From the NCBI RefSeq assembly GCF_039535475.1, contig NZ_BAAAXG010000026.1, positions 2,468,501 through 2,532,500 of the forward strand: 64,000 nt of DNA. The letters run 5' to 3'. The notes below the pieces were generated by a model. That model saw only the letters and a program-made list of their open reading frames with translations, was not told the origin of the DNA and made no database searches. Below, piece by piece: positions 1 to 64,000 of the stretch (its first letter is position 1; each line of letters starts with the position of its first letter). A program made the position numbers and the translations under genes. The DNA comes from Streptomyces showdoensis. Lineage in GTDB: Bacteria > Actinomycetota > Actinomycetes > Streptomycetales > Streptomycetaceae.

Positions 1-44
1 CGCAGCCGTCTCAGCTCACCGAGCACCTCGGCTTCTGCGGTCAT
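1..44 (-). CDS. Roadblock/LC7-type protein, N-terminal fragment (cut by window edge)
   Basis: Only the first 14 codons are present; the frame reads in from an ATG at 44 and begins MTAEAEVLGELRRLR. A GAGGAG ribosome site lies 7 bases upstream of the ATG. The N-terminus resembles Streptomyces roadblock/LC7 proteins, and it follows two genes that look like members of the same GTPase-regulator type of cluster, so it is probably the third gene of that operon. The family call rests on very little sequence. Confidence 0.5.
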   Translation of the reverse strand, partial: MTAEAEVLGELRRL

Positions 45-85
45 CAGTTGTCTCCTCTCGGCGCGCAGGCGCAGGGCACGCCTCA

Positions 86-844
86 TCACAGTGCTGCCTC
101 CAGGGCGTCGCGGAGCCGGCGGAGCAGGGCGATGTCCGGGTCGGTGGCGACCTCGCCGACCCAGGCGGGCACGGCGGGCGGGGCGGGCGGCGGCGGTTCG
201 CTCGGGGTCTCGACGAGTCCGGCCGCCGCGAGCCGCCGCACGTCGAGCAGCGTGTGGAAGGCGGGGCGGCCGAGCGCCCGGGCGATCTCCGCCGGGGTCC
301 GCACCCCGTCGGCCGCCGCGAGCAGTGCCCGCTGCCGGGCGCCCACCGGCTGCCCGGGGGCGGCGGGGCGGGGCACGACGGGCGCGGTGTCGACGGCCGG
401 GTAGGGCCAGACGCTGTCGAGGAGCTCGCGGCGGCGCACGGTCTCGCGCTCGACGGCCTCGGCGTCGACCGGCCGCACCGCGCCGAACCAGTGCCCCACC
501 CCGTACCGGAAGCGGCTCGGCGCGCTGGTGGGCGCGAGCGCGAAGAACGCGGCGTCGAAGACGGCGCCGAGGTGGCAGATCTCCAGCTCGCCGTCGTGCA
601 GCCGGCCGCTGTCGACCAGGAAGCGGCCGACGGCGCGGTGCGCGCCGGCCCGGTCCACGGCCTCGTCCCAGCCTTCGCGGGGCAGCCGTCCGCCGGCGGT
701 GAGCAGGACGTCGAGGCCGGGCGCGGAGGGGCTCTCGGCGTGCACGACCCGGCCGTCGACCAGGTAGAGCGTGCCGTGGTCGCGGAGCAGGGCGCCGGTG
801 GCCCGCTCGGCGGCGAGGCGGGTGAGCATCGGGGAGACGGTCAT
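86..844 (-). CDS. DUF4388-like / winged-helix regulatory protein
   Basis: 252 residues. The N-terminal part (about 1-110) has the pattern of a small effector domain that asks whether a region is written and displayed (TGALLRDHGTLYLVDGRVVH), as in DUF4388-type proteins. The C-terminal part (about 165-215) reads like a winged helix (ADGVRTPAEIARALGRPAFH), followed by a Pro-rich linker and a short helix. The ATG at 844 overlaps the stop of the upstream gene by ATGA, so the two are translationally coupled. No catalytic motif is visible. A role in MglB/roadblock-type GTPase signalling is inferred only from the neighbours. Confidence 0.7.
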   Translation of the reverse strand: MTVSPMLTRLAAERATGALLRDHGTLYLVDGRVVHAESPSAPGLDVLLTAGGRLPREGWDEAVDRAGAHRAVGRFLVDSGRLHDGELEICHLGAVFDAAFFALAPTSAPSRFRYGVGHWFGAVRPVDAEAVERETVRRRELLDSVWPYPAVDTAPVVPRPAAPGQPVGARQRALLAAADGVRTPAEIARALGRPAFHTLLDVRRLAAAGLVETPSEPPPPAPPAVPAWVGEVATDPDIALLRRLRDALEAAL

Positions 845-1227
845 CCGAGGACCAGCCTCTCCGCGAGGTCGCCGAGCCTTATTCGGGCGAGGGCGAGGTT
901 GCCGGCGTCGCGGTCGAGCCAGAGGTGCAGGAAGACGCTGCTGTCGAAGGAGGTCTCGACGAAGCGGAGCAGGTGGTAGCCGGTGCGGGTGGTGAGGATC
1001 AGGTCCTCGACGGGGGAGTCGTCGGACGCCGTCCCGCCGGGTGGTGACTCGAACTCCGCGGCGGCGCGGGCGAGTTCGGCGGTCTCGGCCGCCGTGGTCT
1101 CGTGGTCGCCGACCGGGGAGTCGCCCGCCGAGCCGAGGGCCAGGCCACTGGTCCAGTCGACCAGCCAGGCGCCGCGTGCCCCCGGCAGGCCCATGGCCTC
1201 CAGTAGGCACTCGTCGATTCCGGGCAC
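841..1227 (-). CDS. Roadblock/LC7-like small protein
   Basis: 128 residues starting with GTG at 1227, with a GAGGGG ribosome site 6-7 bases upstream. The protein is an alpha/beta domain without signal peptide or membrane segment. Its central part (LILTTRTGYHLLRFVE, about residues 77-92) resembles the longin/roadblock fold used by proteins that regulate small GTPases. It is first in a tight set with the 86-844 gene and the fragment at 1-44. The preceding 173 bp (1228-1400) hold no gene; they should carry the promoter, but I see no convincing -35/-10 pair there. The family assignment is tentative. Confidence 0.65.
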   Translation of the reverse strand: MPGIDECLLEAMGLPGARGAWLVDWTSGLALGSAGDSPVGDHETTAAETAELARAAAEFESPPGGTASDDSPVEDLILTTRTGYHLLRFVETSFDSSVFLHLWLDRDAGNLALARIRLGDLAERLVLG

Positions 1228-1400
1228 GCGAGATCCCCTCCCGATGCGGCGTGCGGACGTACGGCAGTGACGGTGACGCTACTCAACGTCGCGGTCCGGG
1301 GGAGGGGTTCTGGCATTTTCCAGAGGAATTTGTCAGACCGGTGGTAGGGGGAGGGCGGGGAGTGTCCGGAAGCTTCCGGAGGCGGCGCCCCCGGGGCCGC

Positions 1401-1880
1401 TCAGGCCCGGCTCTCGACCGCCGCCGCGATCTCCGCCAGGTCCTTGGCGAGCGCCCGGGCGACCGCCTTCGCGCCGAAGCGGTTCATCAGCCGGGCCGCC
1501 AGGCCGGGCTTGCGGTCGTGCGCGGGGCGGGCGCTGAAGGTCATCCGCAGGGTGGTCGTCCCGGCCGAGACCGCGGGGCCCTCGGGGTGCAGGGTGATCT
1601 CGTTGACGTAGTGCATGCCGTGCGAGTCGGCCACGGTGACATAGCGCTCGGGCGGTTCGCAGGCGGTCACGGTCATCTCCTCCGTGGCCGCCTTGCCCAT
1701 CATCCGCCGGGTCTCGCGCCAGCGGGTGCCCACCCCGAAACCGCCCTGGGTGAGCACCTCGACCTTCTCGACGCCGCTGAGCACCCGGGGCATGTCCCGC
1801 AGGTCGGTGATCGACTCCCAGACCCGCCCGGGGGAGGCGGCGACCCGGCGCTCGACGACCACGGAGGTGGTTCCTGTCAT
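1401..1880 (-). CDS. SRPBCC family protein (polyketide cyclase/START-like fold)
   Basis: 159 residues, the usual length of a single SRPBCC domain. It opens with the classical first strand and helix (SVVVERRVAASPGRVWESITDLRDMPRVL) in which the VW..I.D pattern marks the ligand-cavity helix, and ends with a long C-terminal helix rich in Ala and Lys. There is no signal peptide. The ATG overlaps the stop of the upstream decarboxylase by ATGA, so both are probably made from one message. Members bind hydrophobic ligands; the ligand cannot be deduced. Confidence 0.8.
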   Translation of the reverse strand: MTGTTSVVVERRVAASPGRVWESITDLRDMPRVLSGVEKVEVLTQGGFGVGTRWRETRRMMGKAATEEMTVTACEPPERYVTVADSHGMHYVNEITLHPEGPAVSAGTTTLRMTFSARPAHDRKPGLAARLMNRFGAKAVARALAKDLAEIAAAVESRA

Positions 1881-3223
1881 GGCTTCATGGGACCACCGTC
1901 CGGCGCGTCCCGCAGGAGCGCGCCGGGCCGGTCACCGCCCGCCTCCGCCACGATCTCGTCGAGGGTCTGGGCCCGGCGGACGGTCGTGAAGGCGATGCCG
2001 CCGTCCTCCGTCGGGGTGAATCCGTGCACGGCGGGCCGGGGCAGGCTGTTGTACGCGTAGTGGTGGGCGAAGAAGTACGCGCCGGTGTCCGGCACGGCCA
2101 CCACGTCCTCCGGTCGCAGCAGCGGCAGCAGCCGCCCGGCGGCCAGCAGGTCCCCGGCGAAGCAGGCGGGCCCGGCCACGTCCTGGACGGTCTCCTCGCC
2201 GGTGCGGGGGCGGCCCCCGGCGTCGTACGCGAGGACGCGCAGCGGCCAGGACTCCGGGGCGTACACCGTGCGGGTGGCGACCTGGACGCCGGCGTGGGTG
2301 ACGGCGATCGGGCGCCCGCCGGACACCTTGGTGTACTCGACCCGGGCCAGGACCGTGCCGTGCTTGGCGAGCAGCGAGCGCCCGAACTCGGTGACCAGCG
2401 CGTAGCGGCCGTCGAGCAGGCCGGGCACGGTCGCGGCGAGCAGCCGGGCGTACTCCGCGTAGGTGGGGGTCTCCTCGTCGGAGACGAAGTTCACCGGGAG
2501 CCCGCCGCCGATGTCGAGGGTGTCGATCTGCTGCCGGCCGGCCTTGGTGTTGATCTCCTCGGCGAGCGCGTAGGCGGCGCCGACGCCTTCGGCCATCAGG
2601 GCGAGCGGGATGCCCTGGGAGCCGGTGTGGGTGTGCAGCCGGGTGAGCCAGGGGCGGTCGAGGTAGGCCTGGACGACGGCCTCGCGGGCGCCCTCGTCGC
2701 GCAGCGCCACGCCGAACTTGGAGGTGGCGGTCGCGGTCGAGAGCGCCCCGATGGAACCGGCCCCGATCTGCGGGTTCACCCGCAGGCCGAGCGGCGAGGC
2801 GGTGGGCGCGGAGGCGACCAGCGCGTCGAGCCGGGCCAGCTCCTGGAGGTTGTCGGCGTTGACGGCGATGCCCAGGGCGAGGGCCTGGCGCAGTTCCGCG
2901 GGCGTCTTGGCGGGCGAGTCCAGGACGGTGCGGGCCGGGGGCACTCCGGCCGCGCGGGCCAGCGCCAGTTCGCCGGGGCTGGCCACCTCGACGCCGAGCC
3001 CCGCCTCGTACAGCAGGCGCAGGACGGGCACGAGCGGGGCGGCCTTCACGGCGAAGGCGTGCAGTACGGGGGCGTCGGTGACGGCGGCGAAGGCGCTGGT
3101 CAGGGCGGTGGCGGAGGCGCGGATGCCGGTGGTGTCGAGGAGGGCGACGACGGGTTCGGAGGGGGTCAGGAGTCCTTGCTCGACGGCGGCGCGGACGGCC
3201 TGGTCGCGACGTGAGGAAGCCAT
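1877..3223 (-). CDS. PLP-dependent decarboxylase, alanine racemase-like fold type III
   Basis: 448 residues from the ATG at 3223, chosen over upstream in-frame codons because family similarity starts there. It shows the group IV decarboxylase layout: an N-terminal TIM barrel with the lysine strand (HAFAVKAAPLVPVLR), the phosphate-binding glycine loop (DTLDIGGGLPVNF, about 235-247) and a C-terminal beta domain containing CFAGDLLAAGR and the D.GAY motif (PDTGAYFFAHHYAYN). Relatives decarboxylate diaminopimelate, ornithine or carboxynorspermidine. A dedicated lysA is expected elsewhere in the genome, so this is probably a paralogue of unknown substrate. It is divergent from hutU. Confidence 0.8.
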   Translation of the reverse strand: MASSRRDQAVRAAVEQGLLTPSEPVVALLDTTGIRASATALTSAFAAVTDAPVLHAFAVKAAPLVPVLRLLYEAGLGVEVASPGELALARAAGVPPARTVLDSPAKTPAELRQALALGIAVNADNLQELARLDALVASAPTASPLGLRVNPQIGAGSIGALSTATATSKFGVALRDEGAREAVVQAYLDRPWLTRLHTHTGSQGIPLALMAEGVGAAYALAEEINTKAGRQQIDTLDIGGGLPVNFVSDEETPTYAEYARLLAATVPGLLDGRYALVTEFGRSLLAKHGTVLARVEYTKVSGGRPIAVTHAGVQVATRTVYAPESWPLRVLAYDAGGRPRTGEETVQDVAGPACFAGDLLAAGRLLPLLRPEDVVAVPDTGAYFFAHHYAYNSLPRPAVHGFTPTEDGGIAFTTVRRAQTLDEIVAEAGGDRPGALLRDAPDGGPMKP

Positions 3224-3262
3224 CCCCCCATCCCACCACCGGGTGGGGTGCCGGCGCAGCTG

Positions 3263-3298
3263 TTGACTAAGTCTATTCAGCCGGTCAGGATGTGAATA
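3263..3298 (+). promoter_or_regulatory. hutU promoter: Candidate hutU promoter with overlapping inverted repeat
   Basis: TTGACT at 3263-3268 is followed after 17 bases by CAGGAT at 3286-3291, a good Streptomyces vegetative promoter for the hut operon. TATTCA (3274-3279) and TGAATA (3293-3298) form a perfect 6-bp inverted repeat with a 13-base spacer across the -10 region, a natural place for a repressor. The same 103-bp gap must also serve the divergent decarboxylase gene. No regulator gene lies nearby. Confidence 0.45.
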
Positions 3299-3326
3299 TC
3301 TGAACCACATTCGAGGAGGCATCGCC

Positions 3327-4991
3327 ATGTCAGGACCCCGCCCCGTACGGGCCCCGCGCGGTACGGAACTGAGCGCCCTGGGATGGCAGCAGGAAGCCGC
3401 CCTCCGGATGCTCCAGAACAACCTCGACCCCGAGGTCGCCGAGCACCCCGACAAGCTGGTCGTCTACGGCGGTACCGGCAAGGCCGCCCGCGACTGGCGC
3501 TCCTTCGACGCCATGGTCCGCACCCTGCGCACCCTCAAGCAGGACGAGACCATGCTGGTCCAGTCCGGCCGCCCGGTCGGCGTCATGCAGACCCACGAGT
3601 GGGCCCCGCGCGTCCTCATCGCCAACTCCAACCTGGTCGGCGACTGGGCCAACTGGGAGGAGTTCCGCCGTCTGGAGGCCCTCGGCCTCACCATGTACGG
3701 CCAGATGACCGCCGGCTCCTGGATCTACATCGGCACCCAGGGCATCCTCCAGGGCACCTACGAGACCTTCGCCGCCGTCGCCGCGAAGAAGTTCAACGGC
3801 ACCCTGGCCGGCACCATCACCCTCACCGCCGGCCTCGGCGGCATGGGCGGCGCCCAGCCGCTCGCCGTCACCATGAACGACGGCGTCGCCCTCTGCATCG
3901 ACGTCGACCCGCGCGCCATCGAGCGCCGCATCGAGCACCGCTACCTGGACGTGAAGGCCGACAACCTGGCCCACGCCCTCCAGCTGGCCGTCGAGGCCCG
4001 CGACGCCCGCCGCCCGCTCTCCATCGGCCTGCTCGGCAACGCCGCCGAGCTGGTCCCGCAGATGCTGGCCGAGGGCGCGCCGATCGACATCGTGACCGAC
4101 CAGACCTCGGCCCACGACCCGCTGTCCTACCTCCCGGTCGGCGTCGCCTTCGAGGACATGGCCGACGCCGCCGCCAAGGACCCGGCCGGCTTCACCACCC
4201 GCGCCCGCGAGTCGATGGCCCGGCACGTCGAGGCCATGGTCGGCTTCATGGACGCCGGCGCCGAGGTCTTCGACTACGGCAACTCCATCCGCGGCGAGGC
4301 CCAGCTGGCCGGCTACGACCGCGCCTTCGCCTTCCCCGGCTTCGTCCCGGCCTACATCCGCCCGCTGTTCTGCGAGGGCAAGGGCCCGTTCCGCTGGGCC
4401 GCCCTGTCCGGCGAGGCCTCCGACATCCACAAGACCGACAAGGCGATCCTCGACCTCTTCCCGGAGAACGAGTCGCTGCACCGCTGGATCAAGATGGCCG
4501 GCGAGCGCGTCCACTTCCAGGGCCTGCCCGCCCGCATCTGCTGGCTCGGCCAGGGCGAGCGCGACAAGGCCGGCGACATGTTCAACGACATGGTCGGCAA
4601 CGGCACCCTCGCCGCGCCGCTCGCCATCGGCCGCGACCACCTGGACTGCGGCTCGGTGGCCTCCCCGTACCGCGAGACCGAGGCCATGCTCGACGGCTCC
4701 GACGCCATCGCCGACTGGCCGCTCCTGAACGCCATGGTCAACGTCGCCTCCGGCGCCTCCTGGGTCTCCATCCACCACGGCGGCGGCGTCGGCATGGGCC
4801 GCTCCATCCACGCCGGCCAGGTCTCGGTGGCCGACGGCACCAAGCTCGCCGGCGAGAAGATCCGCCGCGTGCTCACCAACGACCCCGGCATGGGCGTCAT
4901 CCGGCACGTCGACGCGGGCTACGACATCGCCGAGCGCGTCGCCGACGAGAAGGGCGTGCGCGTCCCCATGCGCGAGGGTGACTCCGCGTGA
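3327..4991 (+). CDS. hutU: Urocanate hydratase (urocanase)
   Basis: 554 residues, the full length of urocanase. It converts urocanate to 4-imidazolone-5-propionate using tightly bound NAD+, the second step of histidine catabolism. Typical features are the N-terminal [14 protein letters not shown], the glycine-rich [17 protein letters not shown] (about 165-181) for NAD binding, and the conserved C-terminal [12 protein letters not shown] and [13 protein letters not shown] blocks. GAGGAGG precedes the ATG. It is the first gene of an operon with the M20 hydrolase (GTGA overlap) and hutF. hutH (histidase) is not in the window, as is usual in Streptomyces. Confidence 0.97.
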
Positions 4992-6283
4992 GCTCGTCCC
5001 ACGACGCCGCCGAGGCACCCCGGGGCCCCCGGGGTGCCCCGGCGGGCCCCGGCCCGGCGGCCTCCCCCACCTTCCACGCGATGTGGCGCAGCCTCGCCGG
5101 CATCGGTCGCGACGCGGGCTCCGGCGGCTACCGCCGCTACGCCTGGACCGCGGCCGACGCCGACTGCCGGCTCTGGTTCCGGATGCAGGCGGAGGCCCGC
5201 CGCCTCGACGTCGAGACCGACCGCAACGGCAACCAGTGGGCCTGGCTCGGCGACCCCGCCGCCGGTGACGCCGTCGTCACCGGCTCCCACCTGGACTCCG
5301 TCCCCGACGGCGGCGCCTTCGACGGCCCCCTCGGCGTGGTCTCCTCCTTCGCCGCCCTCGACGAGCTCCGCAGGCGCGGCGTCTCGTTCAAGCGGCCCCT
5401 CGCCATCGTCAACTTCGGCGACGAGGAGGGCGCCCGCTTCGGGCTCGCCTGCGTCGGCTCCCGGCTCACCTCCGGACAGCTGACCAAGGAGAAGGCCTTC
5501 GCGCTGCGCGACGCCGACGGCATCAGCCTCCCGCGGGCCATGGAGGCCGCCGGGTACGACCCCGAGGCCATCGGCGCGGACCCGGAGCGGCTCGCCCGCA
5601 TCGGCGCCTTCGTCGAGCTGCACGTCGAGCAGGGCCGCGCCCTGGACCTGTCCGGGGACGCCGTCGGCATCGCCTCCGCGATCTGGCCGCACGGCCGCTG
5701 GCGGTACGACTTCGCCGGCGAGGCCAACCACGCGGGCACCACCCGGCTGGTCGACCGGCGCGACCCGATGCTCACCTACGCGGAGACCGTCCTCGCCGCC
5801 CGCCGCGAGGCCGAACTCGCGGGCGCCGTCGCCACCTTCGGCAAGATCTCCGTCGAGCCGAACGGCGTCAACGCCATCCCGTCGCTGGTCCGCGGCTGGC
5901 TCGACGCCCGCGCCGCCGACCAGGGCTCCCTGGACGCGGTCATCGCCGGCGTCGAGGCGGCCGCGCGCGAGCACGCCGAGCGCGCCGGCATCGACCTCAC
6001 CGTGGTCCGCGAGTCCTTCACCCCGGTCGTGGACTTCTCCCACGCGCTGCGCGACGAACTGAGCCGCATCCTCGCGGACCGGACCGGCACCAAGGTCCCC
6101 GTCCTCGGGACGGGCGCGGGACACGACGCCGGAATCCTCTCCGGGGCGATCCCGACCGCCATGCTGTTCGTACGCAACCCCACGGGCGTCTCGCACTCCC
6201 CGGCCGAATTCGCGGCCGAGGACGACTGCGTGGCGGGCGTCCACGCACTCGCCGACGTACTGGAGGACCTGGCGTGCAGGTGA
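4988..6283 (+). CDS. M20 family amidohydrolase (AllC/HyuC type) in the hut operon
   Basis: 431 residues from a GTG that overlaps the hutU stop. It has the dinuclear-metal pattern of allantoate amidohydrolases and N-carbamoyl amino acid hydrolases: [15 protein letters not shown] (metal His and Asp), [11 protein letters not shown] (Glu pair), ELHVEQG, the substrate-binding [18 protein letters not shown], and a C-terminal GVSHSPAEF with the last metal His. By homology alone it would be called allantoate amidohydrolase. Its place between hutU and hutF, with no hutG nearby, makes N-formylglutamate or N-formiminoglutamate a plausible substrate; that assignment is inference. Confidence 0.85.
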
Positions 6284-7608
6284 CCTACTGGCTGGAGCAC
6301 GCCTGGCTCGGCGTCCACGTCGAGCCGGGCGTGGCCCTGGACGTCACGGACGGCCGCGTCACCGCGGTCCGGACCGGCGTGGACACCCCGCCCCAGGGCG
6401 CGGAGGTGCTCCGCGGCCTGACCGTCCCCGGCCTGGCCAACGCCCACTCGCACGCCTTCCACCGCGCCCTGCGCGGCACCGTCCAGGTGGGCTCCGGCAC
6501 CTTCTGGACCTGGCGCGAGGTCATGTACACCGTCGCCCAACGCCTCACCCCCGACAGCTACTTCGCGCTGGCCCGGGCCGTGTACGCGGAGATGGCGCTG
6601 GCCGGCATCACGGCCGTCGGCGAGTTCCACTACCTCCACCACGCGCCCGGTGGCACGGCGTACGACGACCCCAACGCCATGGGCGAGGCCCTCATCGCGG
6701 CGGCGCGGGAGGCGGGCATCCGGATCACCCTCCTCGACACCGCCTACCTCTCCTCCGGTTTCGGCGCGGCCCCCGAGCCGCACCAGCTCCGCTTCACCGA
6801 CGGCACGGCCGACGCGTGGGCCGAGCGGGTCTCGGCGCTGAAGGAGAGCGAGGACGTCCGGATCGGCGCGGCGATCCACTCCGTGCGCGCCGTCCCGGCC
6901 GGCCAGCTGTCCACGGTGGCCCGCTGGGCCCAGGACCGCGAGGCCCCCCTGCACGTCCACCTCTCCGAGCAGACCGCGGAGAACGACGCCTGCCGGGCGG
7001 CCCACGGCATGACGCCCACCCAGCTGCTCGCCGAGCACGGCGTCCTGGGCGCGCGCACCACGGGCGTCCACAACACCCACATGACGGACGCCGACATCGC
7101 GCTGATCGGCTCCTCCTCGACCGGCACCTGCATGTGCCCGACGACCGAACGCGACCTGGCGGACGGCATCGGCCCGGCGGTCGCGCTCCAGCGGGCCGGC
7201 TCGCCGCTCTCGCTGGGCAGCGACAGCCACGCGGTGATCGACCTCCTGGAGGAGGCGCGGGCCATGGAGCTGAACGAGCGCCTGCGCACCCGCACCCGCG
7301 GCCACTGGACGGCCGCCGCCCTGCTCCGCGCGGCGACGGCCGACGGCCACGCGGCCCTGGGCCGGCCGGACGCGGGCACCCTGGAGGCGGGCGCCCCGGC
7401 CGACTTCACCACGCTGGCCCTGGACTCGGTCCGCACGGCGGGCCCGGTGCCGCGGCTGGGCGCCGAGACGGCGGTCTTCGCGGCGACGGCGGCGGACGTC
7501 CGGCACACGGTCGTGGCCGGCCGCCACGTCGTACGGGACGGCGTCCACACGTCCGTACCCGACACGGGCCGGGCCCTCGCGGACGCGATCGCGGCCCTCA
7601 GAGACTGA
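6274..7608 (+). CDS. hutF: Formimidoylglutamate deiminase
   Basis: 444 residues from a GTG with GGAGG 8 bases upstream, overlapping the preceding gene by 10 bp. The enzyme is a metal-dependent amidohydrolase that turns N-formimino-L-glutamate into N-formyl-L-glutamate and ammonia. It shows the first metal motif [12 protein letters not shown], the barrel His in PLHVHLSEQ, and the Asp of [14 protein letters not shown]. Presence of HutF means the pathway runs through N-formylglutamate, so a deformylase is needed downstream. It is the third gene of the operon. Confidence 0.93.
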
Positions 7609-7617
7609 CCGCTCCGC

Positions 7618-7686
7618 CGGGTCGTGCCCCCGCGCCCGCGTCGGGGGCGCCCGTTCCGCCCGGGCGGAACGGGTGGGCACGACCCG
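7618..7686. repeat. Nested inverted repeats between hutF and hutI
   Basis: The 119-bp gap contains a perfect 24-bp palindrome at 7650-7673 (two 12-base arms, no spacer). It is enclosed by a second perfect 12-bp inverted repeat, 7618-7629 with 7675-7686. Between the outer left arm and the palindrome a short C-run/G-run pair (around 7630-7647) could add a third stem. The RNA would fold into a closed multi-branch structure. It may be a terminator/attenuator, an RNA-processing site separating hutI from the upstream genes, or a protein-binding site. Confidence 0.75.
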
Positions 7687-7727
7687 ACCACCGGCCCGCA
7701 CCCGAACACCCCCCACGGAGAGCACCC

Positions 7728-8900
7728 ATGACGACCACCGTCATCACGAACATCGCCAGCCTGGTCACCAACGACCCGACCCTCGGCGACGGTTCGCCCC
7801 TGGGTCTGGTCCAGGACGCCGCCCTGGTCCTGGACGGCGACCGGGTCGTCTGGGCCGGCCCGGCGGCGCAGGCCCCCGCCGCCGACCAGCGGGTCGACGC
7901 GGCGGGCCGCGCCGTGATCCCCGGCTTCGTCGACTCCCACTCCCACCTCGTCTTCGCGGGCGACCGCACCGCCGAGTTCAACGCGCGGATGTCGGGCCAG
8001 GCGTACAAGGCGGGCGGCATCCGGACGACGGTCGCGGCCACCCGCGCGGCGACGGACGCCGAGCTGTCGGCGAACGTGGCGCGCTACCTGGAGGAGGCGC
8101 TCCGCCAGGGCACGACCACCTTCGAGACCAAGTCCGGCTACGGCCTGACGGTCGAGGACGAGGCCCGCGCCCTGCGCATCGCGGCCGAGCACACGGACGA
8201 GGTCACCTACCTGGGCGCCCACATCGTCTCGCCGGACTACGCCGACGACCCGGCCGGGTACGTGGACCTGGTGACGGGCGCGATGCTCGACGCCTGCGCC
8301 CCGTACGCCCGTTGGGTGGACGTCTTCTGCGAGAAGGGCGCCTTCGACGGCGACCAGGCCCGGGCGATCCTCACGGCGGGCAAGGCGAAGGGCCTGCTGC
8401 CGCGCGTGCACGCCAACCAGCTCTCGTACGGCCCCGGCGTGCAGCTCGCGGTCGAACTGGACGCGGCGAGCGCGGACCACTGCACGCACCTGACGGACGC
8501 GGACGTGGACGCGCTGGCCTCCGGCAACACGGTCGCGACCCTGCTGCCCGGCGCGGAGTTCTCCACCCGCGCCGAGTGGCCGGACGCCCGCCGCCTCCTC
8601 GACGCGGGTGTGACGGTCGCCCTCTCCACGGACTGCAACCCGGGCTCGTCCTTCACGTCCTCGGTCCCGTTCTGCATCGCGCTGGCGGTCCGGGACATGC
8701 ACATGACCCCGGACGAGGCCCTGTGGTCCGCCACGGCCGGCGGCGCGGCGGCCCTCCGCCGCACCGACGTGGGCCGCCTGACCCCCGGCACCCGGGCCGA
8801 CCTGACCTTCCTGGCCGCCCCCTCCCACGTCCACCTGGCCTACCGCCCGGGCGTCCCGCTCGTCTCGGAGGTCTGGCGCCGGGGCGTGCGGGTGGCCTGA
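7728..8900 (+). CDS. hutI: Imidazolonepropionase
   Basis: 390 residues from the ATG at 7728, with GGAG 7-10 bases upstream. It hydrolyses 4-imidazolone-5-propionate to N-formimino-L-glutamate, the step between HutU and HutF. Family marks are the metal motif [28 protein letters not shown], the barrel His in [22 protein letters not shown] and the Asp of LSTDCNPGS. It lies 119 bp after hutF, separated by a strong inverted-repeat structure, and may have partly independent expression. Confidence 0.96.
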
Positions 8901-8907
8901 CGGGCGG

Positions 8908-9339
8908 TCACGCCAGCCAGAGCGCCGCGCGCCGGTGCCGTGCCGGGGGCACGTCCACCGTGTCCGCGGCCTCCGGCGCGAGCCGCCCGGCGGGGGAGTC
9001 GACGAGTCGTATGACGACCCCGAGCCGGGCCCGGAGCCGCTGCCGGGCGCGGCGCTCCTCCACCGCGGCCATACGTGCGACCGTGCGGTCCCGGTTGTGG
9101 CGGGGGAAGGAGTACACGGCCACGGACCGGCGGACCGGGGTCGGCGCGGCTGCACCGCGCCGAGCACGCAGGTCGTGGAGCACCACGGCGTGCCAGGGAG
9201 CGCCGGGTGGGCGGTCCCCGGCGACCCGGGCGTGCGCGGGCGGTACGTTATGGGCGGTGCGCGACAAGGGGCCTCCGTCGGGGTCGACGTTCGGAACCCT
9301 CCCAGGGCCGCGTGCGGCCGGGCCACCCGTTTTCCGCAT
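8908..9339 (-). CDS. Hypothetical protein, Arg/Ala-rich
   Basis: 143 residues if the ATG at 9339 is used; a TTG at about 9258 or an internal ATG at 9072 are alternatives. Third positions of the minus-strand codons are almost all G or C in the 3' half, which favours a real gene. No known domain is recognised. The middle reads VRRSVAVYSFPRHNRDRTVA, followed by an Arg-rich helix. The gene fills the gap between hutI and the sigma factor gene and ends 7 bp from the hutI stop. No ribosome site is obvious for any start, so both existence and start are uncertain. Confidence 0.45.
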   Translation of the reverse strand: MRKTGGPAARGPGRVPNVDPDGGPLSRTAHNVPPAHARVAGDRPPGAPWHAVVLHDLRARRGAAAPTPVRRSVAVYSFPRHNRDRTVARMAAVEERRARQRLRARLGVVIRLVDSPAGRLAPEAADTVDVPPARHRRAALWLA

Positions 9340-9354
9340 CCCCGCCCGGGGAGT

Positions 9355-10188
9355 TCACTCCTCCGCCGTCAGTCCCCTGCGGAGCCGGGCCAGGGTGCGG
9401 GAGAGGAGGCGGGAGACGTGCATCTGGGAGATGCCGAGTTCCTCGCCGATCTCCGACTGGGTGAGGCCCGCGGTGAAGCGGAGGGAGAGGATGCGGCGGT
9501 CGCGGGGCGGGAGGGAGGCGATCATCGGTTTGAGGGACTCGATGTACTCGATGCCTTCGAGGCCGTGGTCCTCGTAGCCGAGCCGGTCCGCGAGGGTGGT
9601 GCCGTCGGACTCGGTCTCCTCGGGCGGGGCGTCGAGGGAGCTCGCGGTGTACGCGTTGGCGGCGGCCATGCCCTCGACGACTTCGTCGGCGCCGATGCCG
9701 AGTTCGTGGGCGAGTTCGTCGACGGTGGGGGAGCGGTCGAGGCGCTGGGCGAGCTCGTCGCCGGTCCTGGCCAGGGCGATGCGGAGCTCCTGGAGCCGGC
9801 GCGGCACGTGCACCGACCACGAGGTGTCGCGGAAGAAGCGCTTGATCTCGCCGATGATGGTCGGCATCGCGAAGGTGGGGAACTCGACGCCGCGCGCCAG
9901 GTCGAAGCGGTCGATCGCCTTGATCAGGCCGATGGTGCCGACCTGGACGATGTCCTCCATGGGTTCGCTGCGGGTGCGGAACCGGGAGGCGGCGAACTTC
10001 ACCAGGGCCAGGTTGAGTTCGATCAGGGTGTTGCGGACGTACGCATACTCGTGGGTGCCCTCCTCCAGCTCGCCGAGGCGGGCGAAGAGGGTCTTGGACA
10101 GGGCGCGCGCGTCGTGCGGCGCGATCTCGTCCGGGTGCGGGATCCGCGGGAGGTCCGCGAGCTCCGGGACGTCGAGCCGGGGTGACAT
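9355..10188 (-). CDS. sigI: SigB/SigF-family RNA polymerase sigma factor, SigI-like
   Basis: 277 residues from the ATG at 10188, chosen because GGAGGAG sits 5 bases upstream; two earlier in-frame ATGs lack such a site. It carries sigma regions 2 (EDIVQVGTIGLIKAIDRFD, FPTFAMPTIIGEIKRFFRD), 3 and 4 (LTQSEIGEELGISQMHVSRL, a helix-turn-helix). This is a stress/development-type sigma factor of the group with nine paralogues in S. coelicolor. A STAS antagonist and a GHKL anti-sigma kinase are divergently encoded next door, the arrangement described for SigI with its partners ArsI and PrsI (names from memory). Confidence 0.85.
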   Translation of the reverse strand: MSPRLDVPELADLPRIPHPDEIAPHDARALSKTLFARLGELEEGTHEYAYVRNTLIELNLALVKFAASRFRTRSEPMEDIVQVGTIGLIKAIDRFDLARGVEFPTFAMPTIIGEIKRFFRDTSWSVHVPRRLQELRIALARTGDELAQRLDRSPTVDELAHELGIGADEVVEGMAAANAYTASSLDAPPEETESDGTTLADRLGYEDHGLEGIEYIESLKPMIASLPPRDRRILSLRFTAGLTQSEIGEELGISQMHVSRLLSRTLARLRRGLTAEE

Positions 10189-10286
10189 GGTCTCCTCCAT
10201 CATTGTTCTCTCGCTGCGGTTTGCGGCGCCTCCAAGCCGGCCATACGGAATGTGTCCTTCTAGGCCTACCCGCTCCGCCCCGGTGG

Positions 10287-10315
10287 TTGCAAGTGGCAAT
10301 TGTCTGCTTTATATA
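10287..10315 (+). promoter_or_regulatory. Promoter of the STAS/anti-sigma genes
   Basis: TTGCAA at 10287-10292 and TATATA at 10310-10315 are separated by exactly 17 bases, in an AT-rich island (10291-10320) that stands out in this genome. Transcription should start near 10322, giving a leader of about 50 bases to the start at 10372. The hexamers suggest the housekeeping sigma factor rather than a SigB-type element. Confidence 0.6.
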
Positions 10316-10371
10316 CATATGTGGGAGAGCTCGTGTGCGGGGAACGGGCCCGCACTTGTATGGTTCGAGGC

Positions 10372-10737
10372 ATGTACCGCCAGCACATCGACAGCGCACC
10401 CGGGCGGTTCCGGGTCGAGGTCCGCACCGTGGGGGCGAGCGAGGTGCTCACCCCGGTGGGTGAGCTCGATCACCACACCGCCGAACTGTTGCGTGCGCCA
10501 CTCGACCGGGCACTCGACGAGGGGCGCTCCCGACTCGTGCTCGACTGCTCGCGGCTCGACTTCTGCGACTCCACCGGCCTCAACGTGCTCCTCGGCGCCC
10601 GGCTGAGGGCGGACGCCGCCGGCGGAGGGGTCCATCTGGCGGGGATGCGGCCGGTGGTGGCCCGGGTCTTCGAGATCACCGGGGCGGACGCGGTCTTCAC
10701 CGTCCACGACTCGCTCGAGGCGGCGCTCCCCGACTGA
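10372..10737 (+). CDS. STAS-domain anti-sigma factor antagonist (ArsI-like)
   Basis: 121 residues, one STAS domain. The phosphorylation loop is intact (DFCDSTGLN, Ser67 being the expected target), matching SpoIIAA/RsbV. In the unphosphorylated form such proteins bind the kinase anti-sigma factor and free the sigma factor. The start at 10372 (MYRQHID) is preferred from the domain start; its GAGG is only 1 base from the ATG, and an ATG at 10360 is possible. It lies 85 bp upstream of the kinase gene and divergent from the sigma gene. Confidence 0.85.
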   Translation: MYRQHIDSAPGRFRVEVRTVGASEVLTPVGELDHHTAELLRAPLDRALDEGRSRLVLDCSRLDFCDSTGLNVLLGARLRADAAGGGVHLAGMRPVVARVFEITGADAVFTVHDSLEAALPD

Positions 10738-10822
10738 GCCCGCACGGGCGTCCCGCCCGGGACCGGCCCGCCCCTGTACGTCCCGCCACCCGTCAATCGG
10801 CCGAACTCGGTGAGGTGAAGCG

Positions 10823-11254
10823 TTGAAGGAGACCGCCTCCGGCGACCCCGAGGTCCGCACCCTCGCCCTCGGTGCGGCCAGCGGCACCGTCCCGCTGGCC
10901 CGTGACTTCACCCGGCAGGCGCTTTACGACTGGGGCTGGCTGCCCGCGGCCACCGCCGACCGCCGCGCCGCCGCCGAGGACGTCCTGCTCGTGGTCTCCG
11001 AGCTCGTCACCAACGCCTGTCTGCACGCCGAGGGCCCCGAGAGCCTCCGCGTGCTGCGCCTCGCCGAGGTGCTCCGCCTCGAAGTCGCCGACCGCGGCGC
11101 AGGCCAGCCCGCCCCGCGCACCCCGCACCGCGCCGGACGGCCCGGCGGGCACGGCATGTTCATCGTCCAGCGGCTCTGCCGCGCCTGGGGCATCGACCGC
11201 ACCCCGGGCGCCCCCGGCAAAACGGTCTGGGCCGAACTGGCCGCGCCCGCATAG
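10823..11254 (+). CDS. GHKL ATP-binding anti-sigma factor (PrsI-like serine kinase)
   Basis: 143 residues starting with TTG. The HATPase fold of SpoIIAB/RsbW kinases is clear: N box EDVLLVVSELVTNACLHA (Glu60, Asn64), G1 box VADRGAGQP and the lid/G2 stretch GRPGGHGMFIVQRL. It should bind the SigI-type sigma factor and phosphorylate the STAS protein encoded just upstream. The order STAS then kinase, divergent from the sigma gene, forms a complete partner-switching module. Confidence 0.88.
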   Translation: MKETASGDPEVRTLALGAASGTVPLARDFTRQALYDWGWLPAATADRRAAAEDVLLVVSELVTNACLHAEGPESLRVLRLAEVLRLEVADRGAGQPAPRTPHRAGRPGGHGMFIVQRLCRAWGIDRTPGAPGKTVWAELAAPA

Positions 11255-11301
11255 GACTTTCACTCTCTTCTCTCTTCCCTCTACAAGGCCCCCGGCGTAC
11301 C

Positions 11302-11327
11302 TTGACGGCCAATCTGATAGATCGTCA
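11302..11327 (+). promoter_or_regulatory. Inverted repeat and -35-like element before the surface operon
   Basis: TGACG (11303-11307) and CGTCA (11323-11327) form an inverted repeat with a 15-base spacer that contains ATCTGATAGAT. TTGACG at 11302-11307 could be a -35 hexamer, but no good -10 lies 16-19 bases further. The dyad looks like a regulator site controlling the four-gene operon that starts at 11354. Confidence 0.35.
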
Positions 11328-11353
11328 GCTACGTGCGGTGAGGGGTGCTCAAG

Positions 11354-12055
11354 GTGCCGAACCGGAGAAGAAGGGCCGGCGCGCTGACGGCGGCGATGAC
11401 GGTGGCGGGCGCGACGGTCCTGCTCACCGCCCCCGCCGCCCACGCGACCGTCGTCGACGTCAACTACGCCTGCGAGACGAAGATCGGCCCCAAGGGCGCC
11501 GTCTCGCCCGTCGACATCACCGCCGTCAAGAACGGCGGCTCGTACACGATCACCATGTCCTTCGAGAAGGGCGTCTCCGACAGCCCCGTCGAACTCCCGA
11601 AGGGCGTCATGACCCCGCGCGCCGACATCGTCGTCGGCGGCGCCGACAGCGGCAAGGTGCAGGTCAAGGGCGTGCCCAACACGGCCGCCATCCCGCCGAA
11701 CACCCCGATCAGCATCGGCAAGCTGACGGGCACGTACACCCCGAGGAAGAGCGGCAAGGTCACCTTCACCGCCGGCGTCCTCACCGTCCACGCGCTCGGC
11801 ATGGACGCGGCCGTCTGCACCCCCAAGAACAGCCCCAAGCCCGCCCTGGAGCTGGACGTCACCGCGGCCGGCGGCGCGGGCGGCGGCGACTCCGAGGGCA
11901 CCGGCGGTTCCGGCGGCGGCGACTCCGGCGGCACGGGCACCCTGCCCAAGACCGGCCCGCTCGACTCGGCCGTCGCCCTCGGCACCCTCGGCGGCACCGT
12001 GCTGCTGACCGGCGCGGCCGGGGTGCTCTGGCTCACCCGGCGCACGGCACGCTGA
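11354..12055 (+). CDS. Secreted, sortase-type anchored surface protein (LPKTG)
   Basis: 233 residues from the GTG at 11354 (AGGGG 8 bases upstream); a GTG at 11345 would add three residues. Layout: basic N-terminus and signal peptide ending near AAHA; one domain of about 130 residues with a Cys near its start (NYACETK) and one near its end (VCTPK); a Gly/Ser/Asp-rich linker; LPKTG; a hydrophobic segment; and RRTAR at the C-terminus. This is the standard wall-sorting layout. The domain is homologous to both domains of the last gene in the operon. The stop overlaps the next ATG. Confidence 0.8.
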   Translation: MPNRRRRAGALTAAMTVAGATVLLTAPAAHATVVDVNYACETKIGPKGAVSPVDITAVKNGGSYTITMSFEKGVSDSPVELPKGVMTPRADIVVGGADSGKVQVKGVPNTAAIPPNTPISIGKLTGTYTPRKSGKVTFTAGVLTVHALGMDAAVCTPKNSPKPALELDVTAAGGAGGGDSEGTGGSGGGDSGGTGTLPKTGPLDSAVALGTLGGTVLLTGAAGVLWLTRRTAR

Positions 12056-12831
12056 TGCGGACGGCGTGGGCCGGCTCCGGGGCCGCCGCGCTCGCCCTCC
12101 TCGGGGCGGTCGCGGCGGCCCCCGCGCCCGGCTGGACGGCGGCGCCCGCCGCGGGACGCCCGTACGTCTACCTGGAGGGCGCCGCCGGCAGCGTGCTCCA
12201 GGACACCCTGTCCGTCACCAACCCGGGCACCCGCCCGCTCACCGTCCGGCTCACCGGCCAGGGCGCCCCCGTCGCCTTCGCCGCCCGGACCGTCACCGTG
12301 CCCGCCAGGACCCGCGCGGACGTGCCCTTCGCGGTGACCGTCTCCGCCGACACCCCGCCCGGCGACCTGCGCGGCACCGTACGGGCCAGCGCCGCCGGAC
12401 GCGAGACGGTCGTCCCGCTGCACCTGCGGGTCAGCGGGCCGCGGCTCGCCGCGCTCAGCGTCGAGGACGTCCGCGTCGACCGCTCCGGCACCCTGCACTA
12501 CACGCTCGTCAACCGCGGCAACACGCTGCTCGCCCCGCGCCTGGCCGTCCGCGCCGACGGCGTCCTCGGCCGCCGGCTCGTCGACCGGCCCGAACGCCCG
12601 CTCCCGCTGACCCTGCGCCCCGGCGAGCGGGCCGCCCGCACCGAAGCCTGGCCCGACCCGCCCGCCCTGGACTCGGTCACCGTCCGTCTGACGGCCACCG
12701 CCCCGGGCGCCGCCCCCGCGACGGCCGCCGCGGACACCGTCCTCGCCTCCGCGGCGGGCGTGGGCTCCGCGGCCGCCGCCCTCCTCGGGGCGGCCGGCGC
12801 GACCGCGTACGCGATACGGAGGACCCGATGA
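12055..12831 (+). CDS. Secreted/membrane-anchored beta-sandwich protein
   Basis: 258 residues. A signal peptide (to about residue 32) is followed by two beta-rich modules with CARDB/NEW3-like phrases (LSVTNPGTRPLTVRL, FAVTVSADTPPGDLRGTV, LVNRGNTLLAPRLAV), then a C-terminal transmembrane helix with a short basic tail (IRRTR). It would be tethered to the membrane with its body outside. Starts are coupled on both sides (TGATG and ATGA). No enzymatic motif. Function unknown; probably a surface or assembly partner of the neighbouring wall proteins. Confidence 0.75.
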   Translation: MRTAWAGSGAAALALLGAVAAAPAPGWTAAPAAGRPYVYLEGAAGSVLQDTLSVTNPGTRPLTVRLTGQGAPVAFAARTVTVPARTRADVPFAVTVSADTPPGDLRGTVRASAAGRETVVPLHLRVSGPRLAALSVEDVRVDRSGTLHYTLVNRGNTLLAPRLAVRADGVLGRRLVDRPERPLPLTLRPGERAARTEAWPDPPALDSVTVRLTATAPGAAPATAAADTVLASAAGVGSAAAALLGAAGATAYAIRRTR

Positions 12832-13871
12832 GCCCGATGCGTACGGGGGCGGCCGCCGCCCTGCTCGCCGTGCTGCTGCTCGCCCTGCTGCCCACCGCCC
12901 CCGCGGCCGCCGGGCCCGCCGCGGCCGGTCCGAAGGTGGCGCTCTCGCAGAGCGAGGGCGGCAAGGGCGGCGAGCTCACCGTCAGCGGCTCCGGATGGAA
13001 GCCGGGCGCCCTGCTCATGCTGCTGATCTGCGGCCAGTCCGCGCCCGGCAAGGGCGTCATCGGCGGCACCAACTCCTGTGCCAACACCGAGGGCCGGGCC
13101 GCCACCGTCGACGCCAAGGGCGCCTTCAGCCAGAAGCTGCCGGTCGCAGAACCGCCCAAGCCCTGCCCCTGCGTGGTCCACGTGGCCGGGGTCACCGGTC
13201 AGCAGGACTCCGTGGACGTGGAGTTCACCGTCGCCGGGCACCCGACGGCGCCGCTGCCCGAGCCGTCCGGCACCGGCCGGCTCGCCGTGCTGGCCTCCGT
13301 ACGGCTCGAAGGCTCCAGCGGCGTCCTCGTCTGGTTCGGCGCGCCCGCCCGCCGCGAGGTGGTCTTCACCGTCGGCAACCTCGGCCAGACCCCGCTGAAG
13401 GACCCGGTCTTCGAGGTCGGCAGCAGCCACGGGGTCTTCTCGCCGCAGTACGAGGAACGCCAGTGGCGCGGCACCCTGGAGCCCGGCCGCAAGGCCCTGA
13501 TCAGGCTGCCCGTCGAGCTGACGGCGGGCGCCCACGGCGACTACCAGGTGTCCGTGCGCTACGGCGGCAAGGTGCTGGTCGAGCAGCCCTGGGGCGTCGG
13601 GCGCCCGTGGGGCGTCACGCTCTTCTGGCTGCTGCTCGCGGTGGTCGTCCCGGCCGGTCTCTTCCGCATCGGCATGGCGGTCGTCGACCGCACCCGCCCG
13701 GCGGCCCGGCGGCGGCAGCAGACGCAGCACCGGCACCGCGTGCCGGAGCGCGCCCCCGTGCCCGTACCGCGGGCGACCGCCGGGGACGACCGGCCGACCG
13801 CGGTGCTGCCGTGGTTCACCCCCCATTCCGCACCGTCAGAGAACAGTCCGACGACGAAGGGACAGTCGTGA
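12828..13871 (+). CDS. Membrane-anchored protein with neocarzinostatin-like domain
   Basis: 347 residues. Signal peptide (1-28), then an Ig-like domain whose sequence (VALSQSEGGKGGELTVSGSGW, two Cys clusters including KPCPC) recalls the neocarzinostatin/macromomycin fold. A second beta-rich region (about 145-250) follows, then one transmembrane helix (VTLFWLLLAVVVPAGLF) and an Arg/Pro-rich cytoplasmic tail of about 70 residues. The long tail is unlike a sortase signal, so this may be the membrane component of the surface complex. The fold call is by eye. Coupled to both neighbours by ATGA/GTGA overlaps. Confidence 0.7.
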   Translation: MSPMRTGAAAALLAVLLLALLPTAPAAAGPAAAGPKVALSQSEGGKGGELTVSGSGWKPGALLMLLICGQSAPGKGVIGGTNSCANTEGRAATVDAKGAFSQKLPVAEPPKPCPCVVHVAGVTGQQDSVDVEFTVAGHPTAPLPEPSGTGRLAVLASVRLEGSSGVLVWFGAPARREVVFTVGNLGQTPLKDPVFEVGSSHGVFSPQYEERQWRGTLEPGRKALIRLPVELTAGAHGDYQVSVRYGGKVLVEQPWGVGRPWGVTLFWLLLAVVVPAGLFRIGMAVVDRTRPAARRRQQTQHRHRVPERAPVPVPRATAGDDRPTAVLPWFTPHSAPSENSPTTKGQS

Positions 13872-15346
13872 GCACGACACGCACGACCCGGAGGACGCTC
13901 GCGGCGGGCGTCGCGCTGATGCTCGGCGGCGCGGGAATCCTGCTGACCGCGAGCCCCGCCCTGGCCGCCGAGGTCTCGTACAAGACCGAGTGCATCCCGC
14001 CCCCGATCTCCGGCCTCCCGCCGGTGCAGGGCACCACCACGGTGCAGATCACCGCGCCGGCCACGGCCAAGGTGGGCGACGAGGTCGAGGTGGTCTGGAA
14101 GACGGTCACGGCCGCTTCCAAGAACCCCGACGTGCTCGACCTGGACAAGGACACCGTGAAGCCGACCGGCACGATCAAGGTCGGCGGCGCGGCGAGCGGG
14201 ACCCTGTCCATGGAGGGGCCGCGGCAGAACCCGCCGATCAAGAAGAACAGCCCGATGGTGCTGCCGGACATGAAGGGCAAGCTGAAGCTGGACAAGGCGG
14301 GCGAGATCACGCTGACGCCCGACAAGTACACGATCAACGTCTCCAAGCCGCTGTCGACGGACACGAAGTGCTCGCCGAAGGAGTCGGTCGGGGCCGCCGC
14401 CACCATCAAGGTGACGGACGGCGGCGGCTCCTCCGGCGGGTCCACGACGGGGGGCTCCACGACGACGGGGGGCTCGACGACCACCTCGGGCGGGTCCACC
14501 ACGACCTCCGGTGGCTCGACGACCGCCTCGGGCGGGTCCACCACGACCTCCGGTGGCTCGACGACCGCCTCGGGCGGGACCACGACCACGTCCGGGGGCT
14601 CCACGACGAGCTCGGGCGGGTCCACGACCACCACCTCCGGCGGCTCCACCTCCACCTCCGGCGGGAGCACGGCCGGCGGTTCGACCACCGCCTCCGGCGG
14701 GAGCTCGGGCGGCGGGGGCGACCAGACGGACTTCCCGGGCAAGGAGGTCGCCGTCAAGCTGTCCTGCCAGTCGCCCGGGCCGAAGGCGGTCACCTCCAAG
14801 GTGACCATCAGCGCCCGGAAGAGCGGCGGCTCGTACCAGCTGACCGTCAAGACCGGGAAGGGCGTCATGACGAGCCCGGCCCCGCTGCCCAAGGGGGCGC
14901 TCACGCCCTCGATGGCGGTACGGGTCGGGGGCGCCGACAGCGGCACGGTGGCCGTGAAGGGCCCGGCGAACCCGGCCGCCGTGGCGGCCGGGGAGATGGT
15001 GTCGCTGACCGACATGACCGGCACCTACAAGCCGGGCGCCAGCGGCAAGGCGACGCTCAGCCCCGGTGACCTGACCATCACGGTGATGCTGGCCGGGTCG
15101 AAGATCGTCATCCCGTGCAAGGTCCAGGGCGCCTCCCCGGTCTCCCTGGAGCTGGACACGACCAAGCAGGCCGGTGGCGTGACCGGCGGCACCGGCGGCA
15201 CCGGGGGCTCCGGCGGCGACGACCTCGCGCACACCGGCGCCGACGACGCCGGCGCGCTGCGCGCCCTCGCCCTGGTGGCGGGCACGGTGATCCTGCTGGG
15301 CGGCGCGGTCTTCACCTTCACGCCGTGGGCCAGGCTGCGGCGCTAG
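13868..15346 (+). CDS. Two-domain surface protein with Ser/Thr/Gly repeat and LAHTG sorting signal
   Basis: 492 residues from a GTG overlapping the upstream stop. Signal peptide ending near ALAA; domain 1 with Cys at both ends (TECIPP, TKCSPK); a flexible STTxSGG repeat region (about residues 188-281); domain 2 (Cys in LSCQSP and IPCKV); Gly/Thr linker; LAHTG; hydrophobic helix; RLRR tail. LAxTG is the motif recognised by class E sortases of Streptomyces. Both domains share blocks such as VGGADSGxVxVKG and TGTYxPxxSGK with the first protein of the operon, so the operon carries three copies of one module. Confidence 0.82.
   Translation: MSTTRTTRRTLAAGVALMLGGAGILLTASPALAAEVSYKTECIPPPISGLPPVQGTTTVQITAPATAKVGDEVEVVWKTVTAASKNPDVLDLDKDTVKPTGTIKVGGAASGTLSMEGPRQNPPIKKNSPMVLPDMKGKLKLDKAGEITLTPDKYTINVSKPLSTDTKCSPKESVGAAATIKVTDGGGSSGGSTTGGSTTTGGSTTTSGGSTTTSGGSTTASGGSTTTSGGSTTASGGTTTTSGGSTTSSGGSTTTTSGGSTSTSGGSTAGGSTTASGGSSGGGGDQTDFPGKEVAVKLSCQSPGPKAVTSKVTISARKSGGSYQLTVKTGKGVMTSPAPLPKGALTPSMAVRVGGADSGTVAVKGPANPAAVAAGEMVSLTDMTGTYKPGASGKATLSPGDLTITVMLAGSKIVIPCKVQGASPVSLELDTTKQAGGVTGGTGGTGGSGGDDLAHTGADDAGALRALALVAGTVILLGGAVFTFTPWARLRR
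14431..14710 (+). repeat. Low-complexity tandem repeat encoding STTxSGG units
   Basis: About 280 bp of imperfect 21-bp units, with two adjacent near-identical 42-bp copies (around 14490-14575) differing little at the nucleotide level. They encode a Ser/Thr/Gly spacer between the two folded domains of the surface protein. Thr-rich spacers of secreted actinomycete proteins are frequent O-mannosylation sites; that modification is inference here. Confidence 0.85.
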
Positions 15347-15390
15347 CGGGCGGCTGAGGACGGACGGGACGGAGAGGACCGCGGGAACGG

Positions 15391-15429
15391 CGGAGGGCCG
15401 CCGCACCGATGCGGTGCGGCGGCCCTCCG
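15391..15429. terminator. Bidirectional terminator hairpin
   Basis: A perfect 18-bp GC-rich stem (15391-15408 with 15412-15429) closes a 3-base ATG loop. It lies between the convergent surface operon and peptide transporter gene. There is no U-tract, as usual in Streptomyces. Confidence 0.85.
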
Positions 15430-15449
15430 TGCGTGCGTGACCGGCGGGG

Positions 15450-16970
15450 TCAGTGCACGCTGCCCATGAGGCCCTGGACCTTCTTGCGGTACATGTAGAT
15501 CGCGAATCCGGCGAGGACCGCCAGGGACGCTTCCATCGCGATGATCCCGGTGCCGTTCAGGTCCACACCGGCCAGCGACAGCAGACCCGTGGTGCAGTCA
15601 CCGGCGGTGACCGCGAGGAACCAGACGCCCATCATCTGGGAGGCGTACTTCTGCGGGGCCATCTTCGTGGTGACGGAGAGGCCGACCGGGGAGAGGCACA
15701 GCTCACCGATGGTCTGGATCATGTAGATCGAGACGAGCCACATCGGGGAGACCTTGGTGCCGTCGCCCGCCATGTTCATCGGGACGATGAAGACGAAGAA
15801 GGACGCGCCGACCAGGACCAGGCCCATCGCGAACTTCACGATGGTGTTCGGCTCCTGGTTCTTGCGGGACAGCCACAGCCACAGCCAGGCGAAGACCGGG
15901 GCCAGCGCCATGACGAACAGCGGGTTCAGCGACTGGTACCAGGTGGCCGGGAAGCCGAGGCCGAAGACGGTGTCCGCGGTCTTGCTGTCGGCGAAGAGCG
16001 ACAGGGTCGAGCCACCCTGGTCGTAGATCATCCAGAAGACGGCGGCGGCGACGAAGAACCAGATGTACCCGGACATCTTCGACTGCTCGGTCTTGTCGAG
16101 GTCCTTGTCGCGCTTGATGCGGACCAGGACGGCGATCGGGATGATCAGACCGGCGAGGGTGATCGGGACCAGGGCCCAGTTCAGGGTGTACATGCCGAGG
16201 GCGACGACCACGCCGTAGAAGACGGCGGCGGCGGCCACGACCAGGCAGACCTTGACCAGGACGCTCTTGCGCTCGGCGGCCGAGAGCGGGTTCGGGACGA
16301 CGTTGCTCTTCGGGCTGAGGTTCTTGGTGCCGAGGAGGAACTGCAGCAGGCCGAGGCCCATGCCGACCGCGGCGAGCGCGAAGCCGAGGTGCCAGTTGAC
16401 CTTCTCGCCGACGGTGCCGACGACGAAGGGCGCCACGAACGCACCGAGGTTGATGCCGATGTAGAAGAGCGTGAAGCCACCGTCACGGCGCGGGTCGTCC
16501 GGGCCGTCGTAGAGGTGGCCCACCATCGTGGAGATGTTGGCCTTCAGCAGACCGGAGCCGGCCGCGACCAGCGCCAGACCCGCGAAGAACGCGGCCTGGC
16601 CCGGGATCGCCAGCGAGGCGTGACCGGCCATGATGACGAAACCGGCGATGGCGACCGTCTTGCGGGCGCCCCAGACGCGGTCGCCGAACCAGCCGCCCGG
16701 CATGGCCATCAGGTAGACCATCGACACGTACACGGAGTAGATCGCCGTGGCCGTGGCGGCCGTCATGGCGAGGCCGCCACCCTGGCTGCCCGTGGCGGCG
16801 TCGGCGCCACCGGAGACCAGGTAGAGGACCAGGAGGGCCCGCATGCCGTAGTAGGAGAAGCGCTCCCACATCTCGGTCATGAAGAGGGTGGCCAGACCAC
16901 GGGGGTGGCCGAAGAAGGTCTTCTCGGAACCGGGGGTTCCGGCGGAAGCCGTCGTCAGGCTGGACGCCAT
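15450..16970 (-). CDS. Proton-dependent oligopeptide transporter (POT/PTR family, DtpT-like)
   Basis: 506 residues with about 14 hydrophobic segments. The proton-coupling signature ExxERFxYYG is present at residues 33-42 (EMWERFSYYG), followed by FYIGINLGAFVAPFVVG, the PTR2 signature around TM5. It imports di- and tripeptides driven by the proton gradient. AAGGA sits 5 bases before the ATG. Transcribed alone; upstream is a 425-bp gap shared with the divergent response regulator gene. Confidence 0.92.
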   Translation of the reverse strand: MASSLTTASAGTPGSEKTFFGHPRGLATLFMTEMWERFSYYGMRALLVLYLVSGGADAATGSQGGGLAMTAATATAIYSVYVSMVYLMAMPGGWFGDRVWGARKTVAIAGFVIMAGHASLAIPGQAAFFAGLALVAAGSGLLKANISTMVGHLYDGPDDPRRDGGFTLFYIGINLGAFVAPFVVGTVGEKVNWHLGFALAAVGMGLGLLQFLLGTKNLSPKSNVVPNPLSAAERKSVLVKVCLVVAAAAVFYGVVVALGMYTLNWALVPITLAGLIIPIAVLVRIKRDKDLDKTEQSKMSGYIWFFVAAAVFWMIYDQGGSTLSLFADSKTADTVFGLGFPATWYQSLNPLFVMALAPVFAWLWLWLSRKNQEPNTIVKFAMGLVLVGASFFVFIVPMNMAGDGTKVSPMWLVSIYMIQTIGELCLSPVGLSVTTKMAPQKYASQMMGVWFLAVTAGDCTTGLLSLAGVDLNGTGIIAMEASLAVLAGFAIYMYRKKVQGLMGSVH

Positions 16971-17217
16971 GTCGATCCTTGCTCTGTCGGGACGCGCGCT
17001 TCGTGAGCGTGGTGCGCCCGGTGGGGGAGGCCGGCACCGGCGAGGCGCGGTCGCACCTCCCCGGGATCCACGCCCTGACGCGTCATCGCGCCCAGGACCC
17101 GGCCCACAGGTCGTTCACTGTTCCCAAGGCTGCCGAGGCGATCCTTGTGCAGAAAAGAGACCCTTGGCGCACGAACACGGCCAAAGGTCCCCGATTACCG
17201 CTACAGAACTCTCGCCA

Positions 17218-17245
17218 CCATACGACATGACAGTGTCGGATATGG
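17218..17245. promoter_or_regulatory. Imperfect inverted repeat in the 425-bp gap 16971-17395
   Basis: CCATA-CGACA on the left and TGTCG-GA-TATGG on the right make a 10-bp dyad with a 6-base spacer and a 2-base bulge. It lies in the relatively AT-rich part of the gap between the peptide transporter and the two-component system and could be an operator for either. The rest of the gap shows no convincing gene. Confidence 0.35.
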
Positions 17246-17395
17246 AAGGACTTGAGAGATGGATCACAGGCGACTGCGGAACCAACTTCCTTCATTCGAA
17301 GGTCATCAGCAGGTTACGCGCCAAGATCCAGAGGCGTGACCCACGGCCGGTGGATCACGCCCCGGCACCGCCGCCGTGCGGACTACCATCACCCC

Positions 17396-18073
<678 letters not shown>

Positions 18074-18085
18074 GCACCCGACTCC

Positions 18086-19357
18086 GTGCGCCGCCGCCTG
18101 ATCAACTCCACGCTCGCCGTGGTGCTCGTCGTGATCGCCGTCTTCGGGGTCTCCCTGGTGATCGTCGAGTCCCGCACCATCTCCAACAGCGCCCAGGAGA
18201 GCGTGGACTCCGAGGCGCTGCGGATCGTCTCCATCGTCGACAGCCGGCTGATCGGCGGGGAGCCGGTCAACCCGGACATCCTGGCCGAGCAGAGCGGCGC
18301 CAAGCGCTACGCCCGGATCACCATCCCCGGCCGCGACCCCATCGAGATCGGCACCCGCCCGAGCGGCCAGGTCATCCACGGCCTGGCCGAGGGCGAGCGC
18401 GGCGAGACGGTCACCGTCGAGGAGGCCCGCTCGGTCGTCACCGACGAGGTCGCCCGCACCCTGATGATCATCGCGGGCGTGGCGCTGCTGTGCGTGGTGG
18501 CGGCGGTGCTGCTCGCCGTGCGGCAGGCGAACAAGCTGGCCTCGCCGCTCACGGACCTCGCCGAGACCGCCGAGCGGCTCGGCTCCGGCGACCCGCGCCC
18601 CCGGCACAAGCGGTACGGGGTGCCCGAGCTGGACCGGGTCGCGGACGTCCTGGACAACTCCGCCGAGCGGATCGCCCGGATGCTGACCGCCGAGCGCCGG
18701 CTCGCCGCCGACGCCTCCCACCAGCTCCGGACGCCGCTGACGGCCCTCTCCATGCGCCTGGAGGAGGTCGCCATGGCCGACGACCTCGACACGGTCCGGG
18801 AGGAGGCGACGATCGCGCTCACCCAGGTCGAGCGGCTGACCGACGTGGTCGAGCGGCTGCTCACCAACTCGCGCGACCCCCGTACGGGCTCCGCCGTCGC
18901 CTTCGACCTGGACGAGGTCATCAAGCAGCAGATCGCGGAGTGGCGCCCCGCCTACCGCAGCGCGGGCCGGGCCATCGTCCACTCCGGCAAGCAGCACATG
19001 CGGGCCGTGGGCACCCCGGGCGCGGTCGCCCAGGTTCTGGCGGCGCTCATCGAGAACTCGCTCATGCACGGCGGCGGCACGGTCGCGCTGCGCACCCGGG
19101 TCACCGGCAACCAGTCCGTGATCGAGGTCACCGACGAGGGACCGGGCGTCCCCGCCGAGCTCGGGGCGCGGATCTTCGAGCGGGCGGTCAGCGGGCGCAG
19201 CTCCACGGGCATCGGCCTCGCGGTCGCCCGGGACCTCGCCGAGGCCGACGGCGGGCGTCTGGAGCTGCTGCAGCAGCAGCCGCCGGTCTTCGCCCTCTTC
19301 CTCAGCCGCGAGGTCCGCAGCCGGTCGGAGCAGGACGAGGAGCGCCCGGTCCGCTGA
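18086..19357 (+). CDS. Sensor histidine kinase (HAMP, HisKA, HATPase)
   Basis: 423 residues from a GTG. Two transmembrane helices (about 7-27 and 126-148) flank an extracytoplasmic domain of about 100 residues. A HAMP-like linker and the dimerisation helix with His212 (ADASHQLRTPLTAL) follow. The ATP domain has N box LIENSLMHGG, G1 DEGPGVP and G2 GRSSTGIGLAVAR. It pairs with the response regulator just upstream. Signal and targets unknown; this is an orthologue-type pair conserved in the genus, to my recollection. Confidence 0.93.
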   Translation: MRRRLINSTLAVVLVVIAVFGVSLVIVESRTISNSAQESVDSEALRIVSIVDSRLIGGEPVNPDILAEQSGAKRYARITIPGRDPIEIGTRPSGQVIHGLAEGERGETVTVEEARSVVTDEVARTLMIIAGVALLCVVAAVLLAVRQANKLASPLTDLAETAERLGSGDPRPRHKRYGVPELDRVADVLDNSAERIARMLTAERRLAADASHQLRTPLTALSMRLEEVAMADDLDTVREEATIALTQVERLTDVVERLLTNSRDPRTGSAVAFDLDEVIKQQIAEWRPAYRSAGRAIVHSGKQHMRAVGTPGAVAQVLAALIENSLMHGGGTVALRTRVTGNQSVIEVTDEGPGVPAELGARIFERAVSGRSSTGIGLAVARDLAEADGGRLELLQQQPPVFALFLSREVRSRSEQDEERPVR

Positions 19358-19405
19358 GCGGAGCCGGGCGCGGGTGCGTATCGGGGCGGGCGGGAACGGG
19401 CGGGA

Positions 19406-19921
19406 TCAGACCCGGTCGGGCTGCTTGCGCGAGCCCTGGCGGGGGGCCTGCTCCAGGAACGATTCGGCGGTCTGGACCGCCTCCTTCGCGGGCAGCGCCT
19501 TGAAGACCCAGGTCCGGTACGACCAGAAGCGGAACAGCGTCGCGACGCCGATGCCGAAGAACTTGAAGAAGTTGCTCGCGAGCGGGGTGTCCCAGCCGAA
19601 GCCGTACGTCGCGGCGTAGAGCACGCCGTTCTCGATCACCATGCCGACCAGGCTGAACAGCAGGAACAGGGTCAGTTCCTTGGTCCGCCCGGACTTGTCG
19701 CGGTCGCGGTACGTGAAGTAGCGGAACCCCACGTAGTTGAAGGCGATCGCCACGACCGTGGCGATGATGCTCGCCCGGACCACCGGGAGCTCGGTGAGGT
19801 GGCGGACCAGGTTGAAGACGGCCAGGTTCACCAGGACGCCCAGTCCGCCGACCACGCCGAACTTGGCTACCTCGCGGACGAGCCGGTCCACTCGCATGCG
19901 CAGCGCGCCGGGTTCACTCAT
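19406..19921 (-). CDS. GtrA-family membrane protein
   Basis: 171 residues from the ATG at 19921; the longer upstream frame is not membrane-like. Four transmembrane helices match GtrA (REVAKFGVVGGLGVLVNLAVF at the start, FNYVGFRYFTYRD at the loop, FKFFGIGVATLFRFWSYRTWVF at the end). GtrA proteins are linked with flipping or transfer of polyprenyl-phosphate sugars for surface polysaccharide. Divergent from purK and convergent with the kinase. Confidence 0.88.
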   Translation of the reverse strand: MSEPGALRMRVDRLVREVAKFGVVGGLGVLVNLAVFNLVRHLTELPVVRASIIATVVAIAFNYVGFRYFTYRDRDKSGRTKELTLFLLFSLVGMVIENGVLYAATYGFGWDTPLASNFFKFFGIGVATLFRFWSYRTWVFKALPAKEAVQTAESFLEQAPRQGSRKQPDRV

Positions 19922-20109
19922 CGTGATGGCTCTGTCCCGTCCGTCTCGGATGTGTTCCGGCCGACGCCCGGACGGCGTCAACCAAACCATGCTAACCAGC
20001 CCTCCTGTCACCCGCCTGTGTTGCTCGCGATCTGTAGGCGAACCCACTCCGGGCTGTGACAAAACACAGCCGGACGAGTGTCCGGAACTTGTGCGGATAC
20101 CCTAAGAGG

Positions 20110-21253
20110 GTGACGTTCCCGGTAGTCGGCATGGTCGGTGGCGGTCAGCTCGCCCGTATGACCCACGAGGCGGGCATCCCCCTCGGCATCAAGTTCAAGC
20201 TGCTCAGTGACACCCCGCAGGACTCGGCGGCCCAGGTGGTGAGCGAGGTCGTCATCGGCGACTATCGCGACCTGGACACGCTGCGTGACTTCGCGCGCGG
20301 CTGCGACGTGATCACCTTCGATCACGAGCACGTGCCCGCGGAGCACCTGGCGGCCCTGGAGGCGGACGGCATCGTCGTCCGCCCAGGCCGTGCGGCCCTC
20401 GCGCACGCCCAGGACAAGGGGGTGATGCGGGCGAGGCTCGACGAGATCGGCGCGCCCAGTCCGCGGCACCGCCTGGTCGCGGACCCGGCCGACGCGGCGG
20501 CCTTCGCCGCCGAGGGCGACGGCTTCCCGATCATCCTGAAGACCGTGCGCGGCGGCTACGACGGCAAGGGCGTCTGGTTCGTGCGCTCCGAGGCGGACGC
20601 CCACGACGCGTTCCGCGCGGGCGTGGCCGTGCTCGCGGAGGAGAAGGTCGACTTCGCGCGCGAGCTCGCCGCGAACATCGTCCGCTCCCCGCACGGGCAG
20701 GCCGTCGCCTACCCGGTCGTGGAGTCCCGTCAGGTCGACGGGGTCTGCGACACGGTGATCGCGCCCGCCCCCGGCCTCTCCGACGAGCTGGCGGGCCAGG
20801 CGCAGGAGCTGGCCCTCCGCATCGCCAAGGAGCTGGACGTCGTCGGACACCTGGCCGTCGAGCTCTTCGAGACGGTCGACGCCGAGGGCACGCACCGCAT
20901 CCTCGTCAACGAGCTCGCCATGCGCCCGCACAACTCCGGCCACTGGACCCAGGACGGCGCGGTCACCTCGCAGTTCGCCAACCACGTCCGGGCCGTGCTG
21001 GACCTTCCGCTGGGCGACCCGCGCCCCCGCGCGAAGTGGACCGTGATGTGCAATGTTCTCGGTGGCGACTTCCCGGACATGTACTCCGCGTACCTGCACT
21101 GCATGGCCAGGGACCCGCAGCTGAAGATCCACATGTACGGCAAGGACGTGAAGCCCGGTCGCAAGGTGGGCCACGTCAACACCTACGGCGACGACCTGGA
21201 CGAGGTGCTGGAGCGCGCCCGTCACGCCGCCGACTACCTGCGAGGAACGATCG

Positions 21254-21261
<8 letters not shown>
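20110..21261 (+). CDS. purK: N5-carboxyaminoimidazole ribonucleotide synthase
   Basis: 383 residues from the GTG at 20110, where the ATP-grasp protein proper begins ([15 protein letters not shown]). It makes N5-CAIR from AIR, bicarbonate and ATP in purine synthesis. Motifs include [28 protein letters not shown] (ATP loop) and [16 protein letters not shown]. No Shine-Dalgarno precedes this GTG; TACCCT at 20098-20103 is 6 bases away, fitting a leaderless message. An in-frame GTG at 20056 would add 18 atypical residues. purE overlaps the 3' end by 8 bp. Confidence 0.94.
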
Positions 21262-21774
<513 letters not shown>

Positions 21775-21778
<4 letters not shown>

Positions 21779-22968
21779 GCGCGGCCGACCGCCTCGCGGA
21801 GGCGCGGGAACTCCTCGCCTCCGCACCCGTCGTCGACGGCCACAACGACCTGCCCTGGGCGCTGCGCGAGCAGTGCGGCTACGACCTCGACCGGCTGGAC
21901 ATCGCCGGCGACCAGAGCGGTTCGCTCCACACCGACCTGGCCCGGATGCGGGCCGGCGGCGTCGGCGCCCAGTTCTGGTCGGTGTACGTGCCCGGCCGGA
22001 TGACCGGCGACGCCGCGGTGAGCGCGACCCTGGAGCAGATCGACGTCGTCGACCAGCTCCTCGCCCGCTACCCGGCGGACCTCGCGCCGGCGCTCGTCGC
22101 CGACGACATCGAGACGGCCCGCAAGGAGGGCCGGATCGCCTCCCTCAAGGGCGCCGAGGGCGGCCACTCGATCAACAACTCCCTCGCCACCCTGCGCGCC
22201 CTGCACACCCTGGGCGTGCGGTACATGACGCTCACCCACAACGAGAACAACGACTGGGCGGACTCGGCCACCGACGAGCCCCGGCACGGCGGCCTGACCG
22301 CCTTCGGCCGCGAGGTCGTCCGCGAGATGAACCGCAGCGGCATGCTGGTCGACCTCTCGCACGTCGCCGCCACCACCATGCGCGACGCGCTGGACACCAC
22401 CGCGGCGCCGGTGATCTTCTCGCACTCCTCCTCCCGCGCGGTCTGCGACCACCCGCGGAACGTCCCGGACGACGTCCTGGAGCGGCTGCCCGCCAACGGG
22501 GGCGTGGCGATGGCCACCTTCGTGCCGAAGTTCATCCTCCCCGCCGCCGTCGAGTGGACCGCCCTGGCCGACGACAACCTGCGCGCCCACGGCTTCGACC
22601 ACCTCGACACCACCCCGGAGGCGATGGAGATCCACCGTGCCTTCGAGGCGGGCACCCCGCGGCCGATCGCGACGGCCGCCACGGTCGCCGACCACCTCGA
22701 CCACATGCGCGAGGTCGCGGGCATCGACCACATCGGGATCGGCGGCGACTACGACGGCACCGCCTTCACCCCGGCCGGCCTCGACGACGTCGCCGGCTAC
22801 CCCAACCTGGTCGCGGAGCTCCTCACCCGCGGCTGGTCGCACCAGGACCTGGCCAAGCTGACCTGGTCCAACGCGGTACGGGTGCTGCGCGACGCGGAAG
22901 CGGTCGCGCGCGAGCAGCGGGCGCTGCGGGGCCCGTCCGTGGCGACGATCGAGTCCCTGGACGCGTAA
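21775..22968 (+). CDS. Membrane (renal)-type dipeptidase, M19 family
   Basis: 397 residues. All metal ligands of the M19 amidohydrolase fold can be found: His23 and Asp25 (VDGHNDLP), the bridging Glu in KGAEGGHS, His in VDLSHVAA, His in IFSHSSSRA, and Asp in [10 protein letters not shown]. It hydrolyses L-Xaa-D/L-Xaa dipeptides. It seems to be the counterpart of S. coelicolor SCO3058, a structurally characterised dipeptidase (from memory). There is no signal peptide despite the family name. Coupled to purE by ATGA. Confidence 0.93.
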
Positions 22969-22995
22969 CGCGTACGCGGAGCACGTCACGCGCAC

Positions 22996-23026
22996 CGGAG
23001 GGCCCCGTCGCCGACGGGGCCCTCCG
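22996..23026 (+). terminator. Terminator after the dipeptidase gene
   Basis: A perfect 14-bp stem (22996-23009 with 23013-23026) with a GCC loop, 27 bp after the stop codon. Confidence 0.8.
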
Positions 23027-23142
23027 TCGTGCCCGGCTCCCCGCCCCGTCCCCGTCGCTCGAACGGAGCATCCCACCGCGCCCGCCCCCGCGGCCGGTGG
23101 CACGGTGGCCGTACTGCCCAGTAGTACGGAGTTGATTCACCC

Positions 23143-24069
23143 ATGGCAGATCTGCTCGACGAGCCCACCACCCTGACGTTCACCGTCGCCCACGCCGCGT
23201 CCGCGGGCGACCAGGATCCCCCCGAACATCCCCGGCCCCTCGACGAGTCGACCCGTGCGCGCGCCCTGCTCGCGGCGCAGCCGGTCGTCGAGGGGCACGC
23301 GGAACCGCCCCGCGCGCTCGACCCGGACGACCTCCCGCCGGTCCGGGCGCCCGAGGCGGGAGCCCAACTCTGGTCGCTGCGCGTGGGCGCGGACGAGGGC
23401 GTGCCCGGCACCCTGCGCCGGATCGACGCGATCCGCGCGCTGGTGGCCGCCTTCCCCGAGGAGCTGCGCCTGACGCACACCACGTCGGAGATGGCCCACG
23501 CCCGCAACTGCGGCCGGGTCGCCGCCCTCCTGGGGACGGTGAGCTGGGAGGCGGTCGGCGGTTCGGTCGCCGTCCTCCGGGCGTACCACGCGCTCGGCGC
23601 ACGGGCCGTCGGCCTCACCCGCTTCGACCGCTTCGCCCGCGAGGCGGTGCGCGAGATGAACCGCCTCGGCCTCACCGTGGACCTCACGGGGGCCGACCCC
23701 GACACCATCCGGCAGACCCTCGCGGTGGGACGGGCCCCGGTCGTGCTCACCCGCGCGGAGCCCGACGCCATGCCGGACGACGTGCTGCGCCTCCTCGGCG
23801 AGAACGGCGGCGTCTGCATGGTCCCGGTCACGCCGGACGCGGCGGCCACGGCCGACGCCCTGGACCGCCTGCGCGGCCTCGCGGGCCCCGGGGCGACCGG
23901 CCTCTCCCACGCGACCGACCCGGCCACGGGCTACGTCCCGCTCTTCGCGGAGCTGCTCCGCCGGGCGTGGCCGGCCCAGGAGCTGGTGGCCCTGTCCCAC
24001 GGCAACGCGACCCGCGTCCTGCGCGAAACGGAGTTCCACGCGAGAACGACCCGGCTGAAGGCCGCCTGA
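23143..24069 (+). CDS. Degenerate M19 dipeptidase paralogue, probable pseudoenzyme
   Basis: 308 residues, alignable to the neighbouring dipeptidase over most of its length (EAVREMNRLGLTVDL versus [43 protein letters not shown]). The metal site is destroyed: VDGHND has become VEGHAE, the Glu of GAEGGHS is missing, DLSH is DLTG, FSHSSSR is LTRAEP, and GGDYDG has no counterpart. An N-terminal extension of about 35 residues is new and an internal stretch is lost. The frame is intact with native codon use, so it looks maintained rather than decaying. Confidence 0.8.
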   Translation: MADLLDEPTTLTFTVAHAASAGDQDPPEHPRPLDESTRARALLAAQPVVEGHAEPPRALDPDDLPPVRAPEAGAQLWSLRVGADEGVPGTLRRIDAIRALVAAFPEELRLTHTTSEMAHARNCGRVAALLGTVSWEAVGGSVAVLRAYHALGARAVGLTRFDRFAREAVREMNRLGLTVDLTGADPDTIRQTLAVGRAPVVLTRAEPDAMPDDVLRLLGENGGVCMVPVTPDAAATADALDRLRGLAGPGATGLSHATDPATGYVPLFAELLRRAWPAQELVALSHGNATRVLRETEFHARTTRLKAA

Positions 24070-24097
24070 GGGCCGCCCGAGGACGCCCGAGAACGGA

Positions 24098-24131
24098 CCG
24101 GGGCCCGACCGCACCAGCGGTCGGGCCCCGG
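24098..24131. terminator. Bidirectional terminator hairpin
   Basis: A perfect 15-bp stem (24098-24112 with 24117-24131), ACCA loop, between the convergent dipeptidase-like and UDP-glucose dehydrogenase genes. Confidence 0.85.
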
Positions 24132-24166
24132 CCCGTACGTGCCTCGTCGCGGACTTCCGTCGCGGT

Positions 24167-25504
24167 TCAGGCGCGCGGGCGTCCCATCGCGCGGTACGAC
24201 CAGCCGGCCTCGCGCCACCGCTGCGGGTCCAGCGCGTTGCGCCCGTCCAGGATCACCGGCGACGACACGAGCTCCGCCAGCTCCGCCGGGTCCACCGCGT
24301 CCCGGAACTCCCGCCACTCGGTCAGGTGCAGCACCACGTCCGCCCCCCGGACCGCCTCGGCGACCGAGTCCGCGTACCCCAGCGTGGGGAAGAGGCGGCG
24401 GGCATTGGCCATGCCCTTGGGGTCGTAGACGGTGACCTGGCCGCCCTGGAGGTGGATCTGGCCCGCCACGTTCAGCGCGGGCGAGTCGCGCACGTCGTCC
24501 GAGTCCGGCTTGAAGGTCGCGCCCAGCACCGCCACCCGCTTGCCCAGGAAGCCCCCGCCCAGCGCCTCGCGCGCCATCTCCACCATGGAGGCGCGGCGCC
24601 GCATGTTGATCGAGTCGATCTCGCGCAGGAAGGTCAGCGCCTGGTCCGCGCCCAGCTCGCCGGCGCGCGCCATGAAGGCCCGGATGTCCTTGGGCAGGCA
24701 GCCGCCGCCGAAGCCGATGCCGGCCCGCAGGAACTTGTTGCCGATCCGCTCGTCGTGCCCGATCGCCTCGGCCAGCTTGGCGACGTCGCCGCCGGCCGCC
24801 TCGCAGACCTCGGCCATCGCGTTGATGAAGGAGATCTTCGTGGCGAGGAAGGAGTTCGCGGAGGTCTTCACCAGCTCGGCGGTGGGGTAGTCGGTCACCA
24901 CGAAGGGCGAGCCCTCCGCGACCGGCACCGCGTACACCGTGCGGAGCAGCTTCTCGGCCCGCTCGCCGCCCGCGCCCTCGGTGACGCCGACCACGATCCG
25001 GTCCGGGTGCAGGGTGTCCTGCACGGCGAAGCCCTCGCGCAGGAACTCGGGGTTCCAGGCCAGCTCGACGCCCTCGGGCAGCAGCCCGGCGAGCCGCTGG
25101 GCCGAGCCGACGGGCACGGTCGACTTGCCGACGACGAGCGCGCCCTCGCGCACCACGCCGGACAGCGAGGAGAAGGCGGCGTCGACGTACGACATGTCGC
25201 AGGCGTACTCGCCGTGCTTCTGCGGGGTGTTCACGCAGACGAAGTGGACGTCGCCGAACGCGCCGACCTCCTCCCAGGAGGTGGTGAACCGCAGCCGCCC
25301 GCTGGAGCCCTCGATGCCCTCGACGTGACGGGCGAGCAGTTCCTCCAGGCCCGGCTCGTACATCGGCACCCGGCCGGAGGCGAGCAGTTCGATCTTCTCG
25401 GGCACGACGTCGAGCCCGAGCACCTCGAAGCCGAGCTCAGCCATGGCCGCGGCGTGGGTGGCGCCGAGGTATCCGGTGCCGATCACGGTGATCTTGAGGG
25501 CCAT
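24167..25504 (-). CDS. UDP-glucose/GDP-mannose 6-dehydrogenase family protein
   Basis: 445 residues from the ATG at 25504 with GGGAG upstream. N-terminal Rossmann motif ITVIGTGYLGATHA; catalytic Cys in GFGGGCLPKDIRAF; C-terminal UDP-binding domain with TFKPDSDDVRDSPAL. It oxidises UDP-glucose to UDP-glucuronate with 2 NAD+. Family members acting on UDP-ManNAc or GDP-mannose cannot be excluded from sequence alone. It fits the envelope-polymer theme of the following 13 kb. Confidence 0.9.
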   Translation of the reverse strand: MALKITVIGTGYLGATHAAAMAELGFEVLGLDVVPEKIELLASGRVPMYEPGLEELLARHVEGIEGSSGRLRFTTSWEEVGAFGDVHFVCVNTPQKHGEYACDMSYVDAAFSSLSGVVREGALVVGKSTVPVGSAQRLAGLLPEGVELAWNPEFLREGFAVQDTLHPDRIVVGVTEGAGGERAEKLLRTVYAVPVAEGSPFVVTDYPTAELVKTSANSFLATKISFINAMAEVCEAAGGDVAKLAEAIGHDERIGNKFLRAGIGFGGGCLPKDIRAFMARAGELGADQALTFLREIDSINMRRRASMVEMAREALGGGFLGKRVAVLGATFKPDSDDVRDSPALNVAGQIHLQGGQVTVYDPKGMANARRLFPTLGYADSVAEAVRGADVVLHLTEWREFRDAVDPAELAELVSSPVILDGRNALDPQRWREAGWSYRAMGRPRA

Positions 25505-25616
25505 GCGGGACTCCCTGTGCGTACGGGCGGGAAATGCGTGCCCGAGCATAGTCGGGGCCTGGATCGAGGCCGGGTCACGCCCTACGCTTTGGGTTACTTA
25601 ACGGTAGTTAGCAAGC

Positions 25617-26807
25617 GTGGAAGCGAGTGAGCTGAGCATGGCGTCCGGGAAGAACAACACCCCCGATTTCGACCTGTATCGCCCGTCGGAGGAGCACGAC
25701 ATGCTCCGTGAGACGGTCCGTGCGCTGGCGGAGGCGAAGATCGCGCCGTTCGCCGCGGCGGTGGACGAGGAGGGCCGGTTCCCCCAGGAGGCCCTGGACG
25801 CGCTGGTCGCGGCCGACCTGCACGCCGTCCACGTCCCCGAGAGCTACGGCGGCGCCGGCGCCGACGCGCTGGCCACCGTGATCGTGATCGAGGAGGTCGC
25901 CCGCGCCTGCGGCTCCTCCTCCCTGATCCCCGCGGTCAACAAGCTGGGCTCGCTCCCGGTCATGCTCTCCGGCTCCGAGGAGCTCAAGGCCAGGTACCTC
26001 GGCCCGCTCGCCAAGGGCGACGCGATGTTCTCCTACGCCCTGTCCGAGCCCGACGCCGGCTCCGACGCCGCCGGCATGAAGACCCGCGCCGTCCGCGACG
26101 GCGACTTCTGGGTCCTCAACGGCGTCAAGCGCTGGATCACCAACGCCGGCGTCTCCGAGTACTACACCGTCATGGCCGTCACCGACCCCGACAAGCGCTC
26201 CAAGGGCATCAGCGCCTTCGTCGTCGAGAAGTCCGACGAAGGCGTCTCCTTCGGCGCCCCCGAGAAGAAGCTCGGCATCAAGGGCTCCCCCACCCGCGAG
26301 GTCTACCTCGACAACGTCCGCATCCCCGCCGACCGCATGATCGGCGACGAGGGCACCGGCTTCGCCACCGCCATGAAGACCCTCGACCACACCCGCATCA
26401 CCATCGCCGCCCAGGCCATCGGCATCGCCCAGGGCGCCCTCGACTACGCCAAGGGCTACGTCAAGGAACGCAAGCAGTTCGGCAAGCCCATCGCCGACTT
26501 CCAGGGCATCCAGTTCATGCTCGCCGACATGGCCATGAAGCTCGAAGCCGCCCGCCAGCTCACCTACGCCGCCGCCGCCAAGTCCGAACGGCTCGACGGC
26601 GACCTCACCTTCTTCGGCGCCGCCGCCAAGTGCTTCGCCTCCGACGTCGCCATGGAGGTCACCACCGACGCCGTCCAGCTCCTCGGCGGCTACGGCTACA
26701 CCCGCGACTACCCCGTCGAACGCATGATGCGCGACGCCAAGATCACCCAGATCTACGAAGGCACCAACCAGGTCCAGCGCATCGTCATGGCCCGCAACCT
26801 CCCGTAG
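25617..26807 (+). CDS. Acyl-CoA dehydrogenase (FadE type)
   Basis: 396 residues from the GTG at 25617; an ATG at 25638 is an alternative, and neither has a clear Shine-Dalgarno. TAGTTA at 25605-25610 would place a leaderless start at the GTG. Family marks: FSYALSEPDAGSDAAGM (FAD/substrate), WITNAGVSEYY, the catalytic Glu in IYEGTNQVQRIV. It performs alpha,beta-dehydrogenation of acyl-CoA with an ETF acceptor. Substrate chain length is unknown. Divergent from the UDP-glucose dehydrogenase gene. Confidence 0.93.
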   Translation: MEASELSMASGKNNTPDFDLYRPSEEHDMLRETVRALAEAKIAPFAAAVDEEGRFPQEALDALVAADLHAVHVPESYGGAGADALATVIVIEEVARACGSSSLIPAVNKLGSLPVMLSGSEELKARYLGPLAKGDAMFSYALSEPDAGSDAAGMKTRAVRDGDFWVLNGVKRWITNAGVSEYYTVMAVTDPDKRSKGISAFVVEKSDEGVSFGAPEKKLGIKGSPTREVYLDNVRIPADRMIGDEGTGFATAMKTLDHTRITIAAQAIGIAQGALDYAKGYVKERKQFGKPIADFQGIQFMLADMAMKLEAARQLTYAAAAKSERLDGDLTFFGAAAKCFASDVAMEVTTDAVQLLGGYGYTRDYPVERMMRDAKITQIYEGTNQVQRIVMARNLP

Positions 26808-26817
26808 CGGAGGCGCG

Positions 26818-26862
26818 CGAGCCGGTCACGGTCACCGGTCCGAGGTGACCGTGACCGGCTCG
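26818..26862. terminator. Bidirectional terminator overlapping the end of an LCP gene
   Basis: A perfect 19-bp stem (26818-26836 with 26844-26862) with a 7-base loop, 10 bp after the acyl-CoA dehydrogenase stop. The hairpin covers the last codons (EPVTVTSDR and stop) of the convergent LCP gene. Confidence 0.8.
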
Positions 26863-28139
26863 TCGTTGCGGATCTGCTCGACCAGCTGCTTCACCTTCGG
26901 CATGTCCCAGCGCAGGGAGTTCTGCGGGGCGCTGCCGCTGATCGGCATGTTCATGGACTTGCCGTCGCCGCCGCTGATGCCCTTCATGGCGAAGAACATC
27001 TTCCCCAGGTCGTACAGCGACATGTCCTTGTCGACGATCAGGGTGTCCAGCCCCGCGCCCAGCGTCGGGTACAGCGCGAACGGGTTGAGGATCGTGCCCG
27101 GCGTGGCCGCCTGGTTGGCGAGCGCCGACAGGAACTTCTGCTGGTTCTTCGTGCGCGCCAGGTCCGACTCGGCGAAGGCGTAGCGGGTCCGGACGAAGGC
27201 CAGCGCCTGCTCGCCGTCGAGGGTCTGCGTGCCGGCCTGGAAGTTCGCGCCGGACTTCTTGTCCTTGAAGCCCTTCTCGATGTTCAGCTCGACCCCGCCG
27301 AGCGCGTCCACGATGTTCGCGAAGCCGGCGAAGCCGATCTCCGCGTAGTGGTCGATGCGCAGGCCGGTGTTGAACTCCACCGTGCGGACCAGCAGTTCGG
27401 GGCCGTCCATGGCGTACGCCGCGTTCAGCTTGGAGCCGCCGCGCTCGCCGTACTTCTTGCCGGACTCCGAGCCCACGAAGGACGGGATGGTCACCCAGGA
27501 GTCACGGGGCAGCGAGACCATCGTGTTCCCGCTGGAGCAGGCCGCGAGGATCATCATCGAGTCGGTCCGCTTGCCCTCGGCGGAGCCGGTGTGGAGCTTC
27601 TTCTTCTCCTCGGCCGACATGCCCTCACGGCTGTCGGAGCCGACGATCAGGTACGTGGTGCAGTCGCCCTCGGACGGGCGCTCGATGACCTTGGCCAGGT
27701 CGACCTCGTTGCGCATCCGCGAGCTGGCCCACGCGTAGGTGCCGACGCTCCAGCCGACCACGGCGACGGCCAGCACGATCGAACCGATCTTGATCCGGCG
27801 GCGCCAGTCGGGCCGGGCCGCGGGACCGCCCGGACGGGGGGCGTACTGCGGCGGTACGGTGCCCTGGCCGCCACCGCCCCGGCCGCCGCCCTGCGGGGCG
27901 CCGTACACCTGGGCGTCGCCGTAGCCCGAGTCGTAGCCCTGGCCCTGCGCCTGAGTGAAGCTCGGGTTGTAACCCTGGTCGTAGCCCTGGTCGTACCCCT
28001 GGCCCTGGCCCTGGCCGTACTGCGGCTGCCGCTGCCGCTGCTGGTACGGCTGCTGCGGCTGCTGCGGGGGGACCTGCGGGCGCTGCACGTGGCGCATCCG
28101 GCGGGGTCCCTCGGGCTGGGCGTCGGGCCAGTCATTCAT
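26832..28139 (-). CDS. LytR-CpsA-Psr (LCP) family glycopolymer ligase 1
   Basis: 435 residues from the ATG at 28139. A cytoplasmic Gln/Tyr/Gly-rich tail (about 1-105), one transmembrane helix (KIGSIVLAVAVVGWSVGTYA), then the extracytoplasmic LCP domain: IVGSDSR, SLPRDSWVTIP, KLNAAYAMDG, DGEQALAFVRTRYAF and DLARTKNQQKF with the Arg/Asp residues that bind polyprenyl pyrophosphate. It has no LytR_C domain. LCP enzymes attach wall glycopolymers to peptidoglycan. Divergent from the thioesterase gene. Confidence 0.9.
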   Translation of the reverse strand: MNDWPDAQPEGPRRMRHVQRPQVPPQQPQQPYQQRQRQPQYGQGQGQGYDQGYDQGYNPSFTQAQGQGYDSGYGDAQVYGAPQGGGRGGGGQGTVPPQYAPRPGGPAARPDWRRRIKIGSIVLAVAVVGWSVGTYAWASSRMRNEVDLAKVIERPSEGDCTTYLIVGSDSREGMSAEEKKKLHTGSAEGKRTDSMMILAACSSGNTMVSLPRDSWVTIPSFVGSESGKKYGERGGSKLNAAYAMDGPELLVRTVEFNTGLRIDHYAEIGFAGFANIVDALGGVELNIEKGFKDKKSGANFQAGTQTLDGEQALAFVRTRYAFAESDLARTKNQQKFLSALANQAATPGTILNPFALYPTLGAGLDTLIVDKDMSLYDLGKMFFAMKGISGGDGKSMNMPISGSAPQNSLRWDMPKVKQLVEQIRNDEPVTVTSDR

Positions 28140-28270
28140 GTGGACCAGTCTGCCGTCCGGCCCGGCCGCGCCGACAGGGCGGGTGGGGAATCGGGTCGGC
28201 GCTGTTGCCAAGCTGATGCAAACCGGACCGTGCCGGGACCGGCGTACGGACCAGGCATAAGGTAGAGGGC

Positions 28271-28804
28271 ATGACAGATCAGGGCGACATCCCGGGCAAG
28301 CCCACCTCGGCGTCCCGCACCACGCTGAGCCACATCATGACCAGCCACGACACCAACCTCCTGGGCACGGTGCACGGCGGCGTGATCATGAAGCTGGTGG
28401 ACGACGCCGCGGGCGCCGTCGCCGGCCGCCACTCGGGCGGGCCCGCCGTCACCGCCTCCATGGACGAGATGGCCTTCCTGGAACCGGTCCGGGTCGGCGA
28501 CCTCCTCCACGTGAAGGCCCAGGTCAACTGGACCGGCCGGTCCTCCATGGAGGTCGGCGTCCGGGTCATGGCCGAGCGCTGGAACGAGTCCACGCCCGCC
28601 ACCCAGGTCGGCTCCGCCTACCTCGTCTTCGCGGCCGTGGACGGCGACGGCAAGCCCCGCGCGGTCCCGCCGGTCATCCCCGAGACCGAGCGCGACAACC
28701 GCCGCTACCAGGAAGCCCAGATCCGTCGCACCCACCGACTGGCCCGCCGCCGCGCGATCAAGGAGCTGCGGGAGCGCCGCGCGGCGGAGGGCTACGAGGA
28801 GTAG
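28271..28804 (+). CDS. Hotdog-fold acyl-CoA thioesterase
   Basis: 177 residues. BACH-type thioesterase pattern: LLGTVHGGVIMKLVDDAAG (HGG with catalytic Asp downstream), ASMDEMAFLEPVRVGD, VFAAVDGDGKP, and a C-terminal Arg-rich helix. It hydrolyses acyl-CoA to free acid and CoA in the cytosol. It sits alone between two LCP genes and ends 19 bp from the convergent LCP pseudogene. Confidence 0.9.
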   Translation: MTDQGDIPGKPTSASRTTLSHIMTSHDTNLLGTVHGGVIMKLVDDAAGAVAGRHSGGPAVTASMDEMAFLEPVRVGDLLHVKAQVNWTGRSSMEVGVRVMAERWNESTPATQVGSAYLVFAAVDGDGKPRAVPPVIPETERDNRRYQEAQIRRTHRLARRRAIKELRERRAAEGYEE

Positions 28805-28823
28805 GAGCGCCGCTCCGCGCCCG

Positions 28824-30348
28824 TCACGGGCACACCACCTGGTCCCCCCGCACCGCCTCGAACTGCCCCGACTGCGCCTCGCGCGCCCTGACCGCCGCGA
28901 CGCCCTTGTAGTCCGCTCCCACGGTGACCCGCAGCGTCCCGCCCTGCCCGGGCACGGGGCGCAGTTCGGCGCCCGGCAGGGCCGCCGCCAGCGACCGGGC
29001 CGAGCGGTCCCAGCGGGGGTCGAACTCGACGAGGGTCCGCCCCCGTTCCTGCCCGGACCCGGTCCGCGGCTCCCGCGTCGTGTCGAAGCCGCTCGCCCGC
29101 AGCGCCGCGTCGACCCGCCCGCCGAGCCCGTCCGTCCGGGTCCCGTTGTAGACCTGCACCCGGATCGTCTTCGGCGCGACCCCCACGTCGACCGGCCGCG
29201 GGCCCTTGGCGGCCGCCGGCTGCGGGGCGAGCGGGCGGTCCTCGCGCAGCGACTCGAAGAGCTTCTGCGCCTTGTTCGCGTCCCACTTCACGGTGGAGCC
29301 GATCCCCTTCACCGGGAAGCTCATGTCGCCGATCGGCACGGACACGAACTCCGAGGAGGCCGGGGTGAAGCCGCGCATCGCCTTGGAGAGCGCCAGCATC
29401 TGATCCGTACCGAAGCCCTGGTCGGCCCGGACCGAGCTCAGCGCGGTCGTGGCGACCTCCCGGAACCGCACCGGGTTGAGCAGCACCCCGCCGCTGGTCA
29501 GCCGGTCGATGAGGGCCGCGAGGAACTTCTGCTGGCGCTGCATCCGCCCGAGGTCCGCGGCCCCCGTCGACATGGCGGGAGCGCACGTACTGCAGCGCCT
29601 GCCCGCCGTCGAGTTCATGTGGGCCGGCCGGCAGGTCGAGCCCGGTGTACGTGTCCTTCATCGGCTTGGCGGTGCAGATCTGCACCCCGCCCACCGCGTC
29701 GACCGTCTTCATGAAGCTGGTGAAGTCGACCTCCAGGTAGTGGTCGATCTTGACCCCGGTCATCGACTCGACGGTCCGCACGGTCAGCCCGGGCCCGCCC
29801 TCCGCGTACGCGGCGTTCAGCTTCACGGGGTGCGCGTGGTGGTGCCGGCCGGTGGTCAGGTCGGTGTGCTCGGGCATCTCGGCGTACGAGTCGCGGGGCA
29901 GCGACACGACGCTCGCCCGCTCCCGGTCCTCGGAGATGTGCACGATCATCACGGTGTCCGTGCAGTGGCAGGGGGCGCCGCCGAGCCGGTACTTCGCCCG
30001 CTCCTCCGGGGTGATCCGGTCCCGGCCGTCGGTGCCGACGAGCAGCACGTTCATCCCGTTCCCGGCCTGCGGGCGGTTCTTCATGTCCTTGAAGGGGTCG
30101 ACCCGGGTGATGCCGGTGTCCAGGCCCGTCACGACGGCATGCCCGATCCCCCCGGCGGCGAGCACGACCACGGAGAGCGTGGTCGCCATCCGCATCCCCC
30201 ACCTCGGCCGCCTCGGCCTCCTCCGCTTCCCCGACGGCCGCCTGCGGGCGGGCACGGGGCGGGCGGCGGGCCGGGGACGGGGCGTGCGGGGCGGTGGGGG
30301 CACCGGGGGACACCTCCGCGGGTGTGACAAGGGGGAACCGTGTAGCAC
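28824..30348 (-). pseudogene. LCP family glycopolymer ligase 2, apparent single-base frameshift
   Basis: The N-terminal frame (from GTG 30348) encodes a basic tail, a TM helix and LCP motifs LLVGTDGRDR, SLPRDSYAEMP, KLNAAYAEGG and LQYVRSRHVDG, then loses similarity. The remainder (AADLGRMQRQQKFLAAL and a LytR_C domain with IRVQVYNGTRTDG) is in another frame and ends at 28826. The switch falls at the five-C run 29561-29565; four C would restore one continuous LCP-LytR_C protein of about 507 residues. Either a mutation or a sequencing error. The GTG start is uncertain; another start, ATG at about 30195, lies just before the TM helix. Confidence 0.85.
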
Positions 30349-30431
30349 CGTAGGCCCATACGATCAGCGCCACCCGGAAGGCCTCCGGCGGCACGCGCCG
30401 CTATCACTCGTTCGGGGTAACGTGGCGGGCG

Positions 30432-31448
30432 ATGAACGCCAAGCCCCCCGTCTCCGTGATCATGCCGGTCCTCAACGAGGAGCGGCATCTGCGCAGCTCG
30501 GTCCGTCACATACTCGAGCAGGAGTACGGCGGCGAGATGGAGGTGGTGATCGCGCTCGGCCCGTCCACGGACCGCACCGACGAGATCGCCGCCGCGCTGG
30601 TACGCGAAGACCCGCGGGTCCGCACCGTGCCGAACCCCACCGGCCGCACCCCCGCCGCGCTCAACGCGGCCATCGAGGCCTCCCGTCACCCGATCGTGGT
30701 GCGCGTCGACGGCCACGGCATGCTGTCGCCGGACTACATCGCTACGGCCGTCCGGCTCCTGGAGGAGACCGGCGCCCAGAACGTCGGCGGCATCATGCAC
30801 GCCGAGGGCGAGAACGCCTGGGAGGACGCGGTCGCCGCCGCGATGACCTCGAAGATCGGCGTGGGCAACGCGGCCTTCCACACGGGCGGCGCCGCGGGCC
30901 CGGCCGAGACCGTGTACCTGGGCGTCTTCCGCCGCGAGGCGCTGGAGCGGGCGGGCGGCTACAACGTGGAGTTCATCCGCGCCCAGGACTGGGAGCTGAA
31001 CTTCCGCATCCGCGAGGCCGGCGGCCTGATCTGGTTCTCGCCCCAGCTGCGCGTCCAGTACCGCCCCCGGCCGTCGGTGCGGGCGCTGGCGAAGCAGTAC
31101 AAGGACTACGGCCGCTGGCGGCACGTCGTGGCCCGCTACCACCAGGGCTCCATCAACCTGCGCTACCTGGCGCCGCCGACCGCCGTCTGCGCCATCGCGG
31201 CGGGCCTGGTCGTGGGCGCCGCGCTCACCCCGCTCGGCTTCGTGATCCCGGCCGGCTACCTGGCGGCCATCGCCGCGGGCTCCGTCCCGGCGGGCAAGGG
31301 CCTGTCCCTGAAGGCCCGGCTGCGGATCCCCGTGGCGCTGGCGACCATGCACATGTCGTGGGGGTACGGCTTCCTCACCAGCCCGCGCTCGCTGGCGCGC
31401 AAGGTCATCGCGAGCCGGCGGCCCGCGATGACGCCCGAGACGGTCTGA
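30432..31448 (+). CDS. Family 2 glycosyltransferase with C-terminal membrane segments
   Basis: 338 residues. GT-A domain: VSVIMPVLNEERHL, the DxD-like VRVDGHGMLSPDY, GGYNVEFIRAQDWELNFRIREAGG (the ED/QxxRW-type region). A hydrophobic C-terminal part (about 245-290) suggests membrane attachment. Resembles succinoglycan/exopolysaccharide glycosyltransferases. Located inside the LCP cluster, so wall or exopolymer synthesis is likely; donor sugar unknown. Confidence 0.87.
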   Translation: MNAKPPVSVIMPVLNEERHLRSSVRHILEQEYGGEMEVVIALGPSTDRTDEIAAALVREDPRVRTVPNPTGRTPAALNAAIEASRHPIVVRVDGHGMLSPDYIATAVRLLEETGAQNVGGIMHAEGENAWEDAVAAAMTSKIGVGNAAFHTGGAAGPAETVYLGVFRREALERAGGYNVEFIRAQDWELNFRIREAGGLIWFSPQLRVQYRPRPSVRALAKQYKDYGRWRHVVARYHQGSINLRYLAPPTAVCAIAAGLVVGAALTPLGFVIPAGYLAAIAAGSVPAGKGLSLKARLRIPVALATMHMSWGYGFLTSPRSLARKVIASRRPAMTPETV

Positions 31449-31540
31449 GACGGACCGGGACCGATCGGGGCGGTCCGAGACGGTCCGAGACGGTCCGAGG
31501 CGGTCCGAGGAGGACCGAGACGGTCCGAGGCGACCGGGTG
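31441..31540. repeat. 10-bp tandem repeat beginning in a stop codon
   Basis: Ten consecutive 10-bp units close to CGGTCCGAGA run from 31441 to 31540. Five of the six units from 31471 to 31530 differ from the consensus by at most one base. The first unit contains the TGA stop of the glycosyltransferase. The array leads into the terminator hairpin at 31549. Confidence 0.85.
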
Positions 31541-31548
31541 ATACGAGA

Positions 31549-31579
31549 ACGGCCGGGCCCCTCCTGGGGGCCCGGCCGT
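31549..31579. terminator. Terminator hairpin
   Basis: A 13-bp perfect stem (31549-31561 with 31567-31579) and a 5-base loop between the convergent glycosyltransferase and LCP 3 genes. Confidence 0.8.
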
Positions 31580-31599
31580 CGTCGTTCAGCGCGCGGGCG

Positions 31600-33393
31600 T
31601 CAGCTCTTGCCGTCCCACTTGTAGACCGAGTAGACGTCCATGCACGCCACCTTGTCGTCGGCGCCCTGGGGCAGGTCGCCCGCCGCGATCCTCGGCTTCT
31701 TGTACGTGGTGCCCTCACGCCAGTCCGAGCCGATGACCAGGGTGATGCCCTCGGCCTTCGCGTCGGAGCGCACCGCCGCGTCCGGCAGGCCCAGCGCCTT
31801 GGCCAGGGAGGCCGCGTTCGCCTTGCCCTGGTCGCCGGCGGCCTTCGGGTAGAGGACCACGCTGTCCTTGCGGGGCTCCGCGCTCCGCGAGGACTCGGCC
31901 TGGCCGAAGCCCTTGCCGCGCAGGTGCTCGGCCATCGTGCCGGCCCGGCCCTCGGTGGCCGCCTCGCCGTCGCCCGCGGTGCCGTTGACGACCGTGACCT
32001 TGAAGGAGCCGGGCTCCTCGGCGGTGGCCTTCGGCTTCGTCGGGGTCGAGGAGTTCGGCTTGCCGGGGGCCGCGTCGCCGTTCTTGTCGAAGGCGACGTC
32101 GTCGCGGAGCATGGCCCACATCTTGTCGGCGGCGCTCTGCACCATGACCAGCTTGTCCTTGTTCTGCGACCACTCGACCGTCGGCACCGTCGCCGTCGTG
32201 AGCCGGTCCACCTTCACGTTCTTCAGCTGCATCGACAGGTCGAAGAGCTTCTTCACGGTGCCGATCTCGTCGGACACCTGGAACGCCTTGGTCGCCGTCT
32301 CGGCGAGGCCCATGAGACGGCCGGTGTCGGTCCAGGCGTTCTGCCCCTGGAGCTTCTTCATCAGGCCGTTCATGTACATGTGCTGGGCCTTGGCGCGGCC
32401 CTGGTCGTTGCCCCAGGCGTGCCGGGTGCGCAGCCACTGGAGGGCCTGCTCGCCCTGGACCTCGGTGGTGCCCTTGGGGATCTTGAGGCCCGAGCCGCCG
32501 TGCACGAGCTTGGTCGACCGGTCCCAGACACCGGTCTTCACGCACACCGGGACGCCGCCGACCTCGTCGGCCATCGACACCACACCGGCGAAGTCGATCA
32601 TCATCCAGTGGTCGATGTAGACCCCGGTGAGCTTCTCCCAGGTGGTGAGGGTGCAGCCGGGACCGCCGCGGGCGAGGGTCTCGTTGATGGGCGAGCTGGT
32701 GGTGGCGGCGTAGCTCTTGCCGTCCTCGCCCTTGCACTCGGGGATGGGGACGATCGTGTCGCGCGGTATGGAGACGATCGAGGCGTTCTTCCGGTCCGCC
32801 GAGACGTGCAGCAGCATCTGGACGTCGGCGAGGGCGGCGCGGTCGCGGTCGTCCTTGCCGCCGCCGAGGGCCACGTTCTTGGCGTCGGCCCGGCTGTCCG
32901 AGCCGATCAGGAGGATGTTCAGCGGGGTGTCGCCCAGTGCGTTGGGCGAGCCCTTCTTCACGCCGCTCTCGCCGCCGGAGCGGCCGCCGGAGCGGATGTT
33001 GCCGTTGAGGTGCTCGTAGTACAGGTATCCGGCGCCGGCCGTCCCGAGTATCAGCAGCGACAGGGTCGCCGCCACCCAGCGCAGCACCTTGCGCTTGCCG
33101 GACTTCTTGGCGCGCCGGCGCGGGCCGCCGCGGCGGTGACCGGAGCGGCCGCCGCCCTTGCCCCCGTCGCCGCCGTCACCGTCGCCGGAACCGCCGCCCG
33201 CGCGACGGGACCGGGGCACGCCGGCACCCCGGCCGGCCTCCCCGTCACCGTCGGCGGTGCGGACGGTGCCGCCGGCCCCGGCGTCACCGCCGTCACCGTC
33301 CGCACCGTCGTAGAGACTCTCGTCCCAGCCCAAGTCGCGGGCGTGCGGGGCGCGTTCTCGCGCCCCCTCCCGTCGCACGCTGCTCTTTCCCAC
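31600..33393 (-). CDS. LCP family glycopolymer ligase 3 with LytR_C domain
   Basis: 597 residues from a GTG with GAGGAG 8 bases upstream. A Gly/Asp/Arg-rich cytoplasmic region of about 100 residues, one TM helix (WVAATLSLLILGTAGAGYLYY), LCP domain (NILLIGSDSR, SIPRDTIVPIP, QGEQALQWLRTRHAWGN, GRAKAQHMYMNG) and a C-terminal LytR_C domain (FKVTVVNGTAGDG). An additional Cys-containing tail ends the protein. Last gene before a strong terminator. Confidence 0.9.
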   Translation of the reverse strand: MGKSSVRREGARERAPHARDLGWDESLYDGADGDGGDAGAGGTVRTADGDGEAGRGAGVPRSRRAGGGSGDGDGGDGGKGGGRSGHRRGGPRRRAKKSGKRKVLRWVAATLSLLILGTAGAGYLYYEHLNGNIRSGGRSGGESGVKKGSPNALGDTPLNILLIGSDSRADAKNVALGGGKDDRDRAALADVQMLLHVSADRKNASIVSIPRDTIVPIPECKGEDGKSYAATTSSPINETLARGGPGCTLTTWEKLTGVYIDHWMMIDFAGVVSMADEVGGVPVCVKTGVWDRSTKLVHGGSGLKIPKGTTEVQGEQALQWLRTRHAWGNDQGRAKAQHMYMNGLMKKLQGQNAWTDTGRLMGLAETATKAFQVSDEIGTVKKLFDLSMQLKNVKVDRLTTATVPTVEWSQNKDKLVMVQSAADKMWAMLRDDVAFDKNGDAAPGKPNSSTPTKPKATAEEPGSFKVTVVNGTAGDGEAATEGRAGTMAEHLRGKGFGQAESSRSAEPRKDSVVLYPKAAGDQGKANAASLAKALGLPDAAVRSDAKAEGITLVIGSDWREGTTYKKPRIAAGDLPQGADDKVACMDVYSVYKWDGKS

Positions 33394-33443
33394 CCCAGGT
33401 CTCCTCGTCCTTCAGGCGCGGCCCAGGACCGGATGAGTCCCGG

Positions 33444-35195
33444 TCACTTGGCGCACACCTGCTTGTCTGCCGTCTGCGCACCCTCCGGCGCCTTCGCCGG
33501 TCCGGTGAGGGGCACCCCCGCGCCCTTGAAGTCCGCGCCGAGGACGAGCGTCATGGGCTCGCGCTCCCCGGCGTCCTGCGTGCCCGGCTTGAGAGCCGAG
33601 GCGGGCAGACCCATCAGGTCCGCCAGCTTGCGGGCCTGATCGGCCTGGTTCGGTGCGTAGGTGAGCGTGGTCGCGGCCGCCTTCTCGGGGGCGTTGCTCT
33701 TGTTGGTCGACCGCGTCACGCCGTGCTCGTTCTGCAGCCAGTTGATGGTGGACTGCGCCGCGCCGCGGACGCCGCTGCCGTTGTAGACGTCGACGCGGAC
33801 CTCACGGGCGGTGGAGCGCGCGCCCTTGAGCAGTGCGGCCTGGGCCTGCGCCTGGGAGTTCTTGGCGTCCGTCTGCTTCTTCTTCACCTCGGTGAGCGAG
33901 GTGTCGGACTGCATCATCGCGAAGAGCTCCGGGGCCTTCACCGGGTCGGGGACGACCGTGATCGGCTTGGGCTCGGCCGGGTTGTCGATGACCGGCATGG
34001 TCAGGAACGTGATGTTCTTGGTGTCGATCTTGGCGAGTTCCAGGGCCAGGGACTTGAGCTTGGAGATGCTCCCTATCCCGGTGTCGACGGTGAGCGCGTT
34101 GGTCGCGGCGTCGGCGAGGTCGTACAGCTTGGTCGGGGACGTGAGCGTGTCGTCCGACTTCATCTGCCGGATCATCGAGCTGAGGAACTGCTGCTGGACC
34201 TTCATGCGGTCCAGGTCGCTCTCGTTGCCGAAGCTGTGCCGGGTGCGGACGAAGGCGAGGGCCTGCTCGCCCATGATGGTCGACTCGCCCTCGGGCAGCT
34301 TGAGGTGCGACTTGGGGTCGTTCACCGGTTTCGCCAGGCACACCTTCACGCCGCCGACGGCCGTCGTCATCTCCTTGACGGCGTTGAAGTCGGCCATCAT
34401 GAAGTGGTCGACGGTGAGACCGGTGATCTCCTTGACGGTCCGCATGGTGCAGCCGGGGTCGCGGTCGGACTGGCCGAGGCTGACGTTGAAGCGCTCGTTC
34501 GACTGGCCGGGGATCTTCTTGACGGAGCCGTCGGGCTGCTTCGTCTCGCACTGGGGGATGTCGATCACCAGGTCGCGCGGGATGGACATCGCCGTGGCGT
34601 TGGTCCGGTCCTTGGAGACGTGGAAGAGGATCGTGGTGTCCGCGTGGCCGGGGCTGTTCTTGTCGCCGTAGCCCGCGTTGCCCTCGCCGGTCCGCTTGTC
34701 GGTGCCGATGAGCAGGATGTTGAAGGCCTGGTCGTCGCGGAAGCCGCCGGTGCCCGCGCCGGCCACGTCGACGGTCTTGATGTTCCCGTCGAAGTGGTTG
34801 TACAGCGCGTAGGCCCCCGCGGCGCCGCCGACGAGCACGAAGGCCATCGTGCCGCCGGTCCAGATCAGGACCTTCTTCTTCCTGGACTTCTCGGGCTTGC
34901 GCTTGCGCCGGCCGACGGGCGGCTGCCCGCCCGCCTCGGTGGTGCGCCGACGCCGCTGCCCGGGCACGGGCGGAGCGGTCTCCGGGGCGCGGGAGCCCTG
35001 CTGATCCGGGCCCCCGCGGCCTCTCTGGCCGGGAGCGGCGGCGCCGCGGGCACCCGGGCGCGGGTGGGACGGAGCCTGCCGCGACTGCCCAGCGGAGCGG
35101 TCCAGTCGCAGTTCGTAGTTGCCGGTCTGCGGGTTGAGCACCCACTGGTCGGCGGGGTCGATCTCGTCCGCCCGTCCACGGCTGTGCGCGTCCAC
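33444..35195 (-). CDS. LCP family glycopolymer ligase 4 with LytR_C domain
   Basis: 583 residues from the GTG at 35195 (GGAGGA lies 12 bases upstream, rather far). The cytoplasmic N-terminus holds DQWVLNPQTGNYELRLD, a stretch conserved in Streptomyces LCP proteins, then a Pro/Arg-rich linker, TM helix, LCP domain (NILLIGTDKRTGEG, SIPRDLVIDIP, MGEQALAFVRTRHSFGNES) and LytR_C (VRVDVYNGSGVRG). Upstream 35196-35451 has a TAGTGT -10-like box at 35307-35312 on this strand, but no clear -35. Separated from LCP 3 by 50 bp, so possibly co-transcribed. Confidence 0.9.
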   Translation of the reverse strand: MDAHSRGRADEIDPADQWVLNPQTGNYELRLDRSAGQSRQAPSHPRPGARGAAAPGQRGRGGPDQQGSRAPETAPPVPGQRRRRTTEAGGQPPVGRRKRKPEKSRKKKVLIWTGGTMAFVLVGGAAGAYALYNHFDGNIKTVDVAGAGTGGFRDDQAFNILLIGTDKRTGEGNAGYGDKNSPGHADTTILFHVSKDRTNATAMSIPRDLVIDIPQCETKQPDGSVKKIPGQSNERFNVSLGQSDRDPGCTMRTVKEITGLTVDHFMMADFNAVKEMTTAVGGVKVCLAKPVNDPKSHLKLPEGESTIMGEQALAFVRTRHSFGNESDLDRMKVQQQFLSSMIRQMKSDDTLTSPTKLYDLADAATNALTVDTGIGSISKLKSLALELAKIDTKNITFLTMPVIDNPAEPKPITVVPDPVKAPELFAMMQSDTSLTEVKKKQTDAKNSQAQAQAALLKGARSTAREVRVDVYNGSGVRGAAQSTINWLQNEHGVTRSTNKSNAPEKAAATTLTYAPNQADQARKLADLMGLPASALKPGTQDAGEREPMTLVLGADFKGAGVPLTGPAKAPEGAQTADKQVCAK

Positions 35196-35451
35196 GGTTA
35201 CTAGAGTCCTCCGTCGGTGCCACACGCGAGGCGCCTCCCCCTCGGGCGCTCGGTCCTTCGATCCTTCGAGTGCGCGACCACGCGGTCGGGAGCACCGGAT
35301 CGCGTCACACTATCCGCCCAGTTCAGCGTGGGGCGACGTCCGTGACAAATTCCACGCCCCTTACAACCGGGCAATTTGCTCAAACCTCATGCTGTGCGTC
35401 CCTCCCCTTGGTCCCCGCTTTGCCAATCGCGTCACTCCGCCCCCTCCGCGG

Positions 35452-36588
35452 TCACCCCGCGCAGCTCCCGTCCGCCGCGTTCCGTCCGGCGAAGGACGGG
35501 GTCTCCGACGGGCTCGGGCTGCCGTCGCCCTGCTCGGGCTTCTCGTTGCCGCCCGGCCGTACGGTCACCGGCTTGTCGGCGCGCAGCGCGGCGAACAGCC
35601 GGTTGGCGTCCGGCTGCACCAGTTCGTCCCGGTTCGCGTTGTACGAGTACGGGCGCCGAGGCACCGTCAGGAACTGGACCTTCTCGGTGGGGATCGCCCG
35701 CATCGACCGCGCCAGGTCGTACAGGTCCCGCAGCGAGTCCAGCCCCGGGTCGGTCGTGATCGACTTGGTGGCCGCGTCCAGGACCGGGTAGAGCCGGGTC
35801 GGGTTGAGCAGCACGCCGTCGCTCTGCACCTTGTTGACGAGGGCGCCGAGGAACTGCTGCTGGCGGTCCATCCGCTCGGTGTCGCTGCCGTTGCCGATCG
35901 ACTTGCGGGCCCGGACGAAGCCGAGCGCCTGCTCGCCGTGGAGCGTCTGGCGCCCCGCGGGCAGCTTCAGGTGCGCGTCGGCGTCGTCGATCGGCTCCTT
36001 GAGGCAGATCTCGACCCCGTCCACCGCGTCGACCATCTTCTTGAAGCCGCGGAAGTCGATCACCATGTGGTGGTCGACCCGGATCCCGGTCATCTTCTCC
36101 AGGGTGCGGATCGTGCAGGCGGTGCCGCCGAACTCGAAGGCCCAGTTGAACTGCGCGAACTGCTCCTTGGTCCGGGTCCCGTCGGGCCTGGCGCAGCTGG
36201 GGATGGTCGTCATCAGGTCGCGGGGGACGGAGACGGCGGTCGCCGAGGACCCGCCGCCGGACAGGTGCAGCAGGATCGTGGTGTCCGAGCGCTGGCTGCC
36301 CCCGTCCTGTCCGTACTTCGTGTTCCCGGCCCCGGCCCGGGTGTCGGAGCCGATGAGCAGGATGTTCCGGGCCGCGTTGACGGCGGGGGAGGGCCGCTCC
36401 TTCTCGTACTTGAGGAGCTCGGCCTCGGCCGTCGTGTCCGTGGTGATGTTGGAGTCCAGCTTGCGGTAGAACCACCAGCCGACCCCGGCCGCGGCCAGCA
36501 CCACGAGTGCCACGGCCAGAGCGGTCCAGCGCAGCCAGTGCCTCGTGCGTTTCACCGGCTTGTCCGCGCTGTCCGTGCTGTCCGTCAC
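35452..36588 (-). CDS. LCP family glycopolymer ligase 5
   Basis: 378 residues from the GTG at 36588 (GAGG about 12 bases upstream). Short cytoplasmic tail, TM helix (WTALAVALVVLAAAGVGWWFY), LCP domain (NILLIGSDTRAGAG, SVPRDLMTTIP, HGEQALGFVRARKSIGNGSD, ERMDRQQQFLGAL). There is no LytR_C domain; the protein ends in a Ser/Pro-rich tail. The 290-bp gap upstream (36589-36878) shows no further gene. Confidence 0.88.
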   Translation of the reverse strand: MTDSTDSADKPVKRTRHWLRWTALAVALVVLAAAGVGWWFYRKLDSNITTDTTAEAELLKYEKERPSPAVNAARNILLIGSDTRAGAGNTKYGQDGGSQRSDTTILLHLSGGGSSATAVSVPRDLMTTIPSCARPDGTRTKEQFAQFNWAFEFGGTACTIRTLEKMTGIRVDHHMVIDFRGFKKMVDAVDGVEICLKEPIDDADAHLKLPAGRQTLHGEQALGFVRARKSIGNGSDTERMDRQQQFLGALVNKVQSDGVLLNPTRLYPVLDAATKSITTDPGLDSLRDLYDLARSMRAIPTEKVQFLTVPRRPYSYNANRDELVQPDANRLFAALRADKPVTVRPGGNEKPEQGDGSPSPSETPSFAGRNAADGSCAG

Positions 36589-36878
36589 GTCTGCGTCCGT
36601 CCTCGATGGCGTCTTCGGCGCGCCGGGCGGGCGTCGTCTCGCTGAAGTAGACGGGCGGTTCCGGCGCTTGGTTGTGCGGAAGGCATCGGTACCCCCCGGC
36701 CGATCATGTACCGGAGTCGCCGCGGGGACGCGGGGACTCGGCGCGTCGATGGGCCGGATGGGTGGGACGGGGCGGAGGAGGGGTGCCGGAAGGGCGGGGG
36801 CGAGGGTGGGGACGGGCGCGGTACGGGCGAGGGGCGGGCGCGGGTCGTCCCCGCCCCCGCCCCTCGGGCGCTCCCGGC

Positions 36879-37634
36879 TCAGTCGGCGAGCGTGACCGTC
36901 ACCCGCTCGCTCTCCACCCGCTTGGCGAGTCCCTCCGCCCCGAGCCGGTCCAGGTTGCGGCACAGGACCACCGAGCCGCCGGCGGCCAGCGGGGCGTAGA
37001 GCCCGGCGGAGAGCCCGGACCAGCCCTCGTACGGGCGCCCGGAGAGCAGTCGTCCGCCCGGCGCGAGCCCCAGCCCGGCGGCGTCCGCGAGGGCGCGCTC
37101 GACGAGCTGGGTGCCCGTCAGTTCCGTACCGTCGACGACGAGGGCGGGCGCATCGGGATCGACCGGTACGAACGGGGCGAACCGGTCGCCCTGCCCCGGC
37201 ACCTCCACCGCGTAGTCCGCGTACCCCGCGGGCGGCGCGGGGAAGCGGCGGCCCAACGGGGCGAGGGAGAGCGCGATCCGGTCTCCCGGGCAGGCCAGGC
37301 CCGCCTCCAGGCCCTCCGGCCCCGCCACCACGTAGTCCGCGTCGGCCGGGTCGCCGCCGAGCTCCGCCGTCACGCCGACGGAGGAGCAGGCGAGCAGCCA
37401 CACGGCGGTCTGCCAGTGCGCGGGCAGCAGCAGCGCGAGCCGGTCGCCCGGGGCGGCGGAGAGCTCGCCCTGGAGCAGATTGGCCGTCTTCGCCACCCAA
37501 TTGGCGAAGGTGGCCACCGACAATTCCACGCGTTCACCGGTGGCGTCGTCGTAGAAAGTGACCAAGGGGCGGGCCGGGTCCGCGGCGAGCGCGGATCGCA
37601 GCAGGTCGGCGGGGGTGCGGTCGCTGGCGTTCAC
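36879..37634 (-). CDS. TIGR03089 family protein (truncated AMP-ligase-like)
   Basis: 251 residues from the GTG at 37634. The sequence (ADPARPLVTFYDDATGERVELS, ANWVAKTANLLQGEL, LALLLPAHWQTAVWLLAC) matches the actinomycete TIGR03089 family, which corresponds to the N-terminal part of acyl-adenylating enzymes but lacks the P-loop and the C-terminal lid. Catalysis is therefore doubtful. Often found near cell-wall genes; here it sits between LCP 5 and the divergent amidase. Confidence 0.85.
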   Translation of the reverse strand: MNASDRTPADLLRSALAADPARPLVTFYDDATGERVELSVATFANWVAKTANLLQGELSAAPGDRLALLLPAHWQTAVWLLACSSVGVTAELGGDPADADYVVAGPEGLEAGLACPGDRIALSLAPLGRRFPAPPAGYADYAVEVPGQGDRFAPFVPVDPDAPALVVDGTELTGTQLVERALADAAGLGLAPGGRLLSGRPYEGWSGLSAGLYAPLAAGGSVVLCRNLDRLGAEGLAKRVESERVTVTLAD

Positions 37635-37770
37635 GCGGGCAAGCGTACGCGCGGCGCCGCGCCGGGTCCGCCGTACCGGTGACCCCGTCCACCGGTCGGC
37701 CCGACGGGCCGTCAGTTTCCCCGCGGATTCCCGGCGCGCGGAACGGCCCCGCGGTGCGGACGATCGGCCC

Positions 37771-39123
37771 ATGCGTGCCAACCTCGCCTCCTCGATCGCC
37801 GTCAGTTGCGCGGCCGTGCTCGCGCTGCCGCTCTCCCTCGCGACCCCGGCCGGAGCCGCGGGCGCCTTCCCGACCGTGCCAGGAGCCGCGAGCGCGGCCC
37901 CCGCCGTGCCGCCCGCGGCCGAGCCGGCCGGCTCGACCCGGTCGATCCCGCTCGAACCCCTGGCGGACCCGGCGTCCGACGGTCCGCGCGACCGCGTGCT
38001 GGGCTCCGCCGCCGCGGCCGGGCGGGGCCTGGTCCGACGGGACGTCAGACCCTTCTCCCTGGTCGGCGTCGTGTGGGACGACGTCCACGCCGCGCTGCAC
38101 GGCACGGTCCAGGTCCGCACCCGGGCCACCGGCGGCGGACTCTGGTCCGACTGGCAGTCGGTGGAGACCCACAACGACGAGCACGGCGCCGACCCCGGCA
38201 CCGCCGAGGGCCACTCGCGCGCGCTGCGCGGCTCCACCGCCCCGCTGTGGGTCGGCGACTCGGACGGCGTCGAGATCCGCGTACGCCCGGAGGAGCACGT
38301 ACGGGAAGGGGGAGGCGGGCGGGAGCCGGCCGCCCCGCTCCCGGCCGGCCTGCGCCTGGAGCTGGTCGACCCCGGCCCCGAGCCGGCCGCCGAGGCCCGG
38401 GACCGGGTCCTGCCGGCGGCCGGGGCCCAGGCCGCCGCACCGCTGGAGCTCCCGGCCCTGACCCGGGCCCAGACCCTGGCGACCCTGCCCGCTGCCGCCG
38501 CCGCGGCGAAGCCGTACATCGGCCCCCGCCCGAAGATCATCACCCGCAAGGGCTGGGGCGCCGACGAGAAGCTGCGCGAGCGGGGCTTCGTCTACACGAA
38601 GACGATCAAGGCGGCCTTCGTCCACCACAGCGCCACCGGCAACCGCTACACCTGCCGCCAGGCCCCGTCCGTGCTGCGCAGCATCTACCGCTACCACGTG
38701 GTCAGCAGCGGCTGGCGGGACTTCGGCTACAACTTCGCCGTCGACAAGTGCGGAAACATCTACGAGGGCCGTGCCGGAGGCGTCGCCAAGGCGGTCATGG
38801 GCGCCCACACCCTCGGGTTCAACACCAACAGCATGGGCATCGCGGTCCTCGGCAGCTACGGCGGGACCACGCCGCCGGCCGCCGCGGTGACCGCCGTGGC
38901 ACGGCTGACCGCGTGGAAGCTGGGGCTGTACGGGGTGAATCCGAAGGGGAAGACGTATCTCACATCGGGCGGCGGAAACCTGTACAAGAAGGGCAGCAAG
39001 GTCAAGTTCAATGTGATCGCCGGGCACCGAGACGGCTTCGCGACCGAATGCCCGGGCGTGCGCCTCTACGGAAAGCTCGGCACCGCCCGGTCGGCGTCGG
39101 CGAAGTACCAGGGGAGGCGCTGA
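37771..39123 (+). CDS. Secreted N-acetylmuramoyl-L-alanine amidase (PGRP/Amidase_2)
   Basis: 450 residues. Signal peptide (to about residue 30), an N-terminal beta-rich region of about 200 residues with SLVGVVWDDVHAALHGTVQVR, then the amidase_2/PGRP domain (about 255-440): KGWGADEKLRERG, AFVHHSATGN (zinc His), YNFAVDKCGNIYEGRAGG and AGHRDGFATECPG (zinc His and Cys). All zinc ligands are present. It cleaves the MurNAc-L-Ala bond of peptidoglycan. The arrangement is common in large Streptomyces amidases. Confidence 0.92.
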   Translation: MRANLASSIAVSCAAVLALPLSLATPAGAAGAFPTVPGAASAAPAVPPAAEPAGSTRSIPLEPLADPASDGPRDRVLGSAAAAGRGLVRRDVRPFSLVGVVWDDVHAALHGTVQVRTRATGGGLWSDWQSVETHNDEHGADPGTAEGHSRALRGSTAPLWVGDSDGVEIRVRPEEHVREGGGGREPAAPLPAGLRLELVDPGPEPAAEARDRVLPAAGAQAAAPLELPALTRAQTLATLPAAAAAAKPYIGPRPKIITRKGWGADEKLRERGFVYTKTIKAAFVHHSATGNRYTCRQAPSVLRSIYRYHVVSSGWRDFGYNFAVDKCGNIYEGRAGGVAKAVMGAHTLGFNTNSMGIAVLGSYGGTTPPAAAVTAVARLTAWKLGLYGVNPKGKTYLTSGGGNLYKKGSKVKFNVIAGHRDGFATECPGVRLYGKLGTARSASAKYQGRR

Positions 39124-39154
39124 TGGGGTCAGGGACTCAACCATCTGCATAAAC

Positions 39155-39164
39155 TGACCGGTCA
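39155..39164. promoter_or_regulatory. Perfect palindrome in front of the GDP-mannose pyrophosphorylase gene
   Basis: TGACCGGTCA is a perfect 10-bp palindrome in an AT-rich context (CATAAAC on the left, TATCG on the right), 69 bp before the GTG start. It resembles the short dyads bound by TetR-like regulators. It could also overlap a promoter; no clear hexamer pair is seen. Confidence 0.35.
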
Positions 39165-39232
39165 TATCGTACGGACGGGCGAACGGCCCCCCGGCGATGA
39201 GACCGGAACCGAACAGGAAGCAGAGACGACAG

Positions 39233-40315
39233 GTGACAGAAGCGATCCTCCTGGTCGGCGGCAAAGGCACTCGGCTTCGTCCTCTGACGGTCAACACGCC
39301 CAAGCCCATGGTTCCGGCGGCCGGCGTCCCCTTCCTGACCCACCAGCTGGCCCGCGCCCGCGCGGCGGGCGTGGACCACATCGTGCTGGCCACCTCCTAC
39401 CTGGCGGAGGTCTTCGAGCCGTACTTCGGGGACGGCTCGGCGCTCGGCCTGAGCATCGAGTACGTCACCGAGACCGACCCCCTCGGCACCGGCGGCGCCA
39501 TCCGCAACGCCGCCTCCCACCTGCGCTCGGGCCCCGACGACCCGGTCCTGGTCTTCAACGGCGACATCCTCACCGGCCTGGACATCCGCGCCCTGCTCGC
39601 CACCCACGAGTCCTCCGGCGCGGACGTCTCCCTCCACCTCACCCGGGTCGAGGACCCGCGCGCCTTCGGCCTCGTGCCGACGGACGCCACCGGTCGCGTC
39701 ACGGCCTTCCTGGAGAAGCCGCAGACGCCCGAGGAGATCGTGACGGACCAGATCAACGCGGGGGCGTACGTCTTCCGCCGCTCGGTCATCGACACCATCC
39801 CGACCGGCCGCCCGGTCTCCGTCGAGCGCGAGACCTTCCCCGAACTCCTCTCCGGCGGCGCCCACCTCCAGGGCATGGTCGACTCCACCTACTGGCTCGA
39901 CCTCGGCACCCCGCAGGCCTTCGTCCGCGGCTCCGCCGACCTGGTCCTGGGCCGCGCCCCGTCCCCGGCCGTCCCGGGCCGCTGCGGCGACCGCCTGGTC
40001 CTGGAGACGGCCGAGGTCGCGGCCGACGCCAAGCTCACCGGCGGTACGGTCGTCGGCCCCGGCGCGGTCGTCGGCGCCGGCGCCCGGATCTCCGGCTCGA
40101 CGGTCCTCGCGGACGCGGTCATCGCCCCCGGCGCCGTCATCACCGACTCCCTCATCGGCGCGGGCGCCCGGATCGGCGCCCGCACGGTCCTGACCGGCGC
40201 GGTCATCGGCGACGGCGCGGACGTGGGCCCGGACAACGAACTCCGCGACGGCATCCGCGTCTGGTGCGGGGCCACCCTCCCCCAGGGCGCGGTCCGCTTC
40301 TCCTCGGACCAGTAG
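39233..40315 (+). CDS. Mannose-1-phosphate guanylyltransferase-like nucleotidyltransferase
   Basis: 360 residues from the GTG at 39233, where the enzyme begins (TEAILLVGGKGTRLRPLT, the NTP-binding signature). N-terminal Rossmann-like transferase domain with FNGDILTG, then a C-terminal left-handed beta-helix of hexapeptide repeats (GPGAVVGAGARISGSTVL and following). It makes GDP-mannose from mannose-1-P and GTP; a glucose-1-P transferase activity cannot be excluded. The S. coelicolor counterpart is known to me as SCO3039. It supplies the product of the manA-manB steps encoded at 51931 and 55414. Confidence 0.87.
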   Translation: MTEAILLVGGKGTRLRPLTVNTPKPMVPAAGVPFLTHQLARARAAGVDHIVLATSYLAEVFEPYFGDGSALGLSIEYVTETDPLGTGGAIRNAASHLRSGPDDPVLVFNGDILTGLDIRALLATHESSGADVSLHLTRVEDPRAFGLVPTDATGRVTAFLEKPQTPEEIVTDQINAGAYVFRRSVIDTIPTGRPVSVERETFPELLSGGAHLQGMVDSTYWLDLGTPQAFVRGSADLVLGRAPSPAVPGRCGDRLVLETAEVAADAKLTGGTVVGPGAVVGAGARISGSTVLADAVIAPGAVITDSLIGAGARIGARTVLTGAVIGDGADVGPDNELRDGIRVWCGATLPQGAVRFSSDQ

Positions 40316-40368
40316 CGGCCCGCACGGACCCGCGCGGCCGGGCCGGGGGCCCGGATACGCTCGTACCC

Positions 40369-41325
40369 ATGGCAGGCCGCTTCTCCCCGGGATCCCCCTC
40401 CACCCGCACCACCGTGCGCGGCGGCCACGTCCCCGTGCCCGTCCCGGCGGACGGCGAAGCCCCCCTGGACCTGGGCCTCACCCTCGGCCCGCTCCGCCGG
40501 GGCCCCGCCGACCCGACCTTCCGGGTCAGCCCGGACGGCTCCGTCTGGCGGGCCAGCCGCACCCCCGACGGCCCCGGCACCCTGCGCGTGGGGCCCGACG
40601 GCGCGGAGGCCTGGGGCCCCGGCGGGCCCTGGCTGCTCGACCGGCTGCCGGGACTGCTCGGCGCCGAGGACGACCCGGCCGCCTTCGTCCCCCGCCACCG
40701 GCTCCTCGCCGCCACCCACCGCGCCCGCCGCGGCCTGCGGCTGACCCGGACCGGTCTGGTGCTGGAGTCGCTGATCCCGTCGGTCCTGGAGCAGAAGGTG
40801 ACGACGGACGAGGCCTACCGGTCCTGGCGGCTGCTGGTGCGGAAGTACGGCGAGCCCGCCCCCGGCCCGGCACCGGACGGCATGTACGCGATGCCGGACG
40901 CCCGCACCTGGGCGACGATCCCCTCCTGGGAGTGGCACCGCGCCAACGTGGACGGCAAGCGCTCGGCGACGATCGTGCGCGCGGCCCGCGTGGCGGCCCG
41001 CATGGAGGAGGCCGCGGCGATGGCCCCGGCGGACGCCCGCAAGCGCCTCGAACTGATCCCGGGGATCGGCCCCTGGACCTCCGCGGAGACGATCCAGCGC
41101 AGCAACGGCGCCCCCGACGAGGTCACCACCGGCGACCTCCACCTGCCCGGCATCGTCGGCTGGGCCCTCGCGGGCGACCGCACCGCCGACGACGCGGCCA
41201 TGCTGGAGCTGCTGGCCCCCTACGAGGGCCAGCGCCACCGCGCCGCCCGGCTGATCCTGCTCAGCGGCCGGGTCCCGCCCCGCCGGGCGCCACGGATGAC
41301 GCCCGGCGCCATCGCGCACCTCTGA
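40369..41325 (+). CDS. DNA-3-methyladenine glycosylase (AlkA-like, HhH-GPD)
   Basis: 318 residues. The helix-hairpin-helix LELIPGIGPWTSAETIQR and the catalytic Asp region VTTGDLHLPGIVGWAL follow the HhH-GPD pattern; SLIPSVLEQKVTTDEA matches the conserved helix earlier in the domain. It removes alkylated bases. TACGCT at 40356-40361 lies 7 bases before the ATG and no Shine-Dalgarno is present, so translation is probably leaderless. Ends 25 bp from convergent fbiB. Confidence 0.88.
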   Translation: MAGRFSPGSPSTRTTVRGGHVPVPVPADGEAPLDLGLTLGPLRRGPADPTFRVSPDGSVWRASRTPDGPGTLRVGPDGAEAWGPGGPWLLDRLPGLLGAEDDPAAFVPRHRLLAATHRARRGLRLTRTGLVLESLIPSVLEQKVTTDEAYRSWRLLVRKYGEPAPGPAPDGMYAMPDARTWATIPSWEWHRANVDGKRSATIVRAARVAARMEEAAAMAPADARKRLELIPGIGPWTSAETIQRSNGAPDEVTTGDLHLPGIVGWALAGDRTADDAAMLELLAPYEGQRHRAARLILLSGRVPPRRAPRMTPGAIAHL

Positions 41326-41350
41326 GGCCGGGGGCCCGGGGGCCCGGGGC

Positions 41351-42670
41351 TCAGCGCACCTCGATGAACGCCCCGGCCTGCCGCACCGGCCGCTCCTTCG
41401 GCGGCGCCGCCGGACGGCCCACGGCGACCGCGCCCATCGGGTCCCAGCCCTCCGGCAGCCCGAGCACCTCCCGTACGACGTCCCGGCAGAACATCGTCGA
41501 GGAGACCCAGGCCGAGCCGAGCCGCTCCCCGGCCAGCGCGACCAGCAGGTTCTGCACGCCCGCGCCCGCCGCGACCACGAACATCTCGCGCTCGGCGGCG
41601 TCCCGGCGCGGGTCCCCGTAGTGGTGGGCGCCGTCCATGACCAGACAGGGCACGATCAGGTACGGGGCGTTGCGCAGCACGTCGCCGCGGCGGACCCGCC
41701 TGGCGACGGACTCCTCCGACTTCCCGTCCGCCCGCAGGTCCGCGATCCACGCGTCCCGCATCGCGTCGAGCAGCCGCAGCCGCGAGGCGGCCGATTCGAG
41801 CAGCACGAAGCGCCACGGGGTGGTGTGGTGCGGGGCGGGCGCCGTGACGGCCGCCGCGACGGCCCGCCGGACCGCCCCCGGGTCGACCGGCTCGTCGACG
41901 AACTCCCGTACGGTGCGCCGCAGCGTCACCGCCTCCCGGACCGCCTCCGAGGTGCCGAGCCGGAACATGTCGTCGGCGGCGTCCCGCACCAGCGCCCGGG
42001 CGCCCGGTTCCTCGTCGTCGGCGACCAGGCGGGCCAGCCCGCGGACGACGGCGACGGGCCGGCCGGCGGCCTTGCCCTTCACCAGGTCGCCCGCGGCGGC
42101 GAGCTCGTCGCCGGTGGCGACCACGGTCACGTTCAGCTCGTTGCCGTGGGAGTCGGTCACGCCCCGCAGGTCGTCCAGGACCCGCACCCCGGCCGCGCCG
42201 ATGGCGACGTCGGTGAGCCCGCTGCGCCAGGGGCGCCCGAAGGTGTCGGTCACGACCACGCCCACGTCGACCCCCAGCGCCTCGCGCAGCCCGGCGCGGA
42301 TCCGGCGGGCCGAGGCGTCCGGGTCCTCGGGCAGCAACAGCACCGTCCCGGCCGGGGTGTTGGAGGCGTCGACCCCGGCGGCGGCCATGACGAGCCCCTG
42401 CCGGTTCTGGACGATCCGCAGCGTCCCGCGCCGCGCGACGACCCGCACGGTCTCGGCGTCGATCGCCTCCTCGCGGTCGTCCGCGGCGATCACCCGCCCC
42501 TCGGCCTTGCTCACGATCTTCGAGGTGACGAGGAGGACGTCGCCGTCGAGGAGCCCGGGGGAGACGGAGGCGATCAGCTCGGCGAGGTCGTCCCCGGGCG
42601 CCACCTCGGGCAGCCCGTCGAGCGCCCACACCTCGTAGCGGGCCGGGCCGCCGGCGGGGTCCGCCGTCAC
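41351..42670 (-). CDS. fbiB: Coenzyme F420-0:L-glutamate ligase / FMN-dependent domain
   Basis: 439 residues from a GTG overlapping the fbiA stop. N-terminal CofE-type ligase ([61 protein letters not shown]) and C-terminal nitroreductase-fold domain (about 245-439: [27 protein letters not shown]). It adds glutamates to F420-0 and its C-terminal domain reduces dehydro-F420. The two-domain form is the actinobacterial one. Confidence 0.95.
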
Positions 42671-43638
42671 GCGCCGGCCCCGCCGTCCCGGACCTCCGCG
42701 GCGAGCGCCAGCGCCTCGCGGGCCATGGCGGCCGTCGCGTCCGGGTCCGTCATCATCAGCGGCACCGCGCGGCAGCGGATGCCCGCCGCCTCGACGTCCG
42801 CGACCGTGCCCGCGTCGACCGTGTCGACGAGCCAGCCGTCGACCAGCCCGGAGCCGTAGTGCAGCGCCACGGCCGCGGCCGTGGACTCCACGCCGACCGC
42901 CGCGAGCACCTTGTCGGCCATGCCGCGCACCGGCGCGTCGCCGACGATGGGGGAGAGGCCGACCACCGGCGCGGCCGCGGAGGCCACGGCCTCGCGGATG
43001 CCGGGGACGGCGAGGATCGTGCCGACGGACACGACCGGGTTGGACGGCGGGAAGAGGATGACGTCGGCCTCGGCGAGGGCCTCCAGCACGCCGGGCGCGG
43101 GCTTCGCCTGCTCGGCGCCGACCGGCACGACGGCCAGCGCGTCCACGGAGGCGCGCAGCTTCACCCAGTACTCCTGGAAGTGCACGGCCTTCCGCTCGCC
43201 GTCCACGTCGATCGCCACGTGCGTCTCGACCCGGTCGTCGGACATCGGCAGCAGCCGGACGCCGGGCCGCCAGCGGGCGCACAGCGCCTCGGTGACGGCG
43301 CTGAGCGGATAGCCGGCGCCCAGCATCTGGGTGCGGACGATGTGGGTGGCGAAGTCCCGGTCGCCGAGGCCGAACCACTCCGGCCCGACGCCGTACGCCG
43401 CCAGCTCCTCCTTGACGGCGAAGGACTCGTCCTCGCGGCCCCAGCCCTGTTCCTCGTTGATGCCACCGCCGAGGGTGTACATCACGGTGTCGAGGTCGGG
43501 GCAGACCTTGAGGCCGAAGAGATGGATGTCGTCACCGGTGTTGCCGACGACCGTGATCTCCGCGTCGGGCGCGGCCTGCTTGAGGCCGCGAAGGAAGCGG
43601 GCACCACCGATGCCACCGGCCAGAACCACAATGCGCAT
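42667..43638 (-). CDS. fbiA: 2-phospho-L-lactate/enolpyruvyl transferase for F420 synthesis
   Basis: 323 residues. CofD fold: [81 protein letters not shown]. It transfers the phospho-(enol)lactyl moiety to Fo. No Shine-Dalgarno is evident before the ATG. First of the fbiA-fbiB pair; the cysteine dioxygenase gene ends 14 bp... in front of it on the same strand and may lie on the same or an adjacent message. Confidence 0.95.
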
Positions 43639-43651
43639 GCACAGCAGTGTG

Positions 43652-44179
43652 TCAGGCGGGTACGACCCCGGGGGCCGCAGGGGCGTGAGGGGACACCGGG
43701 GCGCACTGGGCGCGCAGCGACTCGTGCATCGGCATCTCGGTGAGGCCCGGGTAGTAGACGTGCAGGCTGACGGCCGGTTCGAGGGAGTCGTTGACGACCT
43801 CGTGGACGTAGCCGGGCGCGAAGATCCGCTGCGCGCCGGCGCCGAGGGTGCGCAGCCCGCGCTCCGTACGCTCCGTCAGGTCGCCCTGGAGGACGGTCAG
43901 CACGCCGGAGGAGGCGCCGTGGTCGTGCAGTCCGCTGGCCTGTCCGGGCAGCCAGGAGAGCAGCCAGACCTCGTAGCCGGGGCCGGTGCGGAGGCGGTGG
44001 TACCAGCGGGTGGTCGCGTCGTACTCGACGTACGGGGCCCACTTGGCGCGGTCGGCGGCGATCTCGCGGGCGAGACCGGCGAACTCGGCCACGGTGGCGG
44101 GGTGCTCGCGGGCGGGCTGCAGGAGGTGCGGGACCTCAAGGATGTCGCCGGCGATCTGAAGGTCGCTGTCCATGTTCAT
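43652..44179 (-). CDS. Cysteine dioxygenase family protein
   Basis: 175 residues from the ATG at 44179; a second ATG at 44173 is possible. Cupin fold with the 3-His iron site: SGLHDHGASSGVLTVLQG (two His) and APGYVHEVVNDS (third His). It oxidises cysteine to cysteine sulfinate; other thiol dioxygenase substrates are possible. GAGGAA lies 11 bases upstream. It follows a polycysteine leader peptide at 44317-44409, which suggests control by cysteine availability. It reads towards fbiA, whose start is 13 bp downstream. Confidence 0.9.
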   Translation of the reverse strand: MNMDSDLQIAGDILEVPHLLQPAREHPATVAEFAGLAREIAADRAKWAPYVEYDATTRWYHRLRTGPGYEVWLLSWLPGQASGLHDHGASSGVLTVLQGDLTERTERGLRTLGAGAQRIFAPGYVHEVVNDSLEPAVSLHVYYPGLTEMPMHESLRAQCAPVSPHAPAAPGVVPA

Positions 44180-44316
44180 GGGTGCGGTGGTTCCTCGGCA
44201 GAAGTGCTGGGGTGTCGCGATGCGGGGGTGGTGCGGAGGGGCTGCGGCGGGGAGGCCGCGGATCGCGGCGGGAGGCCGCGGGGGAGGTGCCGGAGCGCTG
44301 CGGTGGGACGCGCGCG

Positions 44317-44409
44317 TCAACAGCCGGGACAGCAACAGCAACAGCGCGCCTGGACAGCGCGGCGGAACCCACGGGCGTGGGTCGCGGAAGGCGCTGCGGT
44401 CGCTGGCAT
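44317..44409 (-). CDS. Polycysteine leader peptide of the cysteine dioxygenase gene
   Basis: A 30-residue frame from ATG 44409 to TGA 44317, beginning MPATAAPSATHARGFRR and ending in five consecutive Cys (residues 23-27), Pro-Gly and a final Cys30. Its promoter places the transcript start exactly at the ATG, so it is leaderless. It ends 137 bases before the dioxygenase ATG. A run of Cys codons in front of a cysteine-catabolic gene is the layout of an attenuator or translational coupler sensing charged tRNA-Cys. GGTTCC inside the frame (plus strand 44364-44369) can pair with GGAACC at the dioxygenase ribosome site (44189-44194). Confidence 0.85.
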   Translation of the reverse strand: MPATAAPSATHARGFRRAVQARCCCCCPGC

Positions 44410-44415
44410 GCCACC

Positions 44416-44445
44416 AAAGTGGCGGGAGAGACACCCGACTGTCAA
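44416..44445 (-). promoter_or_regulatory. Promoter of the leader peptide and cysteine dioxygenase gene
   Basis: On the minus strand a perfect TTGACA (44445-44440) is followed after 18 bases by CACTTT (44421-44416). Six further bases lead to the ATG at 44409, so the first transcribed base should be the A of the start codon. Confidence 0.65.
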
Positions 44446-44761
44446 CTCAATGCCCGATTTGGGGGCAATGTTTCACCTCATCCGGTTACAGTGCCCGGAG
44501 AAAGGTTTGTGCAGTGCGTGACCAGGAGACATGCCGCAGCATCCGTCCCGTAAACACGGCGGGGGTCCCGTGATCAGACTGTGATCCGGATCGCTTCCGT
44601 GGCTGGATCGCAACAGGATCCGAGTTTCGGTCGTCCTTCTCTCTGGGGCGCGACGGTGCGGCCAAGCCGGTGGCATGTGTCACGTTTTTTGGTGATTTGA
44701 ACACTTTCCGCATACGCTTGGTTCCGCAGAGTGAATACGGGGCCCAATAGCAGATCTCGGC
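44446..44761. other. Non-coding stretch between the leader promoter and the whiB promoter
   Basis: 316 bp of relatively AT-rich sequence, including a T6 run near 44685-44690. The only frame with a good ribosome site is 44531-44584 on the plus strand (AGGAG, then ATG, 17 codons). whiB is known in S. coelicolor to have two promoters, one developmental, so further promoters are expected here; I see no second hexamer pair with correct spacing. Confidence 0.5.
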
Positions 44762-44790
44762 TTGACTCGCACAGAGCACGAACTTGTAAT
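44762..44790 (+). promoter_or_regulatory. whiB promoter: whiB promoter
   Basis: TTGACT at 44762-44767 and TGTAAT at 44785-44790 with a 17-base spacer, a strong vegetative-type promoter. Predicted start near 44797 gives a leader of about 65 bases. Confidence 0.6.
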
Positions 44791-44862
44791 TTCACTCGTG
44801 TCGTTCGGCCGGATTCGGTAGCGGCTACATCACGGGGACGCAAAGACAGACGAGGGGCGCAC

Positions 44863-45126
44863 ATGACCGAGACGTTCCAGGAACTGCTGGTCGAGGACGC
44901 GGAAGAGGAACTCGGCTGGCAGGAGCGCGCGCTGTGCGCCCAGACCGACCCCGAGTCCTTCTTTCCCGAGAAGGGCGGCTCGACGCGCGAGGCCAAGAAG
45001 GTCTGCCTCGCCTGCGAGGTCCGCTCCGAGTGCCTCGAATACGCGCTGCAGAACGACGAACGCTTCGGCATCTGGGGCGGCCTGTCCGAGCGCGAGCGCC
45101 GCCGCCTGAAGAAGGCCGCGGTCTGA
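44863..45126 (+). CDS. whiB: Sporulation regulator WhiB (Wbl iron-sulfur protein)
   Basis: 87 residues, the exact length of WhiB. Cluster ligands Cys25, Cys48, Cys51 and Cys57 are present, followed by GIWGG (69-73) and the basic C-terminal RRRLKK. Apart from the first 15 residues it is nearly identical to S. coelicolor WhiB as I remember it. With WhiA it activates sporulation-septation genes. GAGGGG lies 6 bases before the ATG. Followed by a terminator. Confidence 0.95.
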   Translation: MTETFQELLVEDAEEELGWQERALCAQTDPESFFPEKGGSTREAKKVCLACEVRSECLEYALQNDERFGIWGGLSERERRRLKKAAV

Positions 45127-45191
45127 ATCCGGCCACCACCGGCACCCCGCGCGCGAGCCACGCGGGCCCCCAGACAAAGACGTACACAACG

Positions 45192-45234
45192 AACGGTCCG
45201 CACCCCGTGCTCTGTCCACGGGCGGCGGACCGTT
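45192..45234 (+). terminator. Terminator after whiB
   Basis: An imperfect long hairpin: 9-bp outer stem (45192-45200 with 45226-45234) and an inner pairing of CCCGTG with CACGGG, 65 bp after the whiB stop. Confidence 0.65.
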
Positions 45235-45325
45235 GTCGTGCCAGCCGTTAGTGTGGGCCTCCGTCCGAGACGCACCGCACCCACGCCCCTCGCGGGCGAC
45301 CCCCGGCCGGAGGGCCCGTAGCTCG

Positions 45326-48300
45326 ATGTCCTCAACTCCTGAGTTTCCGCGACACGTCGTCACCGCCGTGCTCGTCGCCCACGACGGCGCCCGCTGGCTG
45401 CCGGACGCCCTCGCCGGGCTGCTCGCCCAGGAGCGCCCCGTACAGAACGTCGTCGCCGCCGACACCGGCAGCTCCGACGACTCCGCGCAGCTCCTGGCCG
45501 ACGCCATCGGCGCCGACCGCGTCCTCCACCTCGCCCGCCGCACCGGATTCGGCGCCGCCGTCGAGGAGGCCGTCCGCACCGCACCCGTGCTCGGCCCCGA
45601 GGAACTGGCGTACCTGAAGCGCCCCAGCGGCTGGGACCCGGTCACCAGGACCTGGCAGGACGAGAACTACGAGCTGCCCGAACTCCCGCACGGCGAGCCC
45701 GTCCAGTGGCTCTGGCTGCTCCACGACGACTGCGCGCCCGAACCCGGCGCCCTCGCCGAACTCCTGCGCGTCGCCGACTCCGACGCGTACGCCGCCGTCA
45801 TCGGCCCCAAGCTGCGCGGCTGGTACGACCGGAAGCAGCTCCTCGAGGCCGGCGTCTCCATCGCCCGCAGCGGCCGCCGCTGGACCGGCCTCGACCGCCG
45901 CGAACAGGACCAGGGCCAGCACGACCAGGTCCGCTCCGTCCTCTCCGTCTCCAGCGCCGGCATGCTCGTCCGCCGCGACGTCTTCGAGGAGCTCGGCGGC
46001 TTCGACCGGCGGCTGCCCCTCATGCGCGACGACGTCGACCTGTGCTGGCGCGCCCACTCCGCCGGGCACCGCGTCCTCGTCGCCCCCGACGCCGTCCTGC
46101 GGCACGCCGAGGCCTCCGCCCGCGAACGCCGCACCGTCGACTGCGCCGGCCGCACCGCCGCCGACCCGCACCGCGTCGACAAGGCCGGCGCCGTCTACAC
46201 CCTGCTGGCCAACACCCGCGGCGCCGCCCTGCCGTACGTCCTCGTCCGCCTCGTCGTCGGCACCGTGCTGCGCACCCTCGGCTACCTCGTCGGCAAGGCG
46301 CCCGGCCAGGCCGTCGACGAGATCATGGGCCTGCTCGCCACCCTGCTGCGCCCCGAGAAGATCCTCGCGGCCCGCAAGCGGCGCAAGAACCCGGCCGTCC
46401 CCGCGAGCGAACTGCGCCCGCTGTTCCCGCCGCCCGGCGCCACCGTCCGCGCCGCCGCCGAACAGCTCGCCTCCCACTTCGGCGGCGACGACGCCGACGC
46501 GGGCTCCCGGCACGGCGCCGTCGAGTCGGGCCCCGGGGGCGACGACGCCGACTTCATGGAGGTCGAGCAGTTCGCCCGGCTGAAGAAGGTCGCCGGCAAG
46601 CCCGGACCGCTCCTCTTCGCCGTCCTCCTCCTCGTCTCCCTCGTCGCCTGCCGCGGCCTCTTCGGCGGCGGCTCCCTCGCCGGCGGCGCCCTGCTGCCCG
46701 CCCCCGACACCGTCTCCGGACTCTGGTCGCGCTACGCCGACGGCTGGCACGCCTTCGGCAGCGGCGGCACCCAGAGCGCCCCGCCCTACCTCGCCGTCCT
46801 GGCCGCGCTCTCCGGGCTCTTCCTCGGCTCGACCTCCTTCGCGCTGACCCTGCTGCTCGTCTGCTCGGTCCCGCTGGCCGGCTTCACCGCCTACTTCGCC
46901 TCCCGCGGCATCGTCGAGTCCCGGCTGCTCCGCGCCTGGGGCGCCGTCGCCTACGCCTTCCTGCCCGCCGCCACCGGCGCCCTCGCCACCGGCCGGCTCG
47001 GCACCGCCGTCCTCGCGATCCTGCTGCCGCTGATCGGCCGCGCGGCCGTCGCCGCCCACGGCTTCGGCCGCAGCGAGCGCGGCAGCTGGCGCGCCACCTG
47101 GGCGTACACCTTCCTGCTGACCTTCACCATGGCGTTCACGCCGGTGGTGTGGCCGCTCGCCGTCCTCCTCGGCCTCGGCGTGCTGGTGTTCCGCCGCGAC
47201 GACATCACCGCCTACGCGCTGCGCTTCCTCGCCGCCGTCGGCACCCCGGTCCTCGTCCTGGCCCCCTGGTCGCTCTCCCTGCTGACCGACCCCGCCGCCC
47301 TGCTGCGCGAGGCCGGCCTGGCCACCCCCACGAGCGCGGCCTCCGCCCTCGACCTGCTCGGCACCAGCCCCGGCGGCCCCGGCACCACCGGCGGCATCGT
47401 CCTCCTCGGCCTCGTGCTCGCCGCCCTCGGCGCCCTGCTCCGCGAGGAGCGCGCCTTCGCCGTGCGCGCCGCCTGGGCCGCCGCCCTCGCCGGAATCCTC
47501 TTCGCCGTCCTCACCAACGGCACCGACGGCACCCGCTGGGCCGGCCCCGCCACCCTCGTCTACGGCGCGGCCCTGCTCGCCGCCGGCATGATCGGCGCCG
47601 AAGGCGGCCGCACCCGCGTCGCCGCCCACGGCTTCGGCTGGCGCCAGCCCGTCGCCGCGCTCGTCGCGCTCGCCTGCGCCCTCGGCCCGCTCGTCGCCGC
47701 GGCCGGCTGGATGATCGGCGGCGCCGACGGCCCGCTGACCCGCCGCGACCCGGTCCAGGTGCCCGCCTTCGTCGCCGAGGAGAGCGGCACCCGCGACCAG
47801 GCCCGCACCCTCGTCCTCGGCGGCAGCGCGCCCGGCCGGGTCGACTACACCCTGGTCCGCGGCTCCGGCGCCCGCCTCGGCGACGCCGAACTCGCCGCGG
47901 CCGGCGGCGGCGACCCGCGCCTCGACGACGTCGTCGCCCACCTCGTGGCCGGCTCCGGCGCCGACCAGACCCAGGAACTCAGCGGCTTCGCGATCCGCTA
48001 CGTCCTCGTACGGGACGGGGCACCGCGCTCCATGAGCCGCGTCCTCGACGCCACCCCGGGCCTGTCCCGGCTCAGCCAGCTCGACGGCAGCGCCCTGTGG
48101 CGGGTCGACCGCGAGGTCGCCCGGATCACCATCGTCCCCGGCGCCGCCAAGGGGGCCGCGCCCACCGGGCAGAGCGCCGAGGCCGCCAAGCCGGTGACCG
48201 TCGCCGCCGGCCCGGTCGAGGCCCACACCGACCTCCCGGCCGGCCCCGCGGGCCGCGTGCTGCGCGTCGCCGACCACGCCGACGAGGGCTGGACCGCCAC

Positions 48301-49048
48301 CCTCGACGGCAAGCGGCTCACCCCGACCACCGTCGACGGCTGGGCCCAGGGCTTCGAGCTCCCCGCCGAAGGCGGCCGCCTCGATCTCACCTTCGAGCAG
48401 CCGCTCACCCACACCGTGTGGATCTGGACCCAGGTCGGCCTCGCCGTCGTCCTGCTCGTGCTGGCCCTCCCCGGCCGTCGCCGCGACATCGACGACGACC
48501 TGCCCGAGGAGGAGCTCGCCATCCCCGCCCAGGCGGCCGAGGGCGACGGCCGCCGCGCCCGCCGCCTGCGCGCCGCCGCGGAGGCCGAGGCGGAGGCTGA
48601 GGCCGCGGCCGCCGGGACCGACGCCCCCGGCGCCCCGGAGCCCGCCCCCGAGGCGGCCCCCGCCCCGGTGCCCGCCCAGCAGACGTACGACCAGCAGGCG
48701 TACGGGACGCAGCAGCCGCAGGCCTACGAGCAGCCCCAGGTCCAGTACGCCGACGACCAGGGCTACTACCAGCCGCAGGACGGGACCCAGGGCCAGGAGC
48801 AGCAGTACGCGTACCCGCAGCAGCAGTACGGCGAGCAGTACGGGGAGCAGGGCTACGACCCCTACGCACAGCAGTACCCGCAGCAGTACGACCCCCAGCA
48901 GTACCCGCAGCAGCAGTCCTACGGGGACCCGTACACGGACCCGTACGGGGAGCAGGCGTACGACCCCTACGGCTACGGATACGACCCGGCCCGGCAGGGC
49001 CAGGACCCCGAGCAGCAGCAGCGTCCCGACGGGAGCAGCAACCAGTGA
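45326..49048 (+). CDS. Giant membrane glycosyltransferase (family 2) with Gln/Tyr-rich tail
   Basis: 1240 residues from the ATG at 45326 (GGAGGG 11 bases upstream). N-terminal GT-A domain (HVVTAVLVAHDGARWLPDALAG, LLHDDCAPEPGALAELLR as the DxD region, RDDVDLCWRAHSAGH), then about 12-14 membrane helices (roughly 430-830) interleaved with extracytoplasmic parts. A further soluble region and TM helix (WIWTQVGLAVVLLVLALPGRR) lead to a low-complexity cytoplasmic tail of about 125 residues rich in Gln, Tyr, Pro and Gly. Coupled to a DUF5719 gene by GTGA. Likely builds a surface glycan; substrate unknown. Confidence 0.85.
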   Translation: MSSTPEFPRHVVTAVLVAHDGARWLPDALAGLLAQERPVQNVVAADTGSSDDSAQLLADAIGADRVLHLARRTGFGAAVEEAVRTAPVLGPEELAYLKRPSGWDPVTRTWQDENYELPELPHGEPVQWLWLLHDDCAPEPGALAELLRVADSDAYAAVIGPKLRGWYDRKQLLEAGVSIARSGRRWTGLDRREQDQGQHDQVRSVLSVSSAGMLVRRDVFEELGGFDRRLPLMRDDVDLCWRAHSAGHRVLVAPDAVLRHAEASARERRTVDCAGRTAADPHRVDKAGAVYTLLANTRGAALPYVLVRLVVGTVLRTLGYLVGKAPGQAVDEIMGLLATLLRPEKILAARKRRKNPAVPASELRPLFPPPGATVRAAAEQLASHFGGDDADAGSRHGAVESGPGGDDADFMEVEQFARLKKVAGKPGPLLFAVLLLVSLVACRGLFGGGSLAGGALLPAPDTVSGLWSRYADGWHAFGSGGTQSAPPYLAVLAALSGLFLGSTSFALTLLLVCSVPLAGFTAYFASRGIVESRLLRAWGAVAYAFLPAATGALATGRLGTAVLAILLPLIGRAAVAAHGFGRSERGSWRATWAYTFLLTFTMAFTPVVWPLAVLLGLGVLVFRRDDITAYALRFLAAVGTPVLVLAPWSLSLLTDPAALLREAGLATPTSAASALDLLGTSPGGPGTTGGIVLLGLVLAALGALLREERAFAVRAAWAAALAGILFAVLTNGTDGTRWAGPATLVYGAALLAAGMIGAEGGRTRVAAHGFGWRQPVAALVALACALGPLVAAAGWMIGGADGPLTRRDPVQVPAFVAEESGTRDQARTLVLGGSAPGRVDYTLVRGSGARLGDAELAAAGGGDPRLDDVVAHLVAGSGADQTQELSGFAIRYVLVRDGAPRSMSRVLDATPGLSRLSQLDGSALWRVDREVARITIVPGAAKGAAPTGQSAEAAKPVTVAAGPVEAHTDLPAGPAGRVLRVADHADEGWTATLDGKRLTPTTVDGWAQGFELPAEGGRLDLTFEQPLTHTVWIWTQVGLAVVLLVLALPGRRRDIDDDLPEEELAIPAQAAEGDGRRARRLRAAAEAEAEAEAAAAGTDAPGAPEPAPEAAPAPVPAQQTYDQQAYGTQQPQAYEQPQVQYADDQGYYQPQDGTQGQEQQYAYPQQQYGEQYGEQGYDPYAQQYPQQYDPQQYPQQQSYGDPYTDPYGEQAYDPYGYGYDPARQGQDPEQQQRPDGSSNQ

Positions 49049-50577
49049 AGCGCACCACCCTCTCCCTGATCGCGGTCGCCACCGCCCTCGCCGCCGTCAC
49101 CGGCGTCGCCTCCCTGACCGCCCCCGACGGCGGCGCGGCCCCGGCACCCCAGGCGACCACCCGGCTGCCCGTGGAGCGCACCAGCCTGCTCTGCCCGGTG
49201 CCCAGCCGGTCGGAGGTCGCCGAGACCACGTACACCTCGTACACCCCGCTCGCGGCGGGCAAGGGCAGGACCACCGAGACCGGCGGGACCGGCGGCAAGG
49301 CGGTGCGGGCCGAGCTGAAGCCCGCCGCCGCGGGCACCACCCCCGGCGCCGCCCCGGCCAAGAACCCCAAGGCGCCCAAGGGCCCGGCGACCGTCACCAA
49401 GCCCGGCGCCCCCGTCACCGCCGAGGCCGACGGCGCCACCGCCCCCGCTCTGACCGGCACGGCGAACGGCACCCTCGCCCCCGGCTGGACCGTCCAGCAG
49501 ACCACGGTCACCCCCGCCGGCGGGGCCCGCGGCCTGCTCGGCACCGCCTGCACCGCCCCCGACACCGACTTCTGGTTCCCGGCCGCCTCCACCGCGAAGC
49601 AGCGCCAGGACTACGTGCACCTCACCAACCCGGACGACAGCGCCGCCGTCGCCGACATCGAGCTGTACGGCCCGAACGGCCTCCTCAAGTCCCAGATCAC
49701 CGAGGGCATCCCGGTCCCGGCGCACTCCAGCGTCCCGGTGCTGCTGCCCACCCTCACCGGCGATCCGGCCCAGCAGGACGTCACGGTCCACGTGACCACC
49801 CGCAGCGGACGCGTCGGCGCGGTCATCGGCTCGGCCGACGACAAGCTGGGCAGCGACTGGCTGCCCGCCTCCGCCGACCCCTCCGCCACCGCCGTGCTGC
49901 CCGGCATCCCGGCCGACGCGACCTCGGTGCGGCTCGTGGCGTACGCGCCCGGTGACGACGACGCCGACCTGAAGATCCAGCTCGTCACCCCGACCGGCGC
50001 GATCGTCCCGGCCAGCGCCGCCTCCCTGCACGTGAAGTCGGGCATGACCGCCGCCGTCGACATGAAGGACCTCATGCGCGGCGAGCCCGGCTCGCTGCGG
50101 CTGAGCCCGAGCGACCCGAAGAAGGCCACCCCCGTCGTGGCCGCGCTCCAGGTCGTCCGCGGCAAGGGCGAGGCGCAGGAGGTCGCCTTCATCCCGGCGG
50201 CCGCGCCGATCGAGGGCCGCGCGACCGTCGCCGACAACCGCGCCAAGGGCTCCACGCTCTCCCTGACCGCCCCCGGAGCCGCCGCCGAGGTCCTGATCAC
50301 CGCCTCGGCGGGCTCCCAGGGCGGCACCCCGGTCACCAAGAAGCTCACGCTCAAGGCCGGCACGACCACCACCCTGCCCGCGCCCGTCCCCGAGGGCCTC
50401 AAGGGCGGCTACGCGCTCACCGTCGAGCACGTCTCGGGCGGCCCGGTCCACGCCTCGCGCATGCTGGAACTGCCGCGCGACGGCATCCCGATGTTCACCG
50501 TCCAGACCTTCAACGACGACCGCAGCAGCGTCGAGGTCCCGGCGGCCCGGCAGAACCTGTCGGTGCTGGACGACTGA
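49045..50577 (+). CDS. DUF5719 family secreted protein
   Basis: 510 residues from a GTG overlapping the glycosyltransferase stop. A signal peptide (1-30), a Pro/Ala/Lys-rich linker (about 75-145), then a repetitive beta domain with LLGTACTAPDTDFWFPAAST and YVHLTNPDDSAAVADIELYG (about 155-500), the pattern of DUF5719. No membrane anchor at the C-terminus. Coupling suggests it works with the upstream glycosyltransferase on the outside of the membrane. Molecular function unknown. Confidence 0.85.
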   Translation: MKRTTLSLIAVATALAAVTGVASLTAPDGGAAPAPQATTRLPVERTSLLCPVPSRSEVAETTYTSYTPLAAGKGRTTETGGTGGKAVRAELKPAAAGTTPGAAPAKNPKAPKGPATVTKPGAPVTAEADGATAPALTGTANGTLAPGWTVQQTTVTPAGGARGLLGTACTAPDTDFWFPAASTAKQRQDYVHLTNPDDSAAVADIELYGPNGLLKSQITEGIPVPAHSSVPVLLPTLTGDPAQQDVTVHVTTRSGRVGAVIGSADDKLGSDWLPASADPSATAVLPGIPADATSVRLVAYAPGDDDADLKIQLVTPTGAIVPASAASLHVKSGMTAAVDMKDLMRGEPGSLRLSPSDPKKATPVVAALQVVRGKGEAQEVAFIPAAAPIEGRATVADNRAKGSTLSLTAPGAAAEVLITASAGSQGGTPVTKKLTLKAGTTTTLPAPVPEGLKGGYALTVEHVSGGPVHASRMLELPRDGIPMFTVQTFNDDRSSVEVPAARQNLSVLDD

Positions 50578-50604
50578 GCCGGCTTACCCGTACGGGTGGC
50601 GGAG

Positions 50605-50630
50605 GCCCCCGCAAGGGTGGTTGCGGGGGC
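50605..50630. terminator. Bidirectional terminator hairpin
   Basis: A 10-bp perfect stem (50605-50614 with 50621-50630), 6-base loop, between convergent genes. Confidence 0.7.
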
Positions 50631-50644
50631 GGGCCCGGGGCCCG

Positions 50645-51124
50645 TCAGTCCTGCTCGTCCTGCCCGTACCGCGGGTCGACGGACTCGGGGGAGAGGCCGA
50701 GGAGGTCGGCCACCTGCTCCACGACCACCTCGTGGACCAGCAGGGCCCGCTCGTCGCGGCTCTTGGAACGGATCTCCACCGGGCGGCGGTAGACCACGAC
50801 CCGGGCGGGCTCGCTCTTCTCCGCCGGGGTCGACCCGCCCAGCGGGACGACGGACTCGCCCGAGACCGCCGGCGGGACCTCCATGACCAGGAACTCCACG
50901 TCCGCCAGCTGCGGCCAGCGCCGCTCCAGGCGCTCCACGGAGTCCAGCACCAGATCGCGGAAGGTGTCCGCCCGGCTCGCGGACAGCGGCACCTGTGGCG
51001 GGGCGACCGGCCCCCGCATGCCCCGGCCGTGCCGGTCACGGCGCCGCACCCGGGGTACGGGACGGCCCCCGCCCCCGGTGTCGTCGGCGTTGGCGTTGGC
51101 AGCATGGTCGGCGGAGTGGGTCAC
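50645..51124 (-). CDS. Metallopeptidase family protein (minimal zincin-like)
   Basis: 159 residues from the GTG at 51124. After a disordered Arg-rich start it has LVLDSVERLERRWPQLADVEFLV and the zinc-type motif HEVVVEQVADLLG (HExxxEQ variant), typical of the short actinobacterial metallopeptidase family formerly DUF1025. TACGCT on the minus strand at 51136-51131 is 7 bases from the GTG, so leaderless translation is plausible. An alternative start lies further in. Natural substrate unknown. Confidence 0.8.
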   Translation of the reverse strand: MTHSADHAANANADDTGGGGRPVPRVRRRDRHGRGMRGPVAPPQVPLSASRADTFRDLVLDSVERLERRWPQLADVEFLVMEVPPAVSGESVVPLGGSTPAEKSEPARVVVYRRPVEIRSKSRDERALLVHEVVVEQVADLLGLSPESVDPRYGQDEQD

Positions 51125-51459
51125 TGACGCAGCGTAACTCTCTCCGGTGTTCCGGGACCTTTCCTCGGCCGGACCGCGGCACCGGCCGGACCGCCTCCCC
51201 TGTCCACAGTTGAGCGTTCCGGCCCCGCACGGGCCCGTTTTCCGGGGCTCCCGGGATCGGCCATCTGGCCGTGGCCGACCGAATCGGCACCCCCCGATGT
51301 CCGGATCGCGCGCCGCCGCCGGCCCCCTACCCCGCCCCTTCCGCAGGTCGGAACGGGTGTCCGTGGCGGTCCCGTGGCGGACGTCACACCGCGACACGGT
51401 GGAGTGACCTGGGGGAGAGTCGTCGCGGCCCGCTCAAGAGTGCGGTACCGTCCAACGTC
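51125..51459. other. Intergenic region between divergent metallopeptidase and DUF3499 genes
   Basis: 335 bp without a convincing gene. It must hold both promoters: the minus-strand TACGCT (51131-51136) and the plus-strand TACCGT (51446-51451), each close to a start codon. Otherwise only GC-rich sequence. Confidence 0.5.
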
Positions 51460-51840
51460 GTGAGCCCTGTACGTCGCTGTTCGCGCACCGCGTGCGGCCG
51501 CCCTGCCGTCGCGACACTGACGTACGTCTATGCCGACTCGACTGCGGTCCTCGGCCCGCTCGCCACCTACGCCGAGCCCCACTGCTACGACCTGTGCGCC
51601 GAGCACAGCGAGCGCCTCACCGCCCCGCGCGGCTGGGAGGTCGTGCGGCTCACCGACGGCTCCGCCCCCGCCCGCCCCAGCGGCGACGACCTCGAAGCCC
51701 TCGCCAACGCGGTGCGCGAGGCGGCCCGCCCCCAGGAGCGCGCGGCCGAGGCCGGCGGCAAGGGCGGCGGACGCGGCGGCGACCCGATGGAGGTCGGCCG
51801 CAGGGGTCACCTCCGCGTGCTGCGCTCCCCCGAAAACTGA
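51460..51840 (+). CDS. DUF3499 family zinc-ribbon-like protein
   Basis: 126 residues from the GTG at 51460. The first 50 residues form the conserved part: Cys7 and Cys12 (CSRTAC), TLTYVYADSTAVLGPL, then His41-Cys42 and Cys46 (HCYDLC), a likely zinc site. The rest is a charged, probably disordered tail. No Shine-Dalgarno; TACCGT at 51446-51451 puts the transcript start only about 2 bases before the GTG. Conserved in actinomycetes beside manB; function unknown. Confidence 0.85.
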   Translation: MSPVRRCSRTACGRPAVATLTYVYADSTAVLGPLATYAEPHCYDLCAEHSERLTAPRGWEVVRLTDGSAPARPSGDDLEALANAVREAARPQERAAEAGGKGGGRGGDPMEVGRRGHLRVLRSPEN

Positions 51841-51872
51841 TCAAGGTCCCTTCCCGGGTAGTTTGGGCGCTC

Positions 51873-51900
51873 CGTACGCGCGCCGCATTCCGCGCGTACG
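51873..51900 (+). promoter_or_regulatory. Hairpin in the manB leader
   Basis: A perfect 10-bp inverted repeat (51873-51882 with 51891-51900) with an 8-base loop. It follows directly after a TAGTTT box (51859-51864) whose predicted transcript start is near 51871, so the message would begin with the hairpin. It could stabilise the RNA or be an operator. Confidence 0.5.
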
Positions 51901-51930
51901 TGGCTGCCGAGACTTCAGGAGGGTTGATCC

Positions 51931-53292
51931 GTGGCTGCTGACCTGTCGCAGATCGTGAAGGCGTACGACGTCCGCGGGGTGGTGCCGGATCAGTGGGACG
52001 AGGCGCTCGCCGAGCTCTTCGGAGCGGCCTTCGTGAAGGTGACGGACGCCGGCGCGATCGTCATCGGCCACGACATGCGCCCCTCCTCGCCGGGCCTCTC
52101 CGCCGCGTTCGCCCGCGGCGCGGCCCGCCAGGGCGCGGACGTGACGCTGATCGGCCTCTGCTCCACGGACCAGCTGTACTACGCCTCCGGCGCGCTGGAC
52201 CTGCCGGGCGCGATGTTCACCGCCTCGCACAACCCGGCCCGGTACAACGGCATCAAGCTGTGCCGCGCGGGCGCCGCCCCGGTCGGCCAGGACACCGGCC
52301 TCGGCGAGATCCGCGAGCTGGTCGAGCGCTGGTCGGACGAGGGCGCCCCGGCGCCGGCGGCCACCGAGGGCACGGTCACCGAGCGCGAGACCCTCAAGGA
52401 CTACGCGGCCCACCTCCTCTCGCTCGTCGACCTGTCCGCCATCCGCCCCCTGAAGGTCGTGGTGGACGCGGGCAACGGCATGGGCGGCCACACCGTGCCC
52501 ACCGTCTTCGACGGCCTGCCGCTGGACGTCGTCCCGATGTACTTCGAGCTCGACGGCACCTTCCCGAACCACGAGGCCAACCCGCTCGACCCGAAGAACA
52601 TCGTCGACCTCCAGGCGCGCGTCCGCGCCGAGGGCGCCGACCTCGGCCTCGCCTTCGACGGCGACGCCGACCGCTGCTTCGTCGTCGACGAGAACGGCGA
52701 CCCGGTCTCCCCTTCGGCGATCACCGCCCTCGTCGCCGCGCGCGAACTGGCGAAGAACCCCGGCGGCACGGTCATCCACAACCTGATCACCTCCTGGTCC
52801 GTCCCGGAGGTCGTCCGCGAGAACGGCGGCACGCCCGTCCGCACCCGCGTGGGCCACTCCTTCATCAAGGAGGAGATGGCGAAGACCGGCGCCGTCTTCG
52901 GCGGCGAGCACTCCGCGCACTACTACTTCAAGGACTTCTGGAACGCGGACACGGGCATGCTCGCCGCCCTCCACGTCCTCGCCGCCCTCGGCGGCCAGGA
53001 CGGCCCGCTGTCCTCCCTGGTCGCCGCCTACGACCGCTACGCCGCCTCCGGCGAGATCAACTCCACGGTCGCCGACCAGGCCGGCCGCCTCGCCGCGGTC
53101 CGCGCCGCGTACGAGAACCGGGACGGCGTCACCCTCGACGAACTCGACGGCCTGACCATCACGGCCGCCGACTGGTGGTTCAACCTCCGGGCCTCCAACA
53201 CCGAGCCGCTCCTCCGCCTCAACATCGAGGCCCGCGACGAGACCACGATGCAGAAGCTCCGCGACGAGGTCCTGTCGCTGGTACGGGCGTAG
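51931..53292 (+). CDS. manB: Phosphomannomutase/phosphoglucomutase
   Basis: 453 residues from a GTG with AGGAGG 8 bases upstream. All four loops of alpha-D-phosphohexomutases are present: phosphoserine TASHNPARYNG, metal loop FDGDADRCF, sugar loop GGEHSAHYYF and phosphate loop RASNTEPLLRLNIEA. It interconverts mannose-6-P and mannose-1-P. Together with manA and the pyrophosphorylase it supplies GDP-mannose. Followed by Trm112 and SIS-domain genes. Confidence 0.94.
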   Translation: MAADLSQIVKAYDVRGVVPDQWDEALAELFGAAFVKVTDAGAIVIGHDMRPSSPGLSAAFARGAARQGADVTLIGLCSTDQLYYASGALDLPGAMFTASHNPARYNGIKLCRAGAAPVGQDTGLGEIRELVERWSDEGAPAPAATEGTVTERETLKDYAAHLLSLVDLSAIRPLKVVVDAGNGMGGHTVPTVFDGLPLDVVPMYFELDGTFPNHEANPLDPKNIVDLQARVRAEGADLGLAFDGDADRCFVVDENGDPVSPSAITALVAARELAKNPGGTVIHNLITSWSVPEVVRENGGTPVRTRVGHSFIKEEMAKTGAVFGGEHSAHYYFKDFWNADTGMLAALHVLAALGGQDGPLSSLVAAYDRYAASGEINSTVADQAGRLAAVRAAYENRDGVTLDELDGLTITAADWWFNLRASNTEPLLRLNIEARDETTMQKLRDEVLSLVRA

Positions 53293-53305
53293 GAAGGCCG
53301 GGGGC

Positions 53306-53323
53306 GGGGCGGCGAACCGCCCC
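53306..53323 (+). terminator. Weak hairpin after manB
   Basis: A 7-bp stem (53306-53312 with 53317-53323) closed by a CGAA tetraloop, 13 bp after the manB stop. Together with TAGGCT at 53437-53442 it suggests that the Trm112 gene may have its own promoter. Confidence 0.4.
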
Positions 53324-53502
53324 ACCCCCACCCGCGGCCGCCCGCCTCCCGCCGTTCCCCCGACGGCCCCCGCAGCGCCACCTCCGCTCCACCCGCGGCC
53401 CCCACCGTGGCGGCGGCACACCCCACGCCCCGGCGGTAGGCTGACCTGGCCCGAGACCGTCCGTACACCCCGTACGCCCCGCACCGTCCGAAGGGACCCC
53501 AC

Positions 53503-53685
53503 ATGCCGCTCGAAGCCGGCCTCCTGGAGATCCTGGCCTGCCCGGCCTGTCACGCCCCGCTCGACGACCGGACGGCCGAGGAGACCCCGGAGCTCGTCTG
53601 CACCGCAGCCGACTGCGGTCTCGCGTACCCGGTCCGCGACGGCATCCCGGTCCTGCTGGTCGACGAGGCGCGCCGCCCCGCGTAG
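53503..53685 (+). CDS. Trm112 family zinc protein
   Basis: 60 residues. Two Cys pairs (Cys13/Cys16 in CPAC, Cys33/Cys38) and [15 protein letters not shown] identify Trm112 (UPF0434). Such proteins act as zinc-binding partners of methyltransferases and other enzymes. AAGGGA precedes the ATG. Location between manB and the SIS gene is conserved in Streptomyces, as far as I recall. Confidence 0.9.
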
Positions 53686-53791
53686 CCCGCGCCAGGGGGG
53701 TCCCCCGGGGGTGGCCCCCAGGGGGAGACCCCGAGGGAAGACCACGCCGGCCGGACGGCCGGTCCCGCTCCGACGACCGGAGGCCCGCCCC

Positions 53792-55096
53792 ATGCTCGAC
53801 GAGACACTCCTCGACGCACCGGAAGCCCTCGCCCTCGCCGACCGCCGCGGTCTGCTCCGCGGCGCGGCCGAGGCGGGCGCCCGGGTACGGACCGCCGCCC
53901 GGCACGCCGCCGAGGCCGGCATCGCGGACCTCCGCCCCGAGGGCCGCCCCCGCGCCGTCCTCGTCGCGGGCCCCGGCACCGCCGCCGCGGGCGTCGCCGA
54001 CCTGGTCGGCGCCCTGGCCGGCGCCGCGGCCCCGGTCATCCGGCTCGCACCCACCGGCGTCGCCCCCGCGGCCGGCGCCCTGCGCTGGTCCCTGCCCGGC
54101 TGGGCCGGCTCGGTGGACCTGTTGCTGATCCCGACGGCGGACGGCTCCGAACCGGGCCTCGCGCTCCTCGCCGAGCAGGCGTACCGCCGCGGCATCACCG
54201 TCGTCGCCGTCGCCCCGAAGTCCTCCCCGCTCGCCGAGGCCGTCGGCCGCTCCCACGGCCTGCTCGTCCCGATGGCGATGGCCCCGCACGAGACGGTCCC
54301 GGAGTACGGCGAGACGCTCGCCGCGAGCCCGGGCGCCCTGTGGGCCCTGTTCACGCCGCTCCTCGCGCTGCTGGACCGCGTCGGCCTCGTCGACGCCCCG
54401 CCCGAGGCCCTGGAACAGGTCGCCGACCGCCTGGACCGCACGGCGGAGCGCTGCGGCCCGGCCATCGCGACGTACGGCAACCCGGCCAAGACCCTGGCCG
54501 CCGAACTCGCCGACTCGCTCCCGCTGATCTGGACCGAGGGCGAGTCCGCGGGCCCGGCCGGCCGCCGGTTCGCCGCCGTCCTCGCCGAGCTGGCCGGCCT
54601 GCCGGCGCTCGCCGCCGAGCTCCCGGAGGCCATGCCGGCCCACGGCGTGCTGCTGGCCGGCGACTACGCCGCGGGCGCCGACCCCGACGACTTCTTCCGG
54701 GACCGCGTGGACGAGCCGCAGGCCCTGCGCGCCCGGGTGGTCCTGCTCCGCGACCGGGCGACGAACCGGGGCCGCGCGAACGAGGCGGTCGGCGACCCGG
54801 ACGGCACGGGCCCGACCGGCCCCGGTGGGTCGGGTGGCTCCGGCGGCCCCGGTGGGTCGGGGGGCCCCGGCGGGCCCACCGGGCCCATCGGTCCCGAGAG
54901 CCCCGTGGACCCCGAGACCGGCGCCCTCAGCGCCGCCCCCGCGGCCCGCGAGCTCGCCCTCGGCCACGGCACGGCCATCAGCGAGCTGGAACCGGAGGAG
55001 GGCACCGCGCTGGAGGCGCTCGCCGAGCTCCTCGCGGTGACCGACTTCGCCGCCGTCTACCTCTCCCTCGCCTCCGCGGGCCTGTCTCCGCGCTGA
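53792..55096 (+). CDS. SIS-domain phosphosugar isomerase-like protein with collagen-like insertion
   Basis: 434 residues from the ATG at 53792 with GGAGG 8 bases upstream. The N-terminal half has a SIS-type fold (AVLVAGPGTAAAGVADLVGAL), the C-terminal half resembles the phosphoglucose/phosphomannose isomerase C-terminal domain (LALGHGTAISELEPEEGTALEALAELLA, YLSLASAGLSPR). Between about 338 and 370 lies a Gly/Pro/Ser repeat with GPTGP, GGPGG and GPIGP triplets, absent from the usual family. Its position just before manA supports a sugar-phosphate role, but no activity can be assigned. Confidence 0.82.
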   Translation: MLDETLLDAPEALALADRRGLLRGAAEAGARVRTAARHAAEAGIADLRPEGRPRAVLVAGPGTAAAGVADLVGALAGAAAPVIRLAPTGVAPAAGALRWSLPGWAGSVDLLLIPTADGSEPGLALLAEQAYRRGITVVAVAPKSSPLAEAVGRSHGLLVPMAMAPHETVPEYGETLAASPGALWALFTPLLALLDRVGLVDAPPEALEQVADRLDRTAERCGPAIATYGNPAKTLAAELADSLPLIWTEGESAGPAGRRFAAVLAELAGLPALAAELPEAMPAHGVLLAGDYAAGADPDDFFRDRVDEPQALRARVVLLRDRATNRGRANEAVGDPDGTGPTGPGGSGGSGGPGGSGGPGGPTGPIGPESPVDPETGALSAAPAARELALGHGTAISELEPEEGTALEALAELLAVTDFAAVYLSLASAGLSPR

Positions 55097-55113
55097 GCGC
55101 CACCGCCCCATGA

Positions 55114-55390
55114 CTCCCCGACGGCTCCCACAGATCCCACCGGCCCCACCGGCCCCACAGCCCCCACAGCCCCCACAGATCCCACCGGCCCCACAGCCCC
55201 CACGGCTTGCGCAGCCCCCACAGCCCCCACGGCTTGCCCAGCCCCCACGGCTTGCCCAGCCTCCACAGCACTCGCAGCCCCCACGGCTCCCACGCCCCCA
55301 CGTCACGCCCCGCGGCCCCGGCTCCTCACCGAGCCGGCCCGCGGCTCCCTGACGCCCCCACGGCCCCCACGTCCATCCACGCACCCACCG
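55114..55390. repeat. CCCCCACAG-type simple repeats between the SIS gene and manA
   Basis: The 317-bp gap 55097-55413 is filled with short repeats: CCCCCACAG, ATCCCACCGGCCCCA and an 18-bp unit containing CACGGCTTGCCCAG repeated three times around 55196-55262. The plus strand is open for 80 codons (Pro/Gln-rich), but it has no ribosome site and amino acids follow the repeat, so I treat it as non-coding. Confidence 0.75.
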
Positions 55391-55413
55391 CACTGAAAAG
55401 AGCTGGAAGCCCC

Positions 55414-56565
55414 ATGGACCGCCTCGCCAACACCGTCCGCCCCTACGCCTGGGGATCCACGACGGCCATCCCGGAACTGCTCGGCCTCGCCCCCACCGGC
55501 GAGCCACAGGCCGAGATGTGGATGGGCGCCCACCCCGGCGCCCCGTCCCGCACCGGCCGCGGTCCCCTCAACGAGGTCATCGCCGCCGACCCCGTACGGG
55601 AACTGGGTCCGGCGGCCGTCGAGAGGTTCGGCCCGGACCTCCCCTTCCTGTTCAAGATCCTCGCCGCCGGCGCCCCGCTCTCCCTCCAGGTCCACCCCGA
55701 CCTCGACCAGGCGCGCGCGGGCTTCGCCGCCGAGGAGGCCGCGGGCATCCCCCTCGACGCGCCGCACCGCAACTACAAGGACGCCAACCACAAGCCCGAA
55801 CTCATCTGCGCGCTCACGCCGTTCCACGGCCTGTGCGGCTTCCGGAACCCCGTCGAGGCCGCCGACACGATGGCCGCGCTCGGCGTGGACTCGCTCAAGC
55901 CGTACGTCGACCTCCTCCACGCCCACCCCGAGGAGGCCGCCCTGCGCGAGGTCCTGACGGCGCTCCTCACCGCCGACCGCGAGGAGATGGCGCACACGGT
56001 CGCGGAGGCGGCGGCCGCCGCGGGACGCCTCGGCGGCGCCCACGCCCCGTACGCCGTGATCGCCCACCACTACCCGAACGACCCCGGCGTCCTCGCGGCG
56101 ATGCTGCTCAACCCGGTCACCCTCCAGCCCGGCGAGGCCCTGTTCCTCGGCGCCGGCGTGCCGCACGCCTACCTCGACGGCCTCGGCGTCGAGATCATGG
56201 CCAACTCCGACAACGTGCTGCGCTGCGGCCTCACCCCCAAGCACGTCGACGTCCCCGAACTCCTTCGGGTGGTCCGCTTCGAGCCGATGGAACCCGGCAT
56301 CCTGCGCCCGGAGGCCTCCCCGGAGGGCGAGGAGGTCTACGACACCCCGATCGACGAGTTCCGGCTCTCCCGCTTCGTACGGGCCGAAGGCGCCGCCCCC
56401 ACCGGCCTCACCGCGCCCACGCCGCAGATCCTGCTCGCCTCCGCGGGCCGCCCCGTCGTGGACGGCACGCCCCTCGCGCCGGGCGACTCCGTCTTCGTAC
56501 CGGCAGGCGAAACGACCGAACTGTCCGGTACGGGAACGGTCTTCCGTGCCACCGTCGTGGCCTGA
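55414..56565 (+). CDS. manA: Mannose-6-phosphate isomerase, class I
   Basis: 383 residues from the ATG at 55414 (GGAAG upstream). Zinc-cupin motifs of type I PMI are complete: PLSLQVHPDLDQA, NYKDANHKPELICALTPF, FLGAGVPHAYLDGLGVEIMANSDNVLRCGLTPKHVD. It interconverts fructose-6-P and mannose-6-P. First step of the GDP-mannose route whose other steps are also in this window. Confidence 0.95.
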   Translation: MDRLANTVRPYAWGSTTAIPELLGLAPTGEPQAEMWMGAHPGAPSRTGRGPLNEVIAADPVRELGPAAVERFGPDLPFLFKILAAGAPLSLQVHPDLDQARAGFAAEEAAGIPLDAPHRNYKDANHKPELICALTPFHGLCGFRNPVEAADTMAALGVDSLKPYVDLLHAHPEEAALREVLTALLTADREEMAHTVAEAAAAAGRLGGAHAPYAVIAHHYPNDPGVLAAMLLNPVTLQPGEALFLGAGVPHAYLDGLGVEIMANSDNVLRCGLTPKHVDVPELLRVVRFEPMEPGILRPEASPEGEEVYDTPIDEFRLSRFVRAEGAAPTGLTAPTPQILLASAGRPVVDGTPLAPGDSVFVPAGETTELSGTGTVFRATVVA

Positions 56566-56646
56566 TGCGACAATGACCGGCCGAACGACGGCAGTAGGGC
56601 AGCAGGGCCGCAGGCCGTAGCACCGACGAAGGGAACACGTAGACCC

Positions 56647-57588
56647 ATGAGCGCGTCAGGCGGAACCAAGGCGATCGTGGCGGCGCTCGCCGCCAACCTC
56701 GCGATCGCCGTAGCCAAGTTCGTGGCGTTCCTCTTCAGCGGTTCGTCCTCGATGCTCGCCGAAGCCGTCCACTCGCTGGCCGACTCCGGCAACCAGGGGC
56801 TGCTCCTCCTCGGCGGCAAGCGCGCCCAGCGGGAGGCCACCCCGCAGCACCCCTTCGGCTACGGCCGCGAGCGGTACATCTACGCCTTCCTCGTCTCCAT
56901 CGTGCTCTTCTCCGTCGGCGGCATGTTCGCCATCTACGAGGGCTACGAGAAGATCAAGCACCCGCACGCGATCGAGGCCTGGTACTGGCCGGTCGGCGTC
57001 CTGGTCTTCGCGATCATCGCGGAGTCCTTCTCCTTCCGGACCGCGATCAAGGAGTCGAACCAGCTCCGCGGCAACCTGTCCTGGAAGGACTTCGTCCGCC
57101 GGGCGAAGGCCCCCGAGCTGCCGGTCGTCCTCCTGGAGGACCTCGGCGCCCTGGTCGGTCTCGTCCTCGCCCTCGGCGGCGTCGGCCTGGCCCTGCTGAC
57201 CGGAAACGGCATCTGGGACGGCATCGGCACCGTGTGCATCGGCGTGCTGCTCGTCCTCATCGCGATCGTCCTGGCCGCCGAGACCAAGTCGCTGCTGCTG
57301 GGCGAGGCCGCGGGCATCGAGGACGTGCAGAAGATCGAGGCCGCGATCGTCGACGGCGACACCGTCACCCGTCTCATCCACATGCGCACGCTCCACCTCG
57401 GTCCCGAGGAGCTGCTCGTCGCGGCCAAGATCGGCGTCCAGGGCGGCGACAGCGCCACCGAGGTCGCCACCGCGATCAACGCGGCCGAGGAGCGCATCCG
57501 CGCCGCCGTCCCGATCGCCCGGGTCATCTACCTGGAGCCGGACATCTACACGGAGAAGGCGGCCGGCACGGCGCCCACCACCGCCTGA
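56647..57588 (+). CDS. Cation diffusion facilitator family transporter
   Basis: 313 residues. Six predicted TM helices with the CDF metal site in TM2 (SSSMLAEAVHSLADSGNQ) and the paired Asp site in TM5 region (VLLEDLGALVGLVLALGG; here LED replaces the usual HxxxD first ligand). A cytoplasmic C-terminal domain has HLGPEELLVAAKIGV. Exports divalent metals by proton exchange; closest to the Zn/Fe-type CDF9 group by appearance. Alone, followed by a strong terminator. Confidence 0.9.
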   Translation: MSASGGTKAIVAALAANLAIAVAKFVAFLFSGSSSMLAEAVHSLADSGNQGLLLLGGKRAQREATPQHPFGYGRERYIYAFLVSIVLFSVGGMFAIYEGYEKIKHPHAIEAWYWPVGVLVFAIIAESFSFRTAIKESNQLRGNLSWKDFVRRAKAPELPVVLLEDLGALVGLVLALGGVGLALLTGNGIWDGIGTVCIGVLLVLIAIVLAAETKSLLLGEAAGIEDVQKIEAAIVDGDTVTRLIHMRTLHLGPEELLVAAKIGVQGGDSATEVATAINAAEERIRAAVPIARVIYLEPDIYTEKAAGTAPTTA

Positions 57589-57612
57589 CGCACGCGGACG
57601 CCTGACGTACGT

Positions 57613-57660
57613 GACGAGGGAGGCCCCGGACCCGACCACGGGTCCGGGGCCTCCCTCGTC
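57613..57660. terminator. Strong bidirectional terminator
   Basis: A perfect 22-bp stem (57613-57634 with 57639-57660) with ACCA loop between the convergent CDF and PTS genes. Confidence 0.9.
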
Positions 57661-57668
57661 CTTCCCCG

Positions 57669-59791
57669 CTAGCGGATCTCGCCCAGCAGCCGCAGGATCT
57701 CCGCCTCGTCGGCCGCTTCGAGCAGCCGCTCGCGGAAGTGCGCGTCCATCAGCTTCCGGGAGAGCAGCGCCAGGATCCGCAGGTGCTCGTCCCCGGCGGC
57801 GGCCTCCGGCACCGCGATCATGAAGATCAGCCGCGCCCTCGTCCCGTCGAGCGAGCCCCACTCCACGCCCTCCGGCGACCGGGCGAAGCCGACGACCGGC
57901 GCGGTGACGGCGTCCGTCTTGGCGTGCGGGATGGCGATCTGCTCGCCGAGCCCGGTGGTGCCCTGGTCCTCCCGCGCGAACGCGGCCCGGACGAGCGCCT
58001 CGGGGTCGGTGACCTTGCCGGTGCCGGAGAGCAGCCCGGCCATCTCGCGGATCGCCGCGTCCTTGTGGTCGGCGCCGAGCCACACCTTCACGGTCCGCCC
58101 GGTCAGGTACCCCGACAGCACCTCGCCGCCGTCACCCGGCGCCTCCGACCCGGCCCCGGCACCCGCCCCGGCCCCGGCCGCGGTCCGTGCTCCGACGAGC
58201 GCGGGCTCCGGTCCGGTCGCGGGGACGCCCACGCCGGCACCCACGCCCACGCCCACGGGCGCGGATACGGGTACGGGCGCACCGGCGGGCACGAGGGCCG
58301 CCGCGCCCTGGTTCCGCCGCTCCCGGATGTCGATGAGCGCGTTGGTGGTGAGCGCGGTGACCGCCGTGCCGGCCGCGACCGCGAGGAAGAACATCGGCAC
58401 CCCGCCGACCGCGCCCAGCACGGCGACGATCGGACCGCCGTGCGGCACGGCGTCCGTCACCCCGGCGAGACCGGCCAGCGCACCGGCGACGGCACCGCCC
58501 AGCATGTTCGCGGGGATCACCTGCGCGGGCCGCGCGGCGGCGAACGGGATGGCGCCCTCCGAGATCCCGAAGAGCCCCATGAAGAGCGAGGCCATGCCGG
58601 TCTCCCGCTCCTGGTCGGTGTAGAGCTTGCGGCGGATCAGCGTGGCGAGGCCCTGGCCGAGCGGCATCACGGGGATGGCGGCGGCGCACATGCCCATGAC
58701 GGTCTGGTTGCCGGTCGCGATGAGCCCGGCGCCGAAGAGGAACGCGGTCTTGTTGACCGGACCGCCCATGTCGAACGCGATCATCAGGCCGAGGATCGCC
58801 CCCAGCAGGATCGCGCTGGTGCCGGTCATCCCGCCGAGCCAGCTCGTCAGGTGCTCGAAGACCCAGGAGATGGGCTGCCCGATCACGTAGATGAAGAAGA
58901 GCCCGAGCGCCGTCGTGGCGACGATCGGGATCACGATGATCGGCATGATCGGCTGGACCAGCCTCGGCACCCGGACCTTCTTGATGCCGAGCACCAGGTA
59001 GCCGGCGAGGAAACCGGTCACGATCGCGCCGATGAAGCCCGCGCCCGCCTCGGAGTGGTACAGCGAGCCGTCGTTGGCGATCCAGCCGCCGATCATGCCG
59101 GGCACCAGCGCGGGCCGGTCCCCGATGGCATACGCGATGTACCCGGACAGGACGGGCACCATCAGCTTGAAGCCGATGACCCCGATGTTGTTGACGTCCA
59201 TCCAGAAGGAGTCCTTCGGGATGACCAGGCCCTCGGGGGTCGCGTGACCGCCGAGGGCGAGCGAGATCGCGATCAGCAGCCCGCCCACGACGACGAACGG
59301 GATCATGTACGAGACGCCGTTCATCAGCGCCTTGTACGCGAGGCTCCGCTCTTTGCCGCCGCCGCCGCCCACGCCCGCGCCCGCGCCCCGCCGCCGTCCG
59401 TCGTGGCGGCCGCTCCGCCGCCCCCGCCGGTTCCGTCGGCTCCCTGGACGGGCGCGTCGGCCACCTGCTCGATCAGCCGCTCGGGGTGGCGGATGCCCTC
59501 GGCGACCCCGACCGCGAGCACCCGCTTGCCGACGAAGCGGCTCCGGTCCACGTCCTTGTCGGCGGCGATGATGATCCCGTCCGCCTGCCTGACATCGTTG
59601 TCGGAGAGGACGTTCTCGGCCCCGATCGACCCCTGGGTCTCCACCTTGATCTCCACACCGAGCGCCTCCGCGGCCTGCGCCAGCTTCTCGGCCGCCATGT
59701 AGGTGTGGGCGATCCCCGTCGGGCACGCGGTCACCGCGAGCAGCCTCCGCCTCGGCCGCCCGCCCGCCGGGCCGGTCACGAGCTCTTCCAC
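57669..59791 (-). pseudogene. Fructose-type PTS permease EIIB-EIIC-EIIA, apparent frameshift in the B-C linker
   Basis: From GTG 59791 (GAGGAG 6 bases upstream) the first frame encodes EIIB with the phosphocysteine loop TACPTGIAHTYMAAEKL and a Gly/Ala linker. EIIC (KALMNGVSYMIPFVVVGGLL, GGPVNKTAFLFGAGLIATGNQ) and EIIA (GLGEQIAIPHAKTDAV, active His) continue in a frame shifted by one base and end at 57669. One G fewer in the run at 59386-59389 gives a continuous Gly linker and a normal protein of about 700 residues. Order B-C-A differs from the A-B-C order I recall for the main Streptomyces FruA. No fruR or fruK is adjacent. A sequencing error is possible. Confidence 0.82.
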
Positions 59792-59974
59792 GCGCTTCTC
59801 CTCACGCTCGCTCCGGATGTCATCGCTCCGGATTCCCCAGCATCGTCTCCCTCCGGATAACGGCGTCATAAGTCCATAAGGCCCCGAATGTGCGGGCCTC
59901 TGGACCCTTTGTCGAGTCCCGATCCGGCCGAATCCGGGACCGGGGCGGACTGTGGGTCACTGCGCCGATCGGTG

Positions 59975-61629
<1,655 letters not shown>

Positions 61630-61691
61630 TGCACCCGGCCCCGGGCGTCCACGCGTTGACGCCCGGGCGCCCGGCACACCCGTAGACCAGC

Positions 61692-61728
61692 AGGCAGGCC
61701 CCCGCACCCCCGTGTCGGGGGCCTGCCT
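61692..61728 (+). terminator. Terminator after sahH
   Basis: A 13-bp perfect stem (61692-61704 with 61716-61728) with an 11-base loop, 62 bp after the stop codon. Confidence 0.8.
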
Positions 61729-61771
61729 CGTCTCACCCGGCCCACAGCTCCAGGAAGCACCCCGAGGACCC

Positions 61772-62383
61772 ATGCCCCGCGGCCGATATTCGCTCCATGA
61801 CCCGCACGATCACACCCCCCTCGGTGAAGAGCACTTCAGCTGCGCGCCCGGCCCCTCCGGCTGGCGCTACGTCTCACGGACCACCACCCCCTCCGGCGAC
61901 CCCGCCGGCTCCGTCGACCTGGCCATCGACGAACTGGGCCGCCCGATCCGGCTCGAACTCCACTCCGCGGACTGGCAGGTGCGCGGCGCCGCCATCGACG
62001 GCGTCACCTGGGTCCGTACCGACCCCACCGGAACCCACGCCACCGAAGGCAATGTGCGCGCCCACGCCTTCACCGGCACCTCCCCGGCGTTCCTCGTCGC
62101 GATCTCCCGGTTGCTGCGCCTCACCCCCGATTCCCCGGAGACCCGCGTCCGGCTCGTCGCCTTCACGGATCCCGTGCTCGCCCCCCTGACGGTCGACCAG
62201 TCCTGGGCCCTGACGAAGAGTGAAGCGCACGCCACTGACAACGGCCTCCTGACCGTGGACGAGTACCAGGTCAGCACCCTCGACACGGGGGAGTGGCACA
62301 CCGTCCACCTGGCCGGCGACGTGGTCCTCTCGGCCCCCGGAATCGAGCTCGAGGACCTGGACACCCCGCCGTCGGTCTTCTGA
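61772..62383 (+). CDS. Conserved hypothetical protein
   Basis: 203 residues from the ATG at 61772 with GAGG 3-6 bases upstream. Soluble, beta-rich, no signal peptide or membrane segment. Readable stretches such as SVDLAIDELGRPIRLELHSADWQVRGAAIDGVTWVR (given here in part: residues about 45-80) and FLVAISRLLRL suggest a lipocalin-like or START-like barrel, but I do not recognise a family. It ends 2 bp from the convergent RDD gene. Confidence 0.7.
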   Translation: MPRGRYSLHDPHDHTPLGEEHFSCAPGPSGWRYVSRTTTPSGDPAGSVDLAIDELGRPIRLELHSADWQVRGAAIDGVTWVRTDPTGTHATEGNVRAHAFTGTSPAFLVAISRLLRLTPDSPETRVRLVAFTDPVLAPLTVDQSWALTKSEAHATDNGLLTVDEYQVSTLDTGEWHTVHLAGDVVLSAPGIELEDLDTPPSVF

Positions 62384-62385
62384 CC

Positions 62386-63324
62386 TCAGGCCGGTGGCGC
62401 GAACCCGGTGGTGCGCGGCGCGGGGGCGGAAGACGAGGACGGAGACGGCGAGGCGGGCGGAGGCGAGAGAGGCGGAGGCGGGACGGGCGCGGGAGCAGGA
62501 CCGTCCGCCGGAGCGGACGCCGCGGGGAACGCCCCCGGCACCATCCCCATCCCCGGCCCGTACGTCGGCCCGTACGTCGGTCCGAACGCCCGCCGCGCGT
62601 CCCGCGCCTGCCGCTCGGCGACGACCCCGGCGAGGAAGGCGGCCGCCGGCACCCCGGCCGGCGGAGGCGTCCCGGTCCGCGCCACGAGCTCGTCGGCCAG
62701 CCGCTCGGCGAGCCGCCGCCCGATCGCGGGGTCCAGCTGCGTCATGCGCGTCAGGTACTGACGTATCTCCAGCCAGAGCCCGTCCGGCACGGCGGACAGG
62801 TCGACCCCCGTGAACCGCCCGACGAGCCACGGCGGGGGCGGCGGCACCGCCGTGTTCGGCGCGGAGGCGACCCGCTCCCGCACCACCAGCGTCCCCGCGA
62901 AGACGTCCCCGATCCGCCGCCCGCGCTCCGACACCAGCGAGGCGATGCACGCGACGACCCCGAAGGTCATCAGGATCTCCACGACCCCCATCGCCCCGCG
63001 CATCAGCGCGTGCCGGAACCGGATAGGCCCGCCGTCGTCCCGCACCACCCGCAGCCCGCAGGCCAGCTTCCCCAGCGACCGCCCGTGCGACAGCGTCTCC
63101 ACGGCGATCGGCGCCCCGACGAGCACCAGCAGGAAGGACGCGATCGATATCGCCATCGCGGCGGCCTCGTCCAAGGACGCCGTCGCCAGCGCGAGACCGA
63201 TGCTGATCAGCAGGTACGCGGCCCAGATCACGACGAGATCGATGAGCAGGGCCAGCGCCCGGCTCGGCAGCCGGGCCGGCTGCAATCCCAGTACGACGGC
63301 ATCCCCCGTCACGACCCCGCTCAC
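62386..63324 (-). CDS. RDD family membrane protein
   Basis: 312 residues from a GTG. The RDD domain (about 15-150) has LPSRALALLIDLVVIWAAYLL with the Arg-Asp pair, a second helix and GRSLGKLACGLRVVRDDG. The cytoplasmic C-terminal half contains a helical stretch and a Pro/Ala/Ser-rich tail. RDD proteins are ion/proton antiporter-like or membrane accessory proteins. Divergent from the SpoIIM-like gene, a pairing typical of actinomycetes. Confidence 0.87.
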   Translation of the reverse strand: MSGVVTGDAVVLGLQPARLPSRALALLIDLVVIWAAYLLISIGLALATASLDEAAAMAISIASFLLVLVGAPIAVETLSHGRSLGKLACGLRVVRDDGGPIRFRHALMRGAMGVVEILMTFGVVACIASLVSERGRRIGDVFAGTLVVRERVASAPNTAVPPPPPWLVGRFTGVDLSAVPDGLWLEIRQYLTRMTQLDPAIGRRLAERLADELVARTGTPPPAGVPAAAFLAGVVAERQARDARRAFGPTYGPTYGPGMGMVPGAFPAASAPADGPAPAPVPPPPLSPPPASPSPSSSSAPAPRTTGFAPPA

Positions 63325-63443
63325 GCCGCCCGCCCTTCGTCGACCTGCCGAACCCCGTCCGAACGCCAGTCTGCCAAGCTGATCCGCAGCGCGCCGCAGT
63401 AGTACGGACCGTACGCACCCAGTGCCTGGAGCAGCAGCCGATC

Positions 63444-64000
63444 ATGGACCTCGACGTCTTCGTCACCGCACACCGAGCCGAGTGGGACCGCCTCGATCAC
63501 CTCCTGCGCCGGGGCCGCCGCCTCGGCGGTGCCGAGGCCGACGAACTCGTCGCCCTCTACCAGCGCACGGCCACCCACCTCTCCCTCATCCAGTCCAGCG
63601 CCCCGGACCCGATGCTCACGGCCCGGCTCACCCAGCTCGTGGCCCGCGCCCGCGCCACGGTCACTGGCACCCGCCGCGCCTCCTGGCGCGACGCGGTCAC
63701 CTTCCTGACGGCCGGATTCCCCGCCGCGGTCTACCGCTCCCGCCACTGGTGGGTGCCCACTGCGCTCGTCTCGACGCTGGTCGCGGCCCTGATCGGCTGG
63801 TGGATCGGCACCCACCCCGAGGTCCAGGCGGCGATCGGCGCCCCGGCCGAGCTGCGCGAGATGACCCGCCCCGGCGGCCAGTACGAGACCTACTACTCCA
63901 GCCACCCGGCGGCCTCCTTCGCCGCCCAGGTCTGGACGAACAACGCCCAGGCCGCGGCGACCTGCCTGGTCTTCGGCGCGTTCCTGGGCATCCCGGTGCT
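63444..64000 (+). CDS. Stage II sporulation protein M family membrane protein (3' end outside window)
   Basis: The first 185 codons are present; the frame is still open at 64000. It begins MDLDVFVTAHRAEWDRLDHLL, has a helical cytoplasmic part with LIQSSAPDPMLTARLTQLVARAR, then a TM helix (WWVPTALVSTLVAALIGWWI) and the start of a second one. This matches the SpoIIM/DUF95 family found beside RDD genes in Streptomyces. The ribosome site (GGAG, 14 bases away) is poor. Confidence 0.85.
   Translation, partial: MDLDVFVTAHRAEWDRLDHLLRRGRRLGGAEADELVALYQRTATHLSLIQSSAPDPMLTARLTQLVARARATVTGTRRASWRDAVTFLTAGFPAAVYRSRHWWVPTALVSTLVAALIGWWIGTHPEVQAAIGAPAELREMTRPGGQYETYYSSHPAASFAAQVWTNNAQAAATCLVFGAFLGIPV

Follow-up and report, generated by a model that had tools for sequence, protein, structure and literature searches.

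A conserved polycysteine leader upstream of cysteine dioxygenase in Streptomycetaceae and its probable role as a cysteine-responsive attenuator

The window considered here, a stretch of 64,000 nucleotides of the Streptomyces showdoensis genome (assembly GCF_039535475.1, contig NZ_BAAAXG010000026.1, positions 2,468,501 to 2,532,500), carries a type I cysteine dioxygenase gene (CDO1) followed by cofD and a fusion of F420 ligase and nitroreductase, with a divergent whiB as neighbor (Table 1). Upstream of CDO1 lies a short open reading frame (uORF) encoding MPATAAPSATHARGFRRAVQARCCCCCPGC, which starts with an ATG at 44409, contains a run of five Cys codons followed by Pro-Gly-Cys (CCC GGC TGT) and ends with a TGA (44319-44317). 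The elements named by the original prediction, i.e., the frame and its coordinates, the Cys run with Pro-Gly-Cys, the TTGACA and CACTTT boxes 18 bases apart, GGTTCC within the frame and GGAACC at 44194-44189, are all present in the sequence, and the cysteine dioxygenase identity that it gave to the downstream gene is confirmed by the domain match. With cofD and the F420 ligase fusion located 13 nt beyond CDO1, the leader may also affect F420 synthesis.

Table 1. Coordinates of the features at the cysteine dioxygenase locus, numbered along the window
Feature	Position	Strand	Basis or remark
-35 box TTGACA	44440..44445	-	sequence; TTGAC 31-41 nt upstream of the frame in 267/276 loci
-10-like box CACTTT	44416..44421	-	sequence; 18-base spacer from -35; non-consensus box
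Leaderless-type polycysteine uORF, 30 codons + TGA	44317..44409	-	sequence and conservation
CAGCGAC close to uORF start	44399..44405	-	putative rival partner of the Cys codons, from the minimum-energy fold of the window leader only
Hairpin within uORF, ACCCACG-CC-CGTGGGT	44367..44382	-	region folds better than shuffles
GGTTCC	44364..44369	-	sequence; weakly backed as partner of the Shine-Dalgarno stretch
Five Cys codons TGT TGC TGT TGC TGT	44329..44343	-	putative sensor and, by model, anti-start strand
GUUGCUGUCC	44327..44336	-	complement (with G-U) of CDO start region; GCUGUCC part paired in the fold; similar match in relatives
C-rich, G-poor spacer, 137 nt	44180..44316	-	base count, 78 C / 31 G
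CDO Shine-Dalgarno-like GAGG	44193..44196	-	sequence; consensus among relatives
Cysteine dioxygenase type I (CDO1)	43652..44179	-	PF05995, E 2.7e-21
GGACAGCGAC in CDO codons 3-6	44162..44171	-	predicted pairing partner, from the fold and relatives
cofD (F420 biosynthesis)	42667..43638	-	PF01933; starts 13 nt past CDO
F420 ligase/nitroreductase fusion	3' of cofD, within 41351-44179		domain match
WhiB, divergent neighbor	44863..45126	+	PF02467

The CACTTT box is separated from the ATG by six bases, a geometry from which it had been concluded that the transcript starts exactly on the ATG and that the frame must be translated. The geometry is as described; the conclusion is an over-claim, the -10 box sharing two of six letters with TATAAT and a generic sigma-70 scan of the window leader region giving no promoter. 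No intrinsic terminator was found between 44100 and 44560 and the longest T run of the spacer is two, the hairpin and U-run of a classical Rho-independent attenuator being thus absent, and the single Rfam match is sub-threshold (E 0.21) and on the opposite strand. The hairpin region within the uORF also folds better than synonymous recodings in the non-ML group of leaders; this hairpin might act as an RNA polymerase pause giving time for ribosome loading.

A leaderless-type Cys frame preceded by TTGAC is found upstream of the orthologous CDO in 267 of 276 usable loci, the arrangement being defined as an ATG or GTG frame of 10-60 codons with three or more Cys among its final 15 residues and TTGAC located 31-41 nt upstream. 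It cannot be attributed to chance, since it occurs in 0-2 of 276 loci in each of ten dinucleotide shuffles, in none of the 276 reverse complements and in none of 137 downstream stretches. The loci were pooled from 80 named records, a genus sample (145 of 150 genomes examined) and a family sample of 17 genera, three sets which may overlap in species and are not independent. Within them, the leader is present in all 80 named records, in 138 of the 145 genus-sample genomes, in the one further Streptomyces and in 48 of 50 loci of 16 other genera, with at least one in each (one of the 51 other-genus loci, L168, was omitted, its contig ending there), so that all 17 sampled Streptomycetaceae genera carry it. 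Two of the nine loci lacking the arrangement, L203 and L292, have the appearance of decayed copies. The leader is real and old, and the claim of a leaderless-type Cys leader of the mycobacterial kind, for which a search in other Streptomyces had been proposed, is supported by this conservation. One record (L026), titled Microtetraspora glauca NRRL B-3735, has a typical Streptomyces CDO and leader, and its name is probably wrong.

In other actinobacterial families, a looser test was passed by none of 19 CDO1-like loci and by one of 15 loci resembling the second cysteine dioxygenase described below (CDO2), this sole pass (L412) being the CDO1 locus of a genome of the same genus (G088). In such families, L405 and L407/L340 have Cys-rich short frames ending MRCRCCA and GRCCRCC before CDO-like genes, which are devoid of a good -35 box and are perhaps independent leaders. 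The window's own genome has 43 runs of four Cys, fewer than the 79 obtained with the reversed control pattern; across the surroundings of these runs, 30 of them covered as loci and the other 13 as extracted stretches, the strict leaderless arrangement is that of the CDO1 leader only. Applying the Cys-rich criterion to 22 PF01507, PF01077, cysKM and rhodanese loci gave only two frames: L367, which is the CDO2 leader, and L348, a CCCC frame lacking a -35 box.

The encoded peptides fall into unlike groups (MPAT..., MLAN... and others in other genera) united by their start, a Cys-rich end and the -35 box, and among 198 distinct Streptomyces uORFs the mean Cys content is 5.17 in the last 12 residues versus 0.06 elsewhere. 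The in-frame pN/pS values of 1.17 and 1.29 (0.66, 0.67, 0.40 and 1.01 in shifted frames) give no sign of purifying selection across the peptide, which favors a leader acting in cis over a peptide that is itself functional. A small Cys-rich product with a function in metal binding or redox processes, and without any cis regulation, would account for the conserved start, stop and Cys residues, but not for a remainder which is free of purifying selection and very different among genera, nor for the codon bias and antisense match described hereafter, which lie at the RNA level; we hold this explanation to be very improbable.

In the predicted fold of the window leader, GCUGUCC of the Cys run is paired with GGACAGC in CDO codons 3-5. 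The match is longer in other Streptomyces, where Cys-run RNA of the type GUUGCUGUUC faces GAACAGCGAC..., a stretch running from the start-codon G through codon 6. In the best register, 14.07 of 16 positions pair and at least 12 do so in 146 of 148 distinct Streptomyces leaders; these values fall to 11.82 and 59% when the codon order is shuffled and to 11.76 and 60% when every Cys codon is written as TGC, while redistributing TGT and TGC among the Cys codons causes little loss (13.57, with at least 12 in 94%). The pairing register is common to 108 of the 148 leaders. The duplex energy is likewise more favorable with the natural than with the shuffled codon order (-23.8 vs -19.0 kcal/mol, 158 leaders), and the 30 nt directly before CDO give no comparable duplex signal in the same leaders. 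Pairing with the starts of other Streptomyces CDOs is as strong as with the own start (-23.80 vs -23.83), because these starts are nearly identical. Among 31 leaders of other genera, complementarity to CDO +1 to +24 is absent (z -0.02). At two closely related loci of these genera (L185 and L190), the partner of the Cys run is a Shine-Dalgarno and start region whose sequence is quite different. In the window, where CDO codon 3 is ATG, 12 of 16 positions pair. For these pairing tests, 24 of 219 Streptomyces leaders were excluded, their CDO not starting with ATGAAC, and identical combinations were counted once, which left 148 leaders for the 16-nt complementarity, 158 for the duplexes, 186 for the tree and 185 for pairing with the 60 nt upstream of CDO; in the duplex test, 40 leaders had no assignable start.

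The two strands of this putative duplex also vary together. CDO position +14 usually carries the G of Ser AGC or the A of Asn AAC; a uORF T lies opposite the A in 20 of 22 cases, and of 118 leaders with G, 73 have C and 40 have T opposite (Fisher p 1.6e-6). The tree of 186 leaders places seven G-to-A changes at +14, all seven where the uORF partner was already T, against a background of 52 leaders with T opposite +14 among 149 bearing G. These changes would thus pass through a G-U pair. Against covariation, two A-bearing tips later lost the T, and six leaders have a uORF T opposite C at +14. The third-from-last uORF codon (CCC or TCC) tracks CDO codon 3 (9:6 with ATG, 21:74 with AGC, p 0.004, in a comparison that ignores relatedness). 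Codon choice within the Cys run is equally peculiar, with 1050 TGT and 335 TGC in the uORFs versus 0 TGT and 133 TGC in the CDO genes of the same loci, and it is position-specific: TGT prevails at -6 (200:12), -4 (211:17) and -1 (210:5), and TGC at -5 (116:32). As TGT is still dominant (163:73) in the other genera, which have no complementarity to the CDO start, pairing is not the whole reason for this preference.

The predicted effect of a ribosome was assessed by computing the cost of opening CDO positions -17 to +18 over 93 leaders (one in two of 185), which give 94 entries as the window's is counted twice. On average this takes 17.9 kcal/mol in ribosome-free RNA and 19.3 when a ribosome sits early in the frame; occupancy of any one of the first three Cys codons brings the figure to 11.4-12.3, and occupancy of the stop codon to 13.8. 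For a stall at the second Cys, the mean reduction is 6.5 kcal/mol, with 94% of the 94 entries gaining more than 1, and recoding TGT to TGC without any stall has nearly the same effect (11.9 kcal/mol, a change of -6.0). A ribosome that has reached the stop codon likewise makes the CDO start more accessible (-4.1), so that stalled and just-finished ribosomes differ by only about 2 kcal/mol. Shuffling the codons of the uORF end makes the start easier to open (14.32 vs 17.95 for the natural end, which is higher in 80% of 66); in other genera the values are 12.5 and 13.9 (natural higher in 73% of 44), and roughly half of 44 leaders gain more than 1 kcal/mol from a stall. Regarding the window leader itself, it has the five-Cys run of a polycysteine attenuator and the position upstream of a cysteine gene, whereas the unmasking predicted in most Streptomyces leaders is absent relative to the free RNA: the cost is 10.6-10.9 kcal/mol with a stalled and 10.8 without any ribosome, and a stall helps only against an early-frame ribosome (14.2 kcal/mol). 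In its fold, the Cys codons may instead be engaged by CAGCGAC at the uORF start.

Conservation, codon bias, complementarity, covariation and the unmasking predicted in most Streptomyces leaders tested are the computed observations from which a mechanism can be proposed. We consider it fairly probable that the CDO1 leader is a translational attenuator which responds to cysteine and opens when cysteine is low, as in mycobacteria. The mRNA would start at the uORF ATG and be loaded by ribosomes in a leaderless manner, and the Cys codons would serve as sensor; in Streptomyces they would at the same time be the strand complementary to the CDO start, from the start-codon G through codon 6. With ample Cys-tRNA, the ribosome would pass quickly through the uORF and depart, leaving the Cys-codon RNA free to pair with the CDO start and block initiation; when charged Cys-tRNA is scarce, through cysteine limitation or thiol oxidation, the ribosome would stall on the Cys run, cover it and leave the CDO start free. 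Opening at low cysteine is predicted because a ribosome stalled for lack of Cys-tRNA would cover the strand antisense to the start, and CDO would be expected to rise rather than fall under this condition. The leader is thus probably cysteine-sensing and, in Streptomyces, would form an unusual dual code; we infer that this also holds in the window's own strain.

Polycysteine leaderless short ORFs are reportedly attenuators in mycobacteria, according to the work of Canestrari and colleagues in 2020. Like these leaders, as cited in the literature consulted (PMC13236596, PMC9094748, PMC9031893), the Streptomyces leader has a leaderless start, here suggested by promoter geometry, a Cys run, a downstream cysteine gene and, as folding predicts in most Streptomyces leaders tested, a base pairing by which the start of that gene would be masked until a ribosome stalls. 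It differs by its occurrence in Streptomycetaceae, by its unrelated peptide and by a target that degrades cysteine; moreover, its Cys codons are themselves antisense to the first codons of the target. Candidate Cys leaders upstream of cys operons and cbs were proposed in Mycobacterium, Propionibacterium and Bifidobacterium, with runs of Cys codons near the stop codon as here; for cysteine, neither Streptomyces nor CDO is mentioned in the portions consulted of that article (Seliverstov et al., 2005, PMC1262725). Streptomyces leader peptides, several of them leaderless, have been described in S. lividans TK24, where the sections consulted give eight attenuators (Leu, Trp, Ala, Ile, Met and Thr) and none for Cys or CDO (PMC8079986). 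Within the titles and abstract openings searched, a scope outside which subscription papers and supplements fall, there is neither a Cys leader at CDO nor an instance of Cys codons antisense to a start. The NCBIfam families NF042934 ("putative leader peptide", cis_reg_atten) and NF042933 (Ms5788A, a Cys-rich leader peptide) likewise comprise short leaders; the window uORF has no match to the former at E up to 10 (curated cut-off 27 bits) nor to the latter (curated cut-off 45 bits), and nine CDO1 leaders of other genera have none to NF042934 at E up to 1.

A member of NF042934 precedes the second cysteine dioxygenase of the same genome, CDO2 (L367/L370, contig C28 near 404.3-405.9 kb; PF05995, E 3.3e-45), which adjoins genes for rhodanese, recX and recA. 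Its leader ends with RRVHMDLVRYAGCMCRPSC and matches the family with E 4.3e-10; it is of the leaderless type, and all 35 Streptomyces loci examined share its near-invariant core (RRVHMDL.RYAGC.CRPSC), 32 of them with a -35 box agreeing at five or more of six letters; the Cys codons are 67 TGC and 35 TGT. The own genome contains twelve NF042934-like leaders at E <1e-3 (L420-L431), of which nine exceed the cut-off, two of them only with their neighbors in frame. By position, these nine include matches upstream of a cysK/M gene, sulfite reductase, rhodanese and CDO2, and by eye such leaders also precede a sulfatase and a transporter; together they constitute a candidate ribosome-sensed sulfur regulon. 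That a CDO shares its leader family with cysteine-synthesis genes gives further indirect support to the low-cysteine sign.

Published expression data bear on this sign. In wild-type S. coelicolor treated with 0.15 mM H2O2 for 2 h, the RNA-seq table of PMC4991794 gives SCO3035 as up 6.54-fold and, by our own count, 14 of the 28 genes above the paper's threshold belong to sulfonate/sulfate-to-cysteine clusters; SCO3036 is absent from this table. SCO3035 is CDO1 by synteny, since SCO3034 is whiB (PMC4255298). The response is one to oxidative stress, is a change in mRNA and, as stated in the same report, is lost in an hbpS-senS-senR mutant (PMC4991794). The neighborhood of CDO2 allows a second assignment. 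Taking recA to be SCO5769 in S. coelicolor, as we assume, SCO5772 is probably CDO2. The same H2O2 table has SCO5772 up 8-fold (PMC4991794).

The original prediction held the opposite sign, with CDO switched on at high cysteine. In such a reading, CDO would be kept off at low cysteine by a hairpin straddling the stop codon or by the pairing of GGTTCC with the Shine-Dalgarno sequence which that prediction proposed. Such a switch suits a cysteine-degrading enzyme, and induction of this enzyme at low cysteine is indeed metabolically odd, which counts against the explanation that we prefer; the folding also lets a ribosome at the stop codon open the CDO start. Induction by high cysteine is nonetheless unsupported: the Cys run is antisense to the CDO start and SCO3035 rises together with cysteine-biosynthesis genes, which is opposite to expectation, and no terminator is seen in the leader region. 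The hairpin whose 5' arm is formed by the last uORF codons and the stop gains -5.57 vs -4.63 kcal/mol in shuffles (z -0.61, 208 Streptomyces leaders), and six stem positions pair in 944 of 1092 cases against a mean of 927, above all 1000 permutations, a signal that falls within the permutations once identical combinations are counted once (236 vs 231.5, sd 3.2). As for GGTTCC and GGAACC, the pair exists, and pairing of uORF positions 34-60 with the Shine-Dalgarno sequence exceeds synonymous recodings slightly (in 72% of 107 and 60% of 78 leaders), but a stall does not open the Shine-Dalgarno stretch taken by itself, and the opening of GAGG is, on average, unaffected by ribosome position (184 leaders). 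It is most likely that both the sign and the main pairing partner of the original prediction are wrong, and a switch at high cysteine appears unlikely.

Several pairings were discarded in the course of the analysis. Besides sequestration of the Shine-Dalgarno sequence by the uORF and the stop-codon hairpin, whose modest signal differs in other genera, these are a long-range pairing of the middle of the uORF with the spacer, no better than with the spacers of other species, and a pairing of the uORF with the 60 nt before CDO (-33.1 vs -30.9 in shuffles), no better than after swaps.

The leader might also act on transcription, the position of the ribosome on the uORF setting Rho-dependent termination in the C-rich spacer. 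C exceeds G in all 185 spacers (median ratio 2.07), the published change of SCO3035 is at the mRNA level (PMC4991794), and Rho has been proposed for the mycobacterial cys leaders by Seliverstov et al. (PMC1262725). C-rich spacers may, however, be common in such GC-rich genomes, the spacer would be untranslated in both states, such that the role of the Cys codons is left unspecified, and the antisense match to the CDO start finds no explanation; this alternative seems to us unlikely, to much the same degree as a high-cysteine switch. Attenuation of CDO translation opened at low cysteine stays our preferred reading.

If so, ribosome-sensed control by cysteine would extend from mycobacteria to Streptomyces, and to a gene for cysteine degradation. 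This mechanism makes an exact prediction: CDO should be released by a leader in which TGC replaces TGT, with the peptide unchanged, and brought back under control once the first CDO codons are altered to match. More tentatively, and with less than even confidence, we propose that both Streptomyces cysteine dioxygenases are cysteine-starvation genes, each with its own leader, serving sulfur salvage or redox control rather than the removal of a surplus, the CDO1 leader being a dual code in which a run of the otherwise avoided TGT is at once Cys-tRNA sensor and antisense of the first six codons of its target. Salvage could consist, for example, in the release of sulfite from thiols for a co-induced sulfite reductase. 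Should the low-cysteine sign prove true, the view of bacterial cysteine dioxygenase as a valve for surplus cysteine would need revision in these bacteria.
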